64,000 nucleotides of DNA from Mucilaginibacter sabulilitoris. Lineage in GTDB: Bacteria > Bacteroidota > Bacteroidia > Sphingobacteriales > Sphingobacteriaceae. The notes beneath the pieces were generated by a model that had not been told where the DNA came from, did not search any database, and was given only the letters and a program-made list of their open reading frames with translations. The stretch lies in contig NZ_CP139558.1 in the NCBI RefSeq assembly GCF_034262375.1, forward strand, positions 1,302,001 through 1,366,000. The letters run 5' to 3'. Positions within the stretch are counted from its first letter, which is position 1. Every line of letters starts with the position of its first letter. Position numbers and translations under genes: made by a program. Shown here in pieces: positions 1 through 64,000 of this stretch.

Positions 1-527
1 AATACCCTGAAGTGCTGAGCGATTTGGACAATGGTATCCTCGACTTGATTATCACTCCCCATCGGGGCAATAATAAAAGTATTGAATACATTCCTTTCTC
101 CAAAGAGACTATTGTATTGGTAGCCGGTAAAAATACCGACACAACGTTATTTGAAAAATTGCGACAGCAAAACGATATGGCTGGATTACAGCAATGGCTC
201 ACCGGCCAGAAATGGTACGGCACAACCGGCGATATGGAACACTGGATAAGGTTCTGGTACGTTAATTTTAGTAAACGCCCCAATTTTAAGCCCAACTTTA
301 TTGTCCCTAATTTAAATTCTATTGTACGGTGTTTGAGCAGTGGCGAGGGCCTGGCGGTAATCCCTGATTTTTTATGCAAAAGAGAGATTGAAAACGGAGA
401 GGTAAAGCTGATATGGGAGGGCAGGCAAAAAATTGAGAATACGCTTCATTTTGCCATGCGCAAGAAAACCATTTACGACAAAGAAATTAATACCATTAAG
501 GAAATTTTTGTGAAAGAGATGGCGTAA
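1..527 (+). CDS. LysR-family regulator, 3' part (substrate-binding domain)
   Basis: The reading frame is open from the left edge, so this is the C-terminal part of a longer gene. The first in-frame start-like codon (GTG at 12) lies inside the domain. The visible ~175 residues look like the LysR effector-binding fold: a 'NGILDLIITP' strand near the edge, an EYIPF segment that begins the second lobe, and the typical 'SGEGLAVIPDFLCKREIENGEVKLIWEG' region (quoted residues shared with LysR C-termini are SGEGLAVIPDFL). The DNA-binding half is off the window. It faces the aldehyde dehydrogenase tail to tail, so nothing here shows which genes it controls. The family call is fairly safe; the effector is unknown. 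Confidence 0.8.
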   Translation, partial: YPEVLSDLDNGILDLIITPHRGNNKSIEYIPFSKETIVLVAGKNTDTTLFEKLRQQNDMAGLQQWLTGQKWYGTTGDMEHWIRFWYVNFSKRPNFKPNFIVPNLNSIVRCLSSGEGLAVIPDFLCKREIENGEVKLIWEGRQKIENTLHFAMRKKTIYDKEINTIKEIFVKEMA

Positions 528-557
528 CCTCTGTGTATCGCCGTTTCGGGAACCAAT

Positions 558-606
558 AATAACCCCATCCAACCCTCCCCTTAGGGGAGGGTTGGATGGG
601 GTTATT
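558..606. terminator. Perfect 49-bp palindrome, bidirectional terminator
   Basis: Two 24-bp arms around a single central T (position 582) form a perfect inverted repeat rich in C and G, starting AATAACCCC and ending GGGGTTATT. It lies between two convergent genes and contains the stop codon of the aldehyde dehydrogenase at 602-604. A bidirectional intrinsic terminator is the simplest reading. The arm content (CCAACCCTCCCC) also looks like a dispersed palindromic element. Confidence 0.75.
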
Positions 607-2086
607 TCTTCCACTCGTTATCAACCAGGCGCCATATATTTAATGGGTTGGCATTTTGCAAAGCTAAGGGCAGCAGACTGTCCGGCCAGTTTTGGTAACA
701 TACAGGGCGTACCCAGCGTTTTACCGCGTTAATACCAACTGCTGTGAAACGGCTATCTGTAGTGGCCGGGTATGGCCCCCCGTGTACCATGCTTGCGCAA
801 ACTTCAACACCGGTTGGTACTCCGTTAAACAAAATTCTGCCGGCAATTGATGGTAACAGGTCCACCAGCTTTGTATGGCTGTTAAGATCATCAGCAGTGC
901 CCATCACGGTAACCGTTAGCTGCCCCGATACCGATTTTAATATGGTTACCAGCTCCTGTTCATCCTTACAGGATACCATAAGTGAATAAGGGCCAAATAC
1001 TTCTTCGTGCAGCAGTGGGTTTGCTAAAAATGTTTCGCCGCTTACCAGCGCAACGGTTGGCAGGGCTTCAATATCCTGTGCAGCAGTGGCGGCTTGCTGA
1101 ACCACTTTTACGCCTGCTTGTGCCAGAGCTGCGTGGCTCTTTTTTTCGTATGCGGAGTGAATGCCTGCATGCAACATTTTAGCAGGCTGCACCGCTTCAA
1201 TTCCGCTGCTTAAATGATCCAGAAAGCTATGCAGGGCAGGGCTTTCAACCGCCAGCAATAAGCCGGGGTTAGTGCAAAACTGACCCATTCCCAATGTAAT
1301 GGAGCCGGCGTATTGTGTTGCAAGGTCGGCGGCGTTTTTTTGCAGGGTATCTGGCAAAAATATAACCGGATTAATGCTGCCCATTTCTGAAAAAACAGGT
1401 ATAGGGTTTTTGCGCTGTGCCGAATAGTCAAATAAAGCTTTACCACCGGCTGTTGAGCCCGTAAAACCTACAGCGGCAGTATGGTCGGCTTGTACAAGGG
1501 CCTTGCCGCTTTCAAAAGAATTGCCATGAACGTGCTGAAAAACATCATCGGGCATGTTGCATTTTGCAATAGCCTTTTTGATAGCTCCATACACCATTTC
1601 AGATGTTTCGGCATGTGCCGGATGTGCTTTTACCACAACAGAACAACTAGCGGCCAACGCACTGGCGGTATCTCCACCTGCGGTTGAATAAGCGAACGGG
1701 AAATTACTGGCGCCAAAAACAACCACTGGTCCTAAGGGAATGAGCATTTTACGCAAGTCGGGCTTAGGTAACGGAGTTCTTTCGGGGTTTGCAGTATCAA
1801 TATTGGCCTCTACCCAACTGCCTTCGCGTAACATGGCGGCAAACATGCGTAATTGTGAAGTAGTTCGGGCCCGCTCGCCGGTTAGGCGAGGTATAGGCAA
1901 ATTGGTTTCTGCTGACGCTTTTTGCAGCAACTCGTCGCCAAGGGCCTCAATTTCATCGGCAATAGTGTCAATAAATGTACTTTTCTCTTCAATGCTCTTT
2001 TTTTGGAAGATCTCAAAGGCGGCGTGCGAGCGCTGCATTATCTGGTTTATTTCTTCAGTACTCGCTTCTTTAAAAGTATTAGCCAT
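602..2086 (-). CDS. Aldehyde dehydrogenase, 2,5-dioxovalerate (ketoglutaric semialdehyde) type
   Basis: NAD(P)-dependent aldehyde dehydrogenase of 494 residues. The fold signature GASNFPFAYS is at about 125-134 (Asn128 of the oxyanion hole), the general base Glu is in FSEMGS (Glu234) and the catalytic Cys in GQFCTNPG (Cys271). The overall pattern, with GERARTTSQLR near 70-80, resembles alpha-ketoglutaric semialdehyde dehydrogenases, which finish oxidative pentose, glucarate or hydroxyproline breakdown by making 2-oxoglutarate. The frame extends 20 codons upstream, but ATG at 2086 gives the normal N-terminus (MANTFKEAS). No other gene of such a pathway is beside it, so the natural substrate is open. 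A GntR regulator lies upstream on the same strand. Confidence 0.85.
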   Translation of the reverse strand: MANTFKEASTEEINQIMQRSHAAFEIFQKKSIEEKSTFIDTIADEIEALGDELLQKASAETNLPIPRLTGERARTTSQLRMFAAMLREGSWVEANIDTANPERTPLPKPDLRKMLIPLGPVVVFGASNFPFAYSTAGGDTASALAASCSVVVKAHPAHAETSEMVYGAIKKAIAKCNMPDDVFQHVHGNSFESGKALVQADHTAAVGFTGSTAGGKALFDYSAQRKNPIPVFSEMGSINPVIFLPDTLQKNAADLATQYAGSITLGMGQFCTNPGLLLAVESPALHSFLDHLSSGIEAVQPAKMLHAGIHSAYEKKSHAALAQAGVKVVQQAATAAQDIEALPTVALVSGETFLANPLLHEEVFGPYSLMVSCKDEQELVTILKSVSGQLTVTVMGTADDLNSHTKLVDLLPSIAGRILFNGVPTGVEVCASMVHGGPYPATTDSRFTAVGINAVKRWVRPVCYQNWPDSLLPLALQNANPLNIWRLVDNEWKK

Positions 2087-2326
2087 GATAGATATATGAT
2101 TGGTTATAATGATAAAACGGCAGGAGCCGGAAATAATTTTTAACAAATATATTTAATCAGGGTTCAATATGATTCACTGATACTATCCATTAATGCTATG
2201 ATTTTGGCATGTTTGGGTACGGATATAAATTATCTGGCTACTCACCATGCTAAAATGCCCGGAAGTTAACCCACGTCTATAGTGCTGCAGTAATAAGGAG
2301 TAAAGTGAGTGCCTGCTCAAGGTAAA

Positions 2327-3055
2327 TTAGCGGGTGCTTTCTACGGTATAAACAAAACTATCGGCCTTATAATAACCCAGGTTATATTCAATGGGTCTTT
2401 CGCCCTGGTCATAAACATATCTTTTTCTGAATAGCACGGGGCTGCCAATTGCAACCCTGAGTTTATCGGCAATAAAGGTACTGGCGGCTTTAGCGCTAAT
2501 CTCTTCTTTTGACAGGGTAGCAATAACAGAATGTTCCTGCTCCAGCATTTCATATAGGGGCCTTTTAAAATCTTCGTCGCCGGTAAGGCCAACACGCGGA
2601 TGAAAATAAGAGGCAAAATACACGAAAGGCTCATCTGAACGGCCACGTACCCGTTCCATTTTTAATATTTTCCGGTCGGTTTTTATTTCAAAGAATTTGG
2701 CCAATGCTTCATCCGGAAATACCCAGGTGACATGCAGTTCGAAGTTTTTGATAGGGATGCCCCTTAATGCCATTTCCTGCGAAAAGCTTAACCAGTTATT
2801 TGATTTTGAACTAACCGCGGCCTGGGCAACCTTTGTACCAAATCTTTTTTTACGAACCAGCAGTCCTTCAAAAACTAATTTATTAATGGCTTGTCTTAAA
2901 GTAGTACGCGATATGGCCAGTTTTTTGGCAAGGTCGACTTCGTTGGGTAAAAGTTTTCCTTCCTGATATTCGTCTTCTGCTATTAACTTTCTTAAAAGGG
3001 CTTCTGCCTGTATGTGTAGAGGAATTGGGCTTTTATGGTCTATAGCGTATTTCAT
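2327..3055 (-). CDS. GntR-family transcriptional regulator with UTRA domain
   Basis: A 242-residue protein with an N-terminal winged helix (about 10-76; LPNEVDLAKKLAISRTTLRQAINKL carries the recognition helix SRTTLRQAI) and a C-terminal UTRA effector domain (about 95-235) of the HutC/DasR subfamily. UTRA regulators usually sense sugar phosphates or amino-sugar metabolites. The gene is divergent from the 604-residue phosphomannose-isomerase-like gene across 270 bp, so control of that gene and of itself is the likely job. Control of the downstream dehydrogenase is possible because it lies on the same strand 240 bp away. Effector not predictable from sequence. Confidence 0.88.
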   Translation of the reverse strand: MKYAIDHKSPIPLHIQAEALLRKLIAEDEYQEGKLLPNEVDLAKKLAISRTTLRQAINKLVFEGLLVRKKRFGTKVAQAAVSSKSNNWLSFSQEMALRGIPIKNFELHVTWVFPDEALAKFFEIKTDRKILKMERVRGRSDEPFVYFASYFHPRVGLTGDEDFKRPLYEMLEQEHSVIATLSKEEISAKAASTFIADKLRVAIGSPVLFRKRYVYDQGERPIEYNLGYYKADSFVYTVESTR

Positions 3056-3210
3056 TTATCCGAATAAGTTACAATGATAAGTATTTTTAACCAGCAAGTT
3101 AATTGTTGCTACATAAAGACGCTTTGGTTCGATATTTAGTACAATCCTTTACAATTATGATACGTAAAAATAAAATAATTTGAAAACTATTCTAATAAAG
3201 AAATTATTTA

Positions 3211-3315
3211 TATGTTTGTACATAATAATTTGATAAGCCTATCCTTGCCGAATTTCATTAATAACGGATTCCCTTTCCATAAGTTAATAGGCATAATCAG
3301 ATATGTTCATACATT
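3211..3315. promoter_or_regulatory. Two TATGTnnnnACAT sites, candidate GntR operators
   Basis: The GntR/PMI intergenic region has two similar partly symmetric 14-mers: TATGTTTGTACATA at 3211-3224 and TATGTTCATACATT at 3302-3315, the second only 10 bp before the start codon. Both have the TATGT-N4-ACAT form expected of a dimer site. Assignment to the adjacent GntR protein is inference. Confidence 0.4.
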
Positions 3316-3325
3316 ATTACAATAA

Positions 3326-5140
3326 ATGGATACTAATCAAACTAATACCCCTATACAGTACGGACCGGTTGATAGCCTGCTCCGTAAGACTTCTCAATTT
3401 TTAATGCCTGTAAAGTTAAACGGATTTAATACCCAGCAGGATGAATATAACATTTATCCGGTGCATTCCATGTCAACAGGCAAAATTTTTAATGGATATG
3501 ACTCACTTGCTCAATACATTATTAACCAAAAAACTGTAATAATTGATGGTTATACGGGTGTTTTCTGGAATAAGGTACAAGACGCGTTAAATAAATGTTT
3601 TACAGCAAAGGGTTTAACCATAAACTGGATAGAAACTTCGGCTTATTTAAAACCGGCCGGGGATATTGATGTCCTGACCGAGCCTTTTTTAGGGACGTCT
3701 GATGCTGTGTGGGGAACCAAATGTACCTTGTCCCTTCATGACTTTTATGACCTGGATAAGCTAATCGGACAAGCACCAAATCAAGCGTATGATATCAATA
3801 TAGTCATGGGCACTGGGGCCTTCTTAATTGGATGGGATGTGCCTGTAATTTATATTGATCTGCCAAAAAACGAGCTGCAGTTCAGGATGCGAGCAGGCTC
3901 CATTACTAATCTGGGTACCAGCCAGGTAAAAGGGCCGTTTCAGATGTACAAACGCTTTTACTTTGTTGACTGGGTTTTATTAAATGCACATAAAAAACAG
4001 ATACTCGATAAAATAACAGTGATAGCAGACGGGCAATGGCCCGATGATATTAACTGGATGCACCAAACCGACTTTGTAGAAAGGTTAAACCAGATGAGCA
4101 AGTCGGTGATCAGGGTTAGGCCCTGGTTTGAGCCAGGCGCCTGGGGTGGGCATTGGATCAGGGAACACATTAAGGATATCAATAAAGATGTAGTTAATTA
4201 TGCATGGTCGTTTGAATTGATAGTGCCCGAAAATGGTCTGGTATTTGAAAGTGATGGTTACCTGCTCGAGGTATCGTTTGATTTCCTGATGTTTCATAAC
4301 AGGGAACAGGTATTAGGTAAGCATGCACAGCGGTTTGGCGATGAGTTCCCCATCCGTTTTGATTTTCTGGATACTTGTGATGGGGGTAATTTATCAATTC
4401 AGTGCCACCCTAAATTAAAATATATACAGGAAAACTTTGGGGAAACCATAACCCAGGATGAAACCTATTATATATTAGATTGCAAGGATAATGCCGAGGT
4501 ATATCTCGGTTTTCAGGAAGATATTGATGCCGGAGAATTTAAATCGGTGCTGGAAGCAAGTCAGGCTGAAAACAGCGAGGTGGACATTAAACATTACGTG
4601 CAGGCGCATGAAGCCAGAAAGCACGATCTGTTTTTGATTCCGAATGGTACTGTACATAGCGCTGGTGCCAATAACCTGGTATTGGAAATCAGTGCCACAC
4701 CCTATATTTTTACCTTTAAAATGTATGATTGGCTGAGGCTTGACCTTGATGGTAACCCCCGCCCCATAAACATTGACCATGCCTTTAATAACCTTGATTT
4801 TAGCCGCAAGGGGCAAAAGGTTCAGGATGAGCTTATTTCAAAGCAAACCGTAATACAACAGGGCGATGATTGGCAACTGGTGCACGTACCAACACACCGC
4901 GAGCATTTTTATGATGTGCACCGCATAGAGTTTGATACGGAGGTTAAGGCTGAAACAGACAATCAATGCCATGTAATGATGCTGGTTGAAGGATCGGCAA
5001 TATCGATAAAAACCGCCGACGGGACAGAACATGTTTTTGCCTACGCCGAAACTTTTGTAGTGCCCGCTGCTGCAGCATCATACATATTGACCAATTTGGG
5101 CCAGGGACGTGCAAAAGTTGTAAAAGCCTTTTTAAAATAA
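3326..5140 (+). CDS. Class I phosphomannose isomerase-like protein with extra N-terminal kinase-like domain
   Basis: 604 residues. The C-terminal two thirds, from PWFEPGAWGGHW (about 266-277), follow class I mannose-6-phosphate isomerases. Metal-site motifs are SIQCHP (357-362), the E of QDETYYILD (379) and the H of IPNGTVHSAG (444). It ends in a cupin-like domain with a second small barrel. Class I isomerases are usually 320-420 residues, so about 255 residues at the N-terminus are extra. They include VIIDGYTGVFW (71-81), placed like a P-loop but without GK[ST], then NIVMGTGAFLIGWDVPVIYIDLP (VMGTGAFLIGWD at about 160-171). This resembles uridine-kinase-type P-loop proteins that have lost nucleotide binding; that is inference. 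It is transcribed alone, opposite a GntR/UTRA regulator. The substrate is probably a hexose phosphate, but mannose-6-phosphate is not certain. Confidence 0.75.
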   Translation: MDTNQTNTPIQYGPVDSLLRKTSQFLMPVKLNGFNTQQDEYNIYPVHSMSTGKIFNGYDSLAQYIINQKTVIIDGYTGVFWNKVQDALNKCFTAKGLTINWIETSAYLKPAGDIDVLTEPFLGTSDAVWGTKCTLSLHDFYDLDKLIGQAPNQAYDINIVMGTGAFLIGWDVPVIYIDLPKNELQFRMRAGSITNLGTSQVKGPFQMYKRFYFVDWVLLNAHKKQILDKITVIADGQWPDDINWMHQTDFVERLNQMSKSVIRVRPWFEPGAWGGHWIREHIKDINKDVVNYAWSFELIVPENGLVFESDGYLLEVSFDFLMFHNREQVLGKHAQRFGDEFPIRFDFLDTCDGGNLSIQCHPKLKYIQENFGETITQDETYYILDCKDNAEVYLGFQEDIDAGEFKSVLEASQAENSEVDIKHYVQAHEARKHDLFLIPNGTVHSAGANNLVLEISATPYIFTFKMYDWLRLDLDGNPRPINIDHAFNNLDFSRKGQKVQDELISKQTVIQQGDDWQLVHVPTHREHFYDVHRIEFDTEVKAETDNQCHVMMLVEGSAISIKTADGTEHVFAYAETFVVPAAAASYILTNLGQGRAKVVKAFLK

Positions 5141-5221
5141 TATACATTTTACTCCTGTTATTCACAAATACGTTCAGGTTAACCTAATCACAAACACCAA
5201 ATTCATTTCAGAATGTTATAC

Positions 5222-5257
5222 AAAGGCCGGTGATTTGATCATCGGCCTTTTGTTGTT
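5222..5257 (+). terminator. Intrinsic terminator after the PMI-like gene
   Basis: AAAGGCCGGTGAT and ATCATCGGCCTTT form a hairpin with a TTG loop and one mismatched pair, followed by a T-rich run. It sits 80 bp after the stop codon of the isomerase-like gene. Confidence 0.8.
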
Positions 5258-5275
5258 TTTAACATGGCAATGTAA

Positions 5276-5300
5276 TTAAATGCAATTAAGTTGCATTTAA
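5276..5300. promoter_or_regulatory. Perfect inverted repeat, candidate operator of the flavoprotein gene
   Basis: TTAAATGCAA (5276-5285) and TTGCATTTAA (5291-5300) are exact reverse complements with a 5-bp spacer. The site lies 45 bp before the preferred start codon (5346) of the flavoprotein and has no T-run, so an operator is more likely than a terminator. No regulator gene is adjacent. Confidence 0.5.
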
Positions 5301-5345
5301 TTTATGACTTCTGTAATTTCAAATCGAAATCTAACTAACCATATT

Positions 5346-6254
5346 ATGAATGCAGAAATGGACTTTGATGTAATTATTGTAGGAGGCAGTTATGCCGGTT
5401 TATCGGCTGCTATGGCTTTGGGCCGCGCTCTCCGTAAGGTTTTGGTGATTGATGGTGGTAAACCCTGTAATCGGCAAACTCCCCATTCGCATAATTTTTT
5501 AACCCGCGACGGTGAAACGCCGGCCGCTATAGCAAGCATAGCAAAAGAACAACTGGCAAAATATACAACTGTTAAATTGGTTACTGATTTTGCTATAGAA
5601 GCATCAAAACTTGATGCAGGTTTTCAAATAATTACCCGTTCGGGAACAAACTATACCGCAAAAAAGATACTGTTTGCTACGGGCATAATCGACATAATGC
5701 CTGCTATTCCCGGTTTTGCTGAGTGTTGGGGCATTTCGGTATTGCATTGCCCATATTGCCATGGCTATGAGGTCCGTCATCAGCCTACCGGAATTTTGGG
5801 TAATGGCGATGCTGGTTTTGAGCTTGCAAAACTTATCAGCAACTGGACGAATGATATTACATTCTTCACTAACGGTAAATCAACCTTGTCTGCAGAACAG
5901 GAACAACTGCTCGTAAAGCACAACATTAAGATTATTGAAACCGAAGTACAGCAAATTGTTCATGATAACGGCCAGATCAAAAATATAATACTCCAAAATA
6001 ACGAAGCTTACCAGCTAACCGCCATGTATGCCAGGCTGCCATTTAACCAACACAGCGATTTGCCGCAGCAGTTTGGGTGCGACCTTACAAATGAAGGATA
6101 TATAGCGGTTGATGGTTTTTATCATACCAGCATACCTGGTATTTATGCCGCCGGAGATAATGCAACCATGGTGCGGTCGGTTGCCGTAGTTGTAGCTGCC
6201 GGAATGGTGGCAGCGGCTGCTATCAACAGGGACATGATTACTGAAGAGTTTTAA
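5346..6254 (+). CDS. NAD(P)/FAD-dependent oxidoreductase, thioredoxin-reductase-like
   Basis: Two-dinucleotide-fold flavoprotein of about 302 residues. The FAD-binding motif is near the N-terminus (DVIIVGGSYAGLSAAM) and the redox motif CPYCHGYEV sits in the middle, placed like the CxxC of thioredoxin reductases. The second nucleotide motif is GNGDAGFELA and the C-terminal FAD motif is IPGIYAAGDN. In soluble small relatives of this type the physiological acceptor is often not thioredoxin. The frame opens at 5304, but ATG 5346 starts close to the FAD strand and leaves the upstream palindrome in untranslated DNA, so it is preferred. It stands alone between terminators. Confidence 0.85.
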   Translation: MNAEMDFDVIIVGGSYAGLSAAMALGRALRKVLVIDGGKPCNRQTPHSHNFLTRDGETPAAIASIAKEQLAKYTTVKLVTDFAIEASKLDAGFQIITRSGTNYTAKKILFATGIIDIMPAIPGFAECWGISVLHCPYCHGYEVRHQPTGILGNGDAGFELAKLISNWTNDITFFTNGKSTLSAEQEQLLVKHNIKIIETEVQQIVHDNGQIKNIILQNNEAYQLTAMYARLPFNQHSDLPQQFGCDLTNEGYIAVDGFYHTSIPGIYAAGDNATMVRSVAVVVAAGMVAAAAINRDMITEEF

Positions 6255-6280
6255 AATATATTACCGGGGGCAGTAAAAGT

Positions 6281-6790
6281 TTACGCTTCCGGTAATACAA
6301 GATCATACCTTAATTCGGTTAGGGCTTTATCAAAGGCATGAGATACTTTTTCTTCGGTTAAACGGAAGCCGTATTTGGTGTATAAAAAAATGGCGGCGTG
6401 TTGCTCATTAGTCGTCCATAAATATGCCTTTTTGTAGCCAAGTTCACGCATATAGGCCATAAACTCATTCATCAGTTTTTTCCCAAGACCAACTCCGCGG
6501 TATTCTGGCAAGAAAATAAGATACCGGAGCTGAACTGATTGCCCGCGATGAAAACCTATCATGCACCCGATAATCTGATTATTATGCTCGCAGATCCAAA
6601 CCCTGTCTTTCACTGTATCGTATTTGCGGGCAAACTCCTGCAGGCCTTCCAAAACGTACCCTTCAAAATTTAAACCATACCCAAGTTCATGTGCATACTG
6701 TTTTCCGTGCATGTAAGCTATGTAACCCAGGTCGCCCGGCAACAATTCTTTTCTGAGTGTGATATTATCAAGATGTATAGCGGTCTCCAT
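6281..6790 (-). CDS. GNAT-family N-acetyltransferase
   Basis: 169 residues with the GNAT core: strand beta4 (QSVQLRYLIFLPEYRGVGLG) leads into the acetyl-CoA pyrophosphate loop EYRGVGLGKKLMNEF (around residues 92-106), and ends with AAIFLYTKYGFRLTEEK, the usual beta5-alpha4 segment. The acceptor is not identifiable. It begins 4 bp after the end of the MarR gene, so the two form an operon. MarR-GNAT pairs or fusions are common and fit a regulator plus the modifying or detoxifying enzyme it controls. Confidence 0.85.
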   Translation of the reverse strand: METAIHLDNITLRKELLPGDLGYIAYMHGKQYAHELGYGLNFEGYVLEGLQEFARKYDTVKDRVWICEHNNQIIGCMIGFHRGQSVQLRYLIFLPEYRGVGLGKKLMNEFMAYMRELGYKKAYLWTTNEQHAAIFLYTKYGFRLTEEKVSHAFDKALTELRYDLVLPEA

Positions 6791-6794
6791 TAAA

Positions 6795-7232
6795 TTAAGA
6801 TTGTTTTTTTAGAATATTCATTATGGCATTCATGTGGGTTACCAGTTCCTGCCGATCTGTGCTGTTCAAATTGGTGATCAGATCACTGATCTGTTTGTCT
6901 GATGCTTTGTTCAGCATGGTAAACTCCTGTATACCTTTTTCGGTTAACGAAATAAGCATGGCCCGTGCGTCATTACCAGATGAAGTCCTGGTTATTAAGC
7001 CATCCTTCTCCAGCTTTTTTAGTAGCCTGCTTAAATAGCTTTTATCAATATTCATAACCGTCATAATCTGCGAGGCCTGCACGCTTTTTCCGCTGTATAT
7101 TTCAAAAATGATGCGGCCTTCGGCAAGGGAATAAGCGCTATGTAGCAGGTGTTTGTCGAGCAAACCGATAATATCTGTATAAAACCGGTTGAACTTTCGG
7201 ATATCCGGAATGGGATCTTTTTCTTTAACCAT
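6795..7232 (-). CDS. MarR-family transcriptional regulator
   Basis: Winged-helix regulator of about 145 residues. The central segment ASQIMTVMNIDKSYLSRLLKKLEKDGLI is the MarR recognition helix region, followed by the wing with RTSSGNDARAMLISLTEKG. The frame opens at 7277, but that start would place a perfect palindrome in coding sequence. ATG at 7232 (MVKEKDPIPD) leaves the palindrome as promoter DNA. A -7-like TATCTTTG (complement of 7236-7243) directly abuts both the start codon and the palindrome, implying a very short or absent leader. Autorepression through the palindrome, together with the GNAT gene, is the likely circuit. Confidence 0.87.
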   Translation of the reverse strand: MVKEKDPIPDIRKFNRFYTDIIGLLDKHLLHSAYSLAEGRIIFEIYSGKSVQASQIMTVMNIDKSYLSRLLKKLEKDGLITRTSSGNDARAMLISLTEKGIQEFTMLNKASDKQISDLITNLNSTDRQELVTHMNAIMNILKKQS

Positions 7233-7243
7233 ATACAAAGATA

Positions 7244-7278
7244 AATGAATATAGTTGACTTTGTCAACTATATTCATT
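7244..7278. promoter_or_regulatory. Perfect 35-bp palindrome, MarR operator
   Basis: Arms AATGAATATAGTTGAC (7244-7259) and its exact reverse complement (7263-7278) flank a TTT centre. The site lies immediately upstream of the MarR start and next to TATCTTTG on the minus strand, so binding would cover the -33 region. The length and symmetry suit a MarR dimer, perhaps two overlapping half-site pairs. Confidence 0.72.
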
Positions 7279-7280
7279 GA

Positions 7281-7320
7281 AAAAAAGAAGACCGGCTTTT
7301 AAAGCCGGCCTTCTTTTTTT
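7281..7320 (-). terminator. Terminator between the copper operon and the MarR promoter
   Basis: GAAG-A-CCGGCTTT (7287-7299) pairs with AAAGCCGG-C-CTTC (7301-7313), flanked by an A-run on one side and a T-run on the other, so it can work in both directions. It overlaps the multicopper oxidase stop codon and ends copper-operon transcription just before the MarR operator. Confidence 0.8.
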
Positions 7321-9640
7321 AATAGGTGAGGGTTAATCCACCGCCTAAGCCCATATCGCTATCGTAATGGGTTGACAGGGAGAAGGATTTATTGATGATG
7401 TATCGGAAACCCGCGGCATACTCCTTGTCGGTATTGCCCATAATGGTAAAGCGCAGGCGACTGGTAAGCGGAATATCATCCCGGCTTAGCTGAAATCTTA
7501 GTTTTCCGTTTCCATCTATACGCGCATCAGCCACAAAGAGCATGGGCAGGGTATAGGCTACGCCAGCAACTACGGTTTTACGATTACTTTTATTACTTAC
7601 CTGTCCGAAGAGGTTTTTTTCTGCCCCATGGTTTCTTTGATAATGATAATCAAAACCGCCATAAGCGTATAGCCATTGCATTTGGCCAAAATATCGGCCA
7701 ATCATGGTTTCACTTTCATAACCTGAGCGGTCATTATAACCCAGGTGCCATAGCGTAGAAAATTTCCAGCGGGTATTGGCCAATGCCGCATTGCCATCGC
7801 TGCCAATACTTTCCAGTCCTACCTTTGCCGAGGCATAAAAATGTTGGTCATCGGCATATATCTTTTTAATTGACTTGGCCGGGTCTGGGATCTCAGGATT
7901 TGGAGGTGAATTTTCATAACTGAATATACGGCCCATACCACTCATCATGTGGTAAAGTATATGACAGTGAAAAAACCAGTCGCCGCTTTCAGTTGCCCTA
8001 AACTCAATGGTATCCCGTTCCATAGGCATAATATCAAGCGTGTTTTTCAATGGAGCGTATTCGCCCTGCCCGTTTAGCACCCTGAAGTAATGGCCATGCA
8101 GGTGCATAGGATGGCGCATCATGGTATTGTTATACAGGATGATCCTGACGTTTTCGCCACTTTTTATCAATATCTTATCCGATTCGGATACGGTTTTATT
8201 ATTGATACTCCATACATAACGGTTCATGTTGCCTGTTAGATCAAACCGCAGCAGTTTAGTTGGACCTTTAGGAAGGGTAGTAACTTTGGTTGATTTGAGC
8301 ATACCATAATTCAGCGTCACAATATCTGATGATGAACTATTGTTCATGTCCATACCGGCCATGTGCTCATGTTCCATTTTCTTATCGCCCATGCTATCCA
8401 TTTTCATGCCGTCCGTATGGGGTATTTCTTTCTTCTTAGCTGTTGGTTTTTCTGCTTCGCCGGTAATTTCAGGGTACATTACGGTATTCATGTCCATTAC
8501 CTGGTTGCTCATTTCCATGCCCTCCATTCCTTTCATGTTGCCATTCATGTCCATCATGTCGTTCATCATTTTCATCCCCTCAAAGTATTTGAGCCGGGGT
8601 AGGTGAGCAGCCTTGTGCGGTGTACCACTGCCTAGCCATAGGGAGGTGAATTTGGTCCGGTCCTCGGGTGTAGCTAAAAACTCATAACTGCCGTCTTTGG
8701 GTATGGTAACTACTACATCATAGGTTTCTGCAACGGCAATGATCAGCCTGTCTACCTCTACCGGTTCCACATCTTCACCATCATTGGCTACCACACTAAT
8801 TTTACCGCCTGCATAGTTAAGCCAGAAATAGGTAGATGAACTGCCGTTAACCACATGAAGCCTTACCTTATCGCCGGCTTTAAATTGCGGAGCTGTATTT
8901 TCAGACTTCCCGTTGCTGAAAAAGCGGTCGTAATATACATCGCTCACATCCATGGCCGTCATGCGTTTCCACTCGTTGGCCACCTTGGTTTTAAAATGGC
9001 CTTCCCTAATGGCTTCCAGGTAGTTTTGCGTGCTGCCTTTTTGTATGGCAAACCAATCGGTAGCGTTATGCAGCCTGCGTTGTACCTGATCAGGATTTTC
9101 ATCTGTCCAATCACTCAGCAATAATGTATAATCTTTTATGGGCGATGGCTTCTTTTCATTAATGATAAAAGCGCCATACATGCCGCTTTGCTGCTGCGTC
9201 ATGGTGTGCGAATGATACCAATATGTACCATGCTGCACCAGGGGAAATTTATACAGGTGGGTTTCGCCCGCTTTTACAGGCGAGGTGGTTAAATAGGAAA
9301 CTCCGTCATAACGGTTAGGCAAAATTAAGCCATGCCAGTGTATGGAAGTTTCCATCATCATGTTGTTATGCACATAAATTTCGGCCGTATCACCCTCGGT
9401 AAACGTAAGGGTAGGTGCCGGTATAGAGCCATTGATGGCCATGGCTGGCCTGGCTTTACCCGTGTAATTTACTGTGGTATCGCCAATATATATATGGTAA
9501 ATATCCCTGTTGCCAATTTTGGTATAAAAGGGCAAACGTTTTACAGCTGCACCCGGATCCGTTTTCATAGACATGCTATGCTGGCCAAAAGCAAAAAACG
9601 ACAGTGATAAGTTTACCCATATTAAAAGGAAACTTTTCAT
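7319..9640 (-). CDS. Multicopper oxidase (CopA-like) with C-terminal CopB-like barrel domain
   Basis: 773 residues with a signal peptide (first ~20). All four copper-ligand motifs are present: HWHG (101-104), HSH in WYHSHTM (143-145), HPMHLHGHYF, and FHCHILYHMMSGM near residue 570. An insert rich in Met, His and Asp (roughly 355-440) has repeated MxxM and HxM patterns, as in copper-tolerance oxidases. After the last motif about 180 more residues follow, with beta-strand patterns such as RWKFSTLWHLGYNDRSGYES and a Tyr at the very C-terminus. They resemble the outer-membrane protein CopB (usually a separate gene). Last gene of the copper operon, 19 bp after the DUF3347 gene. Likely role: periplasmic or outer-membrane Cu(I) oxidation. 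The fusion is the odd feature. Confidence 0.87.
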   Translation of the reverse strand: MKSFLLIWVNLSLSFFAFGQHSMSMKTDPGAAVKRLPFYTKIGNRDIYHIYIGDTTVNYTGKARPAMAINGSIPAPTLTFTEGDTAEIYVHNNMMMETSIHWHGLILPNRYDGVSYLTTSPVKAGETHLYKFPLVQHGTYWYHSHTMTQQQSGMYGAFIINEKKPSPIKDYTLLLSDWTDENPDQVQRRLHNATDWFAIQKGSTQNYLEAIREGHFKTKVANEWKRMTAMDVSDVYYDRFFSNGKSENTAPQFKAGDKVRLHVVNGSSSTYFWLNYAGGKISVVANDGEDVEPVEVDRLIIAVAETYDVVVTIPKDGSYEFLATPEDRTKFTSLWLGSGTPHKAAHLPRLKYFEGMKMMNDMMDMNGNMKGMEGMEMSNQVMDMNTVMYPEITGEAEKPTAKKKEIPHTDGMKMDSMGDKKMEHEHMAGMDMNNSSSSDIVTLNYGMLKSTKVTTLPKGPTKLLRFDLTGNMNRYVWSINNKTVSESDKILIKSGENVRIILYNNTMMRHPMHLHGHYFRVLNGQGEYAPLKNTLDIMPMERDTIEFRATESGDWFFHCHILYHMMSGMGRIFSYENSPPNPEIPDPAKSIKKIYADDQHFYASAKVGLESIGSDGNAALANTRWKFSTLWHLGYNDRSGYESETMIGRYFGQMQWLYAYGGFDYHYQRNHGAEKNLFGQVSNKSNRKTVVAGVAYTLPMLFVADARIDGNGKLRFQLSRDDIPLTSRLRFTIMGNTDKEYAAGFRYIINKSFSLSTHYDSDMGLGGGLTLTY

Positions 9641-9659
9641 AATTAAAAAAGAATTATGA

Positions 9660-10175
9660 CTACTTAACAGCCGGGGTCAGTGTCTCTGTTGTTTTGCCGC
9701 AGGTAAGCATTTGCTTACCATAATAAGGGTTTTTGACAGCGCTGGTTTCACTTAACCAGGTTGCCTTTTTCATAGGGCAGTATTGTTCATAAACGGTCGC
9801 CGTATTAAGCTTTAAACCCTTTGTTACTTCGTAAAGGTTTTTTGATAAGCTGGTAAAATGCTCACGCTGATGATCAATAGCATCGCTTTCGCTAATGTGC
9901 TTGCTGTCAAACCGGAGCTTTTCAAAATAAGTCATCCATAGTTTGTGCTGCTCTGGGGTAAGTTTGTTCATTGGCACAGCGGTAATTGCAGTGAGCAGGT
10001 CGGCAGCTTTGGTTTTAGCGGCGGCCTTATCGTCGGCAGTTAGCGCGTTTTTAACATCAAGGTAAGCGGTTAGTACATTGTTTACAGCTACACCAGCAGG
10101 ATTATCCTGTGCTTTGGCGTTTGAATAAGAAATAAATACAGTTATTAATATGATGAATGTTTTAAGCGTTTTCAT
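9660..10175 (-). CDS. DUF3347 domain secreted protein, copper-associated
   Basis: 171 residues with signal peptide (FIILITVFISYSNAKAQ). The body is helical, and the C-terminal stretch EQYCPMKKATWLSE through NPYYGKQMLTCGK matches the DUF3347 pattern, also found at the C-terminus of some CusB-like efflux adaptors. The conserved Cys and Met in CPMKKA and MLTCG could bind copper. It lies between the Cys-rich small gene and the multicopper oxidase in one minus-strand unit, so a periplasmic copper chaperone or sensor role is likely; this rests on context. Confidence 0.8.
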   Translation of the reverse strand: MKTLKTFIILITVFISYSNAKAQDNPAGVAVNNVLTAYLDVKNALTADDKAAAKTKAADLLTAITAVPMNKLTPEQHKLWMTYFEKLRFDSKHISESDAIDHQREHFTSLSKNLYEVTKGLKLNTATVYEQYCPMKKATWLSETSAVKNPYYGKQMLTCGKTTETLTPAVK

Positions 10176-10314
10176 GGTGTTTTTATTTAAAGGTATTGAA
10201 ATTTATCTGGTAGATTTTAATGCGGCAGGCAACAGTGATATGCTTACCCTGAAGTATGGATTGGAGAAAACGGAGCAATAAATCTTCGCCTGCCCAAAAA
10301 TAACCTGCCTTTTA

Positions 10315-10713
10315 TCAGATTTGGAGAGACCGTAATTGTATAGCAATAAATTTACCCGATGGGCTTGGTGGCGCCTTAGCGTACCGTCCAATAAACCTAT
10401 CTGAAATGCTATACTGATCGGTTAGGGGAACGTAATTAAGTTGTTGAAAAACCAAAAAAACTTGTGGTGCCTGAACATCAACTGAAACCGGTTTTATGTT
10501 CTCTTTAATTACATAGTTACCATGTTTACTGCAGCAGTCGCAAGCTTTATTTTTATCGCAATGTCTGTCCTGATGACTGTTATGGTTCATGGCTTGCATA
10601 GCCATTTTGGGTTGAAAAAAGTGTTCGCCGGCGCAATGCACCATGCATACAAACATCCCTGTTGTGAGCGACAGGTAAAATGCTGCAATGGTTATAATGG
10701 CTGCTTTCTTCAT
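10315..10713 (-). CDS. Small Cys/His/Met-rich membrane or exported protein, copper operon
   Basis: 132 residues from ATG 10713 (three codons after the frame's first ATG, which would overlap the predicted -7 element). One hydrophobic N-terminal segment is followed by MFVCMVHCAGEHFF, a His/Met run and HCDKNKACDCCSKHG near residues 50-65. That gives at least six Cys and many His and Met in about 50 residues. I know no named family, but similar small proteins are typical leaders of Bacteroidota copper-resistance operons. A periplasmic metal-binding role is inferred. It is the first gene of the unit, with a TAACTTTG -7 element at 10720-10727. Confidence 0.65.
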   Translation of the reverse strand: MKKAAIITIAAFYLSLTTGMFVCMVHCAGEHFFQPKMAMQAMNHNSHQDRHCDKNKACDCCSKHGNYVIKENIKPVSVDVQAPQVFLVFQQLNYVPLTDQYSISDRFIGRYAKAPPSPSGKFIAIQLRSLQI

Positions 10714-10719
10714 TGAAAG

Positions 10720-10782
10720 CAAAGTTAAGCTATTCTAGAACACCCGTCTTATAAAATTTTGTCGGGGATTTATAAAATTTTG
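10720..10782 (-). promoter_or_regulatory. Copper-operon promoter with 21-bp-spaced direct repeats
   Basis: On the minus strand TAACTTTG (10720-10727) fits the Bacteroidota -7 consensus. Upstream, TTATAAAATTTTG occurs twice, at 10749-10761 and 10770-10782, exactly 21 bp (two helical turns) apart. The first copy starts 21 bp from the -7 element, so it covers the -33 region. The arrangement fits a response regulator or other activator binding one face of the helix; no such regulator is encoded nearby. Confidence 0.5.
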
Positions 10783-10905
10783 AGGATTACTGCAGGCGGC
10801 TTATCTGAAAAACGGATATATTGTTTAACATCAATTGGTGAGTATCGCACATAACATTTTGATTGTTTGTCTGTTTACTCAGTTATAAACCATGATGCTG
10901 ATATT

Positions 10906-11337
10906 ATGAATACGAGTGACGAAGCGCAATTGCAGATCTTTATCCATGAGCGGGTTGAGGCTATTTGTAATAAAGATATTGCCGGGGCCACAAACCGTTA
11001 TGCACAAGATGTCATGTTGTTTGATGTGGTTGGCCCCTTGCAGCAAAGCGGCATTAAAGCGATGCAGGAAAGGCTGAACACATGGTTTGCCTCATTTGAC
11101 GGAAATATTGGCTTTGAAATTAAGGATCTTAACATTGTTTTAGGTGGTGATGCCGGGTTTTGCTATAGCTTTAACCATGTTAGCGCCAAAACAAAAGACG
11201 GCGGGAACCTGAATATGTGGTGGCGCGAAACGCTTGGATGGCAGAAGATTAACGGTGAATGGCTTGTTACCCATGCGCACAGTTCTGTACCTTTTGATGC
11301 TGTAAGTGGGAAGGGAGCTATAGGGTTAAAACCCTGA
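10906..11337 (+). CDS. SnoaL/NTF2-like protein
   Basis: 143 residues from ATG 10906 (the longer frame starts only at TTG). The NTF2-like cone is recognisable: an N-terminal helix (IHERVEAICNKDIAGATNRYAQDVMLFDVVGPL), then beta strands with GFCYSFNHVSAKTKDGG and the terminal WQKINGEWLVTHAHSSVPFD. The pattern resembles the YybH/'calcium/calmodulin kinase association' subgroup. Such proteins are often small enzymes or binding partners of unknown substrate. It is convergent with the DUF1801 gene with only 6 bp between them and has its promoter opposite the copper operon; no functional link is evident. Confidence 0.75.
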   Translation: MNTSDEAQLQIFIHERVEAICNKDIAGATNRYAQDVMLFDVVGPLQQSGIKAMQERLNTWFASFDGNIGFEIKDLNIVLGGDAGFCYSFNHVSAKTKDGGNLNMWWRETLGWQKINGEWLVTHAHSSVPFDAVSGKGAIGLKP

Positions 11338-11343
11338 AGTTAT

Positions 11344-11763
11344 TTAAGCCGGATATTTGTTGTTCATGTAATTTACTGAAGAGGCAATTAATTGCCGCAG
11401 TACAGTTTCATCAATGTCCTGCAGTTTTTTGATGTAGATACAGCCTTTGCCGGTTTTATGTTTACCAAAATTTACAAGCAGCTTTTGTTTCTCTTCAAAA
11501 TCCTGGTAAAGATAGAGTGAAATTTCGGCTTTGCGAGGTGAAAAACCGGCCAGAGGCGCATCTCCTTCACGCCCGCTGTCATATTTATAGTGATAGCTGC
11601 CAAAACCAACAATAGCAGGCCCCCACATTTTGGCTTTAAAACCGGTTTGTTCTTCCATGATCTCTACCAGGCGAAAGCTATCTTTCCGTTTAGTTTCATC
11701 AGTTACCGAATTTAAAAAATCGGCTACGCTGGCGGTAGTTTCTGTTGTTTTGTTCTTAGCCAT
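11344..11763 (-). CDS. DUF1801 domain protein
   Basis: 139 residues. The stretch DSFRLVEIMEEQTGFKAKMWGPAIVGFGSYHYKYDSGREGDAPLAGFSPRKAEISLYL fits the DUF1801/YdhG fold (MWGPAIVGFGSYHY is its most characteristic part), and the C-terminus KTGKGCIYIKKLQDIDETVLRQLI completes it. This fold is related to iron-chaperone frataxin-like proteins, but its biochemical role is unknown. It is transcribed alone. Confidence 0.82.
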   Translation of the reverse strand: MAKNKTTETTASVADFLNSVTDETKRKDSFRLVEIMEEQTGFKAKMWGPAIVGFGSYHYKYDSGREGDAPLAGFSPRKAEISLYLYQDFEEKQKLLVNFGKHKTGKGCIYIKKLQDIDETVLRQLIASSVNYMNNKYPA

Positions 11764-11849
11764 TGTATAACGTGTTTGGTTAATACTATTCTTAGGCCAT
11801 AACTATGTTTAAAGATAATATTTTTTGACAGCTAAAAATGTTTTTTAAA

Positions 11850-13274
11850 CTATCGTAATGTCGAATAATTATAAAACTGGAGCCTTCCTGTACCATTTAC
11901 AGTGATGGTTTTGGTTTCATCGGCCCCGCGGCTATTTTTTAAGGTAAGCGTAATCTGGTTTTCGCCCTTTTGCAGGGGTATTCGGGCATAAGAAATATTG
12001 GCAGGTAGTGTTTGCCAGTTACGGGTATCTGCTTTTTCAGAGAGCAGGCTGTATAGTTGTATGCCATAACCAAGCCCCTCTAACAATGAATTGGTTTTGC
12101 CATCGCTTTTGGCGCTTGCACGTACCGAGTATTCGGCAATTTTTTTTACCGCCAGCCGTGAAAGTACTTTGCCCATTTCATTTAATGTGCGCTGTTGCAG
12201 TGTTTTAAAAGCAAGTTCATTTATATCTTCTGCTTTTTCGAACGGTATTTTATCCTGGTTGCTGGTAATAACAGCACTGGAGTAAAAAGGAGTTTGCGCA
12301 ATATATTTTGGCCAGGCAACCCTTAAACTTTCAAACGATTTTAAATTTACCCTGTTCCTGTCGCCGCCATAATTAAAAGGTATTACCAAACCGCCTGCCG
12401 CGTCGGTAAAAAATAAATCACCATTATTATTCCTGATCAGGCTGAAAAAAAGGTCGACCTGTGTTTTAACCGGTGCACGGCCATTTTCCCAAAAAAAGAT
12501 CAGTTCTCCGCCTTCAGCAGGTTTTTGAGGTTCGTAGCTTATGCCAAATGTTTTTTCAAACTGATCGGCTTCTGTTGTAAACCCATTCAATAATGCTGTG
12601 CGGATCACATCTTCCTGAAGCCCTAGCGGCATGGTTGTACCGTAATAAGTTTTATCGGGTGCTGCCAGGTATATTTCGGCAGCATTACGATAGGATATAA
12701 AGGCATTGTTAACATCATTATTGCTTTCATAAAGCATACCCTGCAGCATGAGCGAAAAAGCATCATTGCTGTAGCGTTTCTCTTTGTTGTTAAACTTGTC
12801 GCCCTGTTCCTGAGCTTGCAGGGTGATGCGCCGGGCTTCAACAATGGCATCTTCGGTGTTGTGCAGGTACTGATAATTGAGCGCCTTATAATAATGGATC
12901 ATGAATTTCTCAAAATCCTCGCCCTTATATCGCTGCTCCATGGGGTTAACCAGCACGCCAACAGCCTCGTCGGTAGCACTTGTAAGGCCCTGATCAAGCA
13001 TCTGATCGGCGTCGTTAAAGTATTTATTGCTGTTTTGGTAATCTCCGTTAAGGTGGGCTATACGTCCTTTTTCCATCAGGTACAATAGCTTATTGCGGGG
13101 CTTTTGTATCAGGCTGTTCTTATCGAGTTCTGTTTCTGCTGCTTTATAATTTCCGGCCGAAACATTTTTATAGTATGGAAGAATACGGTCATTATAAGAT
13201 GCACAGCCCGACAAAAGAAACATCAGTCCTATAACAGATGACGCCTGAAGGATATACGTACGGAGATTTATCAT
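11850..13274 (-). CDS. TPR-containing lipoprotein (COG3014-like)
   Basis: 474 residues from ATG 13274 (MINLRTYILQ); the frame's first codon adds 13 unlikely residues. Lipobox LLSGC follows a short hydrophobic segment, so an envelope lipoprotein is expected. Residues 30-210 are helical with TPR-like pairs (AGNYKAAETELDKN, LNGDYQNSNKYFNDADQML, NNDVNNAFISYRNAAEIY). The C-terminal half is beta-rich. The architecture matches a conserved hypothetical lipoprotein usually found beside LpoB-like proteins. First-order context: upstream LpoB-like and Gly-rich genes on the same strand. Possibly part of a peptidoglycan-synthesis or envelope assembly complex; function unproven. Confidence 0.78.
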   Translation of the reverse strand: MINLRTYILQASSVIGLMFLLSGCASYNDRILPYYKNVSAGNYKAAETELDKNSLIQKPRNKLLYLMEKGRIAHLNGDYQNSNKYFNDADQMLDQGLTSATDEAVGVLVNPMEQRYKGEDFEKFMIHYYKALNYQYLHNTEDAIVEARRITLQAQEQGDKFNNKEKRYSNDAFSLMLQGMLYESNNDVNNAFISYRNAAEIYLAAPDKTYYGTTMPLGLQEDVIRTALLNGFTTEADQFEKTFGISYEPQKPAEGGELIFFWENGRAPVKTQVDLFFSLIRNNNGDLFFTDAAGGLVIPFNYGGDRNRVNLKSFESLRVAWPKYIAQTPFYSSAVITSNQDKIPFEKAEDINELAFKTLQQRTLNEMGKVLSRLAVKKIAEYSVRASAKSDGKTNSLLEGLGYGIQLYSLLSEKADTRNWQTLPANISYARIPLQKGENQITLTLKNSRGADETKTITVNGTGRLQFYNYSTLR

Positions 13275-13336
13275 TATGAAATGTAAATTGCCCTGAACAC
13301 CGGGTCTCGACATTCAGGGCAATGGAAATTACCGGA

Positions 13337-13930
13337 TCAGTTTTTAACGTATTTGGCTATTTTCTTTTCACCGATCCAAACCACTTCATTGGTTTGTATA
13401 TTAGTCAGCTCAAGGTTTACCTGGTAATAAACCACTTTCTGGCGTTTGTGCGCGTCAACAATAGAATTTATAGAACCTTGCAAAATATAGTCGGCACCGT
13501 TTTCAAGGCCAAATTTTTTCATGCTCGAAACAGTAGCGTTAGTTTGCTGATCTTCTTTTTCGGCACGCAGTTCCTCGCGTTTTTTACCGCCCTGCACCAA
13601 ACGCACCCTTTGAGTTTGTATAAATGCGCTTTCAATGTCTTTTAAAAAGGTCTCGGCATCAATATGCTCGTGACTTTTGTTTTGAACAAACCCAACAATA
13701 ACAACTGGCTTTTTACCCTGGTGTTCTTCCTGGTGGGTACTTATCCAGTTGGCGCCAAGAATTTTACCTGTTAGTTCATCTGCCGCCATTCTTGAGTCGC
13801 TGTTGTTCCAGCCGCCGCTCACATCTATGGTTTGATCTGTGCTTACACGTGTTACCTGCCTGGAGCAAGAGGCTATAAGCATCCCTGAAACTGCAATTGC
13901 AGCAACTGTTAAAAATTTATTGAATTTCAT
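13337..13930 (-). CDS. LpoB-like lipoprotein (penicillin-binding-protein activator family)
   Basis: 197 residues with a lipobox ending in ASCS. The body follows the LpoB fold: SRMAADELTGKILGANW, VIVGFVQNKSHEHIDAETFLKDIESAFIQT and ENGADYILQGSINSIVD. It ends in YYQVNLELTNIQTNEVVWIGEKKIAKYVKN, a frequent family ending. In enterobacteria LpoB stimulates PBP1b from the outer membrane; whether Bacteroidota members do this is unknown. It lies 62 bp upstream of the TPR lipoprotein gene and downstream of the Gly-rich gene in one likely operon. Confidence 0.85.
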   Translation of the reverse strand: MKFNKFLTVAAIAVSGMLIASCSRQVTRVSTDQTIDVSGGWNNSDSRMAADELTGKILGANWISTHQEEHQGKKPVVIVGFVQNKSHEHIDAETFLKDIESAFIQTQRVRLVQGGKKREELRAEKEDQQTNATVSSMKKFGLENGADYILQGSINSIVDAHKRQKVVYYQVNLELTNIQTNEVVWIGEKKIAKYVKN

Positions 13931-13980
13931 GTGTATTGTTGTGTTTTATGATATAGTTAGATTGAGTTTTATATGAATTG

Positions 13981-14433
13981 TTACCAGCCAAATCCTACGC
14001 CGATACTGGTACGTCCGCCCCAGCCGCCTCTGTATCCGCCACCCCAGTTGCCGCCATAGCCGCCCCAGCGGTTGCCATATCCACGGCCCCAGTTGTAGCC
14101 CAAGCTCACACTTGGATAATAAGAACCATATCCGTAAAGCCCCCATCCCGGCGAATAATCATAATAACCGTTCATACGTTCCTGGTGTCTCCATTCGCGG
14201 TTTTGACGGCGACGTTCTTGCCTGGCCTCGTACCAGTCATACGCTTTATAAGTGTTTTGAACAGTAGTGCCATGCAAACTGTTCAGGGTATCGGCAACTC
14301 TGGCATATTTAACCTGACTTTCCATATACCTTGGGTTTTGGTCGGGCAATAAACCAGCTTGCTGGGCTTTTACTATGCCACTGTAAAGGCTGCCAAATAG
14401 CAAGCCGGCCATAATAATTATCTTCCTTTGCAT
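13981..14433 (-). CDS. Secreted Arg/Gln then Gly/Tyr/Trp-rich protein
   Basis: 150 residues from ATG 14433. Signal peptide (MAGLLFGSLYSGIVKAQ), a conserved-looking middle (KYARVADTLNSLHGTTVQNTYKAYDWYEARQER), an Arg/Gln-rich helix, then about 55 residues dominated by Gly, Tyr, Trp and Arg (YGYGSYYPSVSLGYNWG, then GGYGGNW repeats). No family recognised. The composition suggests a disordered, sticky envelope or extracellular segment. It heads the operon with the two lipoproteins, so it may act at the same envelope site. Confidence 0.65.
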   Translation of the reverse strand: MQRKIIIMAGLLFGSLYSGIVKAQQAGLLPDQNPRYMESQVKYARVADTLNSLHGTTVQNTYKAYDWYEARQERRRQNREWRHQERMNGYYDYSPGWGLYGYGSYYPSVSLGYNWGRGYGNRWGGYGGNWGGGYRGGWGGRTSIGVGFGW

Positions 14434-14699
14434 CACTTTAAAATTAATTAGTAAAAATAAGCAAATTATAACCACAGGTACTTACATAAAGTTAACCGGA
14501 AGTCATTTATTTAACCTTTTTTAACTATGACGATCATATTTTAAACAAATAAAAAAACGGGTGGAAAACTTACAGGGTTTTGACCTGTAAACTTCTGTCA
14601 TTTGACTTAAGAAAGGCCCAATGGATTAACAGAAGATTAAATAATAATTCAGGTAAAGGTGATAGCATTTATTCAGCCGACACGTTGCTACTTACAGGC

Positions 14700-15296
14700 T
14701 TATTTTTTAAAATAAAAGCTCAATGTAACAAAAACGAAGTAGACAATGTCTGACCGTGAAAACTGGGTGCGGAGATTTTTTAGGGCTGCGATCAGGTGGT
14801 TTTTTACCGTATTTCTGGAGATCTGTAAACGATCGGCTATTTCATCATAGGTTAGCCCTTCTTCGCGGCTAAGCCTGAAAACCTGCTGCTGCTGCTTAGG
14901 TAAATTTTTAAATGCCGATTCGGCAAAGTCCTGCAAATTGTTAAGCAGTATGGTTTCTTCGGTATCGTTATGTAAATACGTAATCGATTGCCAAAGTTTT
15001 TCTAAACCAGCTTTCGAAATAGAATGCTGCCGCAATGAGTTTAATGTTAAACGGCGGCAGATGCTAAATAAATAAGGACCAATAGGATACGCTTCATCGA
15101 GTTTTTCCCTGTTTAGCCAGAGGTTTAAAAACGATTCCTGAACAACCTCCTCGCTCAGTTCATTATTTTTAAGAAAACGATTGGCAAAACTGTAAAGCCG
15201 TTTGCTGTAAATATTATAAACGTGATAAAATGCAGCCTGATCATCTTCTTTCAGACGGGCGGCAAATTCATCACTTTGATTTTCCAGCAGCTTCAC
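14700..15296 (-). CDS. ECF-type RNA polymerase sigma factor (Bacteroides expansion type)
   Basis: About 199 residues from GTG 15296; a TTG at 15329 in the same frame is an alternative but overlaps a -7-like TAGATTTG (complement of 15327-15334). Region 2 is QAAFYHVYNIYSKRLYSFANRFLKN...EEVVQESFLNLW. Region 4 is LPKQQQQVFRLSREEGLTYDEIADRLQISRNTVKNHLIAALKNLR (key part SRNTVKNHL). It is the partner sigma of the FecR protein, but unlike the usual sigma-FecR order it is transcribed away from FecR. It presumably drives the SusC operon when a glycan is captured. Confidence 0.9.
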   Translation of the reverse strand: MKLLENQSDEFAARLKEDDQAAFYHVYNIYSKRLYSFANRFLKNNELSEEVVQESFLNLWLNREKLDEAYPIGPYLFSICRRLTLNSLRQHSISKAGLEKLWQSITYLHNDTEETILLNNLQDFAESAFKNLPKQQQQVFRLSREEGLTYDEIADRLQISRNTVKNHLIAALKNLRTQFSRSDIVYFVFVTLSFYFKK

Positions 15297-15563
15297 TAAT
15301 ACGGGGATTAATAACGTCAAATTTACCAAATCTAAAAAAGATTTAATAATAACAATATAACACTATGATAAAATATCATTATTGCTACATAACGTAACTA
15401 TCGGTTAACTAATTGTTTTACAAAATATAATTTGGGTAATTATAATAGCGGTGGGCAATAAAAGCAGCTTTCGAAAAAAAAAGTTTACAGGCCTATAGTC
15501 CTATGTTAATTTAAAAGTGTATTACCGTTATATTAAGAAGCCAAACTGATTAAACCAGCTACT

Positions 15564-16559
15564 GTGGATAAGGAACGCATAAGTTTACTTTTAAAAGGAT
15601 ATACCGAGAACAACATAGTCAGAGCAGACTTTGATGAGCTGATGGCTTATATGGCCAATACGGCTAACGACAAAGAACTGCATGAACTTATGCAGGAACA
15701 ATGGAATAATATTACCGATGATTATTCTTTTGATGAGCTGCGGCAGAGTTTGCTGTTTCAAAAAATAACTGCCGATCCGAGATTTGCACAAAGCATAACA
15801 TTGCCTGAAAGAAAAGTTTTCCGTCTGAAAAAATGGATGTCGGTCGCTGCCGGACTGTTGTTTTTCCTGAGCGCAGGCTTTTACATGGCTTATCGTTTAA
15901 AAACTCCTCATCCGCAAGAGATTGTTGAATATCGTCAAAAAATAGTACCCTACGGTAAAAAGGTGCAGATAGGGCTGCCCGATGGCACCCAGGTTTGGGT
16001 TAACTCTGGCAGTAAATTAATATACCCGTCAAGCTTTACCGGCAATACCAGGGAATTGTACCTGGAGGGCGAAGCTTATTTTGATGTAGCACATGATGCC
16101 AAAAGGCCGTTTATTCTCCACACGGGGAAAGTGATTACCAGGGTTTTAGGTACAGCGTTTAATGTTAAGGCTTATGGCTCAAATGAAATGAGTGTTACCG
16201 TAGCCAGGGGTAAAGTAAGCGTAGGCATGCAAAATAAATTGCTAAGTGTATTAATACCCAATGAATGTTTAAGCTACAACCGCGTTAATGGCGATTCAAA
16301 AAAATATCATGTTGATGCTTCAAAATTACGCTGGATGAACGGTGACTTAATTTTTGACAATATCAACCTTGAAGAGGCCGCTCATGTAATTGAACGGTGG
16401 TACGATGTTCAGATCAGCTTTAACAACTCCAGGGCCAAAAGTTACCATTTCACAGCCTCATTCCTGAAACATGAAAATATTGACCAGATCATGGAAGTAT
16501 TAAGCGAATTTTCTGGCTTTACATATAAACGCGAAGGCAAAAAAATTACTATCCAATAA
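15564..16559 (+). CDS. FecR-family anti-sigma factor
   Basis: 331 residues starting with GTG. It has an N-terminal cytoplasmic domain, one transmembrane segment (WMSVAAGLLFFLSAGFYMAYRL, about 90-111) and a periplasmic FecR domain: PYGKKVQIGLPDGTQVWVNSGSKLIYPSSF, then GEAYFDVAHDAKRPFILHTGKVITRVLGTAFNVKAY. The C-terminal DUF4974-type part ends LSEFSGFTYKREGKKITIQ. Such proteins hold an ECF sigma at the membrane until the SusC signalling domain contacts them. It lies between the divergent sigma gene and SusC. Confidence 0.92.
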   Translation: MDKERISLLLKGYTENNIVRADFDELMAYMANTANDKELHELMQEQWNNITDDYSFDELRQSLLFQKITADPRFAQSITLPERKVFRLKKWMSVAAGLLFFLSAGFYMAYRLKTPHPQEIVEYRQKIVPYGKKVQIGLPDGTQVWVNSGSKLIYPSSFTGNTRELYLEGEAYFDVAHDAKRPFILHTGKVITRVLGTAFNVKAYGSNEMSVTVARGKVSVGMQNKLLSVLIPNECLSYNRVNGDSKKYHVDASKLRWMNGDLIFDNINLEEAAHVIERWYDVQISFNNSRAKSYHFTASFLKHENIDQIMEVLSEFSGFTYKREGKKITIQ

Positions 16560-16650
16560 AAAAACACTAACGCAAAACTTAAAATCATATGAGAAAAAAA
16601 TAACATATCAACAAGGCTGTCAGTGGTGATAGCAAACCTAAAAAAAGAAA

Positions 16651-16712
16651 CCGCTGCGGCGCCAACCGCAACGGCTTTTAAATCAGATAACAGAAGTATG
16701 AACTCTGTTATC
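16651..16712 (+). promoter_or_regulatory. Two hairpins in the FecR-SusC leader
   Basis: CCGCTGCGG (16651-16659) can pair with CCGCAACGG (16666-16674) with one mismatch and is followed by CTTTTAAAT, a weak terminator. GATAACAGA (16686-16694) is an exact reverse complement of TCTGTTATC (16704-16712). The first probably ends or attenuates fecR read-through. The second is an operator or leader structure upstream of susC. Confidence 0.45.
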
Positions 16713-16761
16713 AATTGAGTTTAAACCAGTTTTCCCAAACCGCTTAAATCAAAGTAAAATT

Positions 16762-19700
16762 ATGAATTTTTTACTACTAAAATTTTTTTCTGTTCCGAAA
16801 AAACAGACTGTACCATTAACCATACTTCTCCGCATTATGAGGTATACTTCAGTTACCTTAACAGTTATACTTATTTGTTGCAATATGCTGTTCGCGCATA
16901 TAACAAATGGGCAAACCATTAGGGATATAAACGTTGTTTTAGGTGTACAAAACCAAAGTCTTAAGTATGCCATCAAGCAAATTGAAAAGCAAACCAATTT
17001 TAGGTTTACTTATAAAAATGATGAGCTTAAATCATACAAAAACGTAACTCTGCCAGACGGTAACCGTACGGTAGAGCAAACATTGCAGCTTTTACTGGGT
17101 CAAACCGACCTGATGTATAAGCAACGGAATAATTATATTCTGTTGGTTCCCAAACCCCAGCAAAACATAACAATTGTTAAACAAGAGCAGGAAGTACTTC
17201 CTCCGGCCGAAAACATAACCATTAAAGGAAAGGTTACCGATAAAGGCACCGGCGAAGCCCTGATAGGTGTTTCTATACGCGTTAAAGGCAGCCAGAATGG
17301 TGTTGCTACTGACGTTAACGGTGCATTTTCTATATCAGCTCCCGATAATGGCACATTAGTGGTTACCTACATTGGCTATGAAACTGTAGAAGTACCTATT
17401 AACAAACAGGCTGCTATTAACATTGCATTAACCGCTTCTGCAAAAGGTTTAAATGAAGTTGTTGTTGTTGGTTACGGTACACAGAAAAAAATAAACCTTA
17501 CCGGTTCTATAGCTACGGTGAACAGCGATAAATTGGAAAATCGCCCAATGGTGAATCTTGGTGATGGATTACAGGGTCTTATTCCCAACTTAAATGTAAG
17601 CCTTGGCGGCGGCGAACCTGGAACAGGCGCTACATTTAACGTGCGCGGTGGTACAACGTTGCCTTCAACAGCACCACAAGCAGGACAAGATCCTAAATCA
17701 GTACCTACAGCTCCCTTGGTGTTGGTTGATGGTGTAGCACGTGACCCTAACCTTATCGACCCTAACGATGTAGCCAGTGTAACTGTATTAAAAGACGCAG
17801 CATCTGCAGCTATATACGGTGGTCGTGCGGCTAACGGCGTAATTTTAATTACCACCAAAAGTGGCAAGGCCGGTCCAACAAGGGTTAGCTATTCAGGTTC
17901 TTATACCATTTCAAGACCTACTCGTTTAGTAGAGAATGTAAATTCGGTTGATTACATTAAAATGTTTAATGAGGCTAACCGTACGGGTTTAAAAAGCGGT
18001 GGTTATTCAACTACGCCATTTACTTCAGTTGACTCTACCATGGCTGCTGCTTATTTTAATGACCCAGCTAATAACCCAACCGGTTATCCTGACCCGGGTA
18101 ACCCGAAAAGATACCGCTATGTAGGTAATACCGACTGGACAAAGGTGCTTTATCCAGGATGGGCCCCTACACAGCAACATAACATATCGGTATCAGGAGG
18201 CGAAGGTAAAACCACTTTCTTAACCAGCCTGGGTTACTTCAGGCAGGACGGTTTGCAAAAATCTGCAAACCAGGTTTTCCAGCGCTATACTCCTACTTTA
18301 AAGGTTAACTCTGATGTAACCAAATGGTTAACGCTGGGTTTAAACATGAGCATGACCCATACCGATAATAACCAGCCGGCCCAAACCCGTATTAACCAAG
18401 GTGGTGCATGGCTGTACTCTAATATTCCACCAGTAATGCCGGTTTACAACCCAGATGGTAATTTTGCCGGTCAGGGTAATTATACCAACCCGATGGCGGT
18501 TAATGCGTTATCAGGTAGGGATATTGATTCACAAAATGATTTCTGGACAACTGGCCGCGTGATCATTAGACCGGTTGATCATGTGTCTGTAAATGTTGAC
18601 TATACCTGGAATACCCTGAATGATAACCGCAAAGCAAACCTAATACCTTTTAATGAGTATGGTGTAAATGGTACTTTCCTGGATATTTACCCATGGACAA
18701 ACCCATCACAGGTAATTGAAAACAAAACCAACAATAACTACAACTCTTTAAATGCTTTTGCAACCTACGAAAATACCTTTAACAAAAAACATTACTTTAA
18801 AGCGCTGGTAGGTTATAACCAGGAGTATCAGCACTATATACTGGGCAGTACATTGGTTAAAAACCTGATAGATCCTACACTACCGGCATCAGGTATTAAT
18901 AACGATTCAAAACCACAAGTTGGAAGCGTTGAAACAGAGTATGCACTGGTTGGTACCTTTTCGAGGTTAAACTATATTTATGATAACAAATACCTGGTAG
19001 AAATTAATGCCCGTTATGATGGTACTTCCCGTTTTCAACCAGATCATCGTTACTCGTTTTCTCCATCAGCATCTGTTGGCTGGAATGTGTCTGAAGAATC
19101 ATTTATGGAAGGCATCAAAGGCACACTTAACCAGTTAAAATTAAGGGCATCATACGGCCAGTTGCCAAACCAGAACGTACCGGGCGCCGGTTCAACCACT
19201 CAAATGCTGAATATGCTGGCGGGTTCAATCGCGTCTTCATATAATCAATATCCATACATTGCAGTTCAGCAAACAGGTTTGGTTAATTACCTCTTGAATG
19301 GGCAACAAGGTGTATTTGTTGCGGCACCGGCTTTAGTGAGCTCGTCATTTACCTGGGAAAAGGTACAAACTAAAAACCTTGGTTTAGATTATGCTTTATT
19401 TAACAGTAAGCTAAACGGCTCTTTTGATTATTTTATAACCAACATTAAGGATATTTTGGTACCGAGTCAGCAAGTCCCATCAACACTGGGCGCGCCAATT
19501 CCACCAAGTAACTCGGCCAATGTAAAATCACATGGCTGGGAGTTTAGCCTGAACTGGAACGATAAGATCAACGAACTTAAATATAGTATTACACTGGGTT
19601 TGTCTAATACTTCCAATACCCGCGTAACTAAGTATAATGGTAATCCAACCAATAGTATCTATGATTTTATTCAGGGGCAGGACCTGGGAAATATTTATGG

Positions 19701-20376
19701 ATATATTAACGATGGCTATTATAAAACAGATGCAGAGGCAGCTGCCATTGATAATACAGCATTGGCGGGTTACAAATGGCTTGCAGGCGATATCAAGTAC
19801 AGAGATATTAGCGGGCCAGATGGTAAACCCGACCAAAAAATAACCTTTGGTAACAATACGTTGGGTAACATGGGAGATAAAAAGCTGATAGGTAATACTA
19901 CCGCACACTATAAATTCGGGTTTAACCTAAATCTTAATTATAAGAATTTTGATTTTGCAACCTTTATTCAAGGAGTGTTAAAGCAGGATTTTTATCCTAA
20001 TGAGTATGTATTTTATGCATTCAGAGATGATGAATACAGTATTCCTTCACAAATGACCACTGATTACTGGACGCCAACCAATACCAATGCTTATTTCCCA
20101 CGCATCAGGTTTAGTGGCGGTGGCAATGAGCAGCCTCAAGATAAATACATTCTTAATGCTGCTTATGCACGTGTTAAGCAATTAACATTTGGGTACAGCC
20201 TACCCGCAGAAGTGGTTAAGAGCATCAAGCTGCAGAGGTTAAGGGTTTATGTAACAGGTGCAAATTTGTTTACTATAACATCGCTTAACAAAAATTACGA
20301 TCCTGAAACGGCAACAAGCTTTGGTACTTACCCATTAAATAAATCATTATCGTTTGGCTTACAGGCTACATTTTAA
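16762..20376 (+). CDS. SusC/RagA-type TonB-linked outer membrane protein with STN domain
   Basis: 1204 residues. Signal segment, STN/secretin-TonB signalling domain (SLKYAIKQIEKQTNFRFTYKNDEL, about 68-125), carboxypeptidase-D-like repeat (IKGKVTDKGTGEALIGVSI, about 155-225), plug with the SusC signature GLNEVVVVGYGTQKK, then a 22-strand-type barrel ending SLSFGLQATF. The STN domain shows it is a transducer for the sigma/FecR pair as well as the glycan importer. It starts the susC-susD-GH29-GH35 operon. The imported oligosaccharide is probably a fucosylated galactoside, judging only from the neighbouring enzymes. Confidence 0.95.
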   Translation: MNFLLLKFFSVPKKQTVPLTILLRIMRYTSVTLTVILICCNMLFAHITNGQTIRDINVVLGVQNQSLKYAIKQIEKQTNFRFTYKNDELKSYKNVTLPDGNRTVEQTLQLLLGQTDLMYKQRNNYILLVPKPQQNITIVKQEQEVLPPAENITIKGKVTDKGTGEALIGVSIRVKGSQNGVATDVNGAFSISAPDNGTLVVTYIGYETVEVPINKQAAINIALTASAKGLNEVVVVGYGTQKKINLTGSIATVNSDKLENRPMVNLGDGLQGLIPNLNVSLGGGEPGTGATFNVRGGTTLPSTAPQAGQDPKSVPTAPLVLVDGVARDPNLIDPNDVASVTVLKDAASAAIYGGRAANGVILITTKSGKAGPTRVSYSGSYTISRPTRLVENVNSVDYIKMFNEANRTGLKSGGYSTTPFTSVDSTMAAAYFNDPANNPTGYPDPGNPKRYRYVGNTDWTKVLYPGWAPTQQHNISVSGGEGKTTFLTSLGYFRQDGLQKSANQVFQRYTPTLKVNSDVTKWLTLGLNMSMTHTDNNQPAQTRINQGGAWLYSNIPPVMPVYNPDGNFAGQGNYTNPMAVNALSGRDIDSQNDFWTTGRVIIRPVDHVSVNVDYTWNTLNDNRKANLIPFNEYGVNGTFLDIYPWTNPSQVIENKTNNNYNSLNAFATYENTFNKKHYFKALVGYNQEYQHYILGSTLVKNLIDPTLPASGINNDSKPQVGSVETEYALVGTFSRLNYIYDNKYLVEINARYDGTSRFQPDHRYSFSPSASVGWNVSEESFMEGIKGTLNQLKLRASYGQLPNQNVPGAGSTTQMLNMLAGSIASSYNQYPYIAVQQTGLVNYLLNGQQGVFVAAPALVSSSFTWEKVQTKNLGLDYALFNSKLNGSFDYFITNIKDILVPSQQVPSTLGAPIPPSNSANVKSHGWEFSLNWNDKINELKYSITLGLSNTSNTRVTKYNGNPTNSIYDFIQGQDLGNIYGYINDGYYKTDAEAAAIDNTALAGYKWLAGDIKYRDISGPDGKPDQKITFGNNTLGNMGDKKLIGNTTAHYKFGFNLNLNYKNFDFATFIQGVLKQDFYPNEYVFYAFRDDEYSIPSQMTTDYWTPTNTNAYFPRIRFSGGGNEQPQDKYILNAAYARVKQLTFGYSLPAEVVKSIKLQRLRVYVTGANLFTITSLNKNYDPETATSFGTYPLNKSLSFGLQATF

Positions 20377-20425
20377 TAATGTGCCTATTGTTGAGCTGGA
20401 TTAACAGATTTTAAAAAATATAAAA

Positions 20426-22186
20426 ATGAAAAATAAATATATCCTATATATAGCCTGCGTTGCAATGGTCCTTGTTGCATCTTGTAAAAAGGAAAGCTTT
20501 CTTGACCGGCAGCCTTTAAGCGATGTAGTTCCTGAAAAGTTTTTTAAAAATGAAACAGATTTGCAGTTATATTGTAATCAATATTACTCCGCATTAACCA
20601 TACAAAACTTTTTAAAGGCCGATAATAATTCTGATGATAAGGCTAATGCCACAATAAATCCTGTTTTGGCAAATACTTATACTATTCCGAGTACTGCTAC
20701 GCACAATTATTCAACCAGCGGCACAACGCTTGATTTTAATTCAAATACGCCTGGTACGGTAATTAATAGTAACACGGTAAATGTTAATCAATCAGGTACC
20801 GACTGGGACTTCGCACTGATCAGGGCATGCAACTTTTTCCTGGCTAATTATCAAAAAGCCGATATCCCTGATGCCACTAAGAACATTTATGTAGGCGAAA
20901 CCCTGTTTTTCAGGGCTAATGACTTCTGGAAAAAAGTGAAAGCCTTTGGTGATGTGCCTTACATAAACCGTTACATTGTAGATACTTCAAAATCTGTTTT
21001 ATACGGCCCGAGAATGCCGCACAAACAGGTAATGGATTCTGTATTGAAAGATATCAATTTTGCAGTAGCTAACTTGCCTGTAACGCCGGTCGACGGTCGT
21101 TTGGGTAAATACGCGGCACTGGCCCTAAAAGCACGTGTTTGTTTGTGGGAAGGTACCTGGCGTAAATATGCGCATACTGGCGACGAAACTACTTATTTAC
21201 AAGCTGCTGTAGATGCCGCTGCTGAAATCAGGAACTCTGGTCTGTATAAACTCTATTCAACAGGCAATCCACAGTCTGATTATTATAACCTGTTTATACA
21301 GGATGAATTAAAGGGCAACGCTGAGGCAATATTGCCTCAGCGTTATTTACCAAGTATTTTAATGAACGGTATTGACCGTTCGCTTGGCGAAGCTGCAGAT
21401 GGTTACAGCAAAGATTTCGTGAACTCTATTTTATGTTCAGATGGTCTGCCTATATCGTTAAGCCCGCTTTATAAAGGCGACAATACACCGGAGGATGAAT
21501 CAACTAATCGCGATCCGCGTTACAAACAACTGATAGCAACGCGTGGCTTTGACTTCCTTGCCGGCGATCTGATTACCTTGCCGCGTATTGGTACCACGGT
21601 TACTTCAACAGGATATCAGCCTATCAAGGGGCGTTCGAGCAGCCTGGCTGCCTGGAATGCAAATGCTTCTGTTTATGATTTCTTCATTTTCAGATATGCC
21701 GAAGTATTACTGATTGAGGCAGAAGCAAAAGCTGAATTAGGACAGGCTACACAAACGGATATTGATAACACTATAAATAAGCTGCGCGACAGGGTAGGTA
21801 TGCCGCACATGATCATAGCCACCCTGGTTAAGGATCCTAAGTCTGATTTTCCTGGATTACCTGTGCTCATCGATGAGATCCGCCGTGAGCGCCGTATTGA
21901 GCTGGGTTCTGAAGGGTTCCGTTTCGACGATATCAAAAGATGGCGCGCGGGTACTTTGATCAACAACCCAAATACCATTTTGGGTATGAAACTTACTCCT
22001 GCCCTGCGTGCTCAATATACAGCTGCGCACCTTGACGTAAGCAGTGTAGTTGTTGACGCCAATAACTACATACGCCAGTACCCGAGCATTACCACCCGTA
22101 CCTGGAATGATAAAATGTATCTTTTGCCAATACCAACGCAGGAGTTAACATTGAATCCAAACCTAAAACAAAACCCCGGCTGGTAA
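20426..22186 (+). CDS. RagB/SusD-family glycan-binding lipoprotein
   Basis: 586 residues with lipobox LVASC followed by KKESFLDRQPLSDVVPEKFF, the standard SusD start. The SusD core (WDFALIRACNFFLANYQK; ALALKARVCLWEGTW) and the C-terminal signature LIDEIRRERRIELGSEGFRFDDIKRW are present, ending LLPIPTQELTLNPNLKQNPGW. It forms the lid of the SusC transporter at the cell surface. It lies 49 bp after susC. A strong hairpin separates it from the GH29 gene. Confidence 0.95.
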   Translation: MKNKYILYIACVAMVLVASCKKESFLDRQPLSDVVPEKFFKNETDLQLYCNQYYSALTIQNFLKADNNSDDKANATINPVLANTYTIPSTATHNYSTSGTTLDFNSNTPGTVINSNTVNVNQSGTDWDFALIRACNFFLANYQKADIPDATKNIYVGETLFFRANDFWKKVKAFGDVPYINRYIVDTSKSVLYGPRMPHKQVMDSVLKDINFAVANLPVTPVDGRLGKYAALALKARVCLWEGTWRKYAHTGDETTYLQAAVDAAAEIRNSGLYKLYSTGNPQSDYYNLFIQDELKGNAEAILPQRYLPSILMNGIDRSLGEAADGYSKDFVNSILCSDGLPISLSPLYKGDNTPEDESTNRDPRYKQLIATRGFDFLAGDLITLPRIGTTVTSTGYQPIKGRSSSLAAWNANASVYDFFIFRYAEVLLIEAEAKAELGQATQTDIDNTINKLRDRVGMPHMIIATLVKDPKSDFPGLPVLIDEIRRERRIELGSEGFRFDDIKRWRAGTLINNPNTILGMKLTPALRAQYTAAHLDVSSVVVDANNYIRQYPSITTRTWNDKMYLLPIPTQELTLNPNLKQNPGW

Positions 22187-22223
22187 CCAGTAAGCAGCGG
22201 GTATAAGAACCCGTGCGCAACTG

Positions 22224-22265
22224 CAGTCCTGTTTGATTAACCTAAGGATGTATCAAACAGGACTG
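22224..22265 (+). terminator. 14-bp perfect hairpin between susD and the GH29 gene
   Basis: CAGTCCTGTTTGAT (22224-22237) and ATCAAACAGGACTG (22252-22265) are exact reverse complements around a 14-nt loop, followed by TGTTGTTTT. The T-tract is weak, so partial termination, lowering enzyme genes relative to susCD, or protection of the upstream mRNA 3' end are both plausible. Confidence 0.6.
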
Positions 22266-22324
22266 TGTTGTTTTAAACTATTCTCAATAAATAAATTTAC
22301 CTATCTGAAATCCATTTTAAAAGA

Positions 22325-24442
22325 ATGAAAAAGCTAATAGTTGTTGCGTTATTGCTGGTAAATGCGGTAACAATATTTGCGCAACAAGCTCCTAAACTTT
22401 ATGGGGCGCTGCCCACTCAACGGCAGCTTAACTGGCAGGAAACAGAAATGTACTGCATTGTACATTTCAGCATGGCTACCTATACTGATAAAGAATGGGG
22501 CTACGGTGATGAAGATCCTAAAATATTTAATCCGGCACACTTTAGCGCCCTGCAAATAGTGAGCGCGGCAAAAGCCGGCGGATTTAAAGGTATTGTAGTA
22601 GTGGCTAAACATCATGATGGTTTTTGTCTTTGGCCAACCAAAACCACTTCGCATAATATCAGCGCGAGTCCGTATAAAAACGGCAAGGGCGATATTGTAA
22701 AGGAGTACCAGGAAGCCTGCATTAAGCTGGGTGTGAAAATGGGTATTTACTGCTCACCATGGGACAGGAATAATCCCATGTACGGGCAGCCCGCTTATGT
22801 TACAGAGGTTTATCGTAAACAACTGGAAGAGTTGTATGCCAATTATGGGCCGTTGTTTATGTCATGGCATGATGGCGCCAACGGTGGCGACGGCTATTAT
22901 GGAGGTACACGCGAACTCCGTAAAATTGACCGTTCAACTTATTATGGTTGGGATACTACCTGGGGTATAACCCGCAAAATGCAGCCGGGCGCAGCCATAT
23001 TTGGCGATGCCGGACCTGATGTGCGCTGGGTAGGAAACGAGGAAGGACATGCCGGTGAAACCTATTGGGAAACCTTTACGCCACACTCCACCGATGGTAA
23101 AAGGCCTGCCAACGGTAACGTAAAATATGAGGAAAGTACCGAAGGTACCCGCAATGGCAAATACTGGATACCGGCCGAATGCGACGTGCCGTCAAGACCC
23201 GGATGGTTTTATCATGAGGCGCAGGACGGCCAAACCAAATCGCCTTATACCTTGCTCGATCTGTATTATAAAAGTGTAGGCCGCGGGGCATGTCTTGATT
23301 TGGGCTTGTCGCCTGATAAGGATGGTCAATTAACAAATGAAGATGTGCAATCATTGAAACAATTTGGATCAATCATTAAACAAACATTTGCTGTAAACCT
23401 ACTCAAAGGGGCGACGCTTAAAGCGGGCAATGTTCGCGGTAATAACGCCGCTAAATTTGGCACTGCGTTTTTGCTTGATAACAACAGGTACAGCTATTGG
23501 GCAACTGACGATGCGGTAACCAAACCCGAATTGATTGCCGATATGCATACCCCGAAAACATTTAACGTAATCCGTTTACGTGAAAATATAAAGCTTGGTC
23601 AGCGTATAGAAAGTGTAGCTGTTGATGCCTGGCAGAATAATACCTGGAAGGAGATTGCCACGGCAACAAGTGTGGGCGCTAACAGATTGATTCGCCTGCC
23701 TCAAAACATAACTGCCACCAAAGTAAGGCTTCGTATTACTGCCTCGCCGGTTTGTATTGCCCTGAGCGATTTTGGCTTGTTTAAAGAGCCGGTTCATTTG
23801 TCGGCGCCCGAGATACTGCGCAGCATTAAAGGTGAGCTTAGTATAAAAACAGAAGCGCCTGTGAGCAGCATCCATTATACAACAGACGGTACCGAACCGG
23901 GTTTAAACTCCCCGGTTTATAATGAGCTATTTGCTTTTGATAAAGGTGGTATTGTAAAAGCCGTAAGTTTTGAGGGACAAGAACACAGTGAAGTTAAAAC
24001 ACAGGTTTTTGGTGTAAGTAAAGCCGGTTGGACTATTTTGCCCGGCCAAACTGCGGATAAATTTAAGCGGAGAGTAGAAAACTTGATTGACGAAGATCCG
24101 CATACCATATATAATACCTGTACAAAAAATGATTCGCTATTATTTCAGCCCCAGGAAATAAGTGTAGATTTAGGGCAAAGGCAGGCTATAAAGGCATTTG
24201 TTTATTTACCACGCCAGGATAAAAATAAAGAAGGCATTGTTGATAGTTACATTTACCAGGTAAGTAACGATGGCCAGCACTGGACACCGGCAGCAGAAGG
24301 TGAATTTTCAAATATAGCCTCTAACCCAATTGAACAAACAGTAAAGCTCAATACACCGGTTAGCGCCCGTTATTTTAAATTTATTGCCCGGCATGTAATC
24401 AGCGGTAATGGAATTGCGGTAGCAGAGCTGGGCGTACTTTAA
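22325..24442 (+). CDS. GH29 alpha-L-fucosidase with C-terminal carbohydrate-binding region
   Basis: 705 residues, signal peptide (first ~19). The GH29 barrel shows VVVAKHHDGFCLWPTKTTSHN (HHDGF at 96-100), MGIYCSPWDRN and GPLFMSWHDGANG, whose Asp183 is the expected nucleophile. The general acid is not clear by eye, as usual in this family. After about residue 345 comes an F5/8-type (discoidin) region, a chitobiase-C-like segment (SIHYTTDGTEPGLNSPVYNE) and a second discoidin-like end. It removes terminal alpha-L-fucose outside or in the periplasm, and the susCD context supports glycan side-chain removal. Pattern closest to the GH29-B side; linkage preference is not certain. Confidence 0.9.
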   Translation: MKKLIVVALLLVNAVTIFAQQAPKLYGALPTQRQLNWQETEMYCIVHFSMATYTDKEWGYGDEDPKIFNPAHFSALQIVSAAKAGGFKGIVVVAKHHDGFCLWPTKTTSHNISASPYKNGKGDIVKEYQEACIKLGVKMGIYCSPWDRNNPMYGQPAYVTEVYRKQLEELYANYGPLFMSWHDGANGGDGYYGGTRELRKIDRSTYYGWDTTWGITRKMQPGAAIFGDAGPDVRWVGNEEGHAGETYWETFTPHSTDGKRPANGNVKYEESTEGTRNGKYWIPAECDVPSRPGWFYHEAQDGQTKSPYTLLDLYYKSVGRGACLDLGLSPDKDGQLTNEDVQSLKQFGSIIKQTFAVNLLKGATLKAGNVRGNNAAKFGTAFLLDNNRYSYWATDDAVTKPELIADMHTPKTFNVIRLRENIKLGQRIESVAVDAWQNNTWKEIATATSVGANRLIRLPQNITATKVRLRITASPVCIALSDFGLFKEPVHLSAPEILRSIKGELSIKTEAPVSSIHYTTDGTEPGLNSPVYNELFAFDKGGIVKAVSFEGQEHSEVKTQVFGVSKAGWTILPGQTADKFKRRVENLIDEDPHTIYNTCTKNDSLLFQPQEISVDLGQRQAIKAFVYLPRQDKNKEGIVDSYIYQVSNDGQHWTPAAEGEFSNIASNPIEQTVKLNTPVSARYFKFIARHVISGNGIAVAELGVL

Positions 24443-24480
24443 ATGACAATATATTTTTATACATACAACTTCAATTCTCT

Positions 24481-26283
24481 ATGAAAAAGCTTTTCTTTTT
24501 GCTTTTGATCTTTTTTTCGGCAGGCATGGTAAACGCGCAGCAAAAACACGTGTTTTCCCTGAGTAAAACTGATTTTTTGCTTGATGGCAAACCTTTCCAG
24601 ATCATTAGCGGCGAGATGCACCCGGCGCGGATACCGAAAATATACTGGCGCCATCGTATCCAAATGGCCAAAGCAATGGGATGTAATACCATTGCCGCAT
24701 ATGTTTTTTGGAATTACCTGGAACAGCAGCCCGGTGTATTTGATTTTACAACAGAGAACAGAAATATTGCCGAGTTTATCAATATCTGCAAGCAGGAAGG
24801 GATGTGGGTATTATTAAGACCAGGCCCTTACGTTTGCGCGGAGTGGGATTTTGGCGGCTTGCCCCCTTATCTGTTAAAAACTCCTGATATTAAAGTAAGG
24901 TGTATGGATCCAACCTATATGGCTGCGGTTAGCCGGTATGTGTCTGCGCTTTCCAAACAGGTAAAGCCTTTGCTATGTACTAGTGGCGGTCCTATCATTA
25001 TGGTTCAGGTAGAGAACGAATACGGCAGCTACTCAAACGACAGGGAATATATCAAAAGCCTGAGAAAACTATGGCTTAACAATGGTATTAATGTGCCTTT
25101 TTACACAGCCGATGGCCCGACAGCCTTTATGCTGGAAGCCGGTAGTGTTGACGGGGCAGCCATAGGTTTGGATAGCGGTATAAGTGATGCCGATTTTGAG
25201 CAGGCGTTTAAACAAAATCCTAACGTACCTGCCTTTAGCAGCGAAACTTATCCGGGATGGTTAACACACTGGAAAGAAAAATGGCAAAGACCCGATAAGG
25301 CCGATATTTTAAAACAGGTAACTTATTTGCTGGATCATAAAAGGTCATTCAATTTATATGTGATACACGGCGGCACAAACTTTGGCTTTAATGCCGGGGC
25401 GAATGCTTTTAATCCAACGCAATTTCAACCCGATGTTACCAGCTATGATTATGATGCCCCGGTTAATGAGCAGGGTGCGCCGACAGATAAATATTTTGCC
25501 CTGCGCGACCTGATCGCTAAATATGTTAAATATAAAATACCGGAAGTACCCAAGCCAATCCCATCAGCAACTATACCGGCATTTCAAATGCAGCCATTTA
25601 CTACGGTGTGGAAAGAGCTGCCCGCCGCAATAAAGTCGCCGCAGCCCAAAACAATGGAGGCATTGGGACAATACAGCGGTTTTATTTTATATCGTACCAA
25701 ATTAATAGGCCATAAAAGCGGCAATTTAACCATTACCGAACCTCATGATTTTGCCCTTGTGTTACTGAATGGCAAGCTGATTGATACCGTGTATCGTGAC
25801 GGAGGTAAATGGACTATCAAACTACCTAAAACCGATGTGAAAGACCCTGTTCTGGACATTTTGGTAGAGAACATGGGGCATATCAATTTTGCACAGTACA
25901 TGATTGATCGCAAAGGTATAACCGACCGCGTTACCCTGGAAGGCATGACCCTTACCAACTGGGAAATATTTAAACTGCCAATGGATGATAAGTTTGCTTC
26001 GTCCCTTAAGCCAAAATACCCGGAAGGTTTTCACGACGGCGTTTTCTTTGATGGAAGCTTTGAATTAAGCACAATAAACGATACCTATCTTGACCTGAGT
26101 AACTTTAAAAAGGGAGTGGTATGGGTAAATGGCCATAATTTGGGCAGATATTGGAATGTTGGGCCTCAGTTCCGTTTGTACTGCCCTGCAAACTGGCTGC
26201 GCAAAGGCAAAAATGATGTTAGAGTGTTTGACCTTCATCAGCAAAATGCGGCCACCATTAGTGGCGTGAGAACGTTGGAATAA
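24481..26283 (+). CDS. GH35 beta-galactosidase
   Basis: 600 residues, signal peptide ending VNAQQ. The GH35 barrel starts FLLDGKPFQIISGEMHPARIP. The acid/base is Glu180 in MVQVENEYGSY and the nucleophile Glu255 in SSETYPGW, with substrate motifs RPGPYVCAEWDFGGLPPYLL and GGTNFGF. C-terminal jelly-roll domains end with GVVWVNGHNLGRYWNVGPQ. It would release terminal beta-galactose after the GH29 enzyme removes fucose. Its start is 38 bp after the fucosidase stop, and it is the last gene before a very strong terminator. Confidence 0.93.
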   Translation: MKKLFFLLLIFFSAGMVNAQQKHVFSLSKTDFLLDGKPFQIISGEMHPARIPKIYWRHRIQMAKAMGCNTIAAYVFWNYLEQQPGVFDFTTENRNIAEFINICKQEGMWVLLRPGPYVCAEWDFGGLPPYLLKTPDIKVRCMDPTYMAAVSRYVSALSKQVKPLLCTSGGPIIMVQVENEYGSYSNDREYIKSLRKLWLNNGINVPFYTADGPTAFMLEAGSVDGAAIGLDSGISDADFEQAFKQNPNVPAFSSETYPGWLTHWKEKWQRPDKADILKQVTYLLDHKRSFNLYVIHGGTNFGFNAGANAFNPTQFQPDVTSYDYDAPVNEQGAPTDKYFALRDLIAKYVKYKIPEVPKPIPSATIPAFQMQPFTTVWKELPAAIKSPQPKTMEALGQYSGFILYRTKLIGHKSGNLTITEPHDFALVLLNGKLIDTVYRDGGKWTIKLPKTDVKDPVLDILVENMGHINFAQYMIDRKGITDRVTLEGMTLTNWEIFKLPMDDKFASSLKPKYPEGFHDGVFFDGSFELSTINDTYLDLSNFKKGVVWVNGHNLGRYWNVGPQFRLYCPANWLRKGKNDVRVFDLHQQNAATISGVRTLE

Positions 26284-26302
26284 TAAATTCAATTCTGGTT
26301 AT

Positions 26303-26344
26303 AACACAAACGGCCCGGGCTATATAGCCCGGGCCGTTTGTGTT
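26303..26344. terminator. Perfect 42-bp bidirectional terminator
   Basis: Twenty-base arms starting AACACAAACGGCC and ending GGCCGTTTGTGTT are exact reverse complements around TA, followed by a T-run. It separates the convergent GH35 and dioxygenase genes. Confidence 0.9.
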
Positions 26345-26382
26345 ATTTTTTGGTAATTATTTATACCGATTGTTGAATTTAA

Positions 26383-27186
26383 TTAACCCTGTCCTGGCTG
26401 GTACATTCTTTTTTCAACCGGCTGATAATATTCATTCAGGTTTTCTGGTGTGCGGGCGTTATAGCCTAACACTTGTCTTAAATCTTCGCTCAATCCCTCA
26501 CCAAAGGTATAGCCTAAAAAGCGGGGATAATCAAGCTGCTGTTTAAAAAATGGACGGGTGAATGCCATGGTCAGCGTTCTTCTTTTACCTTCTGTATTGT
26601 TTTTACCGGCGGCATGCCATAAGTTAGAGTCAAACAAAATGATGCTGCCCTTTTTTGCTACCGCACGATCTGCGTGCTGGAAAAAATACCCCTCTTCCGG
26701 CTTGTCATCCTGCTTATGAGAGCCTGACAGGAAGTAAGTTGCCCCGTTTTCAATGGTAAAATCATCTAAAATAATCATCATCTGGATCATCATTTTAAAA
26801 TCGCCGGTAAAGCTTCTTATGTCGCGGTGAATATTTTGTACATAAGGCTTATCGTCCTTTTGGTTTATTACAGCACCTAATGAATTCAGAATGTATTTCC
26901 CGGTTAAAAAATGCCCTATCTGGTTGGCGCAATATTTCCGTTCAAGAAATTTAAGGGTAAAAGTATCCCGTTCTACCAGATGGTGCAATGTGCCGTTCAT
27001 GTTTGCACTTATTCCGTTTTTGATTTGAATATCGCGTCTTACTTCATATGCCTTTATCAATGAGTCATTAATTTCATCAACAAAAGTGGTATCTAATGCA
27101 TCTTCATAAATAATCCAGCCATACTCGTCCATTAGTTTATTAAAGGTATCAAGGTCGGTATCTGAATAAGTGATCTTATTTTTCAT
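26383..27186 (-). CDS. Phytanoyl-CoA dioxygenase-family Fe(II)/2-oxoglutarate oxygenase
   Basis: 267 residues. The metal triad is visible: HRD in QNIHRDIRSFTG and the distal His in DSNLWHAAGKN, with an Arg (GKRRTLTMAF) placed to bind 2-oxoglutarate. Typical family strands MMIILDDFTIENGATYFLSGSHK lie between them. These enzymes hydroxylate small molecules or lipids, and many act in secondary or cell-surface metabolism. The gene follows the FemAB-like gene by 20 bp, so they act together. The substrate is unknown. Confidence 0.85.
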   Translation of the reverse strand: MKNKITYSDTDLDTFNKLMDEYGWIIYEDALDTTFVDEINDSLIKAYEVRRDIQIKNGISANMNGTLHHLVERDTFTLKFLERKYCANQIGHFLTGKYILNSLGAVINQKDDKPYVQNIHRDIRSFTGDFKMMIQMMIILDDFTIENGATYFLSGSHKQDDKPEEGYFFQHADRAVAKKGSIILFDSNLWHAAGKNNTEGKRRTLTMAFTRPFFKQQLDYPRFLGYTFGEGLSEDLRQVLGYNARTPENLNEYYQPVEKRMYQPGQG

Positions 27187-27206
27187 ATTACTTGGTTTGG
27201 GGAAAT

Positions 27207-28283
27207 TTAAATAGCGTTGGTTTCTATGTTTGAAACGTAAGGTTGTGTTTTTCTTTTCGGCTGACGATATAATGGGAAATAATTTGATTCTCCATTTGCC
27301 TCTGCACCGGCCTTTAAAACAAGATCATTATAAGCAGCATTATCATTAATATAACACCAGATGCGGTCTTGCATCTGCAGATCTGAAAAGTATTTTTTGA
27401 ACATGAAAAGAGAATCCTCCTTGCCACCTACTCCGCCTCCAAGGTGGAATATTTTCTTTCCAAGCCTTCTGCCAATCATGCTTATCTCATCTGTTAATAA
27501 TTTACTTGGCGATTCTTTCAGGTATTCGGGAGATGTTGCTGAAAGATGGTTTCTGATAATATCGTCTGATAACAATATAAGCGCTCCGCAAATCAATTCT
27601 TCACCGTCGTAAATAAGAATAAGTTTATTATCAAACCCTTCTGCATTAAGCAGATCGGCAAAATACTGCTCGTCAAAATAATAATGTGATGAGGCGTTCA
27701 CCCGGTCCATATTTTTACAATACATTGCGGTGAAGTTTTTAATGTCTTCCGGGCTGTTTACCTCTTTAATGATATATCCCTTTTCACGCAGTTTTCTTAC
27801 CTGGCGCGAAAGCCTTTTCTCATATTTACCTCGCTGCTCCTCAATAGACATTGAAAGGTCCATATACAAGGTTGTTCCATTTTCTTGTAATCCGCCAATA
27901 CTTTCCAGGATATAGTGCTGATTGAGGAATGGGTGTAGTCTTGAAAATATACATACAGCCTTTTCTTTCTTCATGAAGCTTACAAAAGCGGTTTTAAAAT
28001 GCGCAATTGTGGCTGCCGACAGGGTTGAGAGATCAATATTAGATAAAGGCCCGCAATATCCATAAGCAGACGTCATATCGTAAAATGGAGAATCATCTAT
28101 TTTACGCTTAATTACCGGTAAAGCAATAAAAAACTCGCCTTCCTCATGTACAAACAAAATTGGCTCACCTTCTTTATTTAAAGAGTGATAATACCAGGAG
28201 TGATAAACTTCGTATGTTTTTGACCTGTTTATATAAGCGTCCCATTCCTTTTTATCCCTGATAGTGAAGTTTTGGTAATGCAT
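27207..28283 (-). CDS. FemAB/GNAT-like acyltransferase (BioF2-like domain)
   Basis: 358 residues with a double-GNAT layout. The first half carries EPILFVHEEGEFFIALPVIKRKI and DMTSAYGYCGPLSN. The second carries the diagnostic RGKYEKRLSRQVRKLREKGYIIKEV, FTAMYCKNMDRVNASSHYYF, LICGALILLSDDIIRNHLSATSPEYLKESPSKLL and IFHLGGGVGGKEDSLFMFKKYFS. Relatives transfer amino acids from tRNA to peptidoglycan or modify surface glycans and lipids. With an oxygenase downstream and a glycosyltransferase upstream, a cell-surface or amino-sugar modification is likely. Confidence 0.82.
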   Translation of the reverse strand: MHYQNFTIRDKKEWDAYINRSKTYEVYHSWYYHSLNKEGEPILFVHEEGEFFIALPVIKRKIDDSPFYDMTSAYGYCGPLSNIDLSTLSAATIAHFKTAFVSFMKKEKAVCIFSRLHPFLNQHYILESIGGLQENGTTLYMDLSMSIEEQRGKYEKRLSRQVRKLREKGYIIKEVNSPEDIKNFTAMYCKNMDRVNASSHYYFDEQYFADLLNAEGFDNKLILIYDGEELICGALILLSDDIIRNHLSATSPEYLKESPSKLLTDEISMIGRRLGKKIFHLGGGVGGKEDSLFMFKKYFSDLQMQDRIWCYINDNAAYNDLVLKAGAEANGESNYFPLYRQPKRKTQPYVSNIETNAI

Positions 28284-28643
28284 AGTTCTCGTTTAGATTA
28301 ATAGTTAATATGTTTCGGCACGTTTAAATTGTTTTTAAAGAGTTTTTTCCGCATCTGCATATAAATGCAGGTTGCTATTTCCCATCAGATGGATTCATCG
28401 GTAGTATGGTCATCGCCCTCTTTTATATAGATAGATGGGCAATTAGTGTAAATAATAAAGCAGGATGAATTAATGCTACAGATAGGGGCGTTTGTAACAA
28501 TATGAACGAGCCGGAGCCATGTGCAGGTAAACCTGCCTATGCATTGGCAAAATGATAAATGGTAATTGCGCTTTATTAAACAGGTTATTACGATGCCGGA
28601 CGGCGATAATATACCCGTTTTTAGTCGTGAACAGCCTTAAAAA
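28284..28643. other. Intergenic stretch without a supported gene
   Basis: 360 bp between the GT2 and FemAB-like genes, AT-rich, with no convincing frame on either strand. A short hairpin GCAGG-TAAA-CCTGC is the only structure noted. It probably holds the promoter of the FemAB-dioxygenase unit. Confidence 0.6.
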
Positions 28644-29504
28644 TTAAAGCAGGTATTTTACCGTGGCGTAAACCTTGCGTATCCTGCGTTTCTTCAATTC
28701 ATATATAATGTACCTTCTTAAATATAACTTTAATAGTTTATACTTGACAATGCCCCGATAACTGAATTTCCTGATGATAAGGTTAAAATCGCTGATCACC
28801 ATTTCCATCCGTTTGTCGGTTTTAATCATGCTCCATATACCTCCGGTATGGTTACGATAACAGCTCATTACCTCGGGAATTACGTATATTTTACCGCCGG
28901 TAACAGAGGTGGCAAAAATTTTAAGAAACTTATCGGCTGCGTAGCAATCAAAATACCATGGTTTTTGAAATAAAGCATGTATTTCGGGCAGATTACGATA
29001 TACTACAGTGGCCGTTTTTGTTTCTACCTGTTTACCGCTAAGTAAATCATGATAGGTGTGAACCAGTGGCACGGGATTGGGTTCAACATACAGCATATTG
29101 CCATGGGTATCAACTACCTTGGTATAGTGGCAACAAATAACATACTCCGGATTTTGCTCTAAAAAATCAACCTGCTTTTGCAGTTTATGGGGGTCTGTCC
29201 AGTAGTCATCGCCGTCGCAAATCGCTATATATTTACCGGTACAATATTTAATCGCATTAACCATGTTAAGATGCGGACCAACATTTTTTTCGGGGGTAAT
29301 TACCTTAACCTTGTCGGGATACTTTTCTGTAAATGATTTTAATATCTCGCCTGTACTATCAGTTGAGCAGTCTTCCCCAATAATAATTTCGAATTGAAAA
29401 TTAGTTTGCTGCATCAAAAAGCTCTCGACGGTTTGGGCGATAAATTGCTCCTGGTTATAAGTTGTACAGCATACACTGACCATCAAGTCTGGTTTTATTA
29501 TCAT
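28644..29504 (-). CDS. Family 2 glycosyltransferase
   Basis: 286 residues with a GT-A fold. N-terminal MVSVCCTTYNQEQFIAQTVESFL, EIIIGEDCSTDST (nucleotide-binding Asp residues) and the metal-binding CDGDDYWTDPHKLQKQVDFL are standard for bacterial GT2 enzymes of polysaccharide synthesis. The C-terminus is basic and helical (KLLKLYLRRYIIYELKKRRIRK) and may touch the membrane. It lacks transmembrane segments. Spacing of 360 bp to the next gene leaves an operon link uncertain. Sugar specificity is unknown. Confidence 0.9.
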   Translation of the reverse strand: MIIKPDLMVSVCCTTYNQEQFIAQTVESFLMQQTNFQFEIIIGEDCSTDSTGEILKSFTEKYPDKVKVITPEKNVGPHLNMVNAIKYCTGKYIAICDGDDYWTDPHKLQKQVDFLEQNPEYVICCHYTKVVDTHGNMLYVEPNPVPLVHTYHDLLSGKQVETKTATVVYRNLPEIHALFQKPWYFDCYAADKFLKIFATSVTGGKIYVIPEVMSCYRNHTGGIWSMIKTDKRMEMVISDFNLIIRKFSYRGIVKYKLLKLYLRRYIIYELKKRRIRKVYATVKYLL

Positions 29505-30196
29505 GTCACGTTTATTTTCATGGCTCGCTTAATAATTGCGGATAGCCAAATCATTGTTTAAAACTTCAGGCTCTACGTCATAGCCGGTCACAGCTTCGCT
29601 ATACCACTTACATGACCGTTTAAATTTTGAACAGAAAATTACCCCAGATTAATTCTGTGCTGCATCTGTTCCGTTATGGTTATGAGATGAAATTTTTGTG
29701 TTAAGGTTTTTTATTCATCCGTACAAAAAAGTAAGTTTTTATATCACTCTTTGATACTTCAAATTTATTTAAATGGTATTCAATTAATAAAGCAACTCAG
29801 CAATTGAATGTGAAATTGTAAAACGCCTTTGAATACTTCACAATAGGTGTAAAGTTATTCACGCTTATTGTAAAGAATTGGCTAAAGTCAGGCGTGATAC
29901 CAGGCGTGATCAAGTTCGAATTGTAAATATTACAGCTCTCTCCGGCTTACATCTTTTAGGAATATGACGAAATTTTATGCTTTGGCAAGAGTCTTCTGTG
30001 CCAAAACCTTTGGTTTGAACTTAATGTATGTTAAATAAAAGTTGGTTATTAATGATGTTTAAGTCAATTACTTAACATTAACATTACATTAAAATGTTTC
30101 CTTTGTTTGCTATTTGAAATTGGTTGGCTACCTGTATATTTTTATAATAATTAACGCTTTGTTTTAATGCTATGATCATTTGCTTAATTTTTATAT
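29505..30196. other. Long promoter region upstream of the TPR-HTH gene
   Basis: 692 bp without a supported gene. It contains a 12-bp-period direct repeat (CAGGCGTGAT at 29889-29898 and 29901-29910), three copies of ATTGTAAA around 29812-29925, TCAATTACTTAA at 30064-30075 (repeated in front of the TonB receptor) and CTTAACATTAA/CATTACATTAA in tandem at 30071-30092. It must also hold the divergent GT2 promoter. Confidence 0.55.
30071..30092 (+). promoter_or_regulatory. Pho-box-like tandem repeat before the TPR-HTH gene
   Basis: CTTAACATTAA followed directly by CATTACATTAA gives an 11-bp tandem repeat, the spacing of PhoB-type binding sites. It lies about 105 bp before the start codon. A related repeat precedes the TonB receptor. 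PhoB control is inferred from the phytase gene nearby, not shown. Confidence 0.35.
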
Positions 30197-31840
30197 ATGA
30201 GTAATATCCCTGCCAAAACCACCCAATTGGTACTGTTACTACTTTTATTATTGCTGAACAACGCGGCTTTGGCCCAGGTAAATGAAACCCGCGAATTGCA
30301 GCAGTTGCAATCATCGGGTCAACAACATCCAGATTCAGCATTAATTGTTCTGAGAAAGATTCATGCCAGGGCCGTTCAGGATAATGATAACCTTGCAGCG
30401 GGAAGGAGTTTGCAACAAATGGGGCAGATATGCTTTAACCAGGGGCATTATGCCCAGGCCCTTGATTTTTATTTGCATGCCGATAAAATATTCGGACAGG
30501 AAGGGAACAGGGACCTGCTTGCCGAAAATATGAGTAAAATGGGGATCCTGTATTATTACAACAAGCAATCAGATAAATCATACCAACTATATAAAAAGGC
30601 CTTGTCGCTTTATAAGTCAACAGACAATAAGAAGGGTCAGGCAGAAGTATTTGGCGCTATCGGGCACCTGTACGAAAAGCATCATAAATACGACAGCTCT
30701 TTTTATTATCAGCATTTAGCACTAAAAACCTATAACCAGATAGGGGATAACTATGGTCAGGCCAAGATATATGAAAATTTAGGCAGCATTTATGAAGACC
30801 TGACAAGCTACGATTCTTCTTACACCTGTTTTAAAAGATCACTGGAGCTTTACCGTTTACACCATGATGAAGTGGCCAGTCTTGAGGTGATTAATAATAT
30901 TGGCGACATTTTGCGTAAAACGGGTAAATATGAACAAGGCATACAGCAATCTCGCGTGGCTTATGCACTGTCATTAAAAACCAATAACCTGTATCAGCTT
31001 GCGGCTTCCAGCCGCGACATAGGCAAGGGTTACCAATTATTAAACCGGCTGGATAGCGCCTACCATTATCTTGAACTTAGCCGCAAATATTCGCTCGAGG
31101 TGTATTCAAGGGAAAGCCTCAAACAAACCGCTTTTTTGCAGGTGCTGTATGATATGGATAAAAAAAGCGATGAAATTATAAGGCTTAATAATATCCGTAA
31201 AACTAACCAGATAATTACGGTAGCGGTTATTACCATTGTATTATTACTCATCATTCTGGGCGTGGTTATCTTTAGCAGGCAGCGTTTAAAGATCAAAGAC
31301 CAGCGTGTTTTGGCCGAACAAAATAATTCCATTTTTGAGGCGCAACGGGAGCTGATGGAACTTGAATTAAAGAATAAACAGCTTGAAGAGGAAAGCCTGA
31401 AACAACAGTTGGAGCTTAAAAGTAATGAACTATCCGCACATACCTTAAACCTCATTAAAAATAACCAGTTGCTGGAAAGCATGCGTAATACACTTCAGGA
31501 CATGGTTAAGGATGATAAGCGTGACCAGAAAAAACAGATGCAGCAGATCATTCAGCAAATTAACCAGAATTTTAATCACGAGCAGCACTGGAAAGAGTTT
31601 ACCGTTGCTTTTGAACAGGTTCATCAGCGTTTTTATGATAAACTGAAACAGCATAGCAATGATCTTACCTCAACAGATATAAGGCTCATTGCATTGCTTA
31701 AGGTTAATATGGATTCTAAAGATATTGCCGGCTTGTTGGGTATTTCTATAGACAGTTTGAGGGTTGCAAGGTATCGGCTACGTAAAAAACTCAACATTCA
31801 GCAGGGCGATAACCTCTCTACTTTCATTCAGGCCCTGTAA
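30197..31840 (+). CDS. TPR membrane protein with C-terminal helix-turn-helix
   Basis: 547 residues. A signal-like hydrophobic N-terminus is followed by about six to seven TPR units (residues 60-300; e.g. AAGRSLQQMGQICFNQGHYAQALDFYLHAD, GQAKIYENLGSIYEDLTSYDSSYTCF). Then come one transmembrane helix (QIITVAVITIVLLLIILGVVIF, about 335-356), a coiled coil (365-430) and a C-terminal LuxR-like HTH with LLKVNMDSKDIAGLLGISIDSLRVARYRLRKKL. This architecture is a known Bacteroidota one-component membrane regulator type: periplasmic TPRs, cytoplasmic DNA-binding end. It precedes the TonB receptor operon and probably controls it. Confidence 0.85.
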   Translation: MSNIPAKTTQLVLLLLLLLLNNAALAQVNETRELQQLQSSGQQHPDSALIVLRKIHARAVQDNDNLAAGRSLQQMGQICFNQGHYAQALDFYLHADKIFGQEGNRDLLAENMSKMGILYYYNKQSDKSYQLYKKALSLYKSTDNKKGQAEVFGAIGHLYEKHHKYDSSFYYQHLALKTYNQIGDNYGQAKIYENLGSIYEDLTSYDSSYTCFKRSLELYRLHHDEVASLEVINNIGDILRKTGKYEQGIQQSRVAYALSLKTNNLYQLAASSRDIGKGYQLLNRLDSAYHYLELSRKYSLEVYSRESLKQTAFLQVLYDMDKKSDEIIRLNNIRKTNQIITVAVITIVLLLIILGVVIFSRQRLKIKDQRVLAEQNNSIFEAQRELMELELKNKQLEEESLKQQLELKSNELSAHTLNLIKNNQLLESMRNTLQDMVKDDKRDQKKQMQQIIQQINQNFNHEQHWKEFTVAFEQVHQRFYDKLKQHSNDLTSTDIRLIALLKVNMDSKDIAGLLGISIDSLRVARYRLRKKLNIQQGDNLSTFIQAL

Positions 31841-31861
31841 TGCTAAAAAGCCTTTCAGGTG

Positions 31862-31944
31862 CTTAACATTTGCTTAATGTAACGGTAACGAAAGCATAAT
31901 GGCGATTTTGATAATGTTTAAAATATTGTAAATCAATTACTTAA
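31862..31944 (+). promoter_or_regulatory. Promoter-region repeats before the TonB receptor
   Basis: CTTAACATTTG-CTTAATGTAAC (31862-31883) is an 11-bp tandem repeat like the one at 30071. TCAATTACTTAA at 31933-31944 is identical to 30064-30075. Shared motifs suggest one regulator, PhoB-like or the TPR-HTH protein, for both transcription units. Confidence 0.4.
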
Positions 31945-32086
31945 TTAAATAAGTTGCTGTTGTATATACGCGGCTTGTAACGCTGTTTCCTTTTTGTAAC
32001 GGCCAATATTCCTGGTGATAAGAGTTGTTTAAACACCTTTGCCCCGTCAAAAAAAAACAACTCACAATTGTATCAATCAGCAAACA

Positions 32087-34852
32087 ATGAAGAAATATCT
32101 ACAGACCTTATTATTCCTGCTGTTGTGTGCCACGGCAGCAAACGCAACAAAGCTTAAGGGCTATGTTTATGACCGTAAAACCGGCGAACCAATGGTGGGC
32201 GCCACGGTTAACCTCGATAATACTAAGAAAGCGACAACTACCGGTTTAGATGGCTCATTTGAGCTCAAAGATGTACCAAGGGGAAAACAGACCCTGCGTA
32301 TTTCTTATGTGATGTATAAAACCGTTGCAAAGGAACTGGATATATTAAAGGAGGATAACCCTTCCGTAAAAATATATATGGAAGATGCCAGTACCGCCCT
32401 GCAGGAAGTTTCAATATCTGCAAAAAAGAATGGGTCGACAGAAAATACAGCCAGGCGTTTGGAGCAGCAGTCAACCCAGGTGATGAACGTTGTATCCGGA
32501 AGGGCTATAGAAATATCGCCAGATTTAACCGTGGCCAACGTTATAGCGCGTGTTTCGGGCGTATCTGTTGAAAGGAACAGCAATGGCGACGGGCAATACG
32601 CCATATTGAGGGGTATGGATAAACGCTATAACTATACATTGGTTAATGGCGTTAAAATACCAAGTCCCGATAACAAATACCGCTATGTGCCGCTTGATAT
32701 ATTCCCGTCAGACTTGTTAGCCAGGCTGGAGGTTTATAAAACCCTTACCCCTAACCTGGAAGGTGATGCCGTTGGCGGCGTTGTGAACATGGTGATGAAA
32801 GACGCTCCCGACCGTTTTGAAGTAAACGCCAACATTGCCGGAGGCTATAGCCAGTTATTTTTCGACCGCAAATTTATGAGTTATGATTATGGGTCAATAA
32901 ACCACAAATCGCCTTCAGAAATTAATGGTAAAGCTTACCAGGCTACCCAGGCCGATTTTCCTAAGGGAACGCTGAACTATTCTTTAAAGCACCCCGCACC
33001 TAACGTGGTAGGCAGCTTGTCATTAGGTCAGCGCTTTTTTGATAGCAAGCTTGGCGTGCTTGTTGCGGGTAGTTATCAAAATACTTACCGGGGAAGCAAT
33101 AGTGTATTCTTTGATTCAAAAGTTGCCAGTACGGATAAGTTCGCTTCTATTACCAGCAGGAGTGACCGGCAATATTCAGAGCAGCAAAAACGTTACGGCC
33201 TGTTCTCAAAAGTTGATTACGTAATCGACAGCCGCAACAAGCTAAGTTTATTTAATACCTATGTTAACCTTACCAATATTCAGGTTCGCGATGAGGTTTC
33301 TATTGATTTTGCCAATAGCTATCACCCAGATCCGGGACAGGCCCAGTTAGGTTACTCAACACGCAGCCGTTTAACAGAACAGCAAATTTACAATGGTATG
33401 CTGCGTGGCGATCATAAACTGTTTAATGATAAATTAAAGGTACAATGGTCGGCGGTTTATTCATCTGCCGAAAATGAAGTGCCTGATAATACTTCAATTT
33501 CCCTGAATGGTGTCCGCGAAAATTATATAAATACCCGTACCCTATTGAGTAATGGCACGCCGCTTAACTATCGTTGGGAACGTAACACCGACGAAGATAA
33601 AGCGGGTTACCTTGACCTTACCTATACAGCGCCAATTGCAGGAGTTAATGTTGATTTCTCTGCGGGTGGTTTATATCGTGATAAGGAACGCAGTGGTTTT
33701 TATAACAATTATTCATTAACCCCGGTTAACCCGAACGCTGTTTATGGTGTGGATTTTCAAAATTATACCGACCTCAATTTTACGGTAACAAATCCGGGGG
33801 GTGCAGTAAATAACCCATTAACTTACGATGCTTCTGAAAAGATTGGTGCAGGATATGGTATGTTTAAGTTTACTACGAAAACTGTACAGGTTGTGGGTGG
33901 CGCACGGGTTGAACATACCAACCAGGGATATAACCTGCTTTTCCCGCAGGGCGAATTACGTCCAAAGGGCAGCCAAGTGTATACCGATGTACTGCCAAGC
34001 TTAACCTTAAAGTACTTTTTTACGGATAAAGAGCAATTGCATGCTTCGTATTTCAGGTCAATTAATCGCCCGGGGTTTTATGAGATAGTGCCGAGCAAAG
34101 TAGTGAATGAGGAATATGAAGAACGCGGTAACCCGGATTTGAAACGCGCTATAGCCGATAACTTTGATTTAAGATATGAGCTTTTTCCAAATGCATCTAC
34201 ACAATTGTTATTAGGTGCATTCTATAAATCTATCAAAGACCCAATTGAGTATATTTTTAAACCAGATGCCACCCGTGGCCAGGATATTTATTATACACCA
34301 GGCAACTTTGGTACAGCGCACAATTACGGTGTTGAGCTCGATTTTATTAAGTTTATTAATAAGTTTGGTGTAAAAGCCAACTATACCTACACACATTCAC
34401 GTATTACCACGCCAAAAGATTCGAGGTATATTGATGCCAACGGCGACTTGCAAACCAGGCTGGTAAATCAAACAAGACCGCTTTTTGGACAGTCAGAACA
34501 TATTGCAAATATTTCCCTGCTTTATAAGGATACCAAAAAGGGCTGGGATGCACAGGTGTCCGGAGCTTACACAGGCCCACGTATTAATACAGTTTCGCAA
34601 TTTTTAGATAACGATTTATGGCAGCAAGGTTTTATTCAGATGGATGCTTCTGTTGAAAAGAGATTTAAAAATAACCTGAGCGTATTTATTAAGGGCGGCA
34701 ACTTGCTTAACACCCCAAGCAAGCTGTTTATAAAAGGCACCAACCCGGCCAATGCAAATGTTGCAGGGCTGGACGAATCTAACGGGCGTACCCTGATCCG
34801 CAGTGATTATTATGAACAAACTTACCTTATAGGTGTACGCTATAAACTTTAA
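32087..34852 (+). CDS. TonB-dependent receptor with carboxypeptidase-like N-terminal domain
   Basis: 921 residues from ATG 32087 (MKKYLQTLLFLLLC). After the signal peptide come a CarboxypepD_reg-like repeat (LKGYVYDRKTGEPMVGATVNLD), a plug domain (TVANVIARVSGVSVERNSNGDGQYAILRGMDKRYNYTLVNG) and a barrel ending YYEQTYLIGVRYKL. It lacks the SusC signature and has no SusD partner, so it resembles receptors for small ligands. It is followed by a beta-helix lipoprotein and a phytase, suggesting uptake of inositol phosphates or other organic phosphate; this is inferred from context. Confidence 0.92.
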   Translation: MKKYLQTLLFLLLCATAANATKLKGYVYDRKTGEPMVGATVNLDNTKKATTTGLDGSFELKDVPRGKQTLRISYVMYKTVAKELDILKEDNPSVKIYMEDASTALQEVSISAKKNGSTENTARRLEQQSTQVMNVVSGRAIEISPDLTVANVIARVSGVSVERNSNGDGQYAILRGMDKRYNYTLVNGVKIPSPDNKYRYVPLDIFPSDLLARLEVYKTLTPNLEGDAVGGVVNMVMKDAPDRFEVNANIAGGYSQLFFDRKFMSYDYGSINHKSPSEINGKAYQATQADFPKGTLNYSLKHPAPNVVGSLSLGQRFFDSKLGVLVAGSYQNTYRGSNSVFFDSKVASTDKFASITSRSDRQYSEQQKRYGLFSKVDYVIDSRNKLSLFNTYVNLTNIQVRDEVSIDFANSYHPDPGQAQLGYSTRSRLTEQQIYNGMLRGDHKLFNDKLKVQWSAVYSSAENEVPDNTSISLNGVRENYINTRTLLSNGTPLNYRWERNTDEDKAGYLDLTYTAPIAGVNVDFSAGGLYRDKERSGFYNNYSLTPVNPNAVYGVDFQNYTDLNFTVTNPGGAVNNPLTYDASEKIGAGYGMFKFTTKTVQVVGGARVEHTNQGYNLLFPQGELRPKGSQVYTDVLPSLTLKYFFTDKEQLHASYFRSINRPGFYEIVPSKVVNEEYEERGNPDLKRAIADNFDLRYELFPNASTQLLLGAFYKSIKDPIEYIFKPDATRGQDIYYTPGNFGTAHNYGVELDFIKFINKFGVKANYTYTHSRITTPKDSRYIDANGDLQTRLVNQTRPLFGQSEHIANISLLYKDTKKGWDAQVSGAYTGPRINTVSQFLDNDLWQQGFIQMDASVEKRFKNNLSVFIKGGNLLNTPSKLFIKGTNPANANVAGLDESNGRTLIRSDYYEQTYLIGVRYKL

Positions 34853-34882
34853 AAACATTAATCATTATCAATTCATAACATG

Positions 34883-36136
34883 ATGAACTTAAAACAAATA
34901 TTTGCAGCTATGCTGATATCGGCTATCGCCTTTACCGGTTGCAGAAAAGCTAACCTCGATGTAGATACCAGCTCTAACGATGGCTCTGCTTTGGGCGAAA
35001 TATCAGGTGTATGGGCAAAAGGCAGCACCCAGATTATTAAGGGTGATGTTATTATCCCCGAAGGAAAATCACTCACCATTGAAGAAGGTGTTACCGTATT
35101 AATGGATACCCTGGCTAAACCCGAATTTATAGTGAGGGGAAACTTGTACTCTTTAGGTACGGCCGAAAACCCGGTGAAATTTACCGTGAACGATGCTTAT
35201 AAAACACCGGCTAAAAAGTTTGGTAAAATGTGGGGCGGTATATTGGCAGCTCCAACCTGCAGCGAACTGGTGCTTGACCATACTATTTTAGAGTACGGAG
35301 GTAATACTACTTCTGATGCCTCAACTTCGGTAAAACAAGGTTTATATAAGGCTACCGCCGGCGAAAACTTACCTGCGCTATGGTTTTCAAATGTAAACGG
35401 AAAGCTTATTGTAGTTAACTGTACAGTGCGGAATTTTCAGGAAGACTGTACTTATATTGAAGGTGGTAAAATCATTTTTGCCAACAATATATTTTATACT
35501 ACTGGCGTAACAGGCGGCGAGGCCATGAACTTTAAATCGGGCTGTTTGGCCGATGTTGGCTTTAATATGGTGTACAGCACCAATACCAATGCCTTAAAGC
35601 TATCTAACTCCGGCGACCGTACCCCGCAGGCTTATATCATCGCCTATAACAATACCATGATCAATACCGGCTGGCGCAGACCATCGGCTAAAGGTGGTTC
35701 TATTTGGGTAGAAAATACCGTTCATGTTGATTTGTATAACAACCTGTTTGCCAATACCCGTTTCGGCATAAAAAGAGATACCAAAGCGCCGGAAGATAAG
35801 CGCTCCGTGATCAGCAATAACCTGTATTTTGGTTATGATCAAACCACGGTAAATCAGTTTCAGCCATCAAACGATATTGTAGCTGGTGTAAACGATATTA
35901 TCAGTAACAAGGCTGGTGATAACGATCCTAAGTTCGTGAACTACCCTGAATCAACCCCGGTATTAAACCCCGATTTTGATCTTACCTGGGATTTTCATTT
36001 ACAAGCCGGATCACCTGCTTTAGGCAAAGGCAAAACCAACTTTACAAGGCACCATGCGGCGGGTATAACGGTTAACGGAATAACCTATACTTCGCCGGAG
36101 CCTGCCAATTATATAGGGGCTTTTGGTACAAAGTAA
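34883..36136 (+). CDS. Lipoprotein with right-handed beta-helix
   Basis: 417-418 residues (adjacent ATGs at 34880 and 34883). Lipobox AFTGC follows a hydrophobic helix. The body has the short repeated strands of a right-handed beta-helix (GKLIVVNCTVRNFQEDCTYIEGGKIIFANNIFY; NNTMINTGW; VDLYNNLFANTRFGIKRD). There are no clear pectate-lyase catalytic motifs. It ends with SPALGKGKTNFTRHHAAGITVNG. It lies 27 bp after the receptor and 58 bp before the phytase. It could be a surface-exposed binding partner of the receptor, occupying the place SusD has in glycan loci. No named family assigned. Confidence 0.75.
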   Translation: MNLKQIFAAMLISAIAFTGCRKANLDVDTSSNDGSALGEISGVWAKGSTQIIKGDVIIPEGKSLTIEEGVTVLMDTLAKPEFIVRGNLYSLGTAENPVKFTVNDAYKTPAKKFGKMWGGILAAPTCSELVLDHTILEYGGNTTSDASTSVKQGLYKATAGENLPALWFSNVNGKLIVVNCTVRNFQEDCTYIEGGKIIFANNIFYTTGVTGGEAMNFKSGCLADVGFNMVYSTNTNALKLSNSGDRTPQAYIIAYNNTMINTGWRRPSAKGGSIWVENTVHVDLYNNLFANTRFGIKRDTKAPEDKRSVISNNLYFGYDQTTVNQFQPSNDIVAGVNDIISNKAGDNDPKFVNYPESTPVLNPDFDLTWDFHLQAGSPALGKGKTNFTRHHAAGITVNGITYTSPEPANYIGAFGTK

Positions 36137-36194
36137 TTAACGCGACGTTCAATTAGCTCATCGCCCCTGTGTGGTGAGCTTTAACATATTATTA

Positions 36195-37319
36195 ATGAGT
36201 AAACTAAACAATTTTTTATTTGCCCCATTGGCTATTGTACTGCTCAATACCGCCTGCGGCCAAAGCCAGGTGCGCGACGATAAACAACCCGCTGTGCCAG
36301 GTATCACGGCAACAGCTATAAAACCGGCTGTTATTACAGAACCGGTACTGTTTGACACCGACGATCCGGCCATTTGGATAAACCCCGCTAATCATGCGAA
36401 AAGTCTGATAATTGGTACCGACAAGAACAGCGAAGGTGCCCTGTATGTATTTGACCTGCAGGGGAAGATTATTAAAGATAAAGTAGTACGGGGACTAAAA
36501 CGGCCAAACAACGTCGATTTAGCGTATGGCCTGATGTTAGGCGGCAAGCCCACAGATATTGCCATTACCACCGAGCGTATGACCCATAAACTGCGCATAT
36601 ACTCTTTGCCCGACATGAAACCTGTAGACAATGGTGGCATTGATGTATTTGTAGGCGAAACCGGTTTTGAATACCGCGATTTGATGGGGATATCCATTTA
36701 TACCTCAAAAGCGGGTAAAATGTATGCCGTGGTTGGCCGTAAAAACGGCCCGAAAGATGGCGGATATTTATGGCAGTATTTATTACAGGATGATGGTACC
36801 GGCCACGTGAAAGCTACTTTGGTTCGTAAGTTTGGTAAATACAGCGGTAAAAAGGAAATTGAGTCAATTGCGGTTGATAACGAGCTGGGTTATATTTATT
36901 ATTCGGACGAGCAGGTTGGTGTGCGCCAGTATTATGCCGATCCGGAGAAAGGCGACAAAGAGCTGGCCATATTTGGTACTACGGGCTTTAAGGCCGACCA
37001 TGAAGGTATCTCCATTTATAAATTAACCCCAACCACCGGCTATATCCTGGTATCTGACCAGGGAGCTAATCGTTTTCAGATTTTTAGTCGCGAGGGCACA
37101 GCGAAAAATCCGTTTGACCATAAACTGGTGAAGATAGCCAATGTAGAAGCGCACGAAAGTGATGGCTCTGATGTAACAGCTACTCCGCTTAACGATACAT
37201 TTAAACACGGTATTTTTGTGGTAATGTGTAACGATAAAACATTCCACTATTACCGTTGGGAAGATATAGCCGGCAAGGAGCTGAAAGTAAAAGCTGATAG
37301 CGCTAAATTACTACCCTAA
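36195..37319 (+). CDS. Beta-propeller phytase (lipoprotein)
   Basis: 374 residues from ATG 36195 (a GTG-started longer frame is less likely). Lipobox near LLNTACG. Beta-propeller phytase signatures are present: FDTDDPAIWINP, GTDKNSEGALYVFDLQGK, RPNNVDLAYG, ERMTHKLRIY, DHEGISIYKL, SDQGANRFQIFSRE and HESDGSDVTATPL. The Asp/Glu-rich loops bind calcium and phosphate. It hydrolyses phytate (inositol hexakisphosphate) to lower phosphates. Last gene of the TonB receptor unit, followed by a terminator; a lipoprotein phytase at the outer membrane would feed the receptor. Confidence 0.92.
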   Translation: MSKLNNFLFAPLAIVLLNTACGQSQVRDDKQPAVPGITATAIKPAVITEPVLFDTDDPAIWINPANHAKSLIIGTDKNSEGALYVFDLQGKIIKDKVVRGLKRPNNVDLAYGLMLGGKPTDIAITTERMTHKLRIYSLPDMKPVDNGGIDVFVGETGFEYRDLMGISIYTSKAGKMYAVVGRKNGPKDGGYLWQYLLQDDGTGHVKATLVRKFGKYSGKKEIESIAVDNELGYIYYSDEQVGVRQYYADPEKGDKELAIFGTTGFKADHEGISIYKLTPTTGYILVSDQGANRFQIFSREGTAKNPFDHKLVKIANVEAHESDGSDVTATPLNDTFKHGIFVVMCNDKTFHYYRWEDIAGKELKVKADSAKLLP

Positions 37320-37332
37320 TAAATATATATAC

Positions 37333-37369
37333 AAGGAAAACCCGCCAATTAAAACTGACGGGCTTCCTT
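37333..37369. terminator. Bidirectional terminator after the phytase
   Basis: GGAA-AA-CCCGCCA pairs with TGACGGG-C-TTCC (one mismatch in the inner stem) between the convergent phytase and DUF1223 genes; T-rich sequence follows. Confidence 0.65.
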
Positions 37370-37395
37370 ATTTATTCTGGTTTCGCAACCGCGAG

Positions 37396-38196
37396 TTATA
37401 ACGCAGCAGTTGACGTTGCGCTAAATTGAGCCTTTGTAGCGCTTAAAATTTCGCCATTGGTTTTGCTTTGTACAAACCCTACAACCTCCCAGCCTTGTGT
37501 ATTAAAGCCTTGCGGAAGTTTAATAGTGCTTACACCTTTTTTCTCCGGTGTTAGTTTCACAGGGTACAGCCCACGTACTATTTGGGCATGTGTTAGGGTA
37601 CGACCATCGTTTTCACCAGCCTTTACTTTGCTTACAGCAGATTTTTGTACTACGGCTAATAATAGCTTGTCAGTTGCTGAGCCGCTCGTTACCTGGTAAT
37701 TTACAGTAAGCTTATCGCCGTTTTGCTGTGCCTGAAGTGTAATGTTGGCCGAAGGTGAGCCTGCCAATCCTTCGGCAATAGCGTTGCGAAGGGCACGTTC
37801 GTCTGATCCTACAGCTTCAGATTTTCCGTTTATGACTACCTGCGGGGTGTAAACCTGGGCGTTAAGGGTGTAGCTGTATTCTTTTTGACGCTTTGAATAG
37901 TCGGCATTGCTGAAAATGTCTTTCCATCCCAACTGGTTCCAATAATCAACATGGTAGGCCAGTACATAAACAGGTTTCCCCTGTGATTCTTTTTGAATTT
38001 TGGCCAGTAATTCATCAGCAGACGGGCAGCTTGAGCAGCCTTCTGATGTAAACAATTCTAATAGGGCAAATCCCTTTCCATTTATGGTTTGATCGGCACT
38101 TTTAACGGGTTCTGTTTTATGGTTGATGGCGGCTCCTGCTACAATTGCCAGCAGCATAGGACCGGCGCAAAGACTTAAAAATTTAATAGGTTTCAT
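37396..38196 (-). CDS. DUF1223 secreted protein, thioredoxin-like
   Basis: 266 residues, signal anchor MKPIKFLSLCAGPMLLAIVAGAA. FALLELFTSEGCSSCPSADELL carries the CxxC that defines DUF1223. YVLAYHVDYWNQLGWKDIFSNADYSKRQKEY and AQVYTPQVVINGK complete the thioredoxin-like fold, followed by a beta-rich C-terminal domain. These proteins are predicted periplasmic thiol-redox proteins with no established substrate. It is transcribed alone. Confidence 0.88.
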   Translation of the reverse strand: MKPIKFLSLCAGPMLLAIVAGAAINHKTEPVKSADQTINGKGFALLELFTSEGCSSCPSADELLAKIQKESQGKPVYVLAYHVDYWNQLGWKDIFSNADYSKRQKEYSYTLNAQVYTPQVVINGKSEAVGSDERALRNAIAEGLAGSPSANITLQAQQNGDKLTVNYQVTSGSATDKLLLAVVQKSAVSKVKAGENDGRTLTHAQIVRGLYPVKLTPEKKGVSTIKLPQGFNTQGWEVVGFVQSKTNGEILSATKAQFSATSTAAL

Positions 38197-38402
38197 ATTT
38201 TCTGATGTTTTATTTAATTCAAAAATACAGTCATTACAGTCCGGAAAACAGGTAAAAAGAGCTCAGGTAGACATAATAGGGGCCTAACCCGGCGTTTTTG
38301 AGCCCGGAATAATTAGACTATGAATAGATTAAGAAGCACAGAGGTGAACAGCCCGAAAAGCTGTACGGAGCTTTCCTGGCTGTTGCTAAATATGGGATAA
38401 GC

Positions 38403-39164
38403 TTACCTGTTCTCGAGCCAGTTTAAGAAGAGTGGAGATTTTTCTTTGTTGACAAGTAATTTGTCGGGCGTTGGAATAACCAGCTTTACATATAACTTCC
38501 GCATAAAATAATGTTCAACTTCTTTTACAGCGCTAAAATTGATCAGGTACTGCCTGTTTAACCGGAAGAACTGAGCAGGCGATAACAGGCCTGCAACCTG
38601 GTCGAGCGATTGGTTAATACTGTATTCCTGCTGATCAAAACACATGATAGAAGTACCCTCGTTCCTGATGTAAAAAAAAGCGATAGTATCTGTAGCTATG
38701 GTAATATACTTGTTGTGTTTAAATACAAGAAAGCTCTTTTTTCCGGCCGGAGGTGCAATTTGCGATAGTAAGCTATTAATATCAGGCATAACGCTCTGCT
38801 GGAAAAAGTTTTTGAGCTCATCTACCTTTTTAAAGGCTTCGGCTATATCATTTTTTGAAAACGGCTTAAGTATATAATCCACGCTGTTAGCTTTAAATGC
38901 CTCAAGCGAATACTCGTCAAACGCGGTACAAAATATAATAGGGCACGAAACTTTAACCGATTTAAAAATCTCGAAACATAAGCCATCAGCAAGCTGAATG
39001 TCCATGAATATTAAATCGGGCTGCTGTTGTTCAGAAAGATAACGTACAGAGCTTTCCACACTCTGGAGCTGTGCAGTAATTTTTGCCTGCGGTTTTATCT
39101 CTGATATGATATTCTGAAGTGACCTGGCTGCCTTTAATTCGTCTTCAATGATGATTATATTCAT
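38403..39164 (-). CDS. LytTR-family response regulator
   Basis: 253 residues. Receiver domain with acidic pocket IIIEDE, phospho-acceptor Asp55 in LIFMDIQLADG and conserved Lys in DYILKPFSK. The LytTR DNA-binding domain covers about 145-253 (KSFLVFKHNKYITIATDTIAFFYI, FRLNRQYLINFSAVKEVEHYF). It overlaps the 3' end of the histidine kinase gene by 20 bp, so the pair is translationally coupled. Targets are unknown; LytTR systems often regulate envelope or nutrient genes. Confidence 0.93.
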   Translation of the reverse strand: MNIIIIEDELKAARSLQNIISEIKPQAKITAQLQSVESSVRYLSEQQQPDLIFMDIQLADGLCFEIFKSVKVSCPIIFCTAFDEYSLEAFKANSVDYILKPFSKNDIAEAFKKVDELKNFFQQSVMPDINSLLSQIAPPAGKKSFLVFKHNKYITIATDTIAFFYIRNEGTSIMCFDQQEYSINQSLDQVAGLLSPAQFFRLNRQYLINFSAVKEVEHYFMRKLYVKLVIPTPDKLLVNKEKSPLFLNWLENR

Positions 39165-40164
39165 GTATTAGCGGGAGTTTTATTTTGAATATTTTATCGG
39201 TAGTTATAATTTCAGCTTTCTTGTTTAACAGGTGCATATAACGCAGGTCAATATTTTTAAGGCCTACACCTAAAGATGAGTCTTCAGTCTTTTTTAACTG
39301 TAGCTGGTTTTCAACAACTATGGAGTCATCCTCAGTATAAAGCTTTATATGTAACGGTCGCTCTAACGACACCACATTATGTTTGATGCAGTTTTCTATC
39401 AGTAACTGTAAAGTAAATGGCGGAATAAGTGTGCCGAGATATTCACTGTCAATGGTATTTGTAAAAGTAAAGCCATCCTCAAATCTTGCTTTCAGCAAAA
39501 AATTATAAGCATCTACAATTTCCAGTTCTTCTGATAAATGGATGAGGTCTAATTTACGGCTTTCTAATGTAAAACGATAGAAATTTGCGAGCTTCAAAAT
39601 AAAGTCGACCGAGTTTTTATCATCGGTTTCAACCATGGCCTTCAGGGTATTAAGGCTATTGAACAAAAAGTGGGGGTTTATCTGCTGTTTGAGCAATTCA
39701 TACTGTGCGCCCAGGTTATCAGATTTGATGCGCTCCAGCTCAATGTTAACCTGCTGGTTTTTATAATTCTGATACATGAGATGTATGAACATGTAAAAAA
39801 CGAGGTTAATAAGTATACCCCTTACTTCAACCATTAACATCACCGGCCCGAAATTGATATGTGACAATATTAATTGCTGAATGGCCGCTAACGCCAGCAT
39901 AACGCCCAGGCCCAGCACCAGGCTGGTTAATAGCCGGGAATACGAGAAACTTCTGTTTTTTTGTTTAGACGGGTTTCCTTGCAGTGTGTATATGTTATAG
40001 TACCATACAAACAACGCAAATAAAGCCGTGATTGCCGAGTTTACGGCGGCCTCCGCGGTATTAAAATGCCGTTCTGCTATTTGTGGCACAGAGGCAAGCA
40101 AGCCCAGGAAAATTGAACTGATCCATATAATTCCAGGAGAAATTCTGAAGGGTGTATCTTTCAT
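39145..40164 (-). CDS. LytS-type sensor histidine kinase
   Basis: 339 residues. About four transmembrane helices in the first 140 residues, then the His_kinase domain with QQINPHFLFNSLNTLKAMVE (His of NPHFLFNSLN is the phospho-acceptor) and an ATPase part with LIENCIKHNVV and GVGLKNIDLRYMHL. No periplasmic sensor domain is evident, so the signal may be sensed in the membrane. It begins the unit with the LytTR regulator. Confidence 0.92.
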   Translation of the reverse strand: MKDTPFRISPGIIWISSIFLGLLASVPQIAERHFNTAEAAVNSAITALFALFVWYYNIYTLQGNPSKQKNRSFSYSRLLTSLVLGLGVMLALAAIQQLILSHINFGPVMLMVEVRGILINLVFYMFIHLMYQNYKNQQVNIELERIKSDNLGAQYELLKQQINPHFLFNSLNTLKAMVETDDKNSVDFILKLANFYRFTLESRKLDLIHLSEELEIVDAYNFLLKARFEDGFTFTNTIDSEYLGTLIPPFTLQLLIENCIKHNVVSLERPLHIKLYTEDDSIVVENQLQLKKTEDSSLGVGLKNIDLRYMHLLNKKAEIITTDKIFKIKLPLIHEYNHH

Positions 40165-40474
40165 TTAATTATAAATTACTTTCATGGAAATACAGATGGC
40201 ATCCGGGCAAATATAAGGTAAATTCTAACCTGCCGGCATCCCCGGTACCATGCCAAAACTTTTTACTAAGCTATAATAAGCAGCGTACTCCCGGTACCTA
40301 TTTATGGCTCAGTTAGACATTTATAAACTTAAAGCAGACGATGTACACTTTGAATAATACAACGGCATTTGCCAGTGCTAACTTCAAACTGTAAGGCATT
40401 AAAAAAACAAGGCTTCTACATTAATCAATGTAGAAGCCTTGTGCAGAACATTCAAGTTTGTAGCTGAATGCTAT
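40165..40474. other. Intergenic stretch with kinase promoter and terminator
   Basis: 310 bp. It holds the upstream region of the minus-strand kinase gene and the terminator of the small acidic gene at its right end. No convincing coding frame was seen. Confidence 0.6.
40400..40442 (-). terminator. Intrinsic terminator of the small acidic gene
   Basis: ACAAGGCTTCTACATT (40407-40422) and AATGTAGAAGCCTTGT (40427-40442) form a perfect 16-bp stem with loop AATC. On the minus strand it is followed by a run of T, so it terminates leftward transcription. Confidence 0.88.
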
Positions 40475-40708
40475 TTACTCTTTGTCTTTTTTGGCAGGTG
40501 GTTCGTCGTTATCGTAGTTTAAGGTATAAGACGATTCTGATGCCCTGAATGATTGGTTTAAAAGATCGGTGGGAGGCTCATCACTTTCCGGCGACGGTAT
40601 TCTTTCTTCATCCAGACCATTTGAATGCACATCCTGCTGGCTTCGCTGATCGTCTTTGTCTCCGTCTTCGAGGTCGTCAAGAGGGAGTTCGTCTTCTGGG
40701 TTAATCAT
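40475..40708 (-). CDS. Small acidic disordered protein, 77 residues
   Basis: Rich in Asp, Glu, Pro, Ser and Gln (EDELPLDDLEDGDKDDQ; EERIPSPESDEPPTDLL) with no hydrophobic core, so it is probably disordered. No family recognised. A strong terminator follows its stop codon and it starts with ATG, which support a real gene. Similar short acidic proteins are common in Sphingobacteriaceae but have no known role. It lies 95 bp after the alkylation-repair operon and may be read together with it. Confidence 0.55.
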   Translation of the reverse strand: MINPEDELPLDDLEDGDKDDQRSQQDVHSNGLDEERIPSPESDEPPTDLLNQSFRASESSYTLNYDNDEPPAKKDKE

Positions 40709-40803
40709 GGTAGTTAGTTTTAATTTTTAACTAAAGATACATCACAAAGTTGACAATCGACAACCGAAATTGTTTAATGCAATTACCCGTTCATTATTAA
40801 AAA

Positions 40804-41415
40804 TCAAACCGCCATTTGAGGTATATAACCCTCACTGAACATATTTACAAAAGACCTGGGGGTAAGTACCGTCAACTTTTCTGCTTCGGGCAACACAATC
40901 GGGTTTCCATAACCTCCGGGGCTCCACAAAAACAATTGGTTTTGCTTAAACAGGTGGGGTTTGTCTTTGTATAACACGAGTGTACCGTCGGGAAGTGCTT
41001 TGGGATTTTCCTCATAAGTAACTTTTGATTTGTCGGCGGCAATCCTTTCCGATTGAAGGATGTCGTCTATCCTGGCTACCGGGGTTTTCATATCAAAACC
41101 ATATTGCGGGTTACCCTTTAACCAAAATTCTTTAAAACGTATATGATCTGCGTACCGGCACTGAAAACAAGGGCGGTGCCCGGCTGAGAACGCGGTGGCC
41201 TCGTCTAAAAAGAAAAGCTCGGTCCAACGGTCGGGTGTCATCACTTTGCGGTAGCGCCCCCTGAATTCTAAAACGCAGGTGATCCACGCCTTTATTTTAA
41301 AAGGACGTATAATTTCTTTCTGCTCATTATGTATCACCCCTCTGTTCCCGAGCCACGCGCCGCGTTCGGGAGTTTTAATAATGTTGCCAAGTGGGTCAAC
41401 TCTGTTTTGTAACAT
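40804..41415 (-). CDS. Unknown protein with Ada-like GHRPCxxC motif, alkylation-repair operon
   Basis: 203 residues, cytosolic, no family I can name. ATAFSAGHRPCFQCRYAD (Cys83, Cys86, with His80 and His91 nearby) resembles the second half of the Ada methyl-phosphotriester domain, where GFRPCKRC supplies two zinc ligands. The first half (CxxxC, with the methyl-accepting Cys) is missing, and only one more Cys (Cys47) is present. The rest is basic and aromatic (FKIKAWITCVLEFRGRYRKVMTPDRW; LFKQNQLFLWSPGGYGNP). It lies 42 bp after the methyltransferase gene and should be in the same operon behind the 16-bp box. A DNA-related role is inferred; homology to Ada is unproven. Confidence 0.6.
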   Translation of the reverse strand: MLQNRVDPLGNIIKTPERGAWLGNRGVIHNEQKEIIRPFKIKAWITCVLEFRGRYRKVMTPDRWTELFFLDEATAFSAGHRPCFQCRYADHIRFKEFWLKGNPQYGFDMKTPVARIDDILQSERIAADKSKVTYEENPKALPDGTLVLYKDKPHLFKQNQLFLWSPGGYGNPIVLPEAEKLTVLTPRSFVNMFSEGYIPQMAV

Positions 41416-41457
41416 GATCTGTAAATTTAAACAATTGCCCGGCTTTATGTTTTTGCT

Positions 41458-42114
41458 TTACCGCTCATTGTCTTCATAAGCAAGCAGTTTTCTTTTTACC
41501 TCACTGCCCCAATAATAACGATCAAAACTGCCGTCAGACCGAACCGCGCGATGGCATGGTAAAATATAGCTTACCGGATTGGCGCCCACAGCTGTTCCGG
41601 TGGCCCGCGCATTCCGGACGCCATTAGCTAACGCCGCATAAGTAGTAATCCCGCCAAAAGGCACCAGGGTCAGTCTTTTCCATACATTTAACTGGAACGC
41701 GGTACCTTTTAAATGAAGATGTACCGGGAGGTTAAGCTCCGGACTATTTAAATGCGCCACGGCTTCCTTTATATATTCCGTTTCTTTCTCCGGAAAAATG
41801 CTCCCGGGAAATCTTCTTTTAAGATCGGCAAACGCAAATGTCCTATCGCCATTTGTAAAACCTAAAAAGCAGACTCCCTTTATTGTAGCCGCTATAAGTA
41901 CTTCTCCAATTGTGGTATCTGCTGTTTTCCAGAATATCGGCAAAGCATTGTCTTCCGGTTCCCATTCTGTTATTGTAAAGGCATCATTGGTCAATTGCAA
42001 TACGGTGTTATTAATGCGGTTTATAATAGCTGGCTTATTTAAAAGAGTATCCTCGTTTGCCGATTCATTCGATTTGTTTTTCATAGTAATTTCTGTATTA
42101 GCTAAGCGCATCAT
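41458..42114 (-). CDS. Methylated-DNA-[protein]-cysteine S-methyltransferase (first paralogue)
   Basis: 218 residues. Alkyl-acceptor motif SYILPCHRAVRSDG (PCHR; the next residue is Ala where Val is usual), with the preceding helix-turn-helix GTAFQLNVWKRLTLVPFGGITTYAALA and AVGANPVSYILPCHR. The N-terminal domain has TTIGEVLIAATIKGVCFLGF. About 60 extra residues precede it, including ITEWEPEDNALPIFW, which the paralogue at 43007 shares. It overlaps the oxygenase gene by 17 bp. It repairs O6-methylguanine and O4-methylthymine by suicide transfer. Confidence 0.9.
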   Translation of the reverse strand: MMRLANTEITMKNKSNESANEDTLLNKPAIINRINNTVLQLTNDAFTITEWEPEDNALPIFWKTADTTIGEVLIAATIKGVCFLGFTNGDRTFAFADLKRRFPGSIFPEKETEYIKEAVAHLNSPELNLPVHLHLKGTAFQLNVWKRLTLVPFGGITTYAALANGVRNARATGTAVGANPVSYILPCHRAVRSDGSFDRYYWGSEVKRKLLAYEDNER

Positions 42115-42826
42115 GAAATATAATGCCCAGGCTATGCCTATGCCCGCTATGCAGCGGACTTACACCGTGCTTCATATTAACCCTGTAGTATCCCTTGCTT
42201 CCCCTTACCGGCCGAAAGTTAGTAGTGAATAAAACCATGTCGCCCAAACCGGGTGTTAATACATTTGCTTTTGATTGCGCACGTGGTACCTGTTCGGTTA
42301 TCACAAACTCGCCGCCGGTATAGTCGTGGTTTATTTGATCAAGCATAAAAACCATTTGTAAAGGAAAATATACTTCTCCATACAAATCCTGGTGCAAGGT
42401 GTTAAACCCGCCTTCAGCATATTGCAATATCAATACGGTAGGTTTTGTTTGCCCTGCTGCATGGCTCAGGTTTTTCATCTCTTCATGGGCAGGGGGAAAT
42501 TGCTTATCGATCCCAAGTTCCTGCATCCATTTGTTGGCAACCGGTGCAATTTGAGGGTAAATACTTTCCCTTAAATTGGTAATGATAGTCGGCAAAGGGT
42601 ATTTATAATATTTGTACTCCCCGCTTCCAAACCGATAGCGCTCCATGTTTATTGTTTTCCGGTATTCATCGGCATTATAATCTTTAATCAGGGTATCGCA
42701 TTCCTCTTTATTCAAAACGTTTTTAACAATTACAAAACCCTTGTCATGTAAGGTCTTTGTAATTTCCTGCCAGTTAAGGTTGTCTATACGTTGTTTAATA
42801 GTTAAAGCCCGTTGTGTTTCCATCAT
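42098..42826 (-). CDS. 2OG-Fe(II) oxygenase, probable alkylation-repair associated
   Basis: 242 residues (two adjacent ATGs). HQD in GGFNTLHQDLYGEVYFPLQ gives the first two metal ligands. GHRHSLGIIFHD near the C-terminus gives the distal His/Arg region. It has the jelly-roll strands of prolyl-hydroxylase/AlkB-type oxygenases (FVITEQVPRAQSKANVLTPGLGDMVLF) but lacks the AlkB nucleotide-recognition lid that I would expect. It is the first gene of an operon with a DNA methyltransferase, so nucleic-acid or protein demethylation is a reasonable guess, not shown. Its start is 14 bp from a TAATTTTG -7 element. Confidence 0.78.
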   Translation of the reverse strand: MMETQRALTIKQRIDNLNWQEITKTLHDKGFVIVKNVLNKEECDTLIKDYNADEYRKTINMERYRFGSGEYKYYKYPLPTIITNLRESIYPQIAPVANKWMQELGIDKQFPPAHEEMKNLSHAAGQTKPTVLILQYAEGGFNTLHQDLYGEVYFPLQMVFMLDQINHDYTGGEFVITEQVPRAQSKANVLTPGLGDMVLFTTNFRPVRGSKGYYRVNMKHGVSPLHSGHRHSLGIIFHDALS

Positions 42827-42840
42827 TCAAAAGTTTAGTT

Positions 42841-42982
42841 CAAAATTAATGGCGGCCGAACGGTTACAAACCCGTTTCTTGCTATGTTGCATTATGGTTT
42901 ATAATCTTCATAAAGTGCTGAGTAGTATATTTAAAGTCAGCAAGAAACGGGTTTAAACGAGGCAATTAGTAAGATAATTTTG
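42841..42982. promoter_or_regulatory. Mirror-image divergent promoters with identical 16-bp boxes
   Basis: AAACCCGTTTCTTGCT at 42868-42883 and its exact reverse complement at 42939-42954 flank a 55-bp spacer. Outside each box is TAATTTTG: minus strand at 42841-42848 (19 bp away) and plus strand at 42975-42982 (20 bp away). Both boxes therefore cover the -33 position of their own promoter in the same orientation. This is the layout of a class II activator site, most likely for the AraC-methyltransferase protein encoded at 43694. Confidence 0.7.
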
Positions 42983-43006
42983 TAGTGTAACAAAAAGGAA
43001 TAAATC

Positions 43007-43660
43007 ATGAAAGCTCAATTAAATTTATTTAGTAACGGTTTAACCGGCACAGATAACAGTTCAGCAATTTTAGATAAGGCTGTATTGAAGGAGCGTATTA
43101 AAAACACTCATTTTCAATCTGCCCATCCATCGTTTATCATAGTAAAATGGGAGGCTGGCGATGAGCTATTGCCCATGTATTATACAATTGAAGAAACACC
43201 ACTGGGCGAGGTTTTAATAGCCGCTACTTCAAAGGGTATAACTTATCTGGGGTTTATTGTTAAGGATGAAACCAAAGCTATAGCCGATGTAAAAAAGCGC
43301 TTCCCCGAAAGTAATTTAATGGCAGGCAGTACAGATTGGCATATCGCAGCAATAAACCGGATAGAAAATCCCGAAACCGAACAGCCATTACATTTGCATT
43401 TAAAAGGTACCGAATACCAGTTAAGCATTTGGGAAAAGCTGTTGTTGATCCCTTTCGGCGGGGTTACAAACTACAAAATGTTAGGTGATGGTAATCCCGA
43501 TTCGCGGGAGATTGGCGCAGCCGTAGGAGCGAATCCGGTTGGTTATTTGATCCCTTGCCACCGGGTTATCCGGGCCGATGGTAATTTTTATGGCTTTTTC
43601 TGGGGAAATAAGGTTAAAGCTCATTTATTAACTTATGAGGCCGTATGTGCTGTCAATTAA
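43007..43660 (+). CDS. Methylated-DNA-[protein]-cysteine S-methyltransferase (second paralogue)
   Basis: 217 residues. GTEYQLSIWEKLLLIPFGGVTNYKML leads to the acceptor motif PVGYLIPCHRVIRADG with Cys in PCHRV; it ends FFWGNKVKAHLLTYE. The N-terminal part has ETPLGEVLIAATSKGITYLGF and the extra segment FIIVKWEAGDELLPMYY shared with the paralogue on the other strand. It is the first gene right of the mirrored boxes and is followed 33 bp later by the AraC-methyltransferase fusion. It may be a second suicide repair enzyme with different substrate range. Confidence 0.9.
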   Translation: MKAQLNLFSNGLTGTDNSSAILDKAVLKERIKNTHFQSAHPSFIIVKWEAGDELLPMYYTIEETPLGEVLIAATSKGITYLGFIVKDETKAIADVKKRFPESNLMAGSTDWHIAAINRIENPETEQPLHLHLKGTEYQLSIWEKLLLIPFGGVTNYKMLGDGNPDSREIGAAVGANPVGYLIPCHRVIRADGNFYGFFWGNKVKAHLLTYEAVCAVN

Positions 43661-43693
43661 AAAATATAAATTACCGATACATAGCAGAACGTT

Positions 43694-44545
43694 ATGAAAA
43701 CGCAACAGGAAATAGATTATAACAGAATAGCGGAGGCGATTAGTTTCTTCAGGGAAAACTTTAAATCGCAGCCAAGCCTTGATGATGTTGCCGAACACGT
43801 GCACCTCAGCCCATTTCATTTTCAACGTATGTTTTTGGAATGGGCCGGGGTAACGCCAAAGCAATTTCTCCAGTACCTGAGCATAGAACATGCTAAGGAA
43901 ATATTAAAAAACACCAATTCGAACCTTTTTGAAACGGCCTTTGAAACTGGTTTATCAGGTACCGGCAGGCTGCACGACCTGTTTATCAAGGTTGAGGGGA
44001 TGACACCCGGCGAATATAAAAACGGCGGCTCGTCGCTTCAAATCAATTATTCGTTTGCCGATACGCCATTTGGTAAGGTGATCGTAGCGTCTACCAATAA
44101 AGGGATATGCCACATGGCGTTTGTTGACGAGGGTGAAGAATTGGCCCTGGAAAAATTGAAGGCAAATTATCCAAACGCAGCTTACAGCCAGCTTGTGGAC
44201 AGGATACAGCAAAATGCCCTGTTTATTTTTACGCAGGACTGGAGCCGTCTGGATGAAATAAAACTGCACCTAAAAGGCACCGACTTTCAGATAAAGGTAT
44301 GGGAAACGTTATTAAAAGTGCCGCCGGGCGGACTTACCACCTATGGCGACCTTGCCAAAAAAGCAGGCTTTGAAAAAGCATCAAGAGCGGTTGGAACCAG
44401 CGTTGGGAACAATCCCGTAGCATTCCTGATACCCTGTCACCGGGTTATCAAATCAACCGGCGAAATTGGGCAGTATCATTGGGGATCTGCACGCAAAAAT
44501 GCCATTATTGGCTGGGAAGCAGCTTTGCAACGAAAGGCTTCTTAA
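43694..44545 (+). CDS. Ada-like AraC HTH fused to methylguanine-DNA methyltransferase
   Basis: 283 residues. Residues 8-105 are an AraC/XylS double HTH (FKSQPSLDDVAEHVHLSPFHFQRMFLEWAGVTPKQFL; SGTGRLHDLFIKVEGMTPGEY). Residues 115-280 are an O6-alkylguanine methyltransferase with FQIKVWETLLKVPPGGLTTYGDLAKKAG and acceptor PVAFLIPCHRVIKSTGEIG. The Zn-containing N-terminal Ada domain (methyl-phosphotriester sensor) is absent, so methyl transfer to the only acceptor Cys is the likely switch. Expected to autoregulate through the 16-bp boxes. Ends in a terminator. Confidence 0.92.
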   Translation: MKTQQEIDYNRIAEAISFFRENFKSQPSLDDVAEHVHLSPFHFQRMFLEWAGVTPKQFLQYLSIEHAKEILKNTNSNLFETAFETGLSGTGRLHDLFIKVEGMTPGEYKNGGSSLQINYSFADTPFGKVIVASTNKGICHMAFVDEGEELALEKLKANYPNAAYSQLVDRIQQNALFIFTQDWSRLDEIKLHLKGTDFQIKVWETLLKVPPGGLTTYGDLAKKAGFEKASRAVGTSVGNNPVAFLIPCHRVIKSTGEIGQYHWGSARKNAIIGWEAALQRKAS

Positions 44546-44559
44546 TGCCTGAAAAGAAA

Positions 44560-44589
44560 AAACGCGTAAGGAATTTTCCTTACGCGTTT
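44560..44589. terminator. Bidirectional terminator
   Basis: AAACGCGTAAGGAA (44560-44573) pairs perfectly with TTCCTTACGCGTTT (44576-44589) with a TT centre, between the convergent Ada-like and symporter genes. Confidence 0.85.
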
Positions 44590-44615
44590 GGTCTACTATT
44601 TATAAATGTTTTCTG

Positions 44616-46322
44616 TTACCAGAACCTCACATAAAGCGCCGTGAGCAGTAATAAGGTAACTATAATTAAAGCCAGTGTTGAAGGTTCAACCTTAAACATG
44701 CTTTTGTCGAGTACAAAGGCTTTGGGGTTAATTTTCGGTCCGGCAAAACTTACAATTACGATGGCTATTATGGTGAACAGGAACGACAGTCCCATACAGA
44801 TCAGGAACGGTATTTCGTAACCACCATGCCCGTTAGGGAAAGCGGTGTATAGCCAGGTTTCGTGCCCGAATATTTTAGGAGCGTAATTATTGAACAATAC
44901 CGACATGGCAAACCCGGTTACGATACCCACAATGGCTGCTGCCCCGGTTGTACGTTTCCAGAAAAAGCCCAGTATAAATATGGCAAATATACCCGGGCTG
45001 ATAAAACCGGTGTACTTTTGAATAAAGGTGAAGCCACCCTCGCCGCCTATACCTAAAAGATCTTTCCAGGTTAGTAATATAGATAGCACCATGGCTGCCA
45101 CAATAACAAACTTGCCCATTAATACCATGCCTTTTTCATCAGCATCCTTTTTAATGTATTTTTTGTATATGTCCATAGTAAATATGGTAGATATACTATT
45201 GGCCTTGCCAGCCAGCGAGGCCACAATAGCCGCCGTTAAGGCTGCTATGGAAAGACCTTTTAAACCGTTTGGCAAAAAGCCAAGTACAGCCGAGTAGGCA
45301 TTATCTGGATTTAAATGACCACCAGCGTTCATTTCCTGTTGCAGGCCACCGTTTTTATATAAAACATAAGCGGCTACGCCCGGCAGTATCACAATAATAG
45401 GCATGGCCAGTTTCATTAAACCGGCAAATAATATCCCGGTGCGGGCTGTTTTCAAATCGGAACCCAAGGCCCTTTGGGTGATGTATTGGTTACAACCCCA
45501 GTAATTTAAATTTACTATCCATTGCCCGGCAAAATACATGGCAATCCCTGGCAGCAACAGGTACTTATCAATATCGGCCTGTGATGCATTTGGGCCTGGT
45601 TTGGCCAATATCATTTTAAAATGCTCCGGCGAATCTTTAAGCATAGCTGTAAAACCGGCTAACGCGTTTTTACCTAAACCAAAATGCTCACTCACCAGTG
45701 TTAAGGCAATATAGGTGGTCGCTAAACCACCAATTACCAGTACCAGCACTTGTATAACATCGGTAAAGCCAATTACCTTCATGCCACCAAGCGCTATAAC
45801 CAGCGCGAAAACGGAAAGCGCGATAATTATCCAATGGAAAGTGTTAGGGTCGCCACCGGCCAGGCTATTAATGGCCAGCGCTCCCAGGAACAGTATCGAA
45901 GTCAGGTTTACAAATACATATAAAAACAACCAGAAAATGGCCATGATCAAACTAACCGCCTGATTGTACCGCGTTTCCAGGAACTGGGGCATGGTAAATA
46001 TCTTATTTTTAAGATATACCGGGATAAACCAAACCGCCACAATAATGAGCGCAATGGCAGCTATCCATTCATATGCAGCAACGGCAATACCTACCGTAAA
46101 ACCCTGGCCGCTGGCACCGATAAATTGCTCAGCCGAAATATTGGAAGCGATAAGTGACGCGCCTATTGCCCACCAGGTAAGCGAACCTTCGGCCAAAAAG
46201 AAATCATGGCTGCCGGATACCCCCGCCTTTTTTTTGCGATTGTATACCCAATAGCCATATCCTGCTACTACAAAAAAATAGATAACGAATATGACGTAAT
46301 CAATGGTGGAAAACTTACTCAT
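44616..46322 (-). CDS. Sodium:solute symporter (SSS family), probable arabinose importer
   Basis: 568 residues with about 14 transmembrane helices. SSS signatures: GSHDFFLAEGSLTWWAIGASLIASNISAEQFIGASGQGFTVG, AYEWIAAIALIIVAVWFIPVYLKNKIFTMPQFLETRYN and GLSIAALTAAIVASLAGKANSISTIFTMDIYKKYI. It resembles vSGLT-like sugar/sodium symporters. It is the last gene of the arabinose operon, 92 bp after araA, so L-arabinose or a close pentose is the likely substrate. A promoter of its own in that gap cannot be excluded. Confidence 0.9.
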   Translation of the reverse strand: MSKFSTIDYVIFVIYFFVVAGYGYWVYNRKKKAGVSGSHDFFLAEGSLTWWAIGASLIASNISAEQFIGASGQGFTVGIAVAAYEWIAAIALIIVAVWFIPVYLKNKIFTMPQFLETRYNQAVSLIMAIFWLFLYVFVNLTSILFLGALAINSLAGGDPNTFHWIIIALSVFALVIALGGMKVIGFTDVIQVLVLVIGGLATTYIALTLVSEHFGLGKNALAGFTAMLKDSPEHFKMILAKPGPNASQADIDKYLLLPGIAMYFAGQWIVNLNYWGCNQYITQRALGSDLKTARTGILFAGLMKLAMPIIVILPGVAAYVLYKNGGLQQEMNAGGHLNPDNAYSAVLGFLPNGLKGLSIAALTAAIVASLAGKANSISTIFTMDIYKKYIKKDADEKGMVLMGKFVIVAAMVLSILLTWKDLLGIGGEGGFTFIQKYTGFISPGIFAIFILGFFWKRTTGAAAIVGIVTGFAMSVLFNNYAPKIFGHETWLYTAFPNGHGGYEIPFLICMGLSFLFTIIAIVIVSFAGPKINPKAFVLDKSMFKVEPSTLALIIVTLLLLTALYVRFW

Positions 46323-46414
46323 AATGTGGTTTTAATTAATTTATTGCGGGTTAAAAATAAATTTACCCAGCGGCTTAAATTCCCATCATGCCGCCGGGTG
46401 AATTTTAGAAGGGT

Positions 46415-47905
46415 CTATCTGTAAGCAGCATCGTTCCAGCGTATCTCATTGCGGAACTGGTCTATCCTGGTGTCTTTTCCTATGCGTAAAAACTCAATAC
46501 CGGCCATGTCTGCAAAATCCTGCAGGTGTTCTGCTGTCAGGTTTTGGCTGTAAGCGGTGTGGTGTGCCCCACCGGCATAAATCCAGGCAGCGCAGCCGGT
46601 TTTCATATCAGGATAAGGTTTCCATAATACCCTTGCTACAGGCAGTTTAGGCAGGTCGTTTTGCGGTTCAACGGCCTCAACCTCATTTATAAGCAGGCGG
46701 AAACGGTTGCCCATATCAACAATGGAGGCATTAAGCGCAGCACCACCGGCTACATTAAAAACCAAACGGGCCGGATCGGCCTTGCCGCCAATACCCAGAG
46801 GATGTACTTCTAACGAAGCCTTACCGTTTGCTAAAGAAGCGTCAACCTCCAGCATGTGCGAACCTAATACCAAGGCGTTATTGGGATCAAAGTGATAGGT
46901 ATAATCTTCCATAAAAGCGTTGCCGCCTTTTAAGCCTGAGCCCATTACTTTAAGCGCGCGTACCAAAGCAGCCGTTTTCCAGTCGCCTTCACCTGCAAAG
47001 CCATAGCCGTCGGCCATCAGGCGCTGTGAGGCAATACCCGGCAATTGAGCCATGCCATGCAGATCTTCAAACGTATCTGAAAAACCTTTAAAGCCGCCAT
47101 CTTTTAAAAATTTGCGCATGCCCAATTCAATTTTGGCAGCCTCATAGACTGATGAATGTTTTGCTCCGCCTCTCTTAAGCTCATCGGCCATGGTGTAGGT
47201 AGCTTCATATTCATCTACCAGGGCGTTAACATCGGCTTCGCTTACGGCGTTGATAATCGCAACAAGATCGCCGATGCCATAGGTATTTACGGAGAACCCA
47301 AATTTTAGTTCGGCTTCTACCTTATCACCATCGGTAACGGCTACAAAACGCATGTTATCGCCGAAACGGGCAAACTTGGCGCCCTGCCAGTCGTACCAGC
47401 CGGCGGCGGCACGTGTCCAGGTTTCTATCTGGCTCAACACTTCAGGATCTTGCCAGTGGCCAACAACTACCTTACGGTTGATGCGCATACGCGATACCAT
47501 GAACCCAAACTCACGATCGCCGTGGGCGCTTTGGGTAAGGTTCATAAAGTCCATATCAATAGAGCTCCATGGAATATCGCGGTTAAATTGCGTATGCAGG
47601 TGCAGCATTGGCTTTTTAAGGATGCTCAGACCGCGAATCCACATTTTGGCCGGCGAAAATGTGTGCATCCAAGTAATAATACCAATGCAGTTTTCTGCAA
47701 CGTTGGCTTGCTGCAGGGTTGTATATATTTCGTCGGTGCTTTTAACCACCGGTTTGTAAACGATGCGTACGGGAATTTTTCCGGAATTGTCAAGCCCGGC
47801 GGTTATTTGCTGTGAGTGTTCAGCTACTTGTTTTAATGTTTCTTCGCCGTACAGATCCTGGCTTCCGGTAATGAACCAAACTTCAAATGTTTTTAAATCG
47901 ATCAT
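46415..47905 (-). CDS. araA: L-arabinose isomerase
   Basis: 496 residues, the normal length of the family. It begins [21 protein letters not shown], the standard AraA start, and includes [43 protein letters not shown] segment (here [18 protein letters not shown]), VGHWQDPEV and the C-terminal [12 protein letters not shown]. The Mn-binding Glu and His positions of the family appear present ([19 protein letters not shown]). It interconverts L-arabinose and L-ribulose. It sits between the GH27 gene and the symporter gene on the same strand. Confidence 0.97.
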
Positions 47906-47936
47906 GTATATTAATTATTGATTTTGTGATTAGTTA

Positions 47937-49307
47937 TTAGTTTGCGGGCGACAGCCTGAACAGCGCCGCGCCATGTATATTAATATTTTGCTGATAATTT
48001 GTTTTGTAAGCACCGATATCCTGTTTCTTCCACAGGTCGCGCACTTTTATTTTGCCCTTTAAACCCAATGCCGCCAAATCGACGGATACATTTTGTGCTT
48101 TCTCACCTATGTTGAAGAGTGCCACATATAGATCTTTGCTTCCCTGCACGTGCGAATACCAAACCATAGCGCCATCTTTTTTGTATAGCTGGCGTGGGTT
48201 TTCGCCGTTTTGGTTGGTGGCAAGCACTTCGTTGTTGGTAAACAGCTTTAATTCCAGCTCGCGGTTTTCGGGTAGGTTGCCGCCCAGCATCAGGGGCGAG
48301 CGATAGATACACCAAAAGGTCATGTGGGTATAAAGTTCATCTTCGGTAAAGCGGCTGTAGCGTTCAACGCCAACCGGGCCGCGTTTTGACAGCTTGCCTA
48401 TTTGTATCATATCGCAATCGGGCCAGTGGCCGGGGCCACCTACGCCTTCCCAGCTTTTAGCATAATCAAACATGTGCAGCACTTCTTTCCAGTTGTCCCA
48501 GAAATCATCGGCCATGCGCCACATATTGGCATATTTGGTGGCATGTGCTGCCTGGCTAACCGGAGTTTCGCCGGGCGAAAGGCTAAATGCTACAGGCCTG
48601 CCGCATTGGTCAATTGCTTTTTTATAACCTTCCACTTCGGCAGCGCTGTATGGGCGGGAAAGGTCATCAACTTTAATAAAATCAACACCCCATGAGGCAT
48701 AAAGCTCCAATAACGAGTTCAGGTATTCCTGGGCGCCCGGCTTTTTCATATCCAGCCCGTACATGTGGTTCATCCATGGGCAGGTAGAATTTGTGTCGGC
48801 AATCATATCGGCAGTAATACCGCTAACCCCTTTTACCGGCGACTTAGCCCACACGGCCTGCCTCGGGATGCCCCGCATAACATGGATGCCGAATTTTAAA
48901 CCTTGAGCATGCACATAATCGGCAAGCGGTTTAAAGCCGTTACCGCCAAATGCCGAAGGGAATTTATTGGGTTGAGGTGTTAAACGGCCCCATTTATCCA
49001 TAGTTAACCAGGGTATATAAGAGCCATCCTGTAACCTTTTTTGAAATGGGTTGCCAATATTACTGCCCTGCGGATTATCATACGACCATAAAAAATCAAC
49101 CACGATGTATTGCCATCCGTATGGTTTCAGATATTTTGCCATGTAATCGGCATTGGCCTTTACCTCATCTTCATGCACCGCCGAGCCAAAGCAGTTATAA
49201 CTGTTCCAGCCCATAGGGGGAGTGTTGGCTACAGCGGTGTTTTGTGCTGATGCAGTAATGTTCGAGAAAATGCAGGCGGCCAGTACAATCAGGTAACGTA
49301 ATTTCAT
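47937..49307 (-). CDS. GH27 glycosidase, likely beta-L-arabinopyranosidase rather than alpha-galactosidase
   Basis: 456 residues, signal peptide (first ~22). GH27 barrel: PPMGWNSYNCFG, WQYIVVDFLWSY, YVHAQGLKFGIH, GVDFIKVDDLSRPY (nucleophile Asp214) and MWRMADDFWDNW (acid/base about Asp268). Alpha-galactosidases have two Asp in the IDDCW motif that hold O4 and O6 of galactose; here it is D71-F72, so the second Asp, which binds O6, is lost. A loss at this site is known in the Streptomyces GH27 beta-L-arabinopyranosidase, where Ile replaces it (from memory). Its position between araD and araA fits release of L-arabinopyranose. Alpha-galactosidase remains the alternative. Confidence 0.87.
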   Translation of the reverse strand: MKLRYLIVLAACIFSNITASAQNTAVANTPPMGWNSYNCFGSAVHEDEVKANADYMAKYLKPYGWQYIVVDFLWSYDNPQGSNIGNPFQKRLQDGSYIPWLTMDKWGRLTPQPNKFPSAFGGNGFKPLADYVHAQGLKFGIHVMRGIPRQAVWAKSPVKGVSGITADMIADTNSTCPWMNHMYGLDMKKPGAQEYLNSLLELYASWGVDFIKVDDLSRPYSAAEVEGYKKAIDQCGRPVAFSLSPGETPVSQAAHATKYANMWRMADDFWDNWKEVLHMFDYAKSWEGVGGPGHWPDCDMIQIGKLSKRGPVGVERYSRFTEDELYTHMTFWCIYRSPLMLGGNLPENRELELKLFTNNEVLATNQNGENPRQLYKKDGAMVWYSHVQGSKDLYVALFNIGEKAQNVSVDLAALGLKGKIKVRDLWKKQDIGAYKTNYQQNINIHGAALFRLSPAN

Positions 49308-49319
49308 GCTGATAAATAT

Positions 49320-50021
49320 TTATTGACCGTAATAAGAGTTAGGACCATGTTTGCGCTCATAGTGTTTTTTAATAAGTGAATCCTTTAAACGCGGCGCGCT
49401 GTTGTTGATTTGTTCGGTGAGGTAGGCCATTTGTGCAACAGCTTCCAGAACGGCACTGTTATACACAGCTTTTTCGGCTGTTTTGCCCCAGGTAAACGGC
49501 GCGTGGTTGCCTACTAAAACCATTTCTACCTCGCGATAATCAATGCCCTGCTCTTTAAAGCAATCCATGATCTGGAAACCGGTCTGGTATTCGTAATCAC
49601 CTTCAATCATCCTGTCGTCCATAGGTGGTGCGCAAGGGATATCCGCGGTTAAGTGATCGGCATGGGTGGTGCCGAAAATGGGTATGCAGCGCTGGGATTG
49701 TGCCCAGGCCGTAGCATAGGTTGAATGGGTATGTACAATGCCATTGATATGCTCCCAACTTTTATATAACACCGCGTGTGTAAGCGTATCCGACGACGGC
49801 CTAAGATCGCCCTCGATGGTTTTGCCGTTAAAATCCACGATCACCATTTTCTCTGGCGTTAATTCATCATAAGGCACACCGCTTGGCTTGATTGCAAAAA
49901 CGCCCAGTTCCCTGTCGGCAGCGCTCACGTTACCAAAAGTGAACAGCACCAGGCCCAGTTTTGGCAATTGCATATTGGCCTCGTAAGCCGTTTGTTTTAT
50001 ATGTTGATACTTGCTCATCAC
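49320..50021 (-). CDS. araD: L-ribulose-5-phosphate 4-epimerase
   Basis: 233 residues (adjacent ATGs at the start). Class II aldolase fold: LVLFTFGNVSAADRELGVFAIKPSGVPYDEL, GIVHTHSTYATAWAQ (zinc His residues), IPCAPPMDDRMIEGDYEYQTG and MVLVGNHAPFTWGKTAEKAVYNSAVLE. It converts L-ribulose-5-phosphate to D-xylulose-5-phosphate, the last specific step before the pentose phosphate pathway. It begins one base after the araB stop, so it is translationally coupled. Confidence 0.96.
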   Translation of the reverse strand: MMSKYQHIKQTAYEANMQLPKLGLVLFTFGNVSAADRELGVFAIKPSGVPYDELTPEKMVIVDFNGKTIEGDLRPSSDTLTHAVLYKSWEHINGIVHTHSTYATAWAQSQRCIPIFGTTHADHLTADIPCAPPMDDRMIEGDYEYQTGFQIMDCFKEQGIDYREVEMVLVGNHAPFTWGKTAEKAVYNSAVLEAVAQMAYLTEQINNSAPRLKDSLIKKHYERKHGPNSYYGQ

Positions 50022-50022
50022 A

Positions 50023-51726
50023 TTAAATATTTTGAAATTCTTCCGCTTTGGTTTTTGCTACCTGCCCGGCTACAAATTCGCCGAGCGTTTTATATTGCTC
50101 ATAGCGGTTGCTGTAAACTTCTTTAAGGTTGATGTTGGGATAATACTCTTCGTCAAAACCGCGACCCATAGCTGCCATGGCTTCTTCAATTGTAGGATAA
50201 ATACCGGCCACTACTGCGGCAAACATGGCTGCACCCAAAGCGCAGGTATGTTTAAACTGATGGATGCGGATAGGCATGCCCAGCACATCGGCCATCATTT
50301 GCATTACAAAAGGCGATTTTTTGGCTACCCCGCCAATGCCAATGATCCCTTTTACCGGGATACCCTCTGAAATGAATCTGTCTACAATGCTTTTGGCGCC
50401 AAAACAAGTAGCCTCTGCCAGCGCGCGGAAAACGCGCGGGGCATCGCTGCCTAAGCTAAGTCCGCTGATGGCGCCTTTAAGTTCCTGGTTGGCATCGGGT
50501 GTACGGCGGCCGTTAAACCAATCCATAGCCAGTTCATTAGCTTCGTCAACTGGTAGCAACGCTGCCTGGCGGCTGAGTTCGGGAATAACAAGTTCGGCCA
50601 TTTCAGCTTTCAGGGCTTTGGCAGTAGTCGCGTCAATTATTTTTGATTGTGAGAGCAACTGGTTAACCGGCCATGAAATAAGGTTTCTGAACCAGGCGTA
50701 GGTATCGCCAAATGCCGATTGCCCGGCCTCTAAACCTACCATGCCGGGTATAACCGAACCATTCACCTGCCCGCAAATACCGCGAACAAGGGTATCTTTC
50801 ATGGCTGCAGTCGGAGCAACCAATATATCGCAGGTAGAAGTGCCCATTACCTTACTTAAATGATAAGGCTCTATTTGCCCGCCCACGGCGCCCATGTGAG
50901 CGTCGAAGGCGCCTGTGCCTACCACTACATCGGTGGGCAGGCCTAAACGTTGCGCCCATTCGGTGCTTATGGTGCCTGCCGCTTCATCGGCAGTGTGAGT
51001 ATCTTTATATAATTTGTCGGTAAAACCTTTTAACAAAGGATCAAGCGAAGAAAAGAAATCATCGGGTGGTAAGCCATCGAATTCTTCGGCCCAAAGGGCC
51101 TTGTGCCCGGCAGAGCAGCGGCCGCGTTTTATAGCTTTAACATCAGTGCCGCCGGTTAACAGGAAGGGGATCCAGTCGCAATGTTCTACCCAGGATGCAG
51201 CGGCATTTCTAACGGTTTCATCAACCCTTAAAACATGCAGCAGCTTGGCCCAAAACCATTCTGACGAATAGATGCCGCCTACGTATTTCAAATAATTGGT
51301 ATCGAATTTTGTGGCGTGCTCGTTGATTTGGGCCGCTTCTTTAACCGAAGTGTGATCTTTCCAGAGCACAAACATGGCATTGGGATTGGTTTCAAAGCCG
51401 GGGGTTAAAGCAAGGGGTGTACCGCTGCCGTCAACCGCTACCGGGGTAGAACCTGTAGTATCAACCGATAGGCCTTTAATGAAAGCGGCTACATCGGCTC
51501 CGGCCTGGGCAATGCAATCCTTAATAGTTGCCTCCAGCCCGTCGATATAGTCCTGCGGATGCTGCCTGAACTGGTTTTGCGGAGGCTCACAAAATAAGCC
51601 ATCGCGCCAGCGCGGGTATTCGTAAACCGACGAGGCTATTTCTTCGCCATTTAAAGCATTAACAATAACGGAGCGCACAGAATCTGATCCATAGTCAACC
51701 CCAATAACAAATTGGCCCTTACTCAT
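50023..51726 (-). CDS. araB: Ribulokinase
   Basis: 567 residues of the FGGY kinase family: N-terminal VIGVDYGSDSVRSVIVNALNGEE, GLSVDTTGSTPVAVD, WVEHCDWIPFLLTG and the C-terminal KGIIGIGGVAKKSPFVMQMMADVLG. It phosphorylates L-ribulose. First gene of the araB-araD-GH27-araA-symporter operon. The 104-bp gap to the regulator gene upstream is AT-rich and must hold the promoter and AraR site. Confidence 0.95.
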   Translation of the reverse strand: MSKGQFVIGVDYGSDSVRSVIVNALNGEEIASSVYEYPRWRDGLFCEPPQNQFRQHPQDYIDGLEATIKDCIAQAGADVAAFIKGLSVDTTGSTPVAVDGSGTPLALTPGFETNPNAMFVLWKDHTSVKEAAQINEHATKFDTNYLKYVGGIYSSEWFWAKLLHVLRVDETVRNAAASWVEHCDWIPFLLTGGTDVKAIKRGRCSAGHKALWAEEFDGLPPDDFFSSLDPLLKGFTDKLYKDTHTADEAAGTISTEWAQRLGLPTDVVVGTGAFDAHMGAVGGQIEPYHLSKVMGTSTCDILVAPTAAMKDTLVRGICGQVNGSVIPGMVGLEAGQSAFGDTYAWFRNLISWPVNQLLSQSKIIDATTAKALKAEMAELVIPELSRQAALLPVDEANELAMDWFNGRRTPDANQELKGAISGLSLGSDAPRVFRALAEATCFGAKSIVDRFISEGIPVKGIIGIGGVAKKSPFVMQMMADVLGMPIRIHQFKHTCALGAAMFAAVVAGIYPTIEEAMAAMGRGFDEEYYPNINLKEVYSNRYEQYKTLGEFVAGQVAKTKAEEFQNI

Positions 51727-51830
51727 AAAAGTTTATAATGATTGTCAAAAGAACACTTAATTTTTTACAAAAAACAATATTTTATGAAAAATATTTAAAA
51801 TCGTTCATCAAAAATTTAAGAAAGCTGAAA
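51727..51830 (-). promoter_or_regulatory. Promoter region of the arabinose operon
   Basis: Very AT-rich 104 bp between the regulator and araB on the same strand, containing ACAAAAAACAATATTTTAT and AAAATATTTAAAAT runs. The operator of the Nudix regulator should lie here, but I could not define a clean palindrome. Confidence 0.4.
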
Positions 51831-52532
51831 TTACAGGGTATCCGGGTTAGGGATAAAGTTCATAAACGCCTGGAATTTAGCGTAATAATTTTGCATGTTG
51901 AGCTGGTAATAATATGCGCCCCGTTTAGATCCAGCTTTATCTTTATCGGCCAGTTTAATGAGTAAACCGGTGGCTAATACCCTTTTACTAAAGTTGCGCT
52001 TGTCAATGGTGGTATTAAATACGCATTCGTAAAGGGTTTGCAACTGGGGAATGGTAAACTTTGTAGGCAGCAGCTCAAAAAGTATAGGGTGCATAGCCGC
52101 TTTATAACGGATGCGTTTGCGGGCCTGGTCAAGCATTTCCTGCTGGTCAAATATCAGTTTGGGAGTACGTTTCAGCTGGAACCATTCGGCCTGGTAATCG
52201 GAGCTTATTTGTGTTTGATATTTTTGAATATCGATGAGGGCAAAATAGGCGACTGATACTGTACGTTCCATCGGATCGCGCTGAGGATCACCATAAGTAT
52301 ACAATTGTTCGAGGTAAACACCTTCAAGTCCGGTTAGTTGTTTAAGAATACGGTTTGCGGACTGATCCAGGCTTTCGTCCGCCTGTACAAAACCACCCAT
52401 CAGGCTCCAGTTTCCTTTTTCAGGCTGGAAACCTCTCTTAATGAGCAATAGCTTTAAAACTTCTCCGTCAAATCCAAAAATTATGCAATCTACAGCCAGC
52501 AATAACCTGGTTTGTTTAGAATACTTGAGCAT
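51831..52532 (-). CDS. Nudix-type transcriptional regulator, AraR-like
   Basis: 233 residues: N-terminal Nudix domain (LLAVDCIIFGFDGEVLKLLLIKRGFQPEKGNWSLMGGFVQADESLDQSANRILKQLTGL) joined to a winged helix (about 150-230; FELLPTKFTIPQLQTLYECVFNTTIDKRNFSKRVLATGLLIKL). The Nudix box departs from GX5EX7REUXEEXGU (lacks the REXXEE Glu pair), so catalysis is improbable and the domain serves as sensor. This architecture matches the NrtR/AraR family; in Bacteroides such a protein senses L-arabinose. It lies immediately upstream of araB. Confidence 0.88.
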   Translation of the reverse strand: MLKYSKQTRLLLAVDCIIFGFDGEVLKLLLIKRGFQPEKGNWSLMGGFVQADESLDQSANRILKQLTGLEGVYLEQLYTYGDPQRDPMERTVSVAYFALIDIQKYQTQISSDYQAEWFQLKRTPKLIFDQQEMLDQARKRIRYKAAMHPILFELLPTKFTIPQLQTLYECVFNTTIDKRNFSKRVLATGLLIKLADKDKAGSKRGAYYYQLNMQNYYAKFQAFMNFIPNPDTL

Positions 52533-52718
52533 TTTATACCCTTAAAATTATGATGAAAAACAAATATAGAATAACATTTGATGTAAGTATAAAGAAAAGA
52601 AACAGCAAAAAAAAAATAAAACGCCATGTCTGAGATCGATTTAGCTCATTAACAGCTCATTAATCCAATTAAAGCATTTATTTAATTGTTTTATGCACAA
52701 TTATAGGTTGTAGATGTC

Positions 52719-53063
52719 TTAATTTTTTTTCTTTTTAGAAGGCTTGGCTACCTTATTAAATTGAAGGGCAAGGTTGATCCAGTGATCAAAATTTTTGGCT
52801 GATTGAAGGTTTTCCATATCCACATATACAAAATCCTTCATTACCCGGCCGCCGTTCATCATTTGCCGGCAGTCGCCCTTTTCCAGTTCGGTAAGAGCCT
52901 GCTCCCGGCCTATGCGGCATAGTAAGCCCTGATCATTTACGCAAACGCACATTTTGTCGTCAACCATAAAACATACTCCCTGAAACATTTTTACCTCGTC
53001 AACAACGGGCCTGTCGGCAAGAGCTTCACGCACCCTGTTGGTTAATACTTCATTATAAGCCAT
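52719..53063 (-). CDS. TfoX N-terminal domain protein
   Basis: 114 residues. DEVKMFQGVCFMVDDKMCVCVNDQGLLCRIGRE and MKDFVYVDMENL fit the TfoX/Sxy N-terminal domain, ending in a Lys-rich tail (KPSKKKKN). In gamma-proteobacteria full-length Sxy helps activate competence genes; stand-alone N-terminal proteins in other phyla have no known role. It precedes the sigma-factor gene's stop by only a short gap on the same strand, so read-through from the sigma factor is possible. Confidence 0.82.
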   Translation of the reverse strand: MAYNEVLTNRVREALADRPVVDEVKMFQGVCFMVDDKMCVCVNDQGLLCRIGREQALTELEKGDCRQMMNGGRVMKDFVYVDMENLQSAKNFDHWINLALQFNKVAKPSKKKKN

Positions 53064-53096
53064 AATTGTATTTTTGGTATGCTAATATAAAATTTA

Positions 53097-54332
53097 TCAG
53101 AATTGGGTTAGTTTTTCGAGGTCTTTGCGTATGCGGCTTTTTTCGGTAGTTGTTTTGGCCAGTTTAAGGGCTGTTTGCAGGTGCCGGGTGGCTGTTGGCG
53201 TATCTGTACCGGTATACAAATGCCCCAATAGTACATGATAGAGGTGGTTATCGTTAAGCTGTAATTTTTCTGCCTCAATAATAGCCTCCTGTTTGCCGCG
53301 GGCCTTGTAAAGCGCGTAGGTACGGTTGAGCGCAGCAATGGGTGAATAATTGATTTGCAGCAAACGGTTATACAGCTGTAATATACTTTCCCATTTTTTA
53401 ACCGTATCTGCCTTAACGGTATGCCAATAGGCAATGGCCGCCTCCAGATGATACTTATTTACATCGGTGCCTTTTGACGCCGTGTTCAGGTAATAGTTTC
53501 CCCTTGTTATCAGCTCATCATTCCATAAGCTGGTATCCTGCTCGTCGTAACGGATCATCTCCCCATTGTCATCGGTACGGGCATCAAAGCGCGAGGCATG
53601 GAAACACATGAGGGCCATTAAGGCATTAGCATCGGGCAGGTTGGTGTTTTCGTTTTCTATGAGTAAATAGGTGAGGCGCATGGCCTCCAGGCAAAGATCC
53701 TTACGCAGGGTGGTATCTTTACTGGTAGAGTAGTAGCCCTCGTTAAACAGCAGATAGAGGGTTGTTAAAACCGCCCGTATCCTTGTATTTACCTCAGGCG
53801 GCGGCGGAAAAGCGATTTTTACCTGCTGGTCGCGCAGTTTTTCTTTTGCCCTGAATAAACGCTTGTTAATGGTTTCTTTATTTGATAAAAAAGCATCGGC
53901 AATTTCGTCAATCCCAAAACCGCAGAGTATGCGGAGGGCAAGGCCTATCTGTGCTTCGGGAGGGAGTATAGGCTGGCAAATGGCAAACATGAGCTGCAGC
54001 TGGCTATCACGGATATGCTCGTCAGATAGGTCAATCTCCATTTCCTCCCAGTTGATCTCAGAAGTTTGCAGTGCAGGCGAAATTTTTTGCTCAAACAGTT
54101 TATTGCGTCTTAAATAGTCTTTAGCCCTGTTGCGGGCCACCGTATACAGCCAGGCCACCGGGTTATCGGGCAAGCCCTTTAATCCCCAGGTTTCGGCCGC
54201 GGTTAAAAATGTATCGCTTGCAATATCTTCGGCAATTTCGGGGTGTTCAAAGCCAAAATGCCGGTATAACACCGATGTTATTTTGCGGTACTCGGTGCGG
54301 AATAAGTGGGGGAGCAGCTCATTTTTATTCAT
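53097..54332 (-). CDS. RNA polymerase sigma factor with DUF6596 C-terminal domain
   Basis: 411 residues from ATG 54332 (MNKNELLPHLFRTEY). Region 2 is KITSVLYRHFGFEHPEIAEDIASDTFLTAAETW. Region 4 is LRILCGFGIDEIADAFLSNKETINKRLFRAKEKLR. A long helical C-terminal part (DUF6596/TPR-like: LYLLFNEGYYSTSKDT, AIAYWHTVKADTVKKWESILQLYNRLLQI, YALYKARGKQEAIIEAEKL) follows. It matches the ECF-like family paired with YciI proteins. It lies 24-48 bp after the YciI gene. No anti-sigma is adjacent. Confidence 0.9.
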   Translation of the reverse strand: MNKNELLPHLFRTEYRKITSVLYRHFGFEHPEIAEDIASDTFLTAAETWGLKGLPDNPVAWLYTVARNRAKDYLRRNKLFEQKISPALQTSEINWEEMEIDLSDEHIRDSQLQLMFAICQPILPPEAQIGLALRILCGFGIDEIADAFLSNKETINKRLFRAKEKLRDQQVKIAFPPPPEVNTRIRAVLTTLYLLFNEGYYSTSKDTTLRKDLCLEAMRLTYLLIENENTNLPDANALMALMCFHASRFDARTDDNGEMIRYDEQDTSLWNDELITRGNYYLNTASKGTDVNKYHLEAAIAYWHTVKADTVKKWESILQLYNRLLQINYSPIAALNRTYALYKARGKQEAIIEAEKLQLNDNHLYHVLLGHLYTGTDTPTATRHLQTALKLAKTTTEKSRIRKDLEKLTQF

Positions 54333-54380
54333 TGCGGTTAAAAAGGCCTCCTCCATGTGTTGAAGGAGGCGTGGTTGTTT

Positions 54381-54731
54381 TTACATTTCCATAGGTATAA
54401 TAGTACGTACCTCAACATTGCCGCCAATGGATAATACGGGACAGCCTTTTGATATTTCAGAAGCTTCGCTCAGGGACGCGGCGCGGATAATGATATAACC
54501 GCCAACAACCTCTTTAACTTCAACATAAGGCCCGTCGGTAATAATGCCGCCCGGTTTTACCACCTGGCCATCCTGAGCCAAACGGTTTCCCGGGTTTACT
54601 AACTTGTTTTGGGCGGCAATGCTGCCCATCCAGTCCATCCAGTCTTTCATCATGGCTTGCATTTGCGCAGGGGAAGGCTGCGCTTCGCCGGCTGAAAAAT
54701 CTCTTCTGAAAAGTAATAAAAACTCGTTCAT
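54381..54731 (-). CDS. YciI-family protein
   Basis: 116 residues. FLLLFRRDFSAGEAQPSPAQMQAMMKDWMDWMGSIAAQNKLVNPGNRL and the strand GGYIIIRAASLSEASEISKGCPVLSIGGNVEVRTI match YCII-related proteins. These are nearly always the partner of a DUF6596-type sigma factor, which is the next gene downstream. A sensor or small enzyme for the sigma circuit is likely, the chemistry unknown. Confidence 0.87.
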   Translation of the reverse strand: MNEFLLLFRRDFSAGEAQPSPAQMQAMMKDWMDWMGSIAAQNKLVNPGNRLAQDGQVVKPGGIITDGPYVEVKEVVGGYIIIRAASLSEASEISKGCPVLSIGGNVEVRTIIPMEM

Positions 54732-54963
54732 GTGTTTAAAGTTTAATGATTAAAACCCTATGACGATTACGCTATTGGGAATTGGACAGGCAGATAATAA
54801 TTAATTGGTGGTAGCCGCGGCAAGATACGGCATTTATAAATTTATCAAAACCACACCACCAGAAACTTTATTGATCAAAGTGTAGCATTTTAAAAAAGCC
54901 CGTATCTAAATACTCAAAAATAAAGCAGTTAAGCTTGGATGCAGGATTATTAAATTAAAGTTC

Positions 54964-55443
54964 ATGATGTCATTTGAAGAAATTTATGATACCTATTACA
55001 ACAAAATATTTCGCGTATGCATGGGGTATATGAATGATCATGAATGGGCTAAGGATGTTACGCAGGAAACCTTTATTACCGTTTGGCAAAAGCTGGCGCA
55101 GTTCCGTAATGAATCGGCCATAGGTACCTGGATATTCCGCATAGCATCTAACATTTGCCTGCGGCAGCTTGAAAGACAAAACCGTATGCCCCGGGCCGAA
55201 ATGCCTGTTCAACTGGAAGATAAACCGCCACCGGATACGGAGAGCCAGGTACAGCTGCTTTACCGGTGTATTGCTGAACTACCGGAGATAGACCGTATTA
55301 TTATTTCATTAGAGCTGGAAGACATTAAACAAGCAGAAATAGCCAGCATAGTGGGGCTTTCCGAAACAAACATCAGGGTAAAGGTTTACCGCATAAAAGC
55401 AAAACTTTCGCAAAAATTTAAAGTTTATGAGCAGCAATATTGA
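54964..55443 (+). CDS. ECF-type RNA polymerase sigma factor
   Basis: 159 residues (ATG at 54964 or 54967). Region 2: FEEIYDTYYNKIFRVCMGYMNDHEWAKDVTQETFITVWQKL; region 4: LPEIDRIIISLELEDIKQAEIASIVGLSETNIRVKVYRIKAKLSQKF. A linker rich in Pro and Glu lies between. The last codons overlap the next gene by 17 bp, so the four-helix membrane protein is translated from coupled mRNA and probably acts as its anti-sigma factor. It is not a RagB/Sus sigma: no FecR is nearby. Confidence 0.9.
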   Translation: MMSFEEIYDTYYNKIFRVCMGYMNDHEWAKDVTQETFITVWQKLAQFRNESAIGTWIFRIASNICLRQLERQNRMPRAEMPVQLEDKPPPDTESQVQLLYRCIAELPEIDRIIISLELEDIKQAEIASIVGLSETNIRVKVYRIKAKLSQKFKVYEQQY

Positions 55444-56038
55444 TTTTAAAGCCATTTGGCTGCAACAGGATCCGGTTGCTAAACCTGATATAAGCGAGGT
55501 TATAAAAAAGGGGATGAAACTAAAGCAAAAGGCGCGCAACAAGCTGCTTATTGTAAATGGCTTGCTGCTGGCTACTACGGTATATTATATATGGCTTTTA
55601 ATTTACGGTTTGCATACAGCCATGCTTACTACAATTATAGGTACTATACTGCTTATTGCAGGTTTTGTGGCTTATATGGTGGTTTCTAACGGATTATTAT
55701 TAAGTTTGTTCAAAAGTCATCCCGAAACTGATAGCTTTGCCTACCTGACCGAATTATTGGCAATTCGCCGAAAACAAAATTTTATTCAAGCCAGGTTAAT
55801 GAAAGTGTACACGCTCACCTTATCGGTGGGTATGGCATTGGTATTGATTGAATCTGTTAAAAAAATAGGCCTCATGTGGGGTAGTGCGATATATATTGTG
55901 CTTTTTGGTTGGATAGCTTTTGTGTATTTTTACCTCAAACCCAGGATAATAAAAAAACAGCGGGCCGAGTGGGGCGCTATCATTGAAAAATTACAGACCA
56001 TAAACGATCAGTTGTTGCTCCTGAAAGACATGGAATAG
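55427..56038 (+). CDS. Membrane protein coupled to the ECF sigma (putative anti-sigma factor)
   Basis: 203 residues: a short cytoplasmic N-terminus (FKAIWLQQDPVAKPDISEVIKKGMKLKQKARNK), then four transmembrane segments (about 45-62, 66-85, 125-143, 150-170) and a basic C-terminal coiled end. The QQDPVAKPDISEVIKK start recalls anti-sigma regions that bind ECF factors. There is no recognised family name and no zinc-anti-sigma HxxxCxxC. The role is inferred from the 17-bp overlap with the sigma gene. Confidence 0.72.
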   Translation: MSSNIDFKAIWLQQDPVAKPDISEVIKKGMKLKQKARNKLLIVNGLLLATTVYYIWLLIYGLHTAMLTTIIGTILLIAGFVAYMVVSNGLLLSLFKSHPETDSFAYLTELLAIRRKQNFIQARLMKVYTLTLSVGMALVLIESVKKIGLMWGSAIYIVLFGWIAFVYFYLKPRIIKKQRAEWGAIIEKLQTINDQLLLLKDME

Positions 56039-56113
56039 TATGTAAAAATCACCTGTTTTTAATTATTAAGTACCGGTTTGAAACAAATCAATAATATTAG
56101 CATCTAAGAAAAC

Positions 56114-56557
56114 ATGGAAGGCCAAAAAATAATACAAGCAGTTACTGATTTATTTACAGGAGCTGATGAGCGCGATTGGCAAAAGGTGCGAAGCGTGATG
56201 GCAGATAACGTTTTGCTTGATTATCAATCAATGACAGGAATAGAACCGGGCATGCAAACGCCTGAGCAAATAATAGATGCCTGGGCTTCATTTTTACCCG
56301 GGTTTGATAAAACAGATCACCAGCTTTCGGAGTTTAGGGTAAGGCTGCACGGCCATGAAGCCGATGTGCATTATGTGGGCAAAGCCGATCATTTTTTAGA
56401 TGGCGAATTGTGGACAATCTCCGGAAGTTATGAAACCAAGCTCGAAAAGCAGGATGGTACCTGGTTAATTGTTTACCTTAAGCTTGACTACGATAAGCAA
56501 ACCGGTAATACAGGCTTGCCAATGCGGGCTAAACAAAAGCTCGCTGCTCAGCAATAA
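56114..56557 (+). CDS. SnoaL/NTF2-like protein
   Basis: 147 residues. The NTF2-like cone (VTDLFTGADERDWQKVRSVMADNVLLDYQSMTG; HEADVHYVGKADHFLDGELWTISGSYETKLEKQDGTWLIVYLKLDYDKQTGN) is clear. No catalytic residues can be assigned. It lies 75 bp after the membrane protein, in front of an AraC gene, in what may be a stress-response group. Confidence 0.78.
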   Translation: MEGQKIIQAVTDLFTGADERDWQKVRSVMADNVLLDYQSMTGIEPGMQTPEQIIDAWASFLPGFDKTDHQLSEFRVRLHGHEADVHYVGKADHFLDGELWTISGSYETKLEKQDGTWLIVYLKLDYDKQTGNTGLPMRAKQKLAAQQ

Positions 56558-56613
56558 AATTGTTGAAATTGCTGTTTTAATCATCGTGCATCTTTTGCTG
56601 GAGAGGGCTGTTA

Positions 56614-57557
56614 TTTGAATTTTATAATTTACCATGCATCCTACCGAAACCATTGAAGAATTTTATGAGGGGCATCCCGCTATGAAGATGCTATCATCAG
56701 GGGGGCATCAACAAGGGGCCGGGCACTTTAATGTGTACCCGCGGGGCGAAATTTGTCATGATTTAACCAGTTACCACCGCCGCGATTTTTATAAAATATC
56801 ACTCAGTATCGGCGGCGGTACATTATACTATGCTGATAAGGGCATCACTTTTGATAAATGCGCACTGGTTTTTTCAAATCCAAGTATTCCGTATTCATGG
56901 GAGGCAGCGGCGGTGAAACAAACAGGCTACTTTTGCCTGTTTACCGAAGATTTTATCAGCAGTAATAACCGCAGCGAAAGTTTTATTGATTCGCCATTGT
57001 TTAAGGTGGGAGGCAGCCCGGTTTATTTTGTTAACGACGAGCAGGTAAAAACCATCAGCGATATATTTTGCAAAATGCTTGATGAAATTGACTCAGATTA
57101 TATGTACAAATATGATCTGCTGCGCAATTATGTTAACCTTATAGTTCATGAAGCCCTTAAGTTAAAACCAGCTGATACTTTTTTTAAACACAGCAATGCA
57201 TCGTCGCGTATAGCCAATTTATTTATGGAACTGCTGGAACGGCAGTTTCCTATCGATTCGCCAAATTACGCGTTGAAACTCAAAACCGCTAATGATTATG
57301 CCAGTCGTTTATCGGTTCATGTTAACCACCTTAACCGGGCTGTTAAAGAAATTACAGGCAAAACCACCAGCATGCACATTGCCGAGCGTGTGGCAAAAGA
57401 GGCAAAGGCCTTACTGAGGCATACCGACTGGAACATTGCCGATATTGCCTACAGCCTGGGTTTTGAATACCCTGCTTATTTTAATAACTTTTTCAAAAAG
57501 CAAACCACGCTCAACCCAAAAGCATTCAGGGTTTAAATTGTTTGAATTTTATAATTT
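56614..57557 (+). promoter_or_regulatory. Identical 17-bp repeats before the AraC and aldo/keto reductase genes
   Basis: TTTGAATTTTATAATTT occurs at 56614-56630 (just before the AraC start) and at 57541-57557 (85 bp before the reductase gene, in the gap after the AraC stop). The feature spans both copies. Candidate AraC-protein sites for autoregulation and target control. Confidence 0.4.
56634..57536 (+). CDS. AraC-family transcriptional regulator
   Basis: 300 residues. An N-terminal cupin-like sensor (GQGAGHFNVYPRGEICHDLTSYHRRDFYKISLSIGG starts it; quoted motif HRRDFYKISLS) and a C-terminal AraC double HTH: FALKLKTANDYASRLSVHVNHLNRAVKEITGKTTSMHIAERVAKEA and LLRHTDWNIADIAYSLGFEYPAYFNNFFKKQTTLNPKAFR (key part IADIAYSLGFEY). 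It is followed by the aldo/keto reductase gene after 89 bp and probably controls it; the inducer is unknown. Confidence 0.92.
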   Translation: MHPTETIEEFYEGHPAMKMLSSGGHQQGAGHFNVYPRGEICHDLTSYHRRDFYKISLSIGGGTLYYADKGITFDKCALVFSNPSIPYSWEAAAVKQTGYFCLFTEDFISSNNRSESFIDSPLFKVGGSPVYFVNDEQVKTISDIFCKMLDEIDSDYMYKYDLLRNYVNLIVHEALKLKPADTFFKHSNASSRIANLFMELLERQFPIDSPNYALKLKTANDYASRLSVHVNHLNRAVKEITGKTTSMHIAERVAKEAKALLRHTDWNIADIAYSLGFEYPAYFNNFFKKQTTLNPKAFRV

Positions 57558-57596
57558 TTGGTTTGATAATTATAAACGGCTGGAGCTTAGGCGCCA

Positions 57597-57604
57597 TAAA
57601 TTTG
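57597..57604 (+). promoter_or_regulatory. TAnnTTTG -7 element of the aldo/keto reductase gene
   Basis: TAAATTTG at 57597-57604, 22 bp before the start codon, fits the Bacteroidota -7 consensus. The -33 element is not obvious, consistent with an activator-dependent promoter. Confidence 0.5.
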
Positions 57605-57625
57605 TAGTGCAAAAACAAACAATCT

Positions 57626-58633
57626 ATGGAATACAGGAATTTAGGAAACACCGGCGAAAAATTATCGGCCATTGGTTTGGGCTGCATGGGAATGAGCTTT
57701 GCTTATGGCCCGGTTGACAACGATGAATCAATAGCTACGCTTAATCTCGCGCTCGATCTGGGTGTTAACTTTTGGGATACGGCCGATATGTATGCCAATG
57801 GCAAGAACGAAGAGCTGATTGCCAAAGTGCTTAAAACCAACCGCGATAAGATATTTATAGCCACCAAATTTGGTTTCAGGTATCGCGACGAAAACGCACC
57901 CTATGCAGGCAGCGGCAGTTCAAATGTTTATTTTGACGGATCGCCGGCGCATGTTAAAAACGCAGTTGAACAAAGTCTGAAACGACTAAATATTGATACT
58001 ATTGACCTGTACTACGCGCATCGCATTGACCCGAATGTACCGGTTGAAGACATGGTAGGCGCCATGGCCGAGTTGGTAAAGGAAGGTAAGGTACGTTACC
58101 TTGGCTTATCAGAAGCATCGGTTGCAAGTATCCGTAAGGCACATGCCGTTCACCCTATAGCAGCGCTGCAAAGCGAATACTCATTATTAAGCCGCGATGT
58201 GGAAGATGAAATACTGCCTGTTTTGCGCGAGTTGAATATTTCGCTGGTGCCTTACAGCCCGCTGGCCCGCGGCCTGGTAACCAATACCATAAGCAAAGAT
58301 GGTTTGGCCGCCGATGATTTCCGCCACACATTGCCCCGTTTCAGCGATGATAAATGGGATAATAATCAAAAACTGGCAACCGCCTTTGCCGATATAGCAG
58401 GGCAGAAAAATGTAAGTCCGGCGCAATTGGCTTTGGCCTGGGTGCTGGCGCAAGGGCAGGATATTATACCTATTCCCGGCACCAAAAAACGCAAATACCT
58501 GCAGGAAAATGCAGGAGCCGCTGATGTTAAACTATCGGCTGCTGATTTAGAAGATATCAGCGCGCTTTTACTGAAATACCCTGATACCGGCGAACGCTAT
58601 GGCGAGGCTTCTTTAAAATTGACCAATTTATAA
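57626..58633 (+). CDS. Aldo/keto reductase
   Basis: 335 residues. AKR barrel with [34 protein letters not shown] (catalytic Asp/Tyr), [10 protein letters not shown] (Lys), [18 protein letters not shown] (His) and the C-terminal NADPH site [18 protein letters not shown]. This is the AKR13-like group of soluble reductases of small aldehydes, often induced by electrophiles. The stop codon overlaps the next start (ATG at 58633), so it is coupled to the quinone oxidoreductase-like gene. Confidence 0.93.
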
Positions 58634-59601
58634 TGAAAGCTGTATATTTTGAAAAAACGGGCGACGCTCAAAATGTATTATCATTAAAACAATTTGATAA
58701 GCCCGTAGCGGCAGCCAACCAGATAGTTGTAAAACTGCTGAGCAGCTCCATAAACCCCGCCGATTTTTTCTTTATCGGGGGTACCTATCGCTTTCAACCT
58801 CAGTTTCCGCAAATAGCGGGACTGGAAGGCGCGGGCATTATTGATAGCGTTGACGAGGGCGTTGATCTGGCTCCCGGTACACTGGTATCGTTCTTAGGCA
58901 AAAATACCTGGGCCGAGTATGTGGCGGTATCGAAGGATGATATCATGGTGCTGCCGCCCGATTTCCCGGTAGAAAAGGCAAGCCAGTTTACCTTAAACCC
59001 TTTTACTGCCTGGGGCCTGCTTGAACGTGCCGGTTTAAAAGCCGGCGACTGGCTGCTGCTTACCGCCGGAAATTCGGTGGTTTCAAAGCTGCTGATACAG
59101 ATTGCCCGGTTGCGCAATATTAACGTAATAGCTACAGTGAGGCATTCGCAAAGCGCGCCCATATTAATGACCTATGGCGCAAAAGTTATTAATGTAGCCC
59201 ATGAGGATATTATTGAAAGCGTATTGCAAATTACAGGCGGCAAAGGTGTTAATGTAGCGATGGATGCCGTAGGTGGTAAAACCGGCACCGGCGTTTTGCA
59301 ATGCCTGCAGCCCGGCGGCAAGCTCATTATATACAGCAGGCTGGCTGAGGAGCCCGTAACATTTTACAATGCCGATGTGCTTTATAAAAATCTTACCATA
59401 AGCGGGTTCGGCATCAGGGCATACCTGGATAGTAAATCGGCTGAGGAAAAGAGTGCCATCATCCAATCGCTTGTAGAAATTATTGGCAACCCGGAATTTA
59501 AAATGGAGGTGGCGGCTACCTACCCACTCGATGATTATAAAGAGGCCGTTAAAACAGCCCAGGAAGCCCAAAAAGAGGGTAAGGTACTTTTCAGTTTTTA
59601 A
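58633..59601 (+). CDS. Zinc-free alcohol dehydrogenase-like quinone oxidoreductase
   Basis: 322 residues of the medium-chain dehydrogenase/quinone oxidoreductase type: QIVVKLLSSSINPADFFFIGGTYRFQPQFPQIAGLEGAGII at the N-terminal domain and WLLLTAGNSVVSKLLIQIARL for NAD(P)H binding. Structural and catalytic zinc ligands are not seen. It reduces enals or quinones with NADPH. Overlaps the aldo/keto reductase stop; the two probably act on the same electrophile. Confidence 0.9.
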   Translation: MKAVYFEKTGDAQNVLSLKQFDKPVAAANQIVVKLLSSSINPADFFFIGGTYRFQPQFPQIAGLEGAGIIDSVDEGVDLAPGTLVSFLGKNTWAEYVAVSKDDIMVLPPDFPVEKASQFTLNPFTAWGLLERAGLKAGDWLLLTAGNSVVSKLLIQIARLRNINVIATVRHSQSAPILMTYGAKVINVAHEDIIESVLQITGGKGVNVAMDAVGGKTGTGVLQCLQPGGKLIIYSRLAEEPVTFYNADVLYKNLTISGFGIRAYLDSKSAEEKSAIIQSLVEIIGNPEFKMEVAATYPLDDYKEAVKTAQEAQKEGKVLFSF

Positions 59602-59614
59602 TAATCAATACATA

Positions 59615-60385
59615 ATGGACAAGCAGCTTGTAGTTAATAAACTATACCTGTTGCCTGCGGGGCACGGTATAGTTAAAGAATATTTTATTAATACCGATCT
59701 GGGTTTTGATAACCCCAGCATGGTACGCTCCCCGCTTTTTATTTATTTGCTGGATACCAGCGACGGGCTCATACTTATTGATACCGGTTTAGATGAGGTT
59801 TTTTTGAATAATCCGAATTATTATGACGGTACTCCCATGGAAGGTCTGTTGTATCTGTATATGAAAGAGGAACACCTCATCCCTAATTTGCTAAAAAACG
59901 CGGGGTACAAACCGGAGGATATAAAAATGGTGATCTCTACGCATCTTCACTGCGATCATTCAGGAGGGCATAAATACTTCCGCGAAACGCCTGTGCTGAT
60001 ACAGAAAAATGAACTGACCAAGCTTGCTGATGAAACCTATTCACCGCCGGAGTGTCGCATTAAGGAACTTAATTATGAGATAATCGACGGCGACTATGAG
60101 CTGTGCGACAATATCAAACTCATTTCTACACCAGGTCACTCACCGGGACATCAATCAGTATTGATCAATACAGCAAGCTCCGGTTATGTATTGCTTTGCA
60201 TTGACGTAGCGCTTACCGAAGGCATCTTTAAACGCAACGTTCCCTATTTTGCTGTTGACCCCGAAACCGCGGCAGCATCGCTCAGCAAAGCACAAGCTAT
60301 TGCCAAACAATATAACGCTGTAGTGTTATATGGCCATGACGCCAGGCAAGCCGAAACCGTAAAGGTGTATCCCGAATTTTATTAA
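59615..60385 (+). CDS. Metallo-beta-lactamase-fold hydrolase, N-acyl homoserine lactonase-like
   Basis: 256 residues from ATG 59615 (the longer frame's 44 extra codons overlap the upstream gene and look non-coding). The dinuclear site HLHCDHSGG gives His110, His112, Asp114 and His115, with later GHSPGHQS and YGHDARQ. The general pattern matches the AHL-lactonase group. Other lactones or esters are equally possible, and quorum quenching should not be assumed. It follows the oxidoreductase gene by 13 bp in one transcription unit. Confidence 0.88.
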   Translation: MDKQLVVNKLYLLPAGHGIVKEYFINTDLGFDNPSMVRSPLFIYLLDTSDGLILIDTGLDEVFLNNPNYYDGTPMEGLLYLYMKEEHLIPNLLKNAGYKPEDIKMVISTHLHCDHSGGHKYFRETPVLIQKNELTKLADETYSPPECRIKELNYEIIDGDYELCDNIKLISTPGHSPGHQSVLINTASSGYVLLCIDVALTEGIFKRNVPYFAVDPETAAASLSKAQAIAKQYNAVVLYGHDARQAETVKVYPEFY

Positions 60386-60571
60386 TATCCGCCAGGATAT
60401 TACCTGTCGCGATTTGATAATAATTGTCGTAGAATGATAGTAAGACCTGACAGGTCGACTATTAGTTTTGTAGGTGTTACCGGCCTATTTTCAAAATTTT
60501 AGAATAACCTGGTAACAAAATGCTAAAAAACTTATCTAACTAACTCAGTATTTACCTATTATTTTAGTTTT

Positions 60572-60976
60572 ATGCCCTTTGTACGAATAAGTTTGTTAAA
60601 AACATTATCTGCCGATGCTAAAGACAAAATATCAAAAGCAGTCCATCAATCATTAATGGACGAGTTTAATGTGCCTTTGGATGATTATTTTCATGTAATT
60701 GAAGAGCTTGAAGTTACACAGTTATATTACCCTAAAAGTTACTTAGGTATATCGCATTCCGGTAATATGGTTTATGTTCAGATAACCGCCGGCTCAGGTC
60801 GCACATATGAGCAGAAAGAAAAATTATATGCTGCCATTGCAGGCAGGATAGCCGCAGAAACCCCGGTTTCGGTCAATGATGTAATTATTGTACTTGTTGA
60901 AAACGGCGGTAAAGAAAACTGGTCGTTTGGTGGGGGTAGGATACAGAGCCTGAGCCACATAAAGCCCGCGCAATAA
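60572..60976 (+). CDS. Tautomerase-superfamily protein
   Basis: 134 residues. The start MPFVRISLLK places Pro2 (Pro1 after Met removal), the catalytic base of this superfamily, at the N-terminus. FHVIEELEVTQLYYPKSYLG and IVLVENGGKENWSFGGGR follow. Its length fits a fused two-unit tautomerase (MSAD/cis-CaaD-like group). The substrate is likely a small keto acid. Same direction as the preceding group, but 186 bp away with its own promoter possible. Confidence 0.85.
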   Translation: MPFVRISLLKTLSADAKDKISKAVHQSLMDEFNVPLDDYFHVIEELEVTQLYYPKSYLGISHSGNMVYVQITAGSGRTYEQKEKLYAAIAGRIAAETPVSVNDVIIVLVENGGKENWSFGGGRIQSLSHIKPAQ

Positions 60977-61116
60977 GTAATCGCGGTAACTAAATATTTT
61001 TATTGTCTGCCTGTTCGGTTTTGTACAATTTTTTGTGATACCACTCCCGCAATTTTGTAAAAGCAGAAAGGCTATTGCTGTTATCAAACGGGAATGGACC
61101 CATTAAAGTTAGAAGT

Positions 61117-61713
61117 ATGAATACAACACAACAAGTTATACCATCGATAGCTGTACGCAGTATTGGCGGCGGATTACTGCTTATGGCCCTATTTACCATG
61201 ATGTGGACTGGGATAGCTCAGAGCGGCCTGCGTGGACACGATCATTCTATGGTACTAATTACGTTTTCTGTTTTGAGTGTCATATTTGTGATATTTGGCA
61301 TCACATTGTTCATTGCAGCTAAAAGATTTCCCAAATTTACCAATGAGGGCAGCGCGGACAAAGGCAGGAATATGCTCAAATGGTTTGGAATCATTTTCGG
61401 CATTGAGTTTACGGCTATACCGCTTGTTTCGGTTGTACTTTTCCTGCTAAAAGACCAGCAATTTGTTTTACCCGCTATTGCCTTAATTGTTGGGCTGCAC
61501 TTTTACCCCATGGCGAAGGTGTTCAACAGAAAAATTGATTATTATTTAGCCACCTGGACCTGCATTATAGCCATTGCCAGTATTGTAATAACAGCCGGCA
61601 ACAGTTATTCGCAAGCGCTTACACTAACCTTCCTGGGTATTGGGGTAGCATTGGCCACTACCTTCTATGGGGTTTATATGCTGCTTGCGGGATATAAACT
61701 TATAAAGCAATAA
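61117..61713 (+). CDS. Multi-pass membrane protein of unknown function
   Basis: 198 residues from ATG 61117 (the longer frame starts upstream without support). Six hydrophobic segments: about 12-33, 40-60, 82-104, 108-124, 130-150 and 162-190. No soluble domain, no charged active-site motif and no family recognised. It stands 140 bp after the tautomerase and is followed by a hairpin terminator, so it is probably a single gene. Confidence 0.65.
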   Translation: MNTTQQVIPSIAVRSIGGGLLLMALFTMMWTGIAQSGLRGHDHSMVLITFSVLSVIFVIFGITLFIAAKRFPKFTNEGSADKGRNMLKWFGIIFGIEFTAIPLVSVVLFLLKDQQFVLPAIALIVGLHFYPMAKVFNRKIDYYLATWTCIIAIASIVITAGNSYSQALTLTFLGIGVALATTFYGVYMLLAGYKLIKQ

Positions 61714-61724
61714 TAGCAGGAATC

Positions 61725-61751
61725 GGGTTGCGGGCTGGCTAACCCTTTTTT
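61725..61751 (+). terminator. Intrinsic terminator after the membrane-protein gene
   Basis: GGGTT (61725-61729) pairs with AACCC (61741-61745), followed immediately by a run of six T; loop 11 nt. Confidence 0.6.
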
Positions 61752-61763
61752 AAAATTACGTCT

Positions 61764-62249
61764 ATGAAAAATCATCATTATCAAACAACTATCACCTGGA
61801 CCGGCAATACAGGTGAGGGAACTAAACACTACAAGTCATACGAACGCTGCCATGATATTAGTGTTGAGGGTAAGCTACCAATCCAGGGCTCATCAGATCC
61901 AAACTTCCGCGGCGACAAATCAAGGCATTGCCCCGAGGATCTACTGGTAGCTGCTGTTTCATCATGCCACATGCTGTGGTACCTGCACCTTTGCACCACT
62001 GCCGGCATTGTGGTAACCGCGTATGAAGATACTGCTGAAGGAGTAATGCTCGAAAACAACAACGGAAGCGGTTGCTTTACACTAATACTGTTACGGCCGG
62101 TTATCACCATTAATGACGAAGCATTGATTGACAGGGCCAACGAGTTACATAAAGAAGCCAATAAAATGTGCTTTATTGCCAACTCCTGTAATTTTCCGAT
62201 ACTGCACGAACCTTTGTATAAAATAGCGGTGCCCGAAACGGCTGAATAA
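61764..62249 (+). CDS. OsmC-family peroxiredoxin-like protein
   Basis: 161 residues. The family Cys are present: CPEDLLVAAVSSCHMLWYLHLC holds the first active Cys (SSCHMLW), and NKMCFIANSCNFPI the second. The substrate-facing PGGTSAP-type glycine motif is replaced by CPEDLL. OsmC proteins reduce organic hydroperoxides. It is followed 8 bp later by a SnoaL-like gene, so both are one operon. Confidence 0.88.
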   Translation: MKNHHYQTTITWTGNTGEGTKHYKSYERCHDISVEGKLPIQGSSDPNFRGDKSRHCPEDLLVAAVSSCHMLWYLHLCTTAGIVVTAYEDTAEGVMLENNNGSGCFTLILLRPVITINDEALIDRANELHKEANKMCFIANSCNFPILHEPLYKIAVPETAE

Positions 62250-62257
62250 AATATACT

Positions 62258-62626
62258 ATGGAAACGCTTAAACAAAAGGTTGAAGCTTTTAACAAGCTTA
62301 TTACCGCCGACGAAACGGTAAAGGCTATGGAACTGTATTATGCTGGTGACGTAGCGCTGCAGGAAAATGAAGAAGCACCCCGCGGAGGGAAACAGGCATG
62401 TATGGCCCGTGAAATAGCCTTGTTAGCCAAATTCGACCTTATTATTGAAATAACCAGACAGGCTATTGATGAGGCCGGTGGGGTTGTTTTTAGCGAATAC
62501 ATGATGACTATTACCGATAAATCCAACGGTAACGTGATGCACCGTAAAGAAATATCTGTACAACAATGGGAAAACGGCTTAATAAAAACAGAAAAGTTTT
62601 ATTATAACCAGGCGGCGCTATTATAA
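62258..62626 (+). CDS. SnoaL-like (NTF2 fold) protein
   Basis: 122 residues. It reads as an NTF2-like domain: VEAFNKLITADETVKAMELYYAGDVALQENEEAPRGGKQACMAREIAL, then strands FDLIIEITRQAIDEAGGVVFSEYMMTITDKSNG and ISVQQWENGLIKTEKFYYN. No catalytic residue can be assigned. It is the last gene before the IS element; its 3' end is intact. Confidence 0.75.
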   Translation: METLKQKVEAFNKLITADETVKAMELYYAGDVALQENEEAPRGGKQACMAREIALLAKFDLIIEITRQAIDEAGGVVFSEYMMTITDKSNGNVMHRKEISVQQWENGLIKTEKFYYNQAALL

Positions 62627-62637
62627 GCGGTAAAAAA

Positions 62638-62675
62638 GAAGCCGTCTCATAAGTCAATTATGAGGCGGTTTTTTT
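62638..62675. terminator. Hairpin, terminator or outer end of the insertion sequence
   Basis: GCCGTCTCATAA (62641-62652) pairs with TTATGAGGCGGT (62658-62669) apart from two G-T pairs, followed by a run of seven T. The opening AGAAGCCGTCTCATAAGTC looks like an IS1182-type terminal repeat, so it may be the IS end that has been recruited as terminator. Confidence 0.5.
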
Positions 62676-62778
62676 ATTTAGAGCGATTTAGATAAGCTAT
62701 TAGGGAAGGCGGACTGTGTTGGTTTGTTCTGTTTTTTGGATTGGTTCAGCTGTCTTTGGGGAGATAAAAGCCTTTTTC

Positions 62779-64000
62779 TCAGGCTTTCCATTTTCTGAGG
62801 TTATGAGCGATGGATAATAACCCTATTTCTACCTCTGTTTTGGACATTCCTTTCAACAGGAATCGTCTGAAACCATGATTGTGCTTCAGTTGCGCGAATA
62901 CCGGCTCCACATCAGCGGGTCTTCGTTTTCGGTATTTGATGCCCTGTTCTGTGTTCAATCTTTCTTTCGCTGCCTGTTTATGTTTTCTCAGACTGTGGTT
63001 GATCTCGACGATCCGGTTGCCGGGGTTTTGGTGACATACGCCCCGCATCGGACAGCCTTCACAGTTCTGCGCCTGATAGCGGCTGATCAACTGCAGAAAA
63101 CCTGAAGAAGTTATCCGCTGACCGTCGCCAACATGGTGCATGCGCTGGCCCATCGGGCAGGTGAGATAGTTATCCGCTTCGTTATAATGCAGACTATCGT
63201 TACTGAATGCTTTGATACCTTCTTTTTGTTCCTTGTCGAACGTATTGTATTTGATATAAGCTTCAATACCTTTTTGCTGCAGCACACCATAGTTCTCGTC
63301 CGAGCCGTAACCTGCATCGGCAACTATCGCTTTGGGCAGTTCTTTATAAAGGGATTCGTACTGTTCGATATGTGATGGTAGCGTTTGGTAATCGGTCGGG
63401 GTCTGGTGCAGCGTGTAATTGAGAATGAACTGCTCTTGGGTGGAGATCTGTAGGTTATAAGCAGGCTTGAGTTGCCCATTCAGCATATGATCTTCTTTCA
63501 TCCGCATGAATGTAGCATCCGGGTCGGTCTTTGACATACTGTTACGCCCAGCCAATAACTTTTCCTGTTCATCATATTTGGCCAGGTTCTCCGGCCAATG
63601 CTTTTTTGCATAGTTCAGCTTTTGTTTTACTTTCCCCGCCACGTCTTCCTTATCCTCCAATGCCGCGTTGATCTTTGAGATCGTTTCTTTCACTTTCTCA
63701 GGGTTGATCTCGCTGTATTCCAGCGGTGCGGTGTCTTTGAGTTCTTCAGCAGCAATACTTTGCGCATAGCCCCATAACTCATCAAGCTGGGCTTTCATCT
63801 TCTCTTTACTGTTCTTTATGCTTTTACCCCATACAAAAGTGTACTTGTTCGCCACCGATTCGATCTTGGTGCCATCAGTGAAAACGGCCTCCTTCAATGA
63901 TACAATTCCTTCCTGTTGTAATAAAAGAACGATCTGTGAGAATATCTGCTTTAGTACCCCTGATAGCTTTTCACTGCGAAAACGGTTGATGGTATTGTGG
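62779..64000 (-). CDS. IS1182-family transposase, partial (5' end beyond the window)
   Basis: The frame is open to the right edge; the apparent start at 63897 is only a TTG inside the gene (upstream in-frame residues HNTINRFRSEKLSG are typical of this family). Visible 406 residues. DDE catalytic Asp are in EAVFTDGTKIES and AIVADAGYGSDENYG, with the Glu near RRPADVEPVFAQLKHNHGFRRF. A Cys-rich region (CPMGQRMH; CEGCPMRGVCH) is typical of IS1182 transposases. No frameshift or stop in the visible part, so it may be functional. The end of the element lies about 100-140 bp beyond the stop codon, near 62640. Confidence 0.93.
   Translation of the reverse strand, partial: HNTINRFRSEKLSGVLKQIFSQIVLLLQQEGIVSLKEAVFTDGTKIESVANKYTFVWGKSIKNSKEKMKAQLDELWGYAQSIAAEELKDTAPLEYSEINPEKVKETISKINAALEDKEDVAGKVKQKLNYAKKHWPENLAKYDEQEKLLAGRNSMSKTDPDATFMRMKEDHMLNGQLKPAYNLQISTQEQFILNYTLHQTPTDYQTLPSHIEQYESLYKELPKAIVADAGYGSDENYGVLQQKGIEAYIKYNTFDKEQKEGIKAFSNDSLHYNEADNYLTCPMGQRMHHVGDGQRITSSGFLQLISRYQAQNCEGCPMRGVCHQNPGNRIVEINHSLRKHKQAAKERLNTEQGIKYRKRRPADVEPVFAQLKHNHGFRRFLLKGMSKTEVEIGLLSIAHNLRKWKA

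Follow-up and report, generated by a model that had tools for sequence, protein, structure and literature searches.

A likely Cada2-type adaptive-response regulon with a Bacteroidota operator-promoter layout in Mucilaginibacter sabulilitoris

The window described in this report is the whole analysed stretch of 64,000 nucleotides of Mucilaginibacter sabulilitoris DNA (contig NZ_CP139558.1). Two gene runs diverge in it from an intergenic region of 180 bp (42827-43006). The left run, on the minus strand, begins with a 2OG-Fe(II) oxygenase (42098..42826) assigned by its Pfam match to the Oxygenase-NA family (PF09859), for which Caulobacter gave the sole match among 14 control genomes. It continues with a stand-alone O6-methylguanine-DNA methyltransferase (41458..42114; PF01035, with a PCHR motif) and with U203, a 203-aa protein of an unnamed family that is probably a member of the operon (40804..41415). 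A terminator-like hairpin on the same strand (40407..40442) marks the end of the run; it comes from a hairpin scan whose total of 7 is not above that of shuffled sequence (mean 5.0). The right operon, on the plus strand, opens with another stand-alone O6-methylguanine-DNA methyltransferase (43007..43660; PF01035, PCHR), and its second gene encodes a fusion of an AraC-type double helix-turn-helix to a methyltransferase (43694..44545), the putative Cada2-type regulator. The sequence-only reading had counted six genes in one alkylation response. Five of them are supported here; the other, a 77-aa acidic ORF on the minus strand between U203 and the hairpin (40475..40708), is a doubtful member and does not adjoin U203 in locus L080 of the same-genus genome G074, and another likely target is located beyond the window.

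U203 has 7101 homologues and gave no match in Pfam or NCBIfam. Three cysteines, Cys47, Cys83, and Cys86, are invariant in 37 aligned sequences, and the segment FFxDEAxAxxAGHRPCxxCR is weakly similar to the latter half of the Ada zinc domain (hhalign probability 86.6 over 38 columns). The predicted structure has a mean pLDDT of 69.5, with residues 43-81 under 50. Since the model found no fold match in the PDB (best E 0.3), the likeness to the Ada zinc domain is a lead given by the 38-column profile match, and U203 is possibly a distant methyl-acceptor or zinc protein. The family also occurs in Pedobacter; within the genus it lies beside the switch in some loci only (L012, L014, L056, L057, L063, and L080).

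AAACCCGTTTCTTGCT occupies 42868-42883 of the intergenic region, and its exact reverse complement occupies 42939-42954, with all 16 bp complementary and 55 nt between the arms. Read toward its own operon, i.e., on the minus strand for the left operon and on the plus strand for the right, each of these operator boxes is AGCAAGAAACGGGTTT, which contains the B-box GCAA and the X-box CGG and is a case of the motif shared with relatives, GCAAG-WWW-CGG-RTTT. The TAnnTTTG type of promoter is characteristic of Bacteroidota, and a -7 element of this type, TAATTTTG, follows each box: at 42841..42848 on the minus strand, 19 bp beyond the left box, and at 42975..42982 on the plus strand, 20 bp beyond the right one. 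Counted from the start of GCAA to the start of TAnnTTTG, the spacings are 34 and 35 nt, respectively. Coordinates, sequence, orientation, spacing, and the allotment of one box to each divergent operon are all as the sequence-only reading had given them, and its view that an identity over 16 bp is improbable by chance was borne out: when the 180-bp intergenic region was dinucleotide-shuffled 400 times, the longest perfect inverted match averaged 8.4 and peaked at 14, never reaching 16.

The exact 16-mer occurs at these two places only in the 7.55-Mb genome, where the next best sites have two mismatches. With up to three mismatches, the window yields 4 sites where 0.89 would be expected, a count reached by 3 of 100 shuffles, and the whole genome has 91 against 79 for the reversed pattern. 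Loose matches thus carry little weight, and the case is made by the exact pair and by the conservation. We also considered the mirror pair itself as the functional unit and rejected it, a single box being the rule in most fusion promoters examined. The equivalent pair in G074 (L080) consists of two boxes that differ from each other, and the conserved unit in relatives is one asymmetric box per promoter; the mirrored layout in the window arises because the two promoters diverge.

The 43694 protein carries SPFHFQR at residues 39-45, RLHD at 92-95, and PCHR at 247-250. Among 16 aligned sequences, H42, F43, Q44, and R45 of the first motif are invariant, as are R92 and D95 of the second (three of the 16 have RLYD or RVYD in place of RLHD) and the whole of PCHR; the PF01035 match scores 98 bits. 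An HTH_18 match to residues 33-110 covers RLHD, so that both SPFHFQR and RLHD fall inside one AraC-type unit, and RLHD looks like the second of the two helix-turn-helices typical of the AraC layout rather than a separate domain. The Ada zinc domain (PF02805) is absent from the protein, and a profile search found none in the genome; the same search matches 6 of the 14 control genomes, including E. coli and Caulobacter.

These features recall Cada2 of Caulobacter crescentus (Kamat et al. 2024; PMC10957082), which in the main text of that paper has an AraC-like B-box domain, RLHD, and a PCHR methyltransferase, and no A-box domain. Its promoters contain GCAA (B-box) and CGG (X-box) with a 3-bp AT-rich spacer between them, although the spacer is absent from the paper's list of regulatory features a-c. 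Either R68A or R114A impairs binding to the promoter; Cys267 becomes methylated under damage, with an alanine mutant inactive and a glycine mutant constitutive; and Cada2 contacts RpoA under damage in a two-hybrid test (PMC10957082). The paper also describes a Caulobacter operon, induced by methylation damage, that combines a 2OG-Fe dioxygenase with a methyltransferase. As far as this account of Cada2 goes, the window protein is alike in being AraC-type, with SPFHFQR for SPHFQR and the same RLHD, in its C-terminal PCHR methyltransferase, and in the absent A-box domain. Both window promoters carry the B-box and the X-box as Cada2 promoters do, the regulator's own gene or operon bears the site, and the regulator has a 2OG-Fe(II) oxygenase and a further methyltransferase beside it. 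The differences from the published description are a TAnnTTTG -7 element with the box as the only conserved element of the -33 region, two divergent operons that share one gap in the window, and a GCAA-CGG spacer of 4 bp in place of the stated 3, which becomes 3 if the next conserved G is counted in the B-box and so is perhaps a mere matter of naming. Taken together, the signatures in the protein and the GCAA/CGG boxes indicate that the window likely holds a Cada2-type adaptive-response regulon, a known kind, with a Bacteroidota operator-promoter layout.

Within the genus, the fusion was found in 104 of 120 genomes (E <= 1e-50), and the composite GCAAGNNNCGGNT-(15-22)-TANNTTTG in 93 of the 120; it has 139 matches in all, and the reversed pattern has 15. 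A box and promoter at the canonical 42-43 nt spacing are present in 91 of the 104 fusion-bearing genomes and in 0 of the 16 without the fusion (Fisher p 2.2e-12; 7 of these 16 are under 90% complete); this count takes 42-43 nt matches only and leaves out G130, which has a 36-nt match and no fusion, and G084, which has the fusion and a 40-nt match. That the canonical spacing occurs solely in fusion-bearing genomes lends support to the AraC-methyltransferase fusion as the probable regulator, the candidate favored by the sequence-only reading. The fusion-bearing genomes that lack a canonical site comprise 12 with no match to the strict pattern, together with G084. The six of these 13 that were inspected show variants: GCAAC in G006, G010, and G028, GCAAT in G021, ACAAG in G004, and one extra spacing base in G003. 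When the sites are sought from the protein, 28 of 30 same-genus loci have GCAA-N4-CGG no more than 250 bp before the fusion gene, and the two exceptions are the window, where the box heads the operon, and L033, with ACAAGTTTCGGG (ACAA).

Beyond the genus, we took 80 named loci, the best 80 of 310, whose fusion proteins are 64-83% identical to the query; they include Bacteroides, Flavobacterium, Chitinophaga, Pedobacter, Aquimarina, Dysgonomonas, Runella, Saprospiraceae, and others. Seventy of them carry GCAA-N4-CGG in the 250 bp before the fusion gene, against about 1.1 expected by chance (0.0136 per 250 bp, from the rest of the same loci), but the loci are not independent, since 15 are labelled Mucilaginibacter and come partly from the same genomes as the genus test. 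GCAA-N3-CGG occurs in one locus and GCAA-N5-CGG in two. Among the ten misses, the box heads the operon in L122, L144, and L165, and one-base variants are visible by eye in L121, L126, L128, L131, L138, and L189, which leaves L129. The sequence-only reading had proposed to look for the box near homologous operons, and it is conserved there both inside the genus and outside it. An earlier scan of the phylum with the exact pattern gave 37 of 395 genomes and is superseded by this protein-anchored comparison; its matches beyond the family mostly look chance-like, since GATTTG-type -7 elements and other variants escape the strict pattern.

Aligned sites from 74 of the 80 loci give an A at -6 followed by (A/C)GCAAG-WWW-CGG-RTTT, a consensus in which only the positions outside the selecting bases are independent evidence, the sites having been picked by GCA and CGG or by GCAAG and variants of CGG. 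The A six bases before GCAA is present in 65 of the 74 sites and is the sole strongly conserved base just before GCAA; G follows GCAA in 64, and the site can thus equally be written GCAAG-WWW-CGG. The start of.AnnTTTG follows that of GCAA by 35 nt in 64 of the sites (TAnnTTTG in 39), by 34 nt in 4, and by 21 nt in 2. The bases between the box and the -7 element are not conserved. Nor do the aligned sites show a separate conserved -33 element; the RTTT end of the box lies at that place.

Plasmid loci were also surveyed, nine of 119 matched records. The form GCAAGAATCGGGT is present in those of Acaryochloris and Hymenobacter, the latter a member of the Bacteroidota, and one-base variants were recognized by eye in two of Sinorhizobium (ACAAGAATCGGGT), in Shinella (GCAGGAATCGGGT), and in Pseudorhodobacter (GCAGGAAACGGGT); no site was found in the other three of the nine, those of Sulfuricurvum, Flammeovirga, and Aeromonas. 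Two of the 80 named loci carry proteobacterial labels: L132, labelled Beijerinckiaceae, and L197, a Limnohabitans MAG, have Bacteroidota-like fusion genes, the former with a TAnnTTTG promoter as well, and both contigs are likely misbinned.

A third box with its -7 element, CAATTTTG, lies about 2.5 kb past the right end of the window, on the minus strand (G000:C1:1368458-1368500, equal to L222:1501-1543; box 1368486-1368500). The spacing is 43 nt, and 46 bp separate the end of the -7 element from a 230-aa flavin-reductase-type gene, which, judged from sequence, is likely the third target in the genome. A looser scan of the same genome gave 32 matches against 23 for the reversed control, so close to the control that we used only this one further site, with its full box and 43-nt spacing. 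The same family is boxed in 12 same-genus genomes, that of the window and 11 others. We also identified the first gene after 41 box-promoter sites in 35 same-genus regions: it is a flavin reductase in 12, the fusion or a paralogue in 8, an AlkB-type oxygenase in 5, an Oxygenase-NA protein in 5, a methyltransferase in 1, AlkA in 1, and a gene with no evident part in repair in 7, of which 4 are one Lrp-type regulator, with no gene in 2, shares that are not genome-wide rates since the regions were chosen for holding boxes, mainly away from the fusion gene. PF01613 was seen in both flavin reductases scanned.

Near the fusion gene, AlkB-type proteins occur in 33 of the 80 named loci, stand-alone Ada zinc proteins in 32, Oxygenase-NA proteins in 29, and U203 in 0. 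Nine further boxes were found in these loci, in 7 of them. A box that is not at the fusion gene stands in most cases before a repair gene or a flavin reductase. With neighbor genes that vary and a box and regulator that are constant, the repair operon appears fluid around a fixed switch.

Several side observations concern the boxed genes. A large helicase gene follows the flavin reductase in L071, L073, L076, and L083, and the one scanned, in L073, matches TIGR04121 (ligase-associated DEXH helicase). In four same-genus genomes (L070, L241, L242, and L243), an Lrp/AsnC-type regulator gene follows a box at a distance of 243-289 bp; in L070 a transporter-like gene (EamA by eye) comes next. Boxed acetyltransferase-like genes in a same-genus locus (L077:4492-5007) and in Dysgonomonas (L134:3264-3785) have starts that look alike by eye; Pfam gave a GNAT match in L077 and none in L134. 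Locus L081 (G139:C1:2494000-2510000) has five boxes within 10 kb, and two of the genes they precede are paralogues of the fusion that have the methyltransferase part but gave no Pfam helix-turn-helix match. The stand-alone Ada zinc-domain-like proteins near the fusion (e.g., in L171 and L190) are 79-118 aa long, and PF02805 is matched in L081:6787-7050. The zinc domain of E. coli Ada has four cysteines; three conserved ones are visible by eye in these proteins.

The boxes might belong to another regulator, of the AraC family or responding to stress, for which the fusion protein is merely one target. The genome contains many partial relatives of the fusion (39 matches at E <= 0.001, those to the AraC part and to the methyltransferase part taken together), and some boxed genes have no clear repair role, such as that of the Lrp-family regulator in 4 genomes. 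We nevertheless regard this explanation as improbable, given that a canonical-spacing box is missing from all 16 same-genus genomes that lack the fusion, that the box holds both published half-sites of a Cada2-type regulator, and that in most loci examined it precedes the regulator's own gene or operon. Still less credit is due to the idea that the inverted pair is incidental, as a hairpin, a terminator, or the remnant of a mobile element. A perfect 16-bp inverted repeat with a 55-nt loop is indeed present, but single boxes are conserved and most fusion promoters examined have one, the distance from box to promoter is near-fixed, the boxes lie upstream of predicted starts, and terminator-like hairpins were found elsewhere; we consider the probability of an incidental structure to be very low.

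An E. coli-type Ada response, in which a methylated zinc-bound cysteine in the N-terminal Ada domain drives binding to an A-box and a B-box, has some points in common with the locus. E. coli Ada likewise fuses a methyltransferase to an AraC-type part, uses the B-box GCAA, and controls a small alkylation-repair regulon that includes itself; the conserved A before GCAA might speak for such a response, and the fusion scores 159.7 bits on the NCBIfam Ada model, which is below the cut-off of 345. Unlike the window protein, E. coli Ada has an N-terminal zinc/phosphotriester domain, and the missing PF02805, in protein and genome alike, contradicts this type of response, the search being one that matches E. 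coli and Caulobacter. As for the operators, that of E. coli has an AAT A-box, and here the conserved second half-site, the partner of GCAA, is CGG. An E. coli-type mechanism is therefore very unlikely, and from the sequence-only assignment to an Ada-type regulon we retain the adaptive-response regulator and replace the E. coli type by the Cada2 type. AdaA, which joins a zinc domain to an AraC part without a PCHR methyltransferase, is likewise an AraC-type regulator of alkylation repair, but the window protein has the opposite make-up. The AdaA-type adaptive response is among those named in PMC10957082.

We conclude, with considerable confidence, that both boxes are predicted binding sites of the 43694 protein and that this Cada2-type regulator, once methylated by damaged DNA, would activate both repair operons, its own included. 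By analogy with Cada2 and with AraC-family structure, the first helix-turn-helix (SPFHFQR) would read GCAA and the second (RLHD) CGG, and methylation of Cys248 in PCHR would activate the protein. The activator would sit on about -47 to -32, in place of a -33 element; we infer this replacement from the end of the box at the expected -33 position and from the absence of any other conserved -33 element in the aligned sites, and as a consequence the promoters would be off without the activator. The Cys248-methylated protein, bound or nearly bound, would then recruit RNA polymerase, and both operons and the regulator itself would rise. Because the 180-bp gap holds two boxes, the operon of oxygenase, methyltransferase, and U203 and that of methyltransferase and regulator would rise together, with positive feedback.

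A broader reading, which we put forward tentatively and at somewhat less than even chances, is that of a phylum-wide Cada2-type response in Bacteroidota, in which the operator replaces the -33 element and the promoters would depend wholly on the methylated regulator. Its new repair partners would be a flavin-reductase-type protein and U203, the latter maybe acting as a split-off Ada-zinc-like methyl sensor or repair factor. The word “flavin” is absent from the main text of PMC10957082. The sequence-only reading had known of no described operator for such fusions; that claim does not hold for the type, since the GCAA and CGG operator was published for Caulobacter in 2024 (PMC10957082), and among the open-licence papers listed in the searches none names an Ada or Cada2 operator of Bacteroidota.

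The kind of system, a Cada2-type response, is therefore already published, and what is added here is the Bacteroidota operator-promoter layout and new candidate members. The Cada2 motif is extended by many aligned sites, and its extent is refined to GCAAG-WWW-CGG-RTTT. The flavin-reductase family, U203, and the GNAT protein are new candidate repair genes that could not have been placed here by sequence similarity alone. The result is a base-level prediction of the DNA methylation response in a phylum that includes gut, soil, and water bacteria, with one operator, one promoter layout, one regulator, and a defined list of genes.
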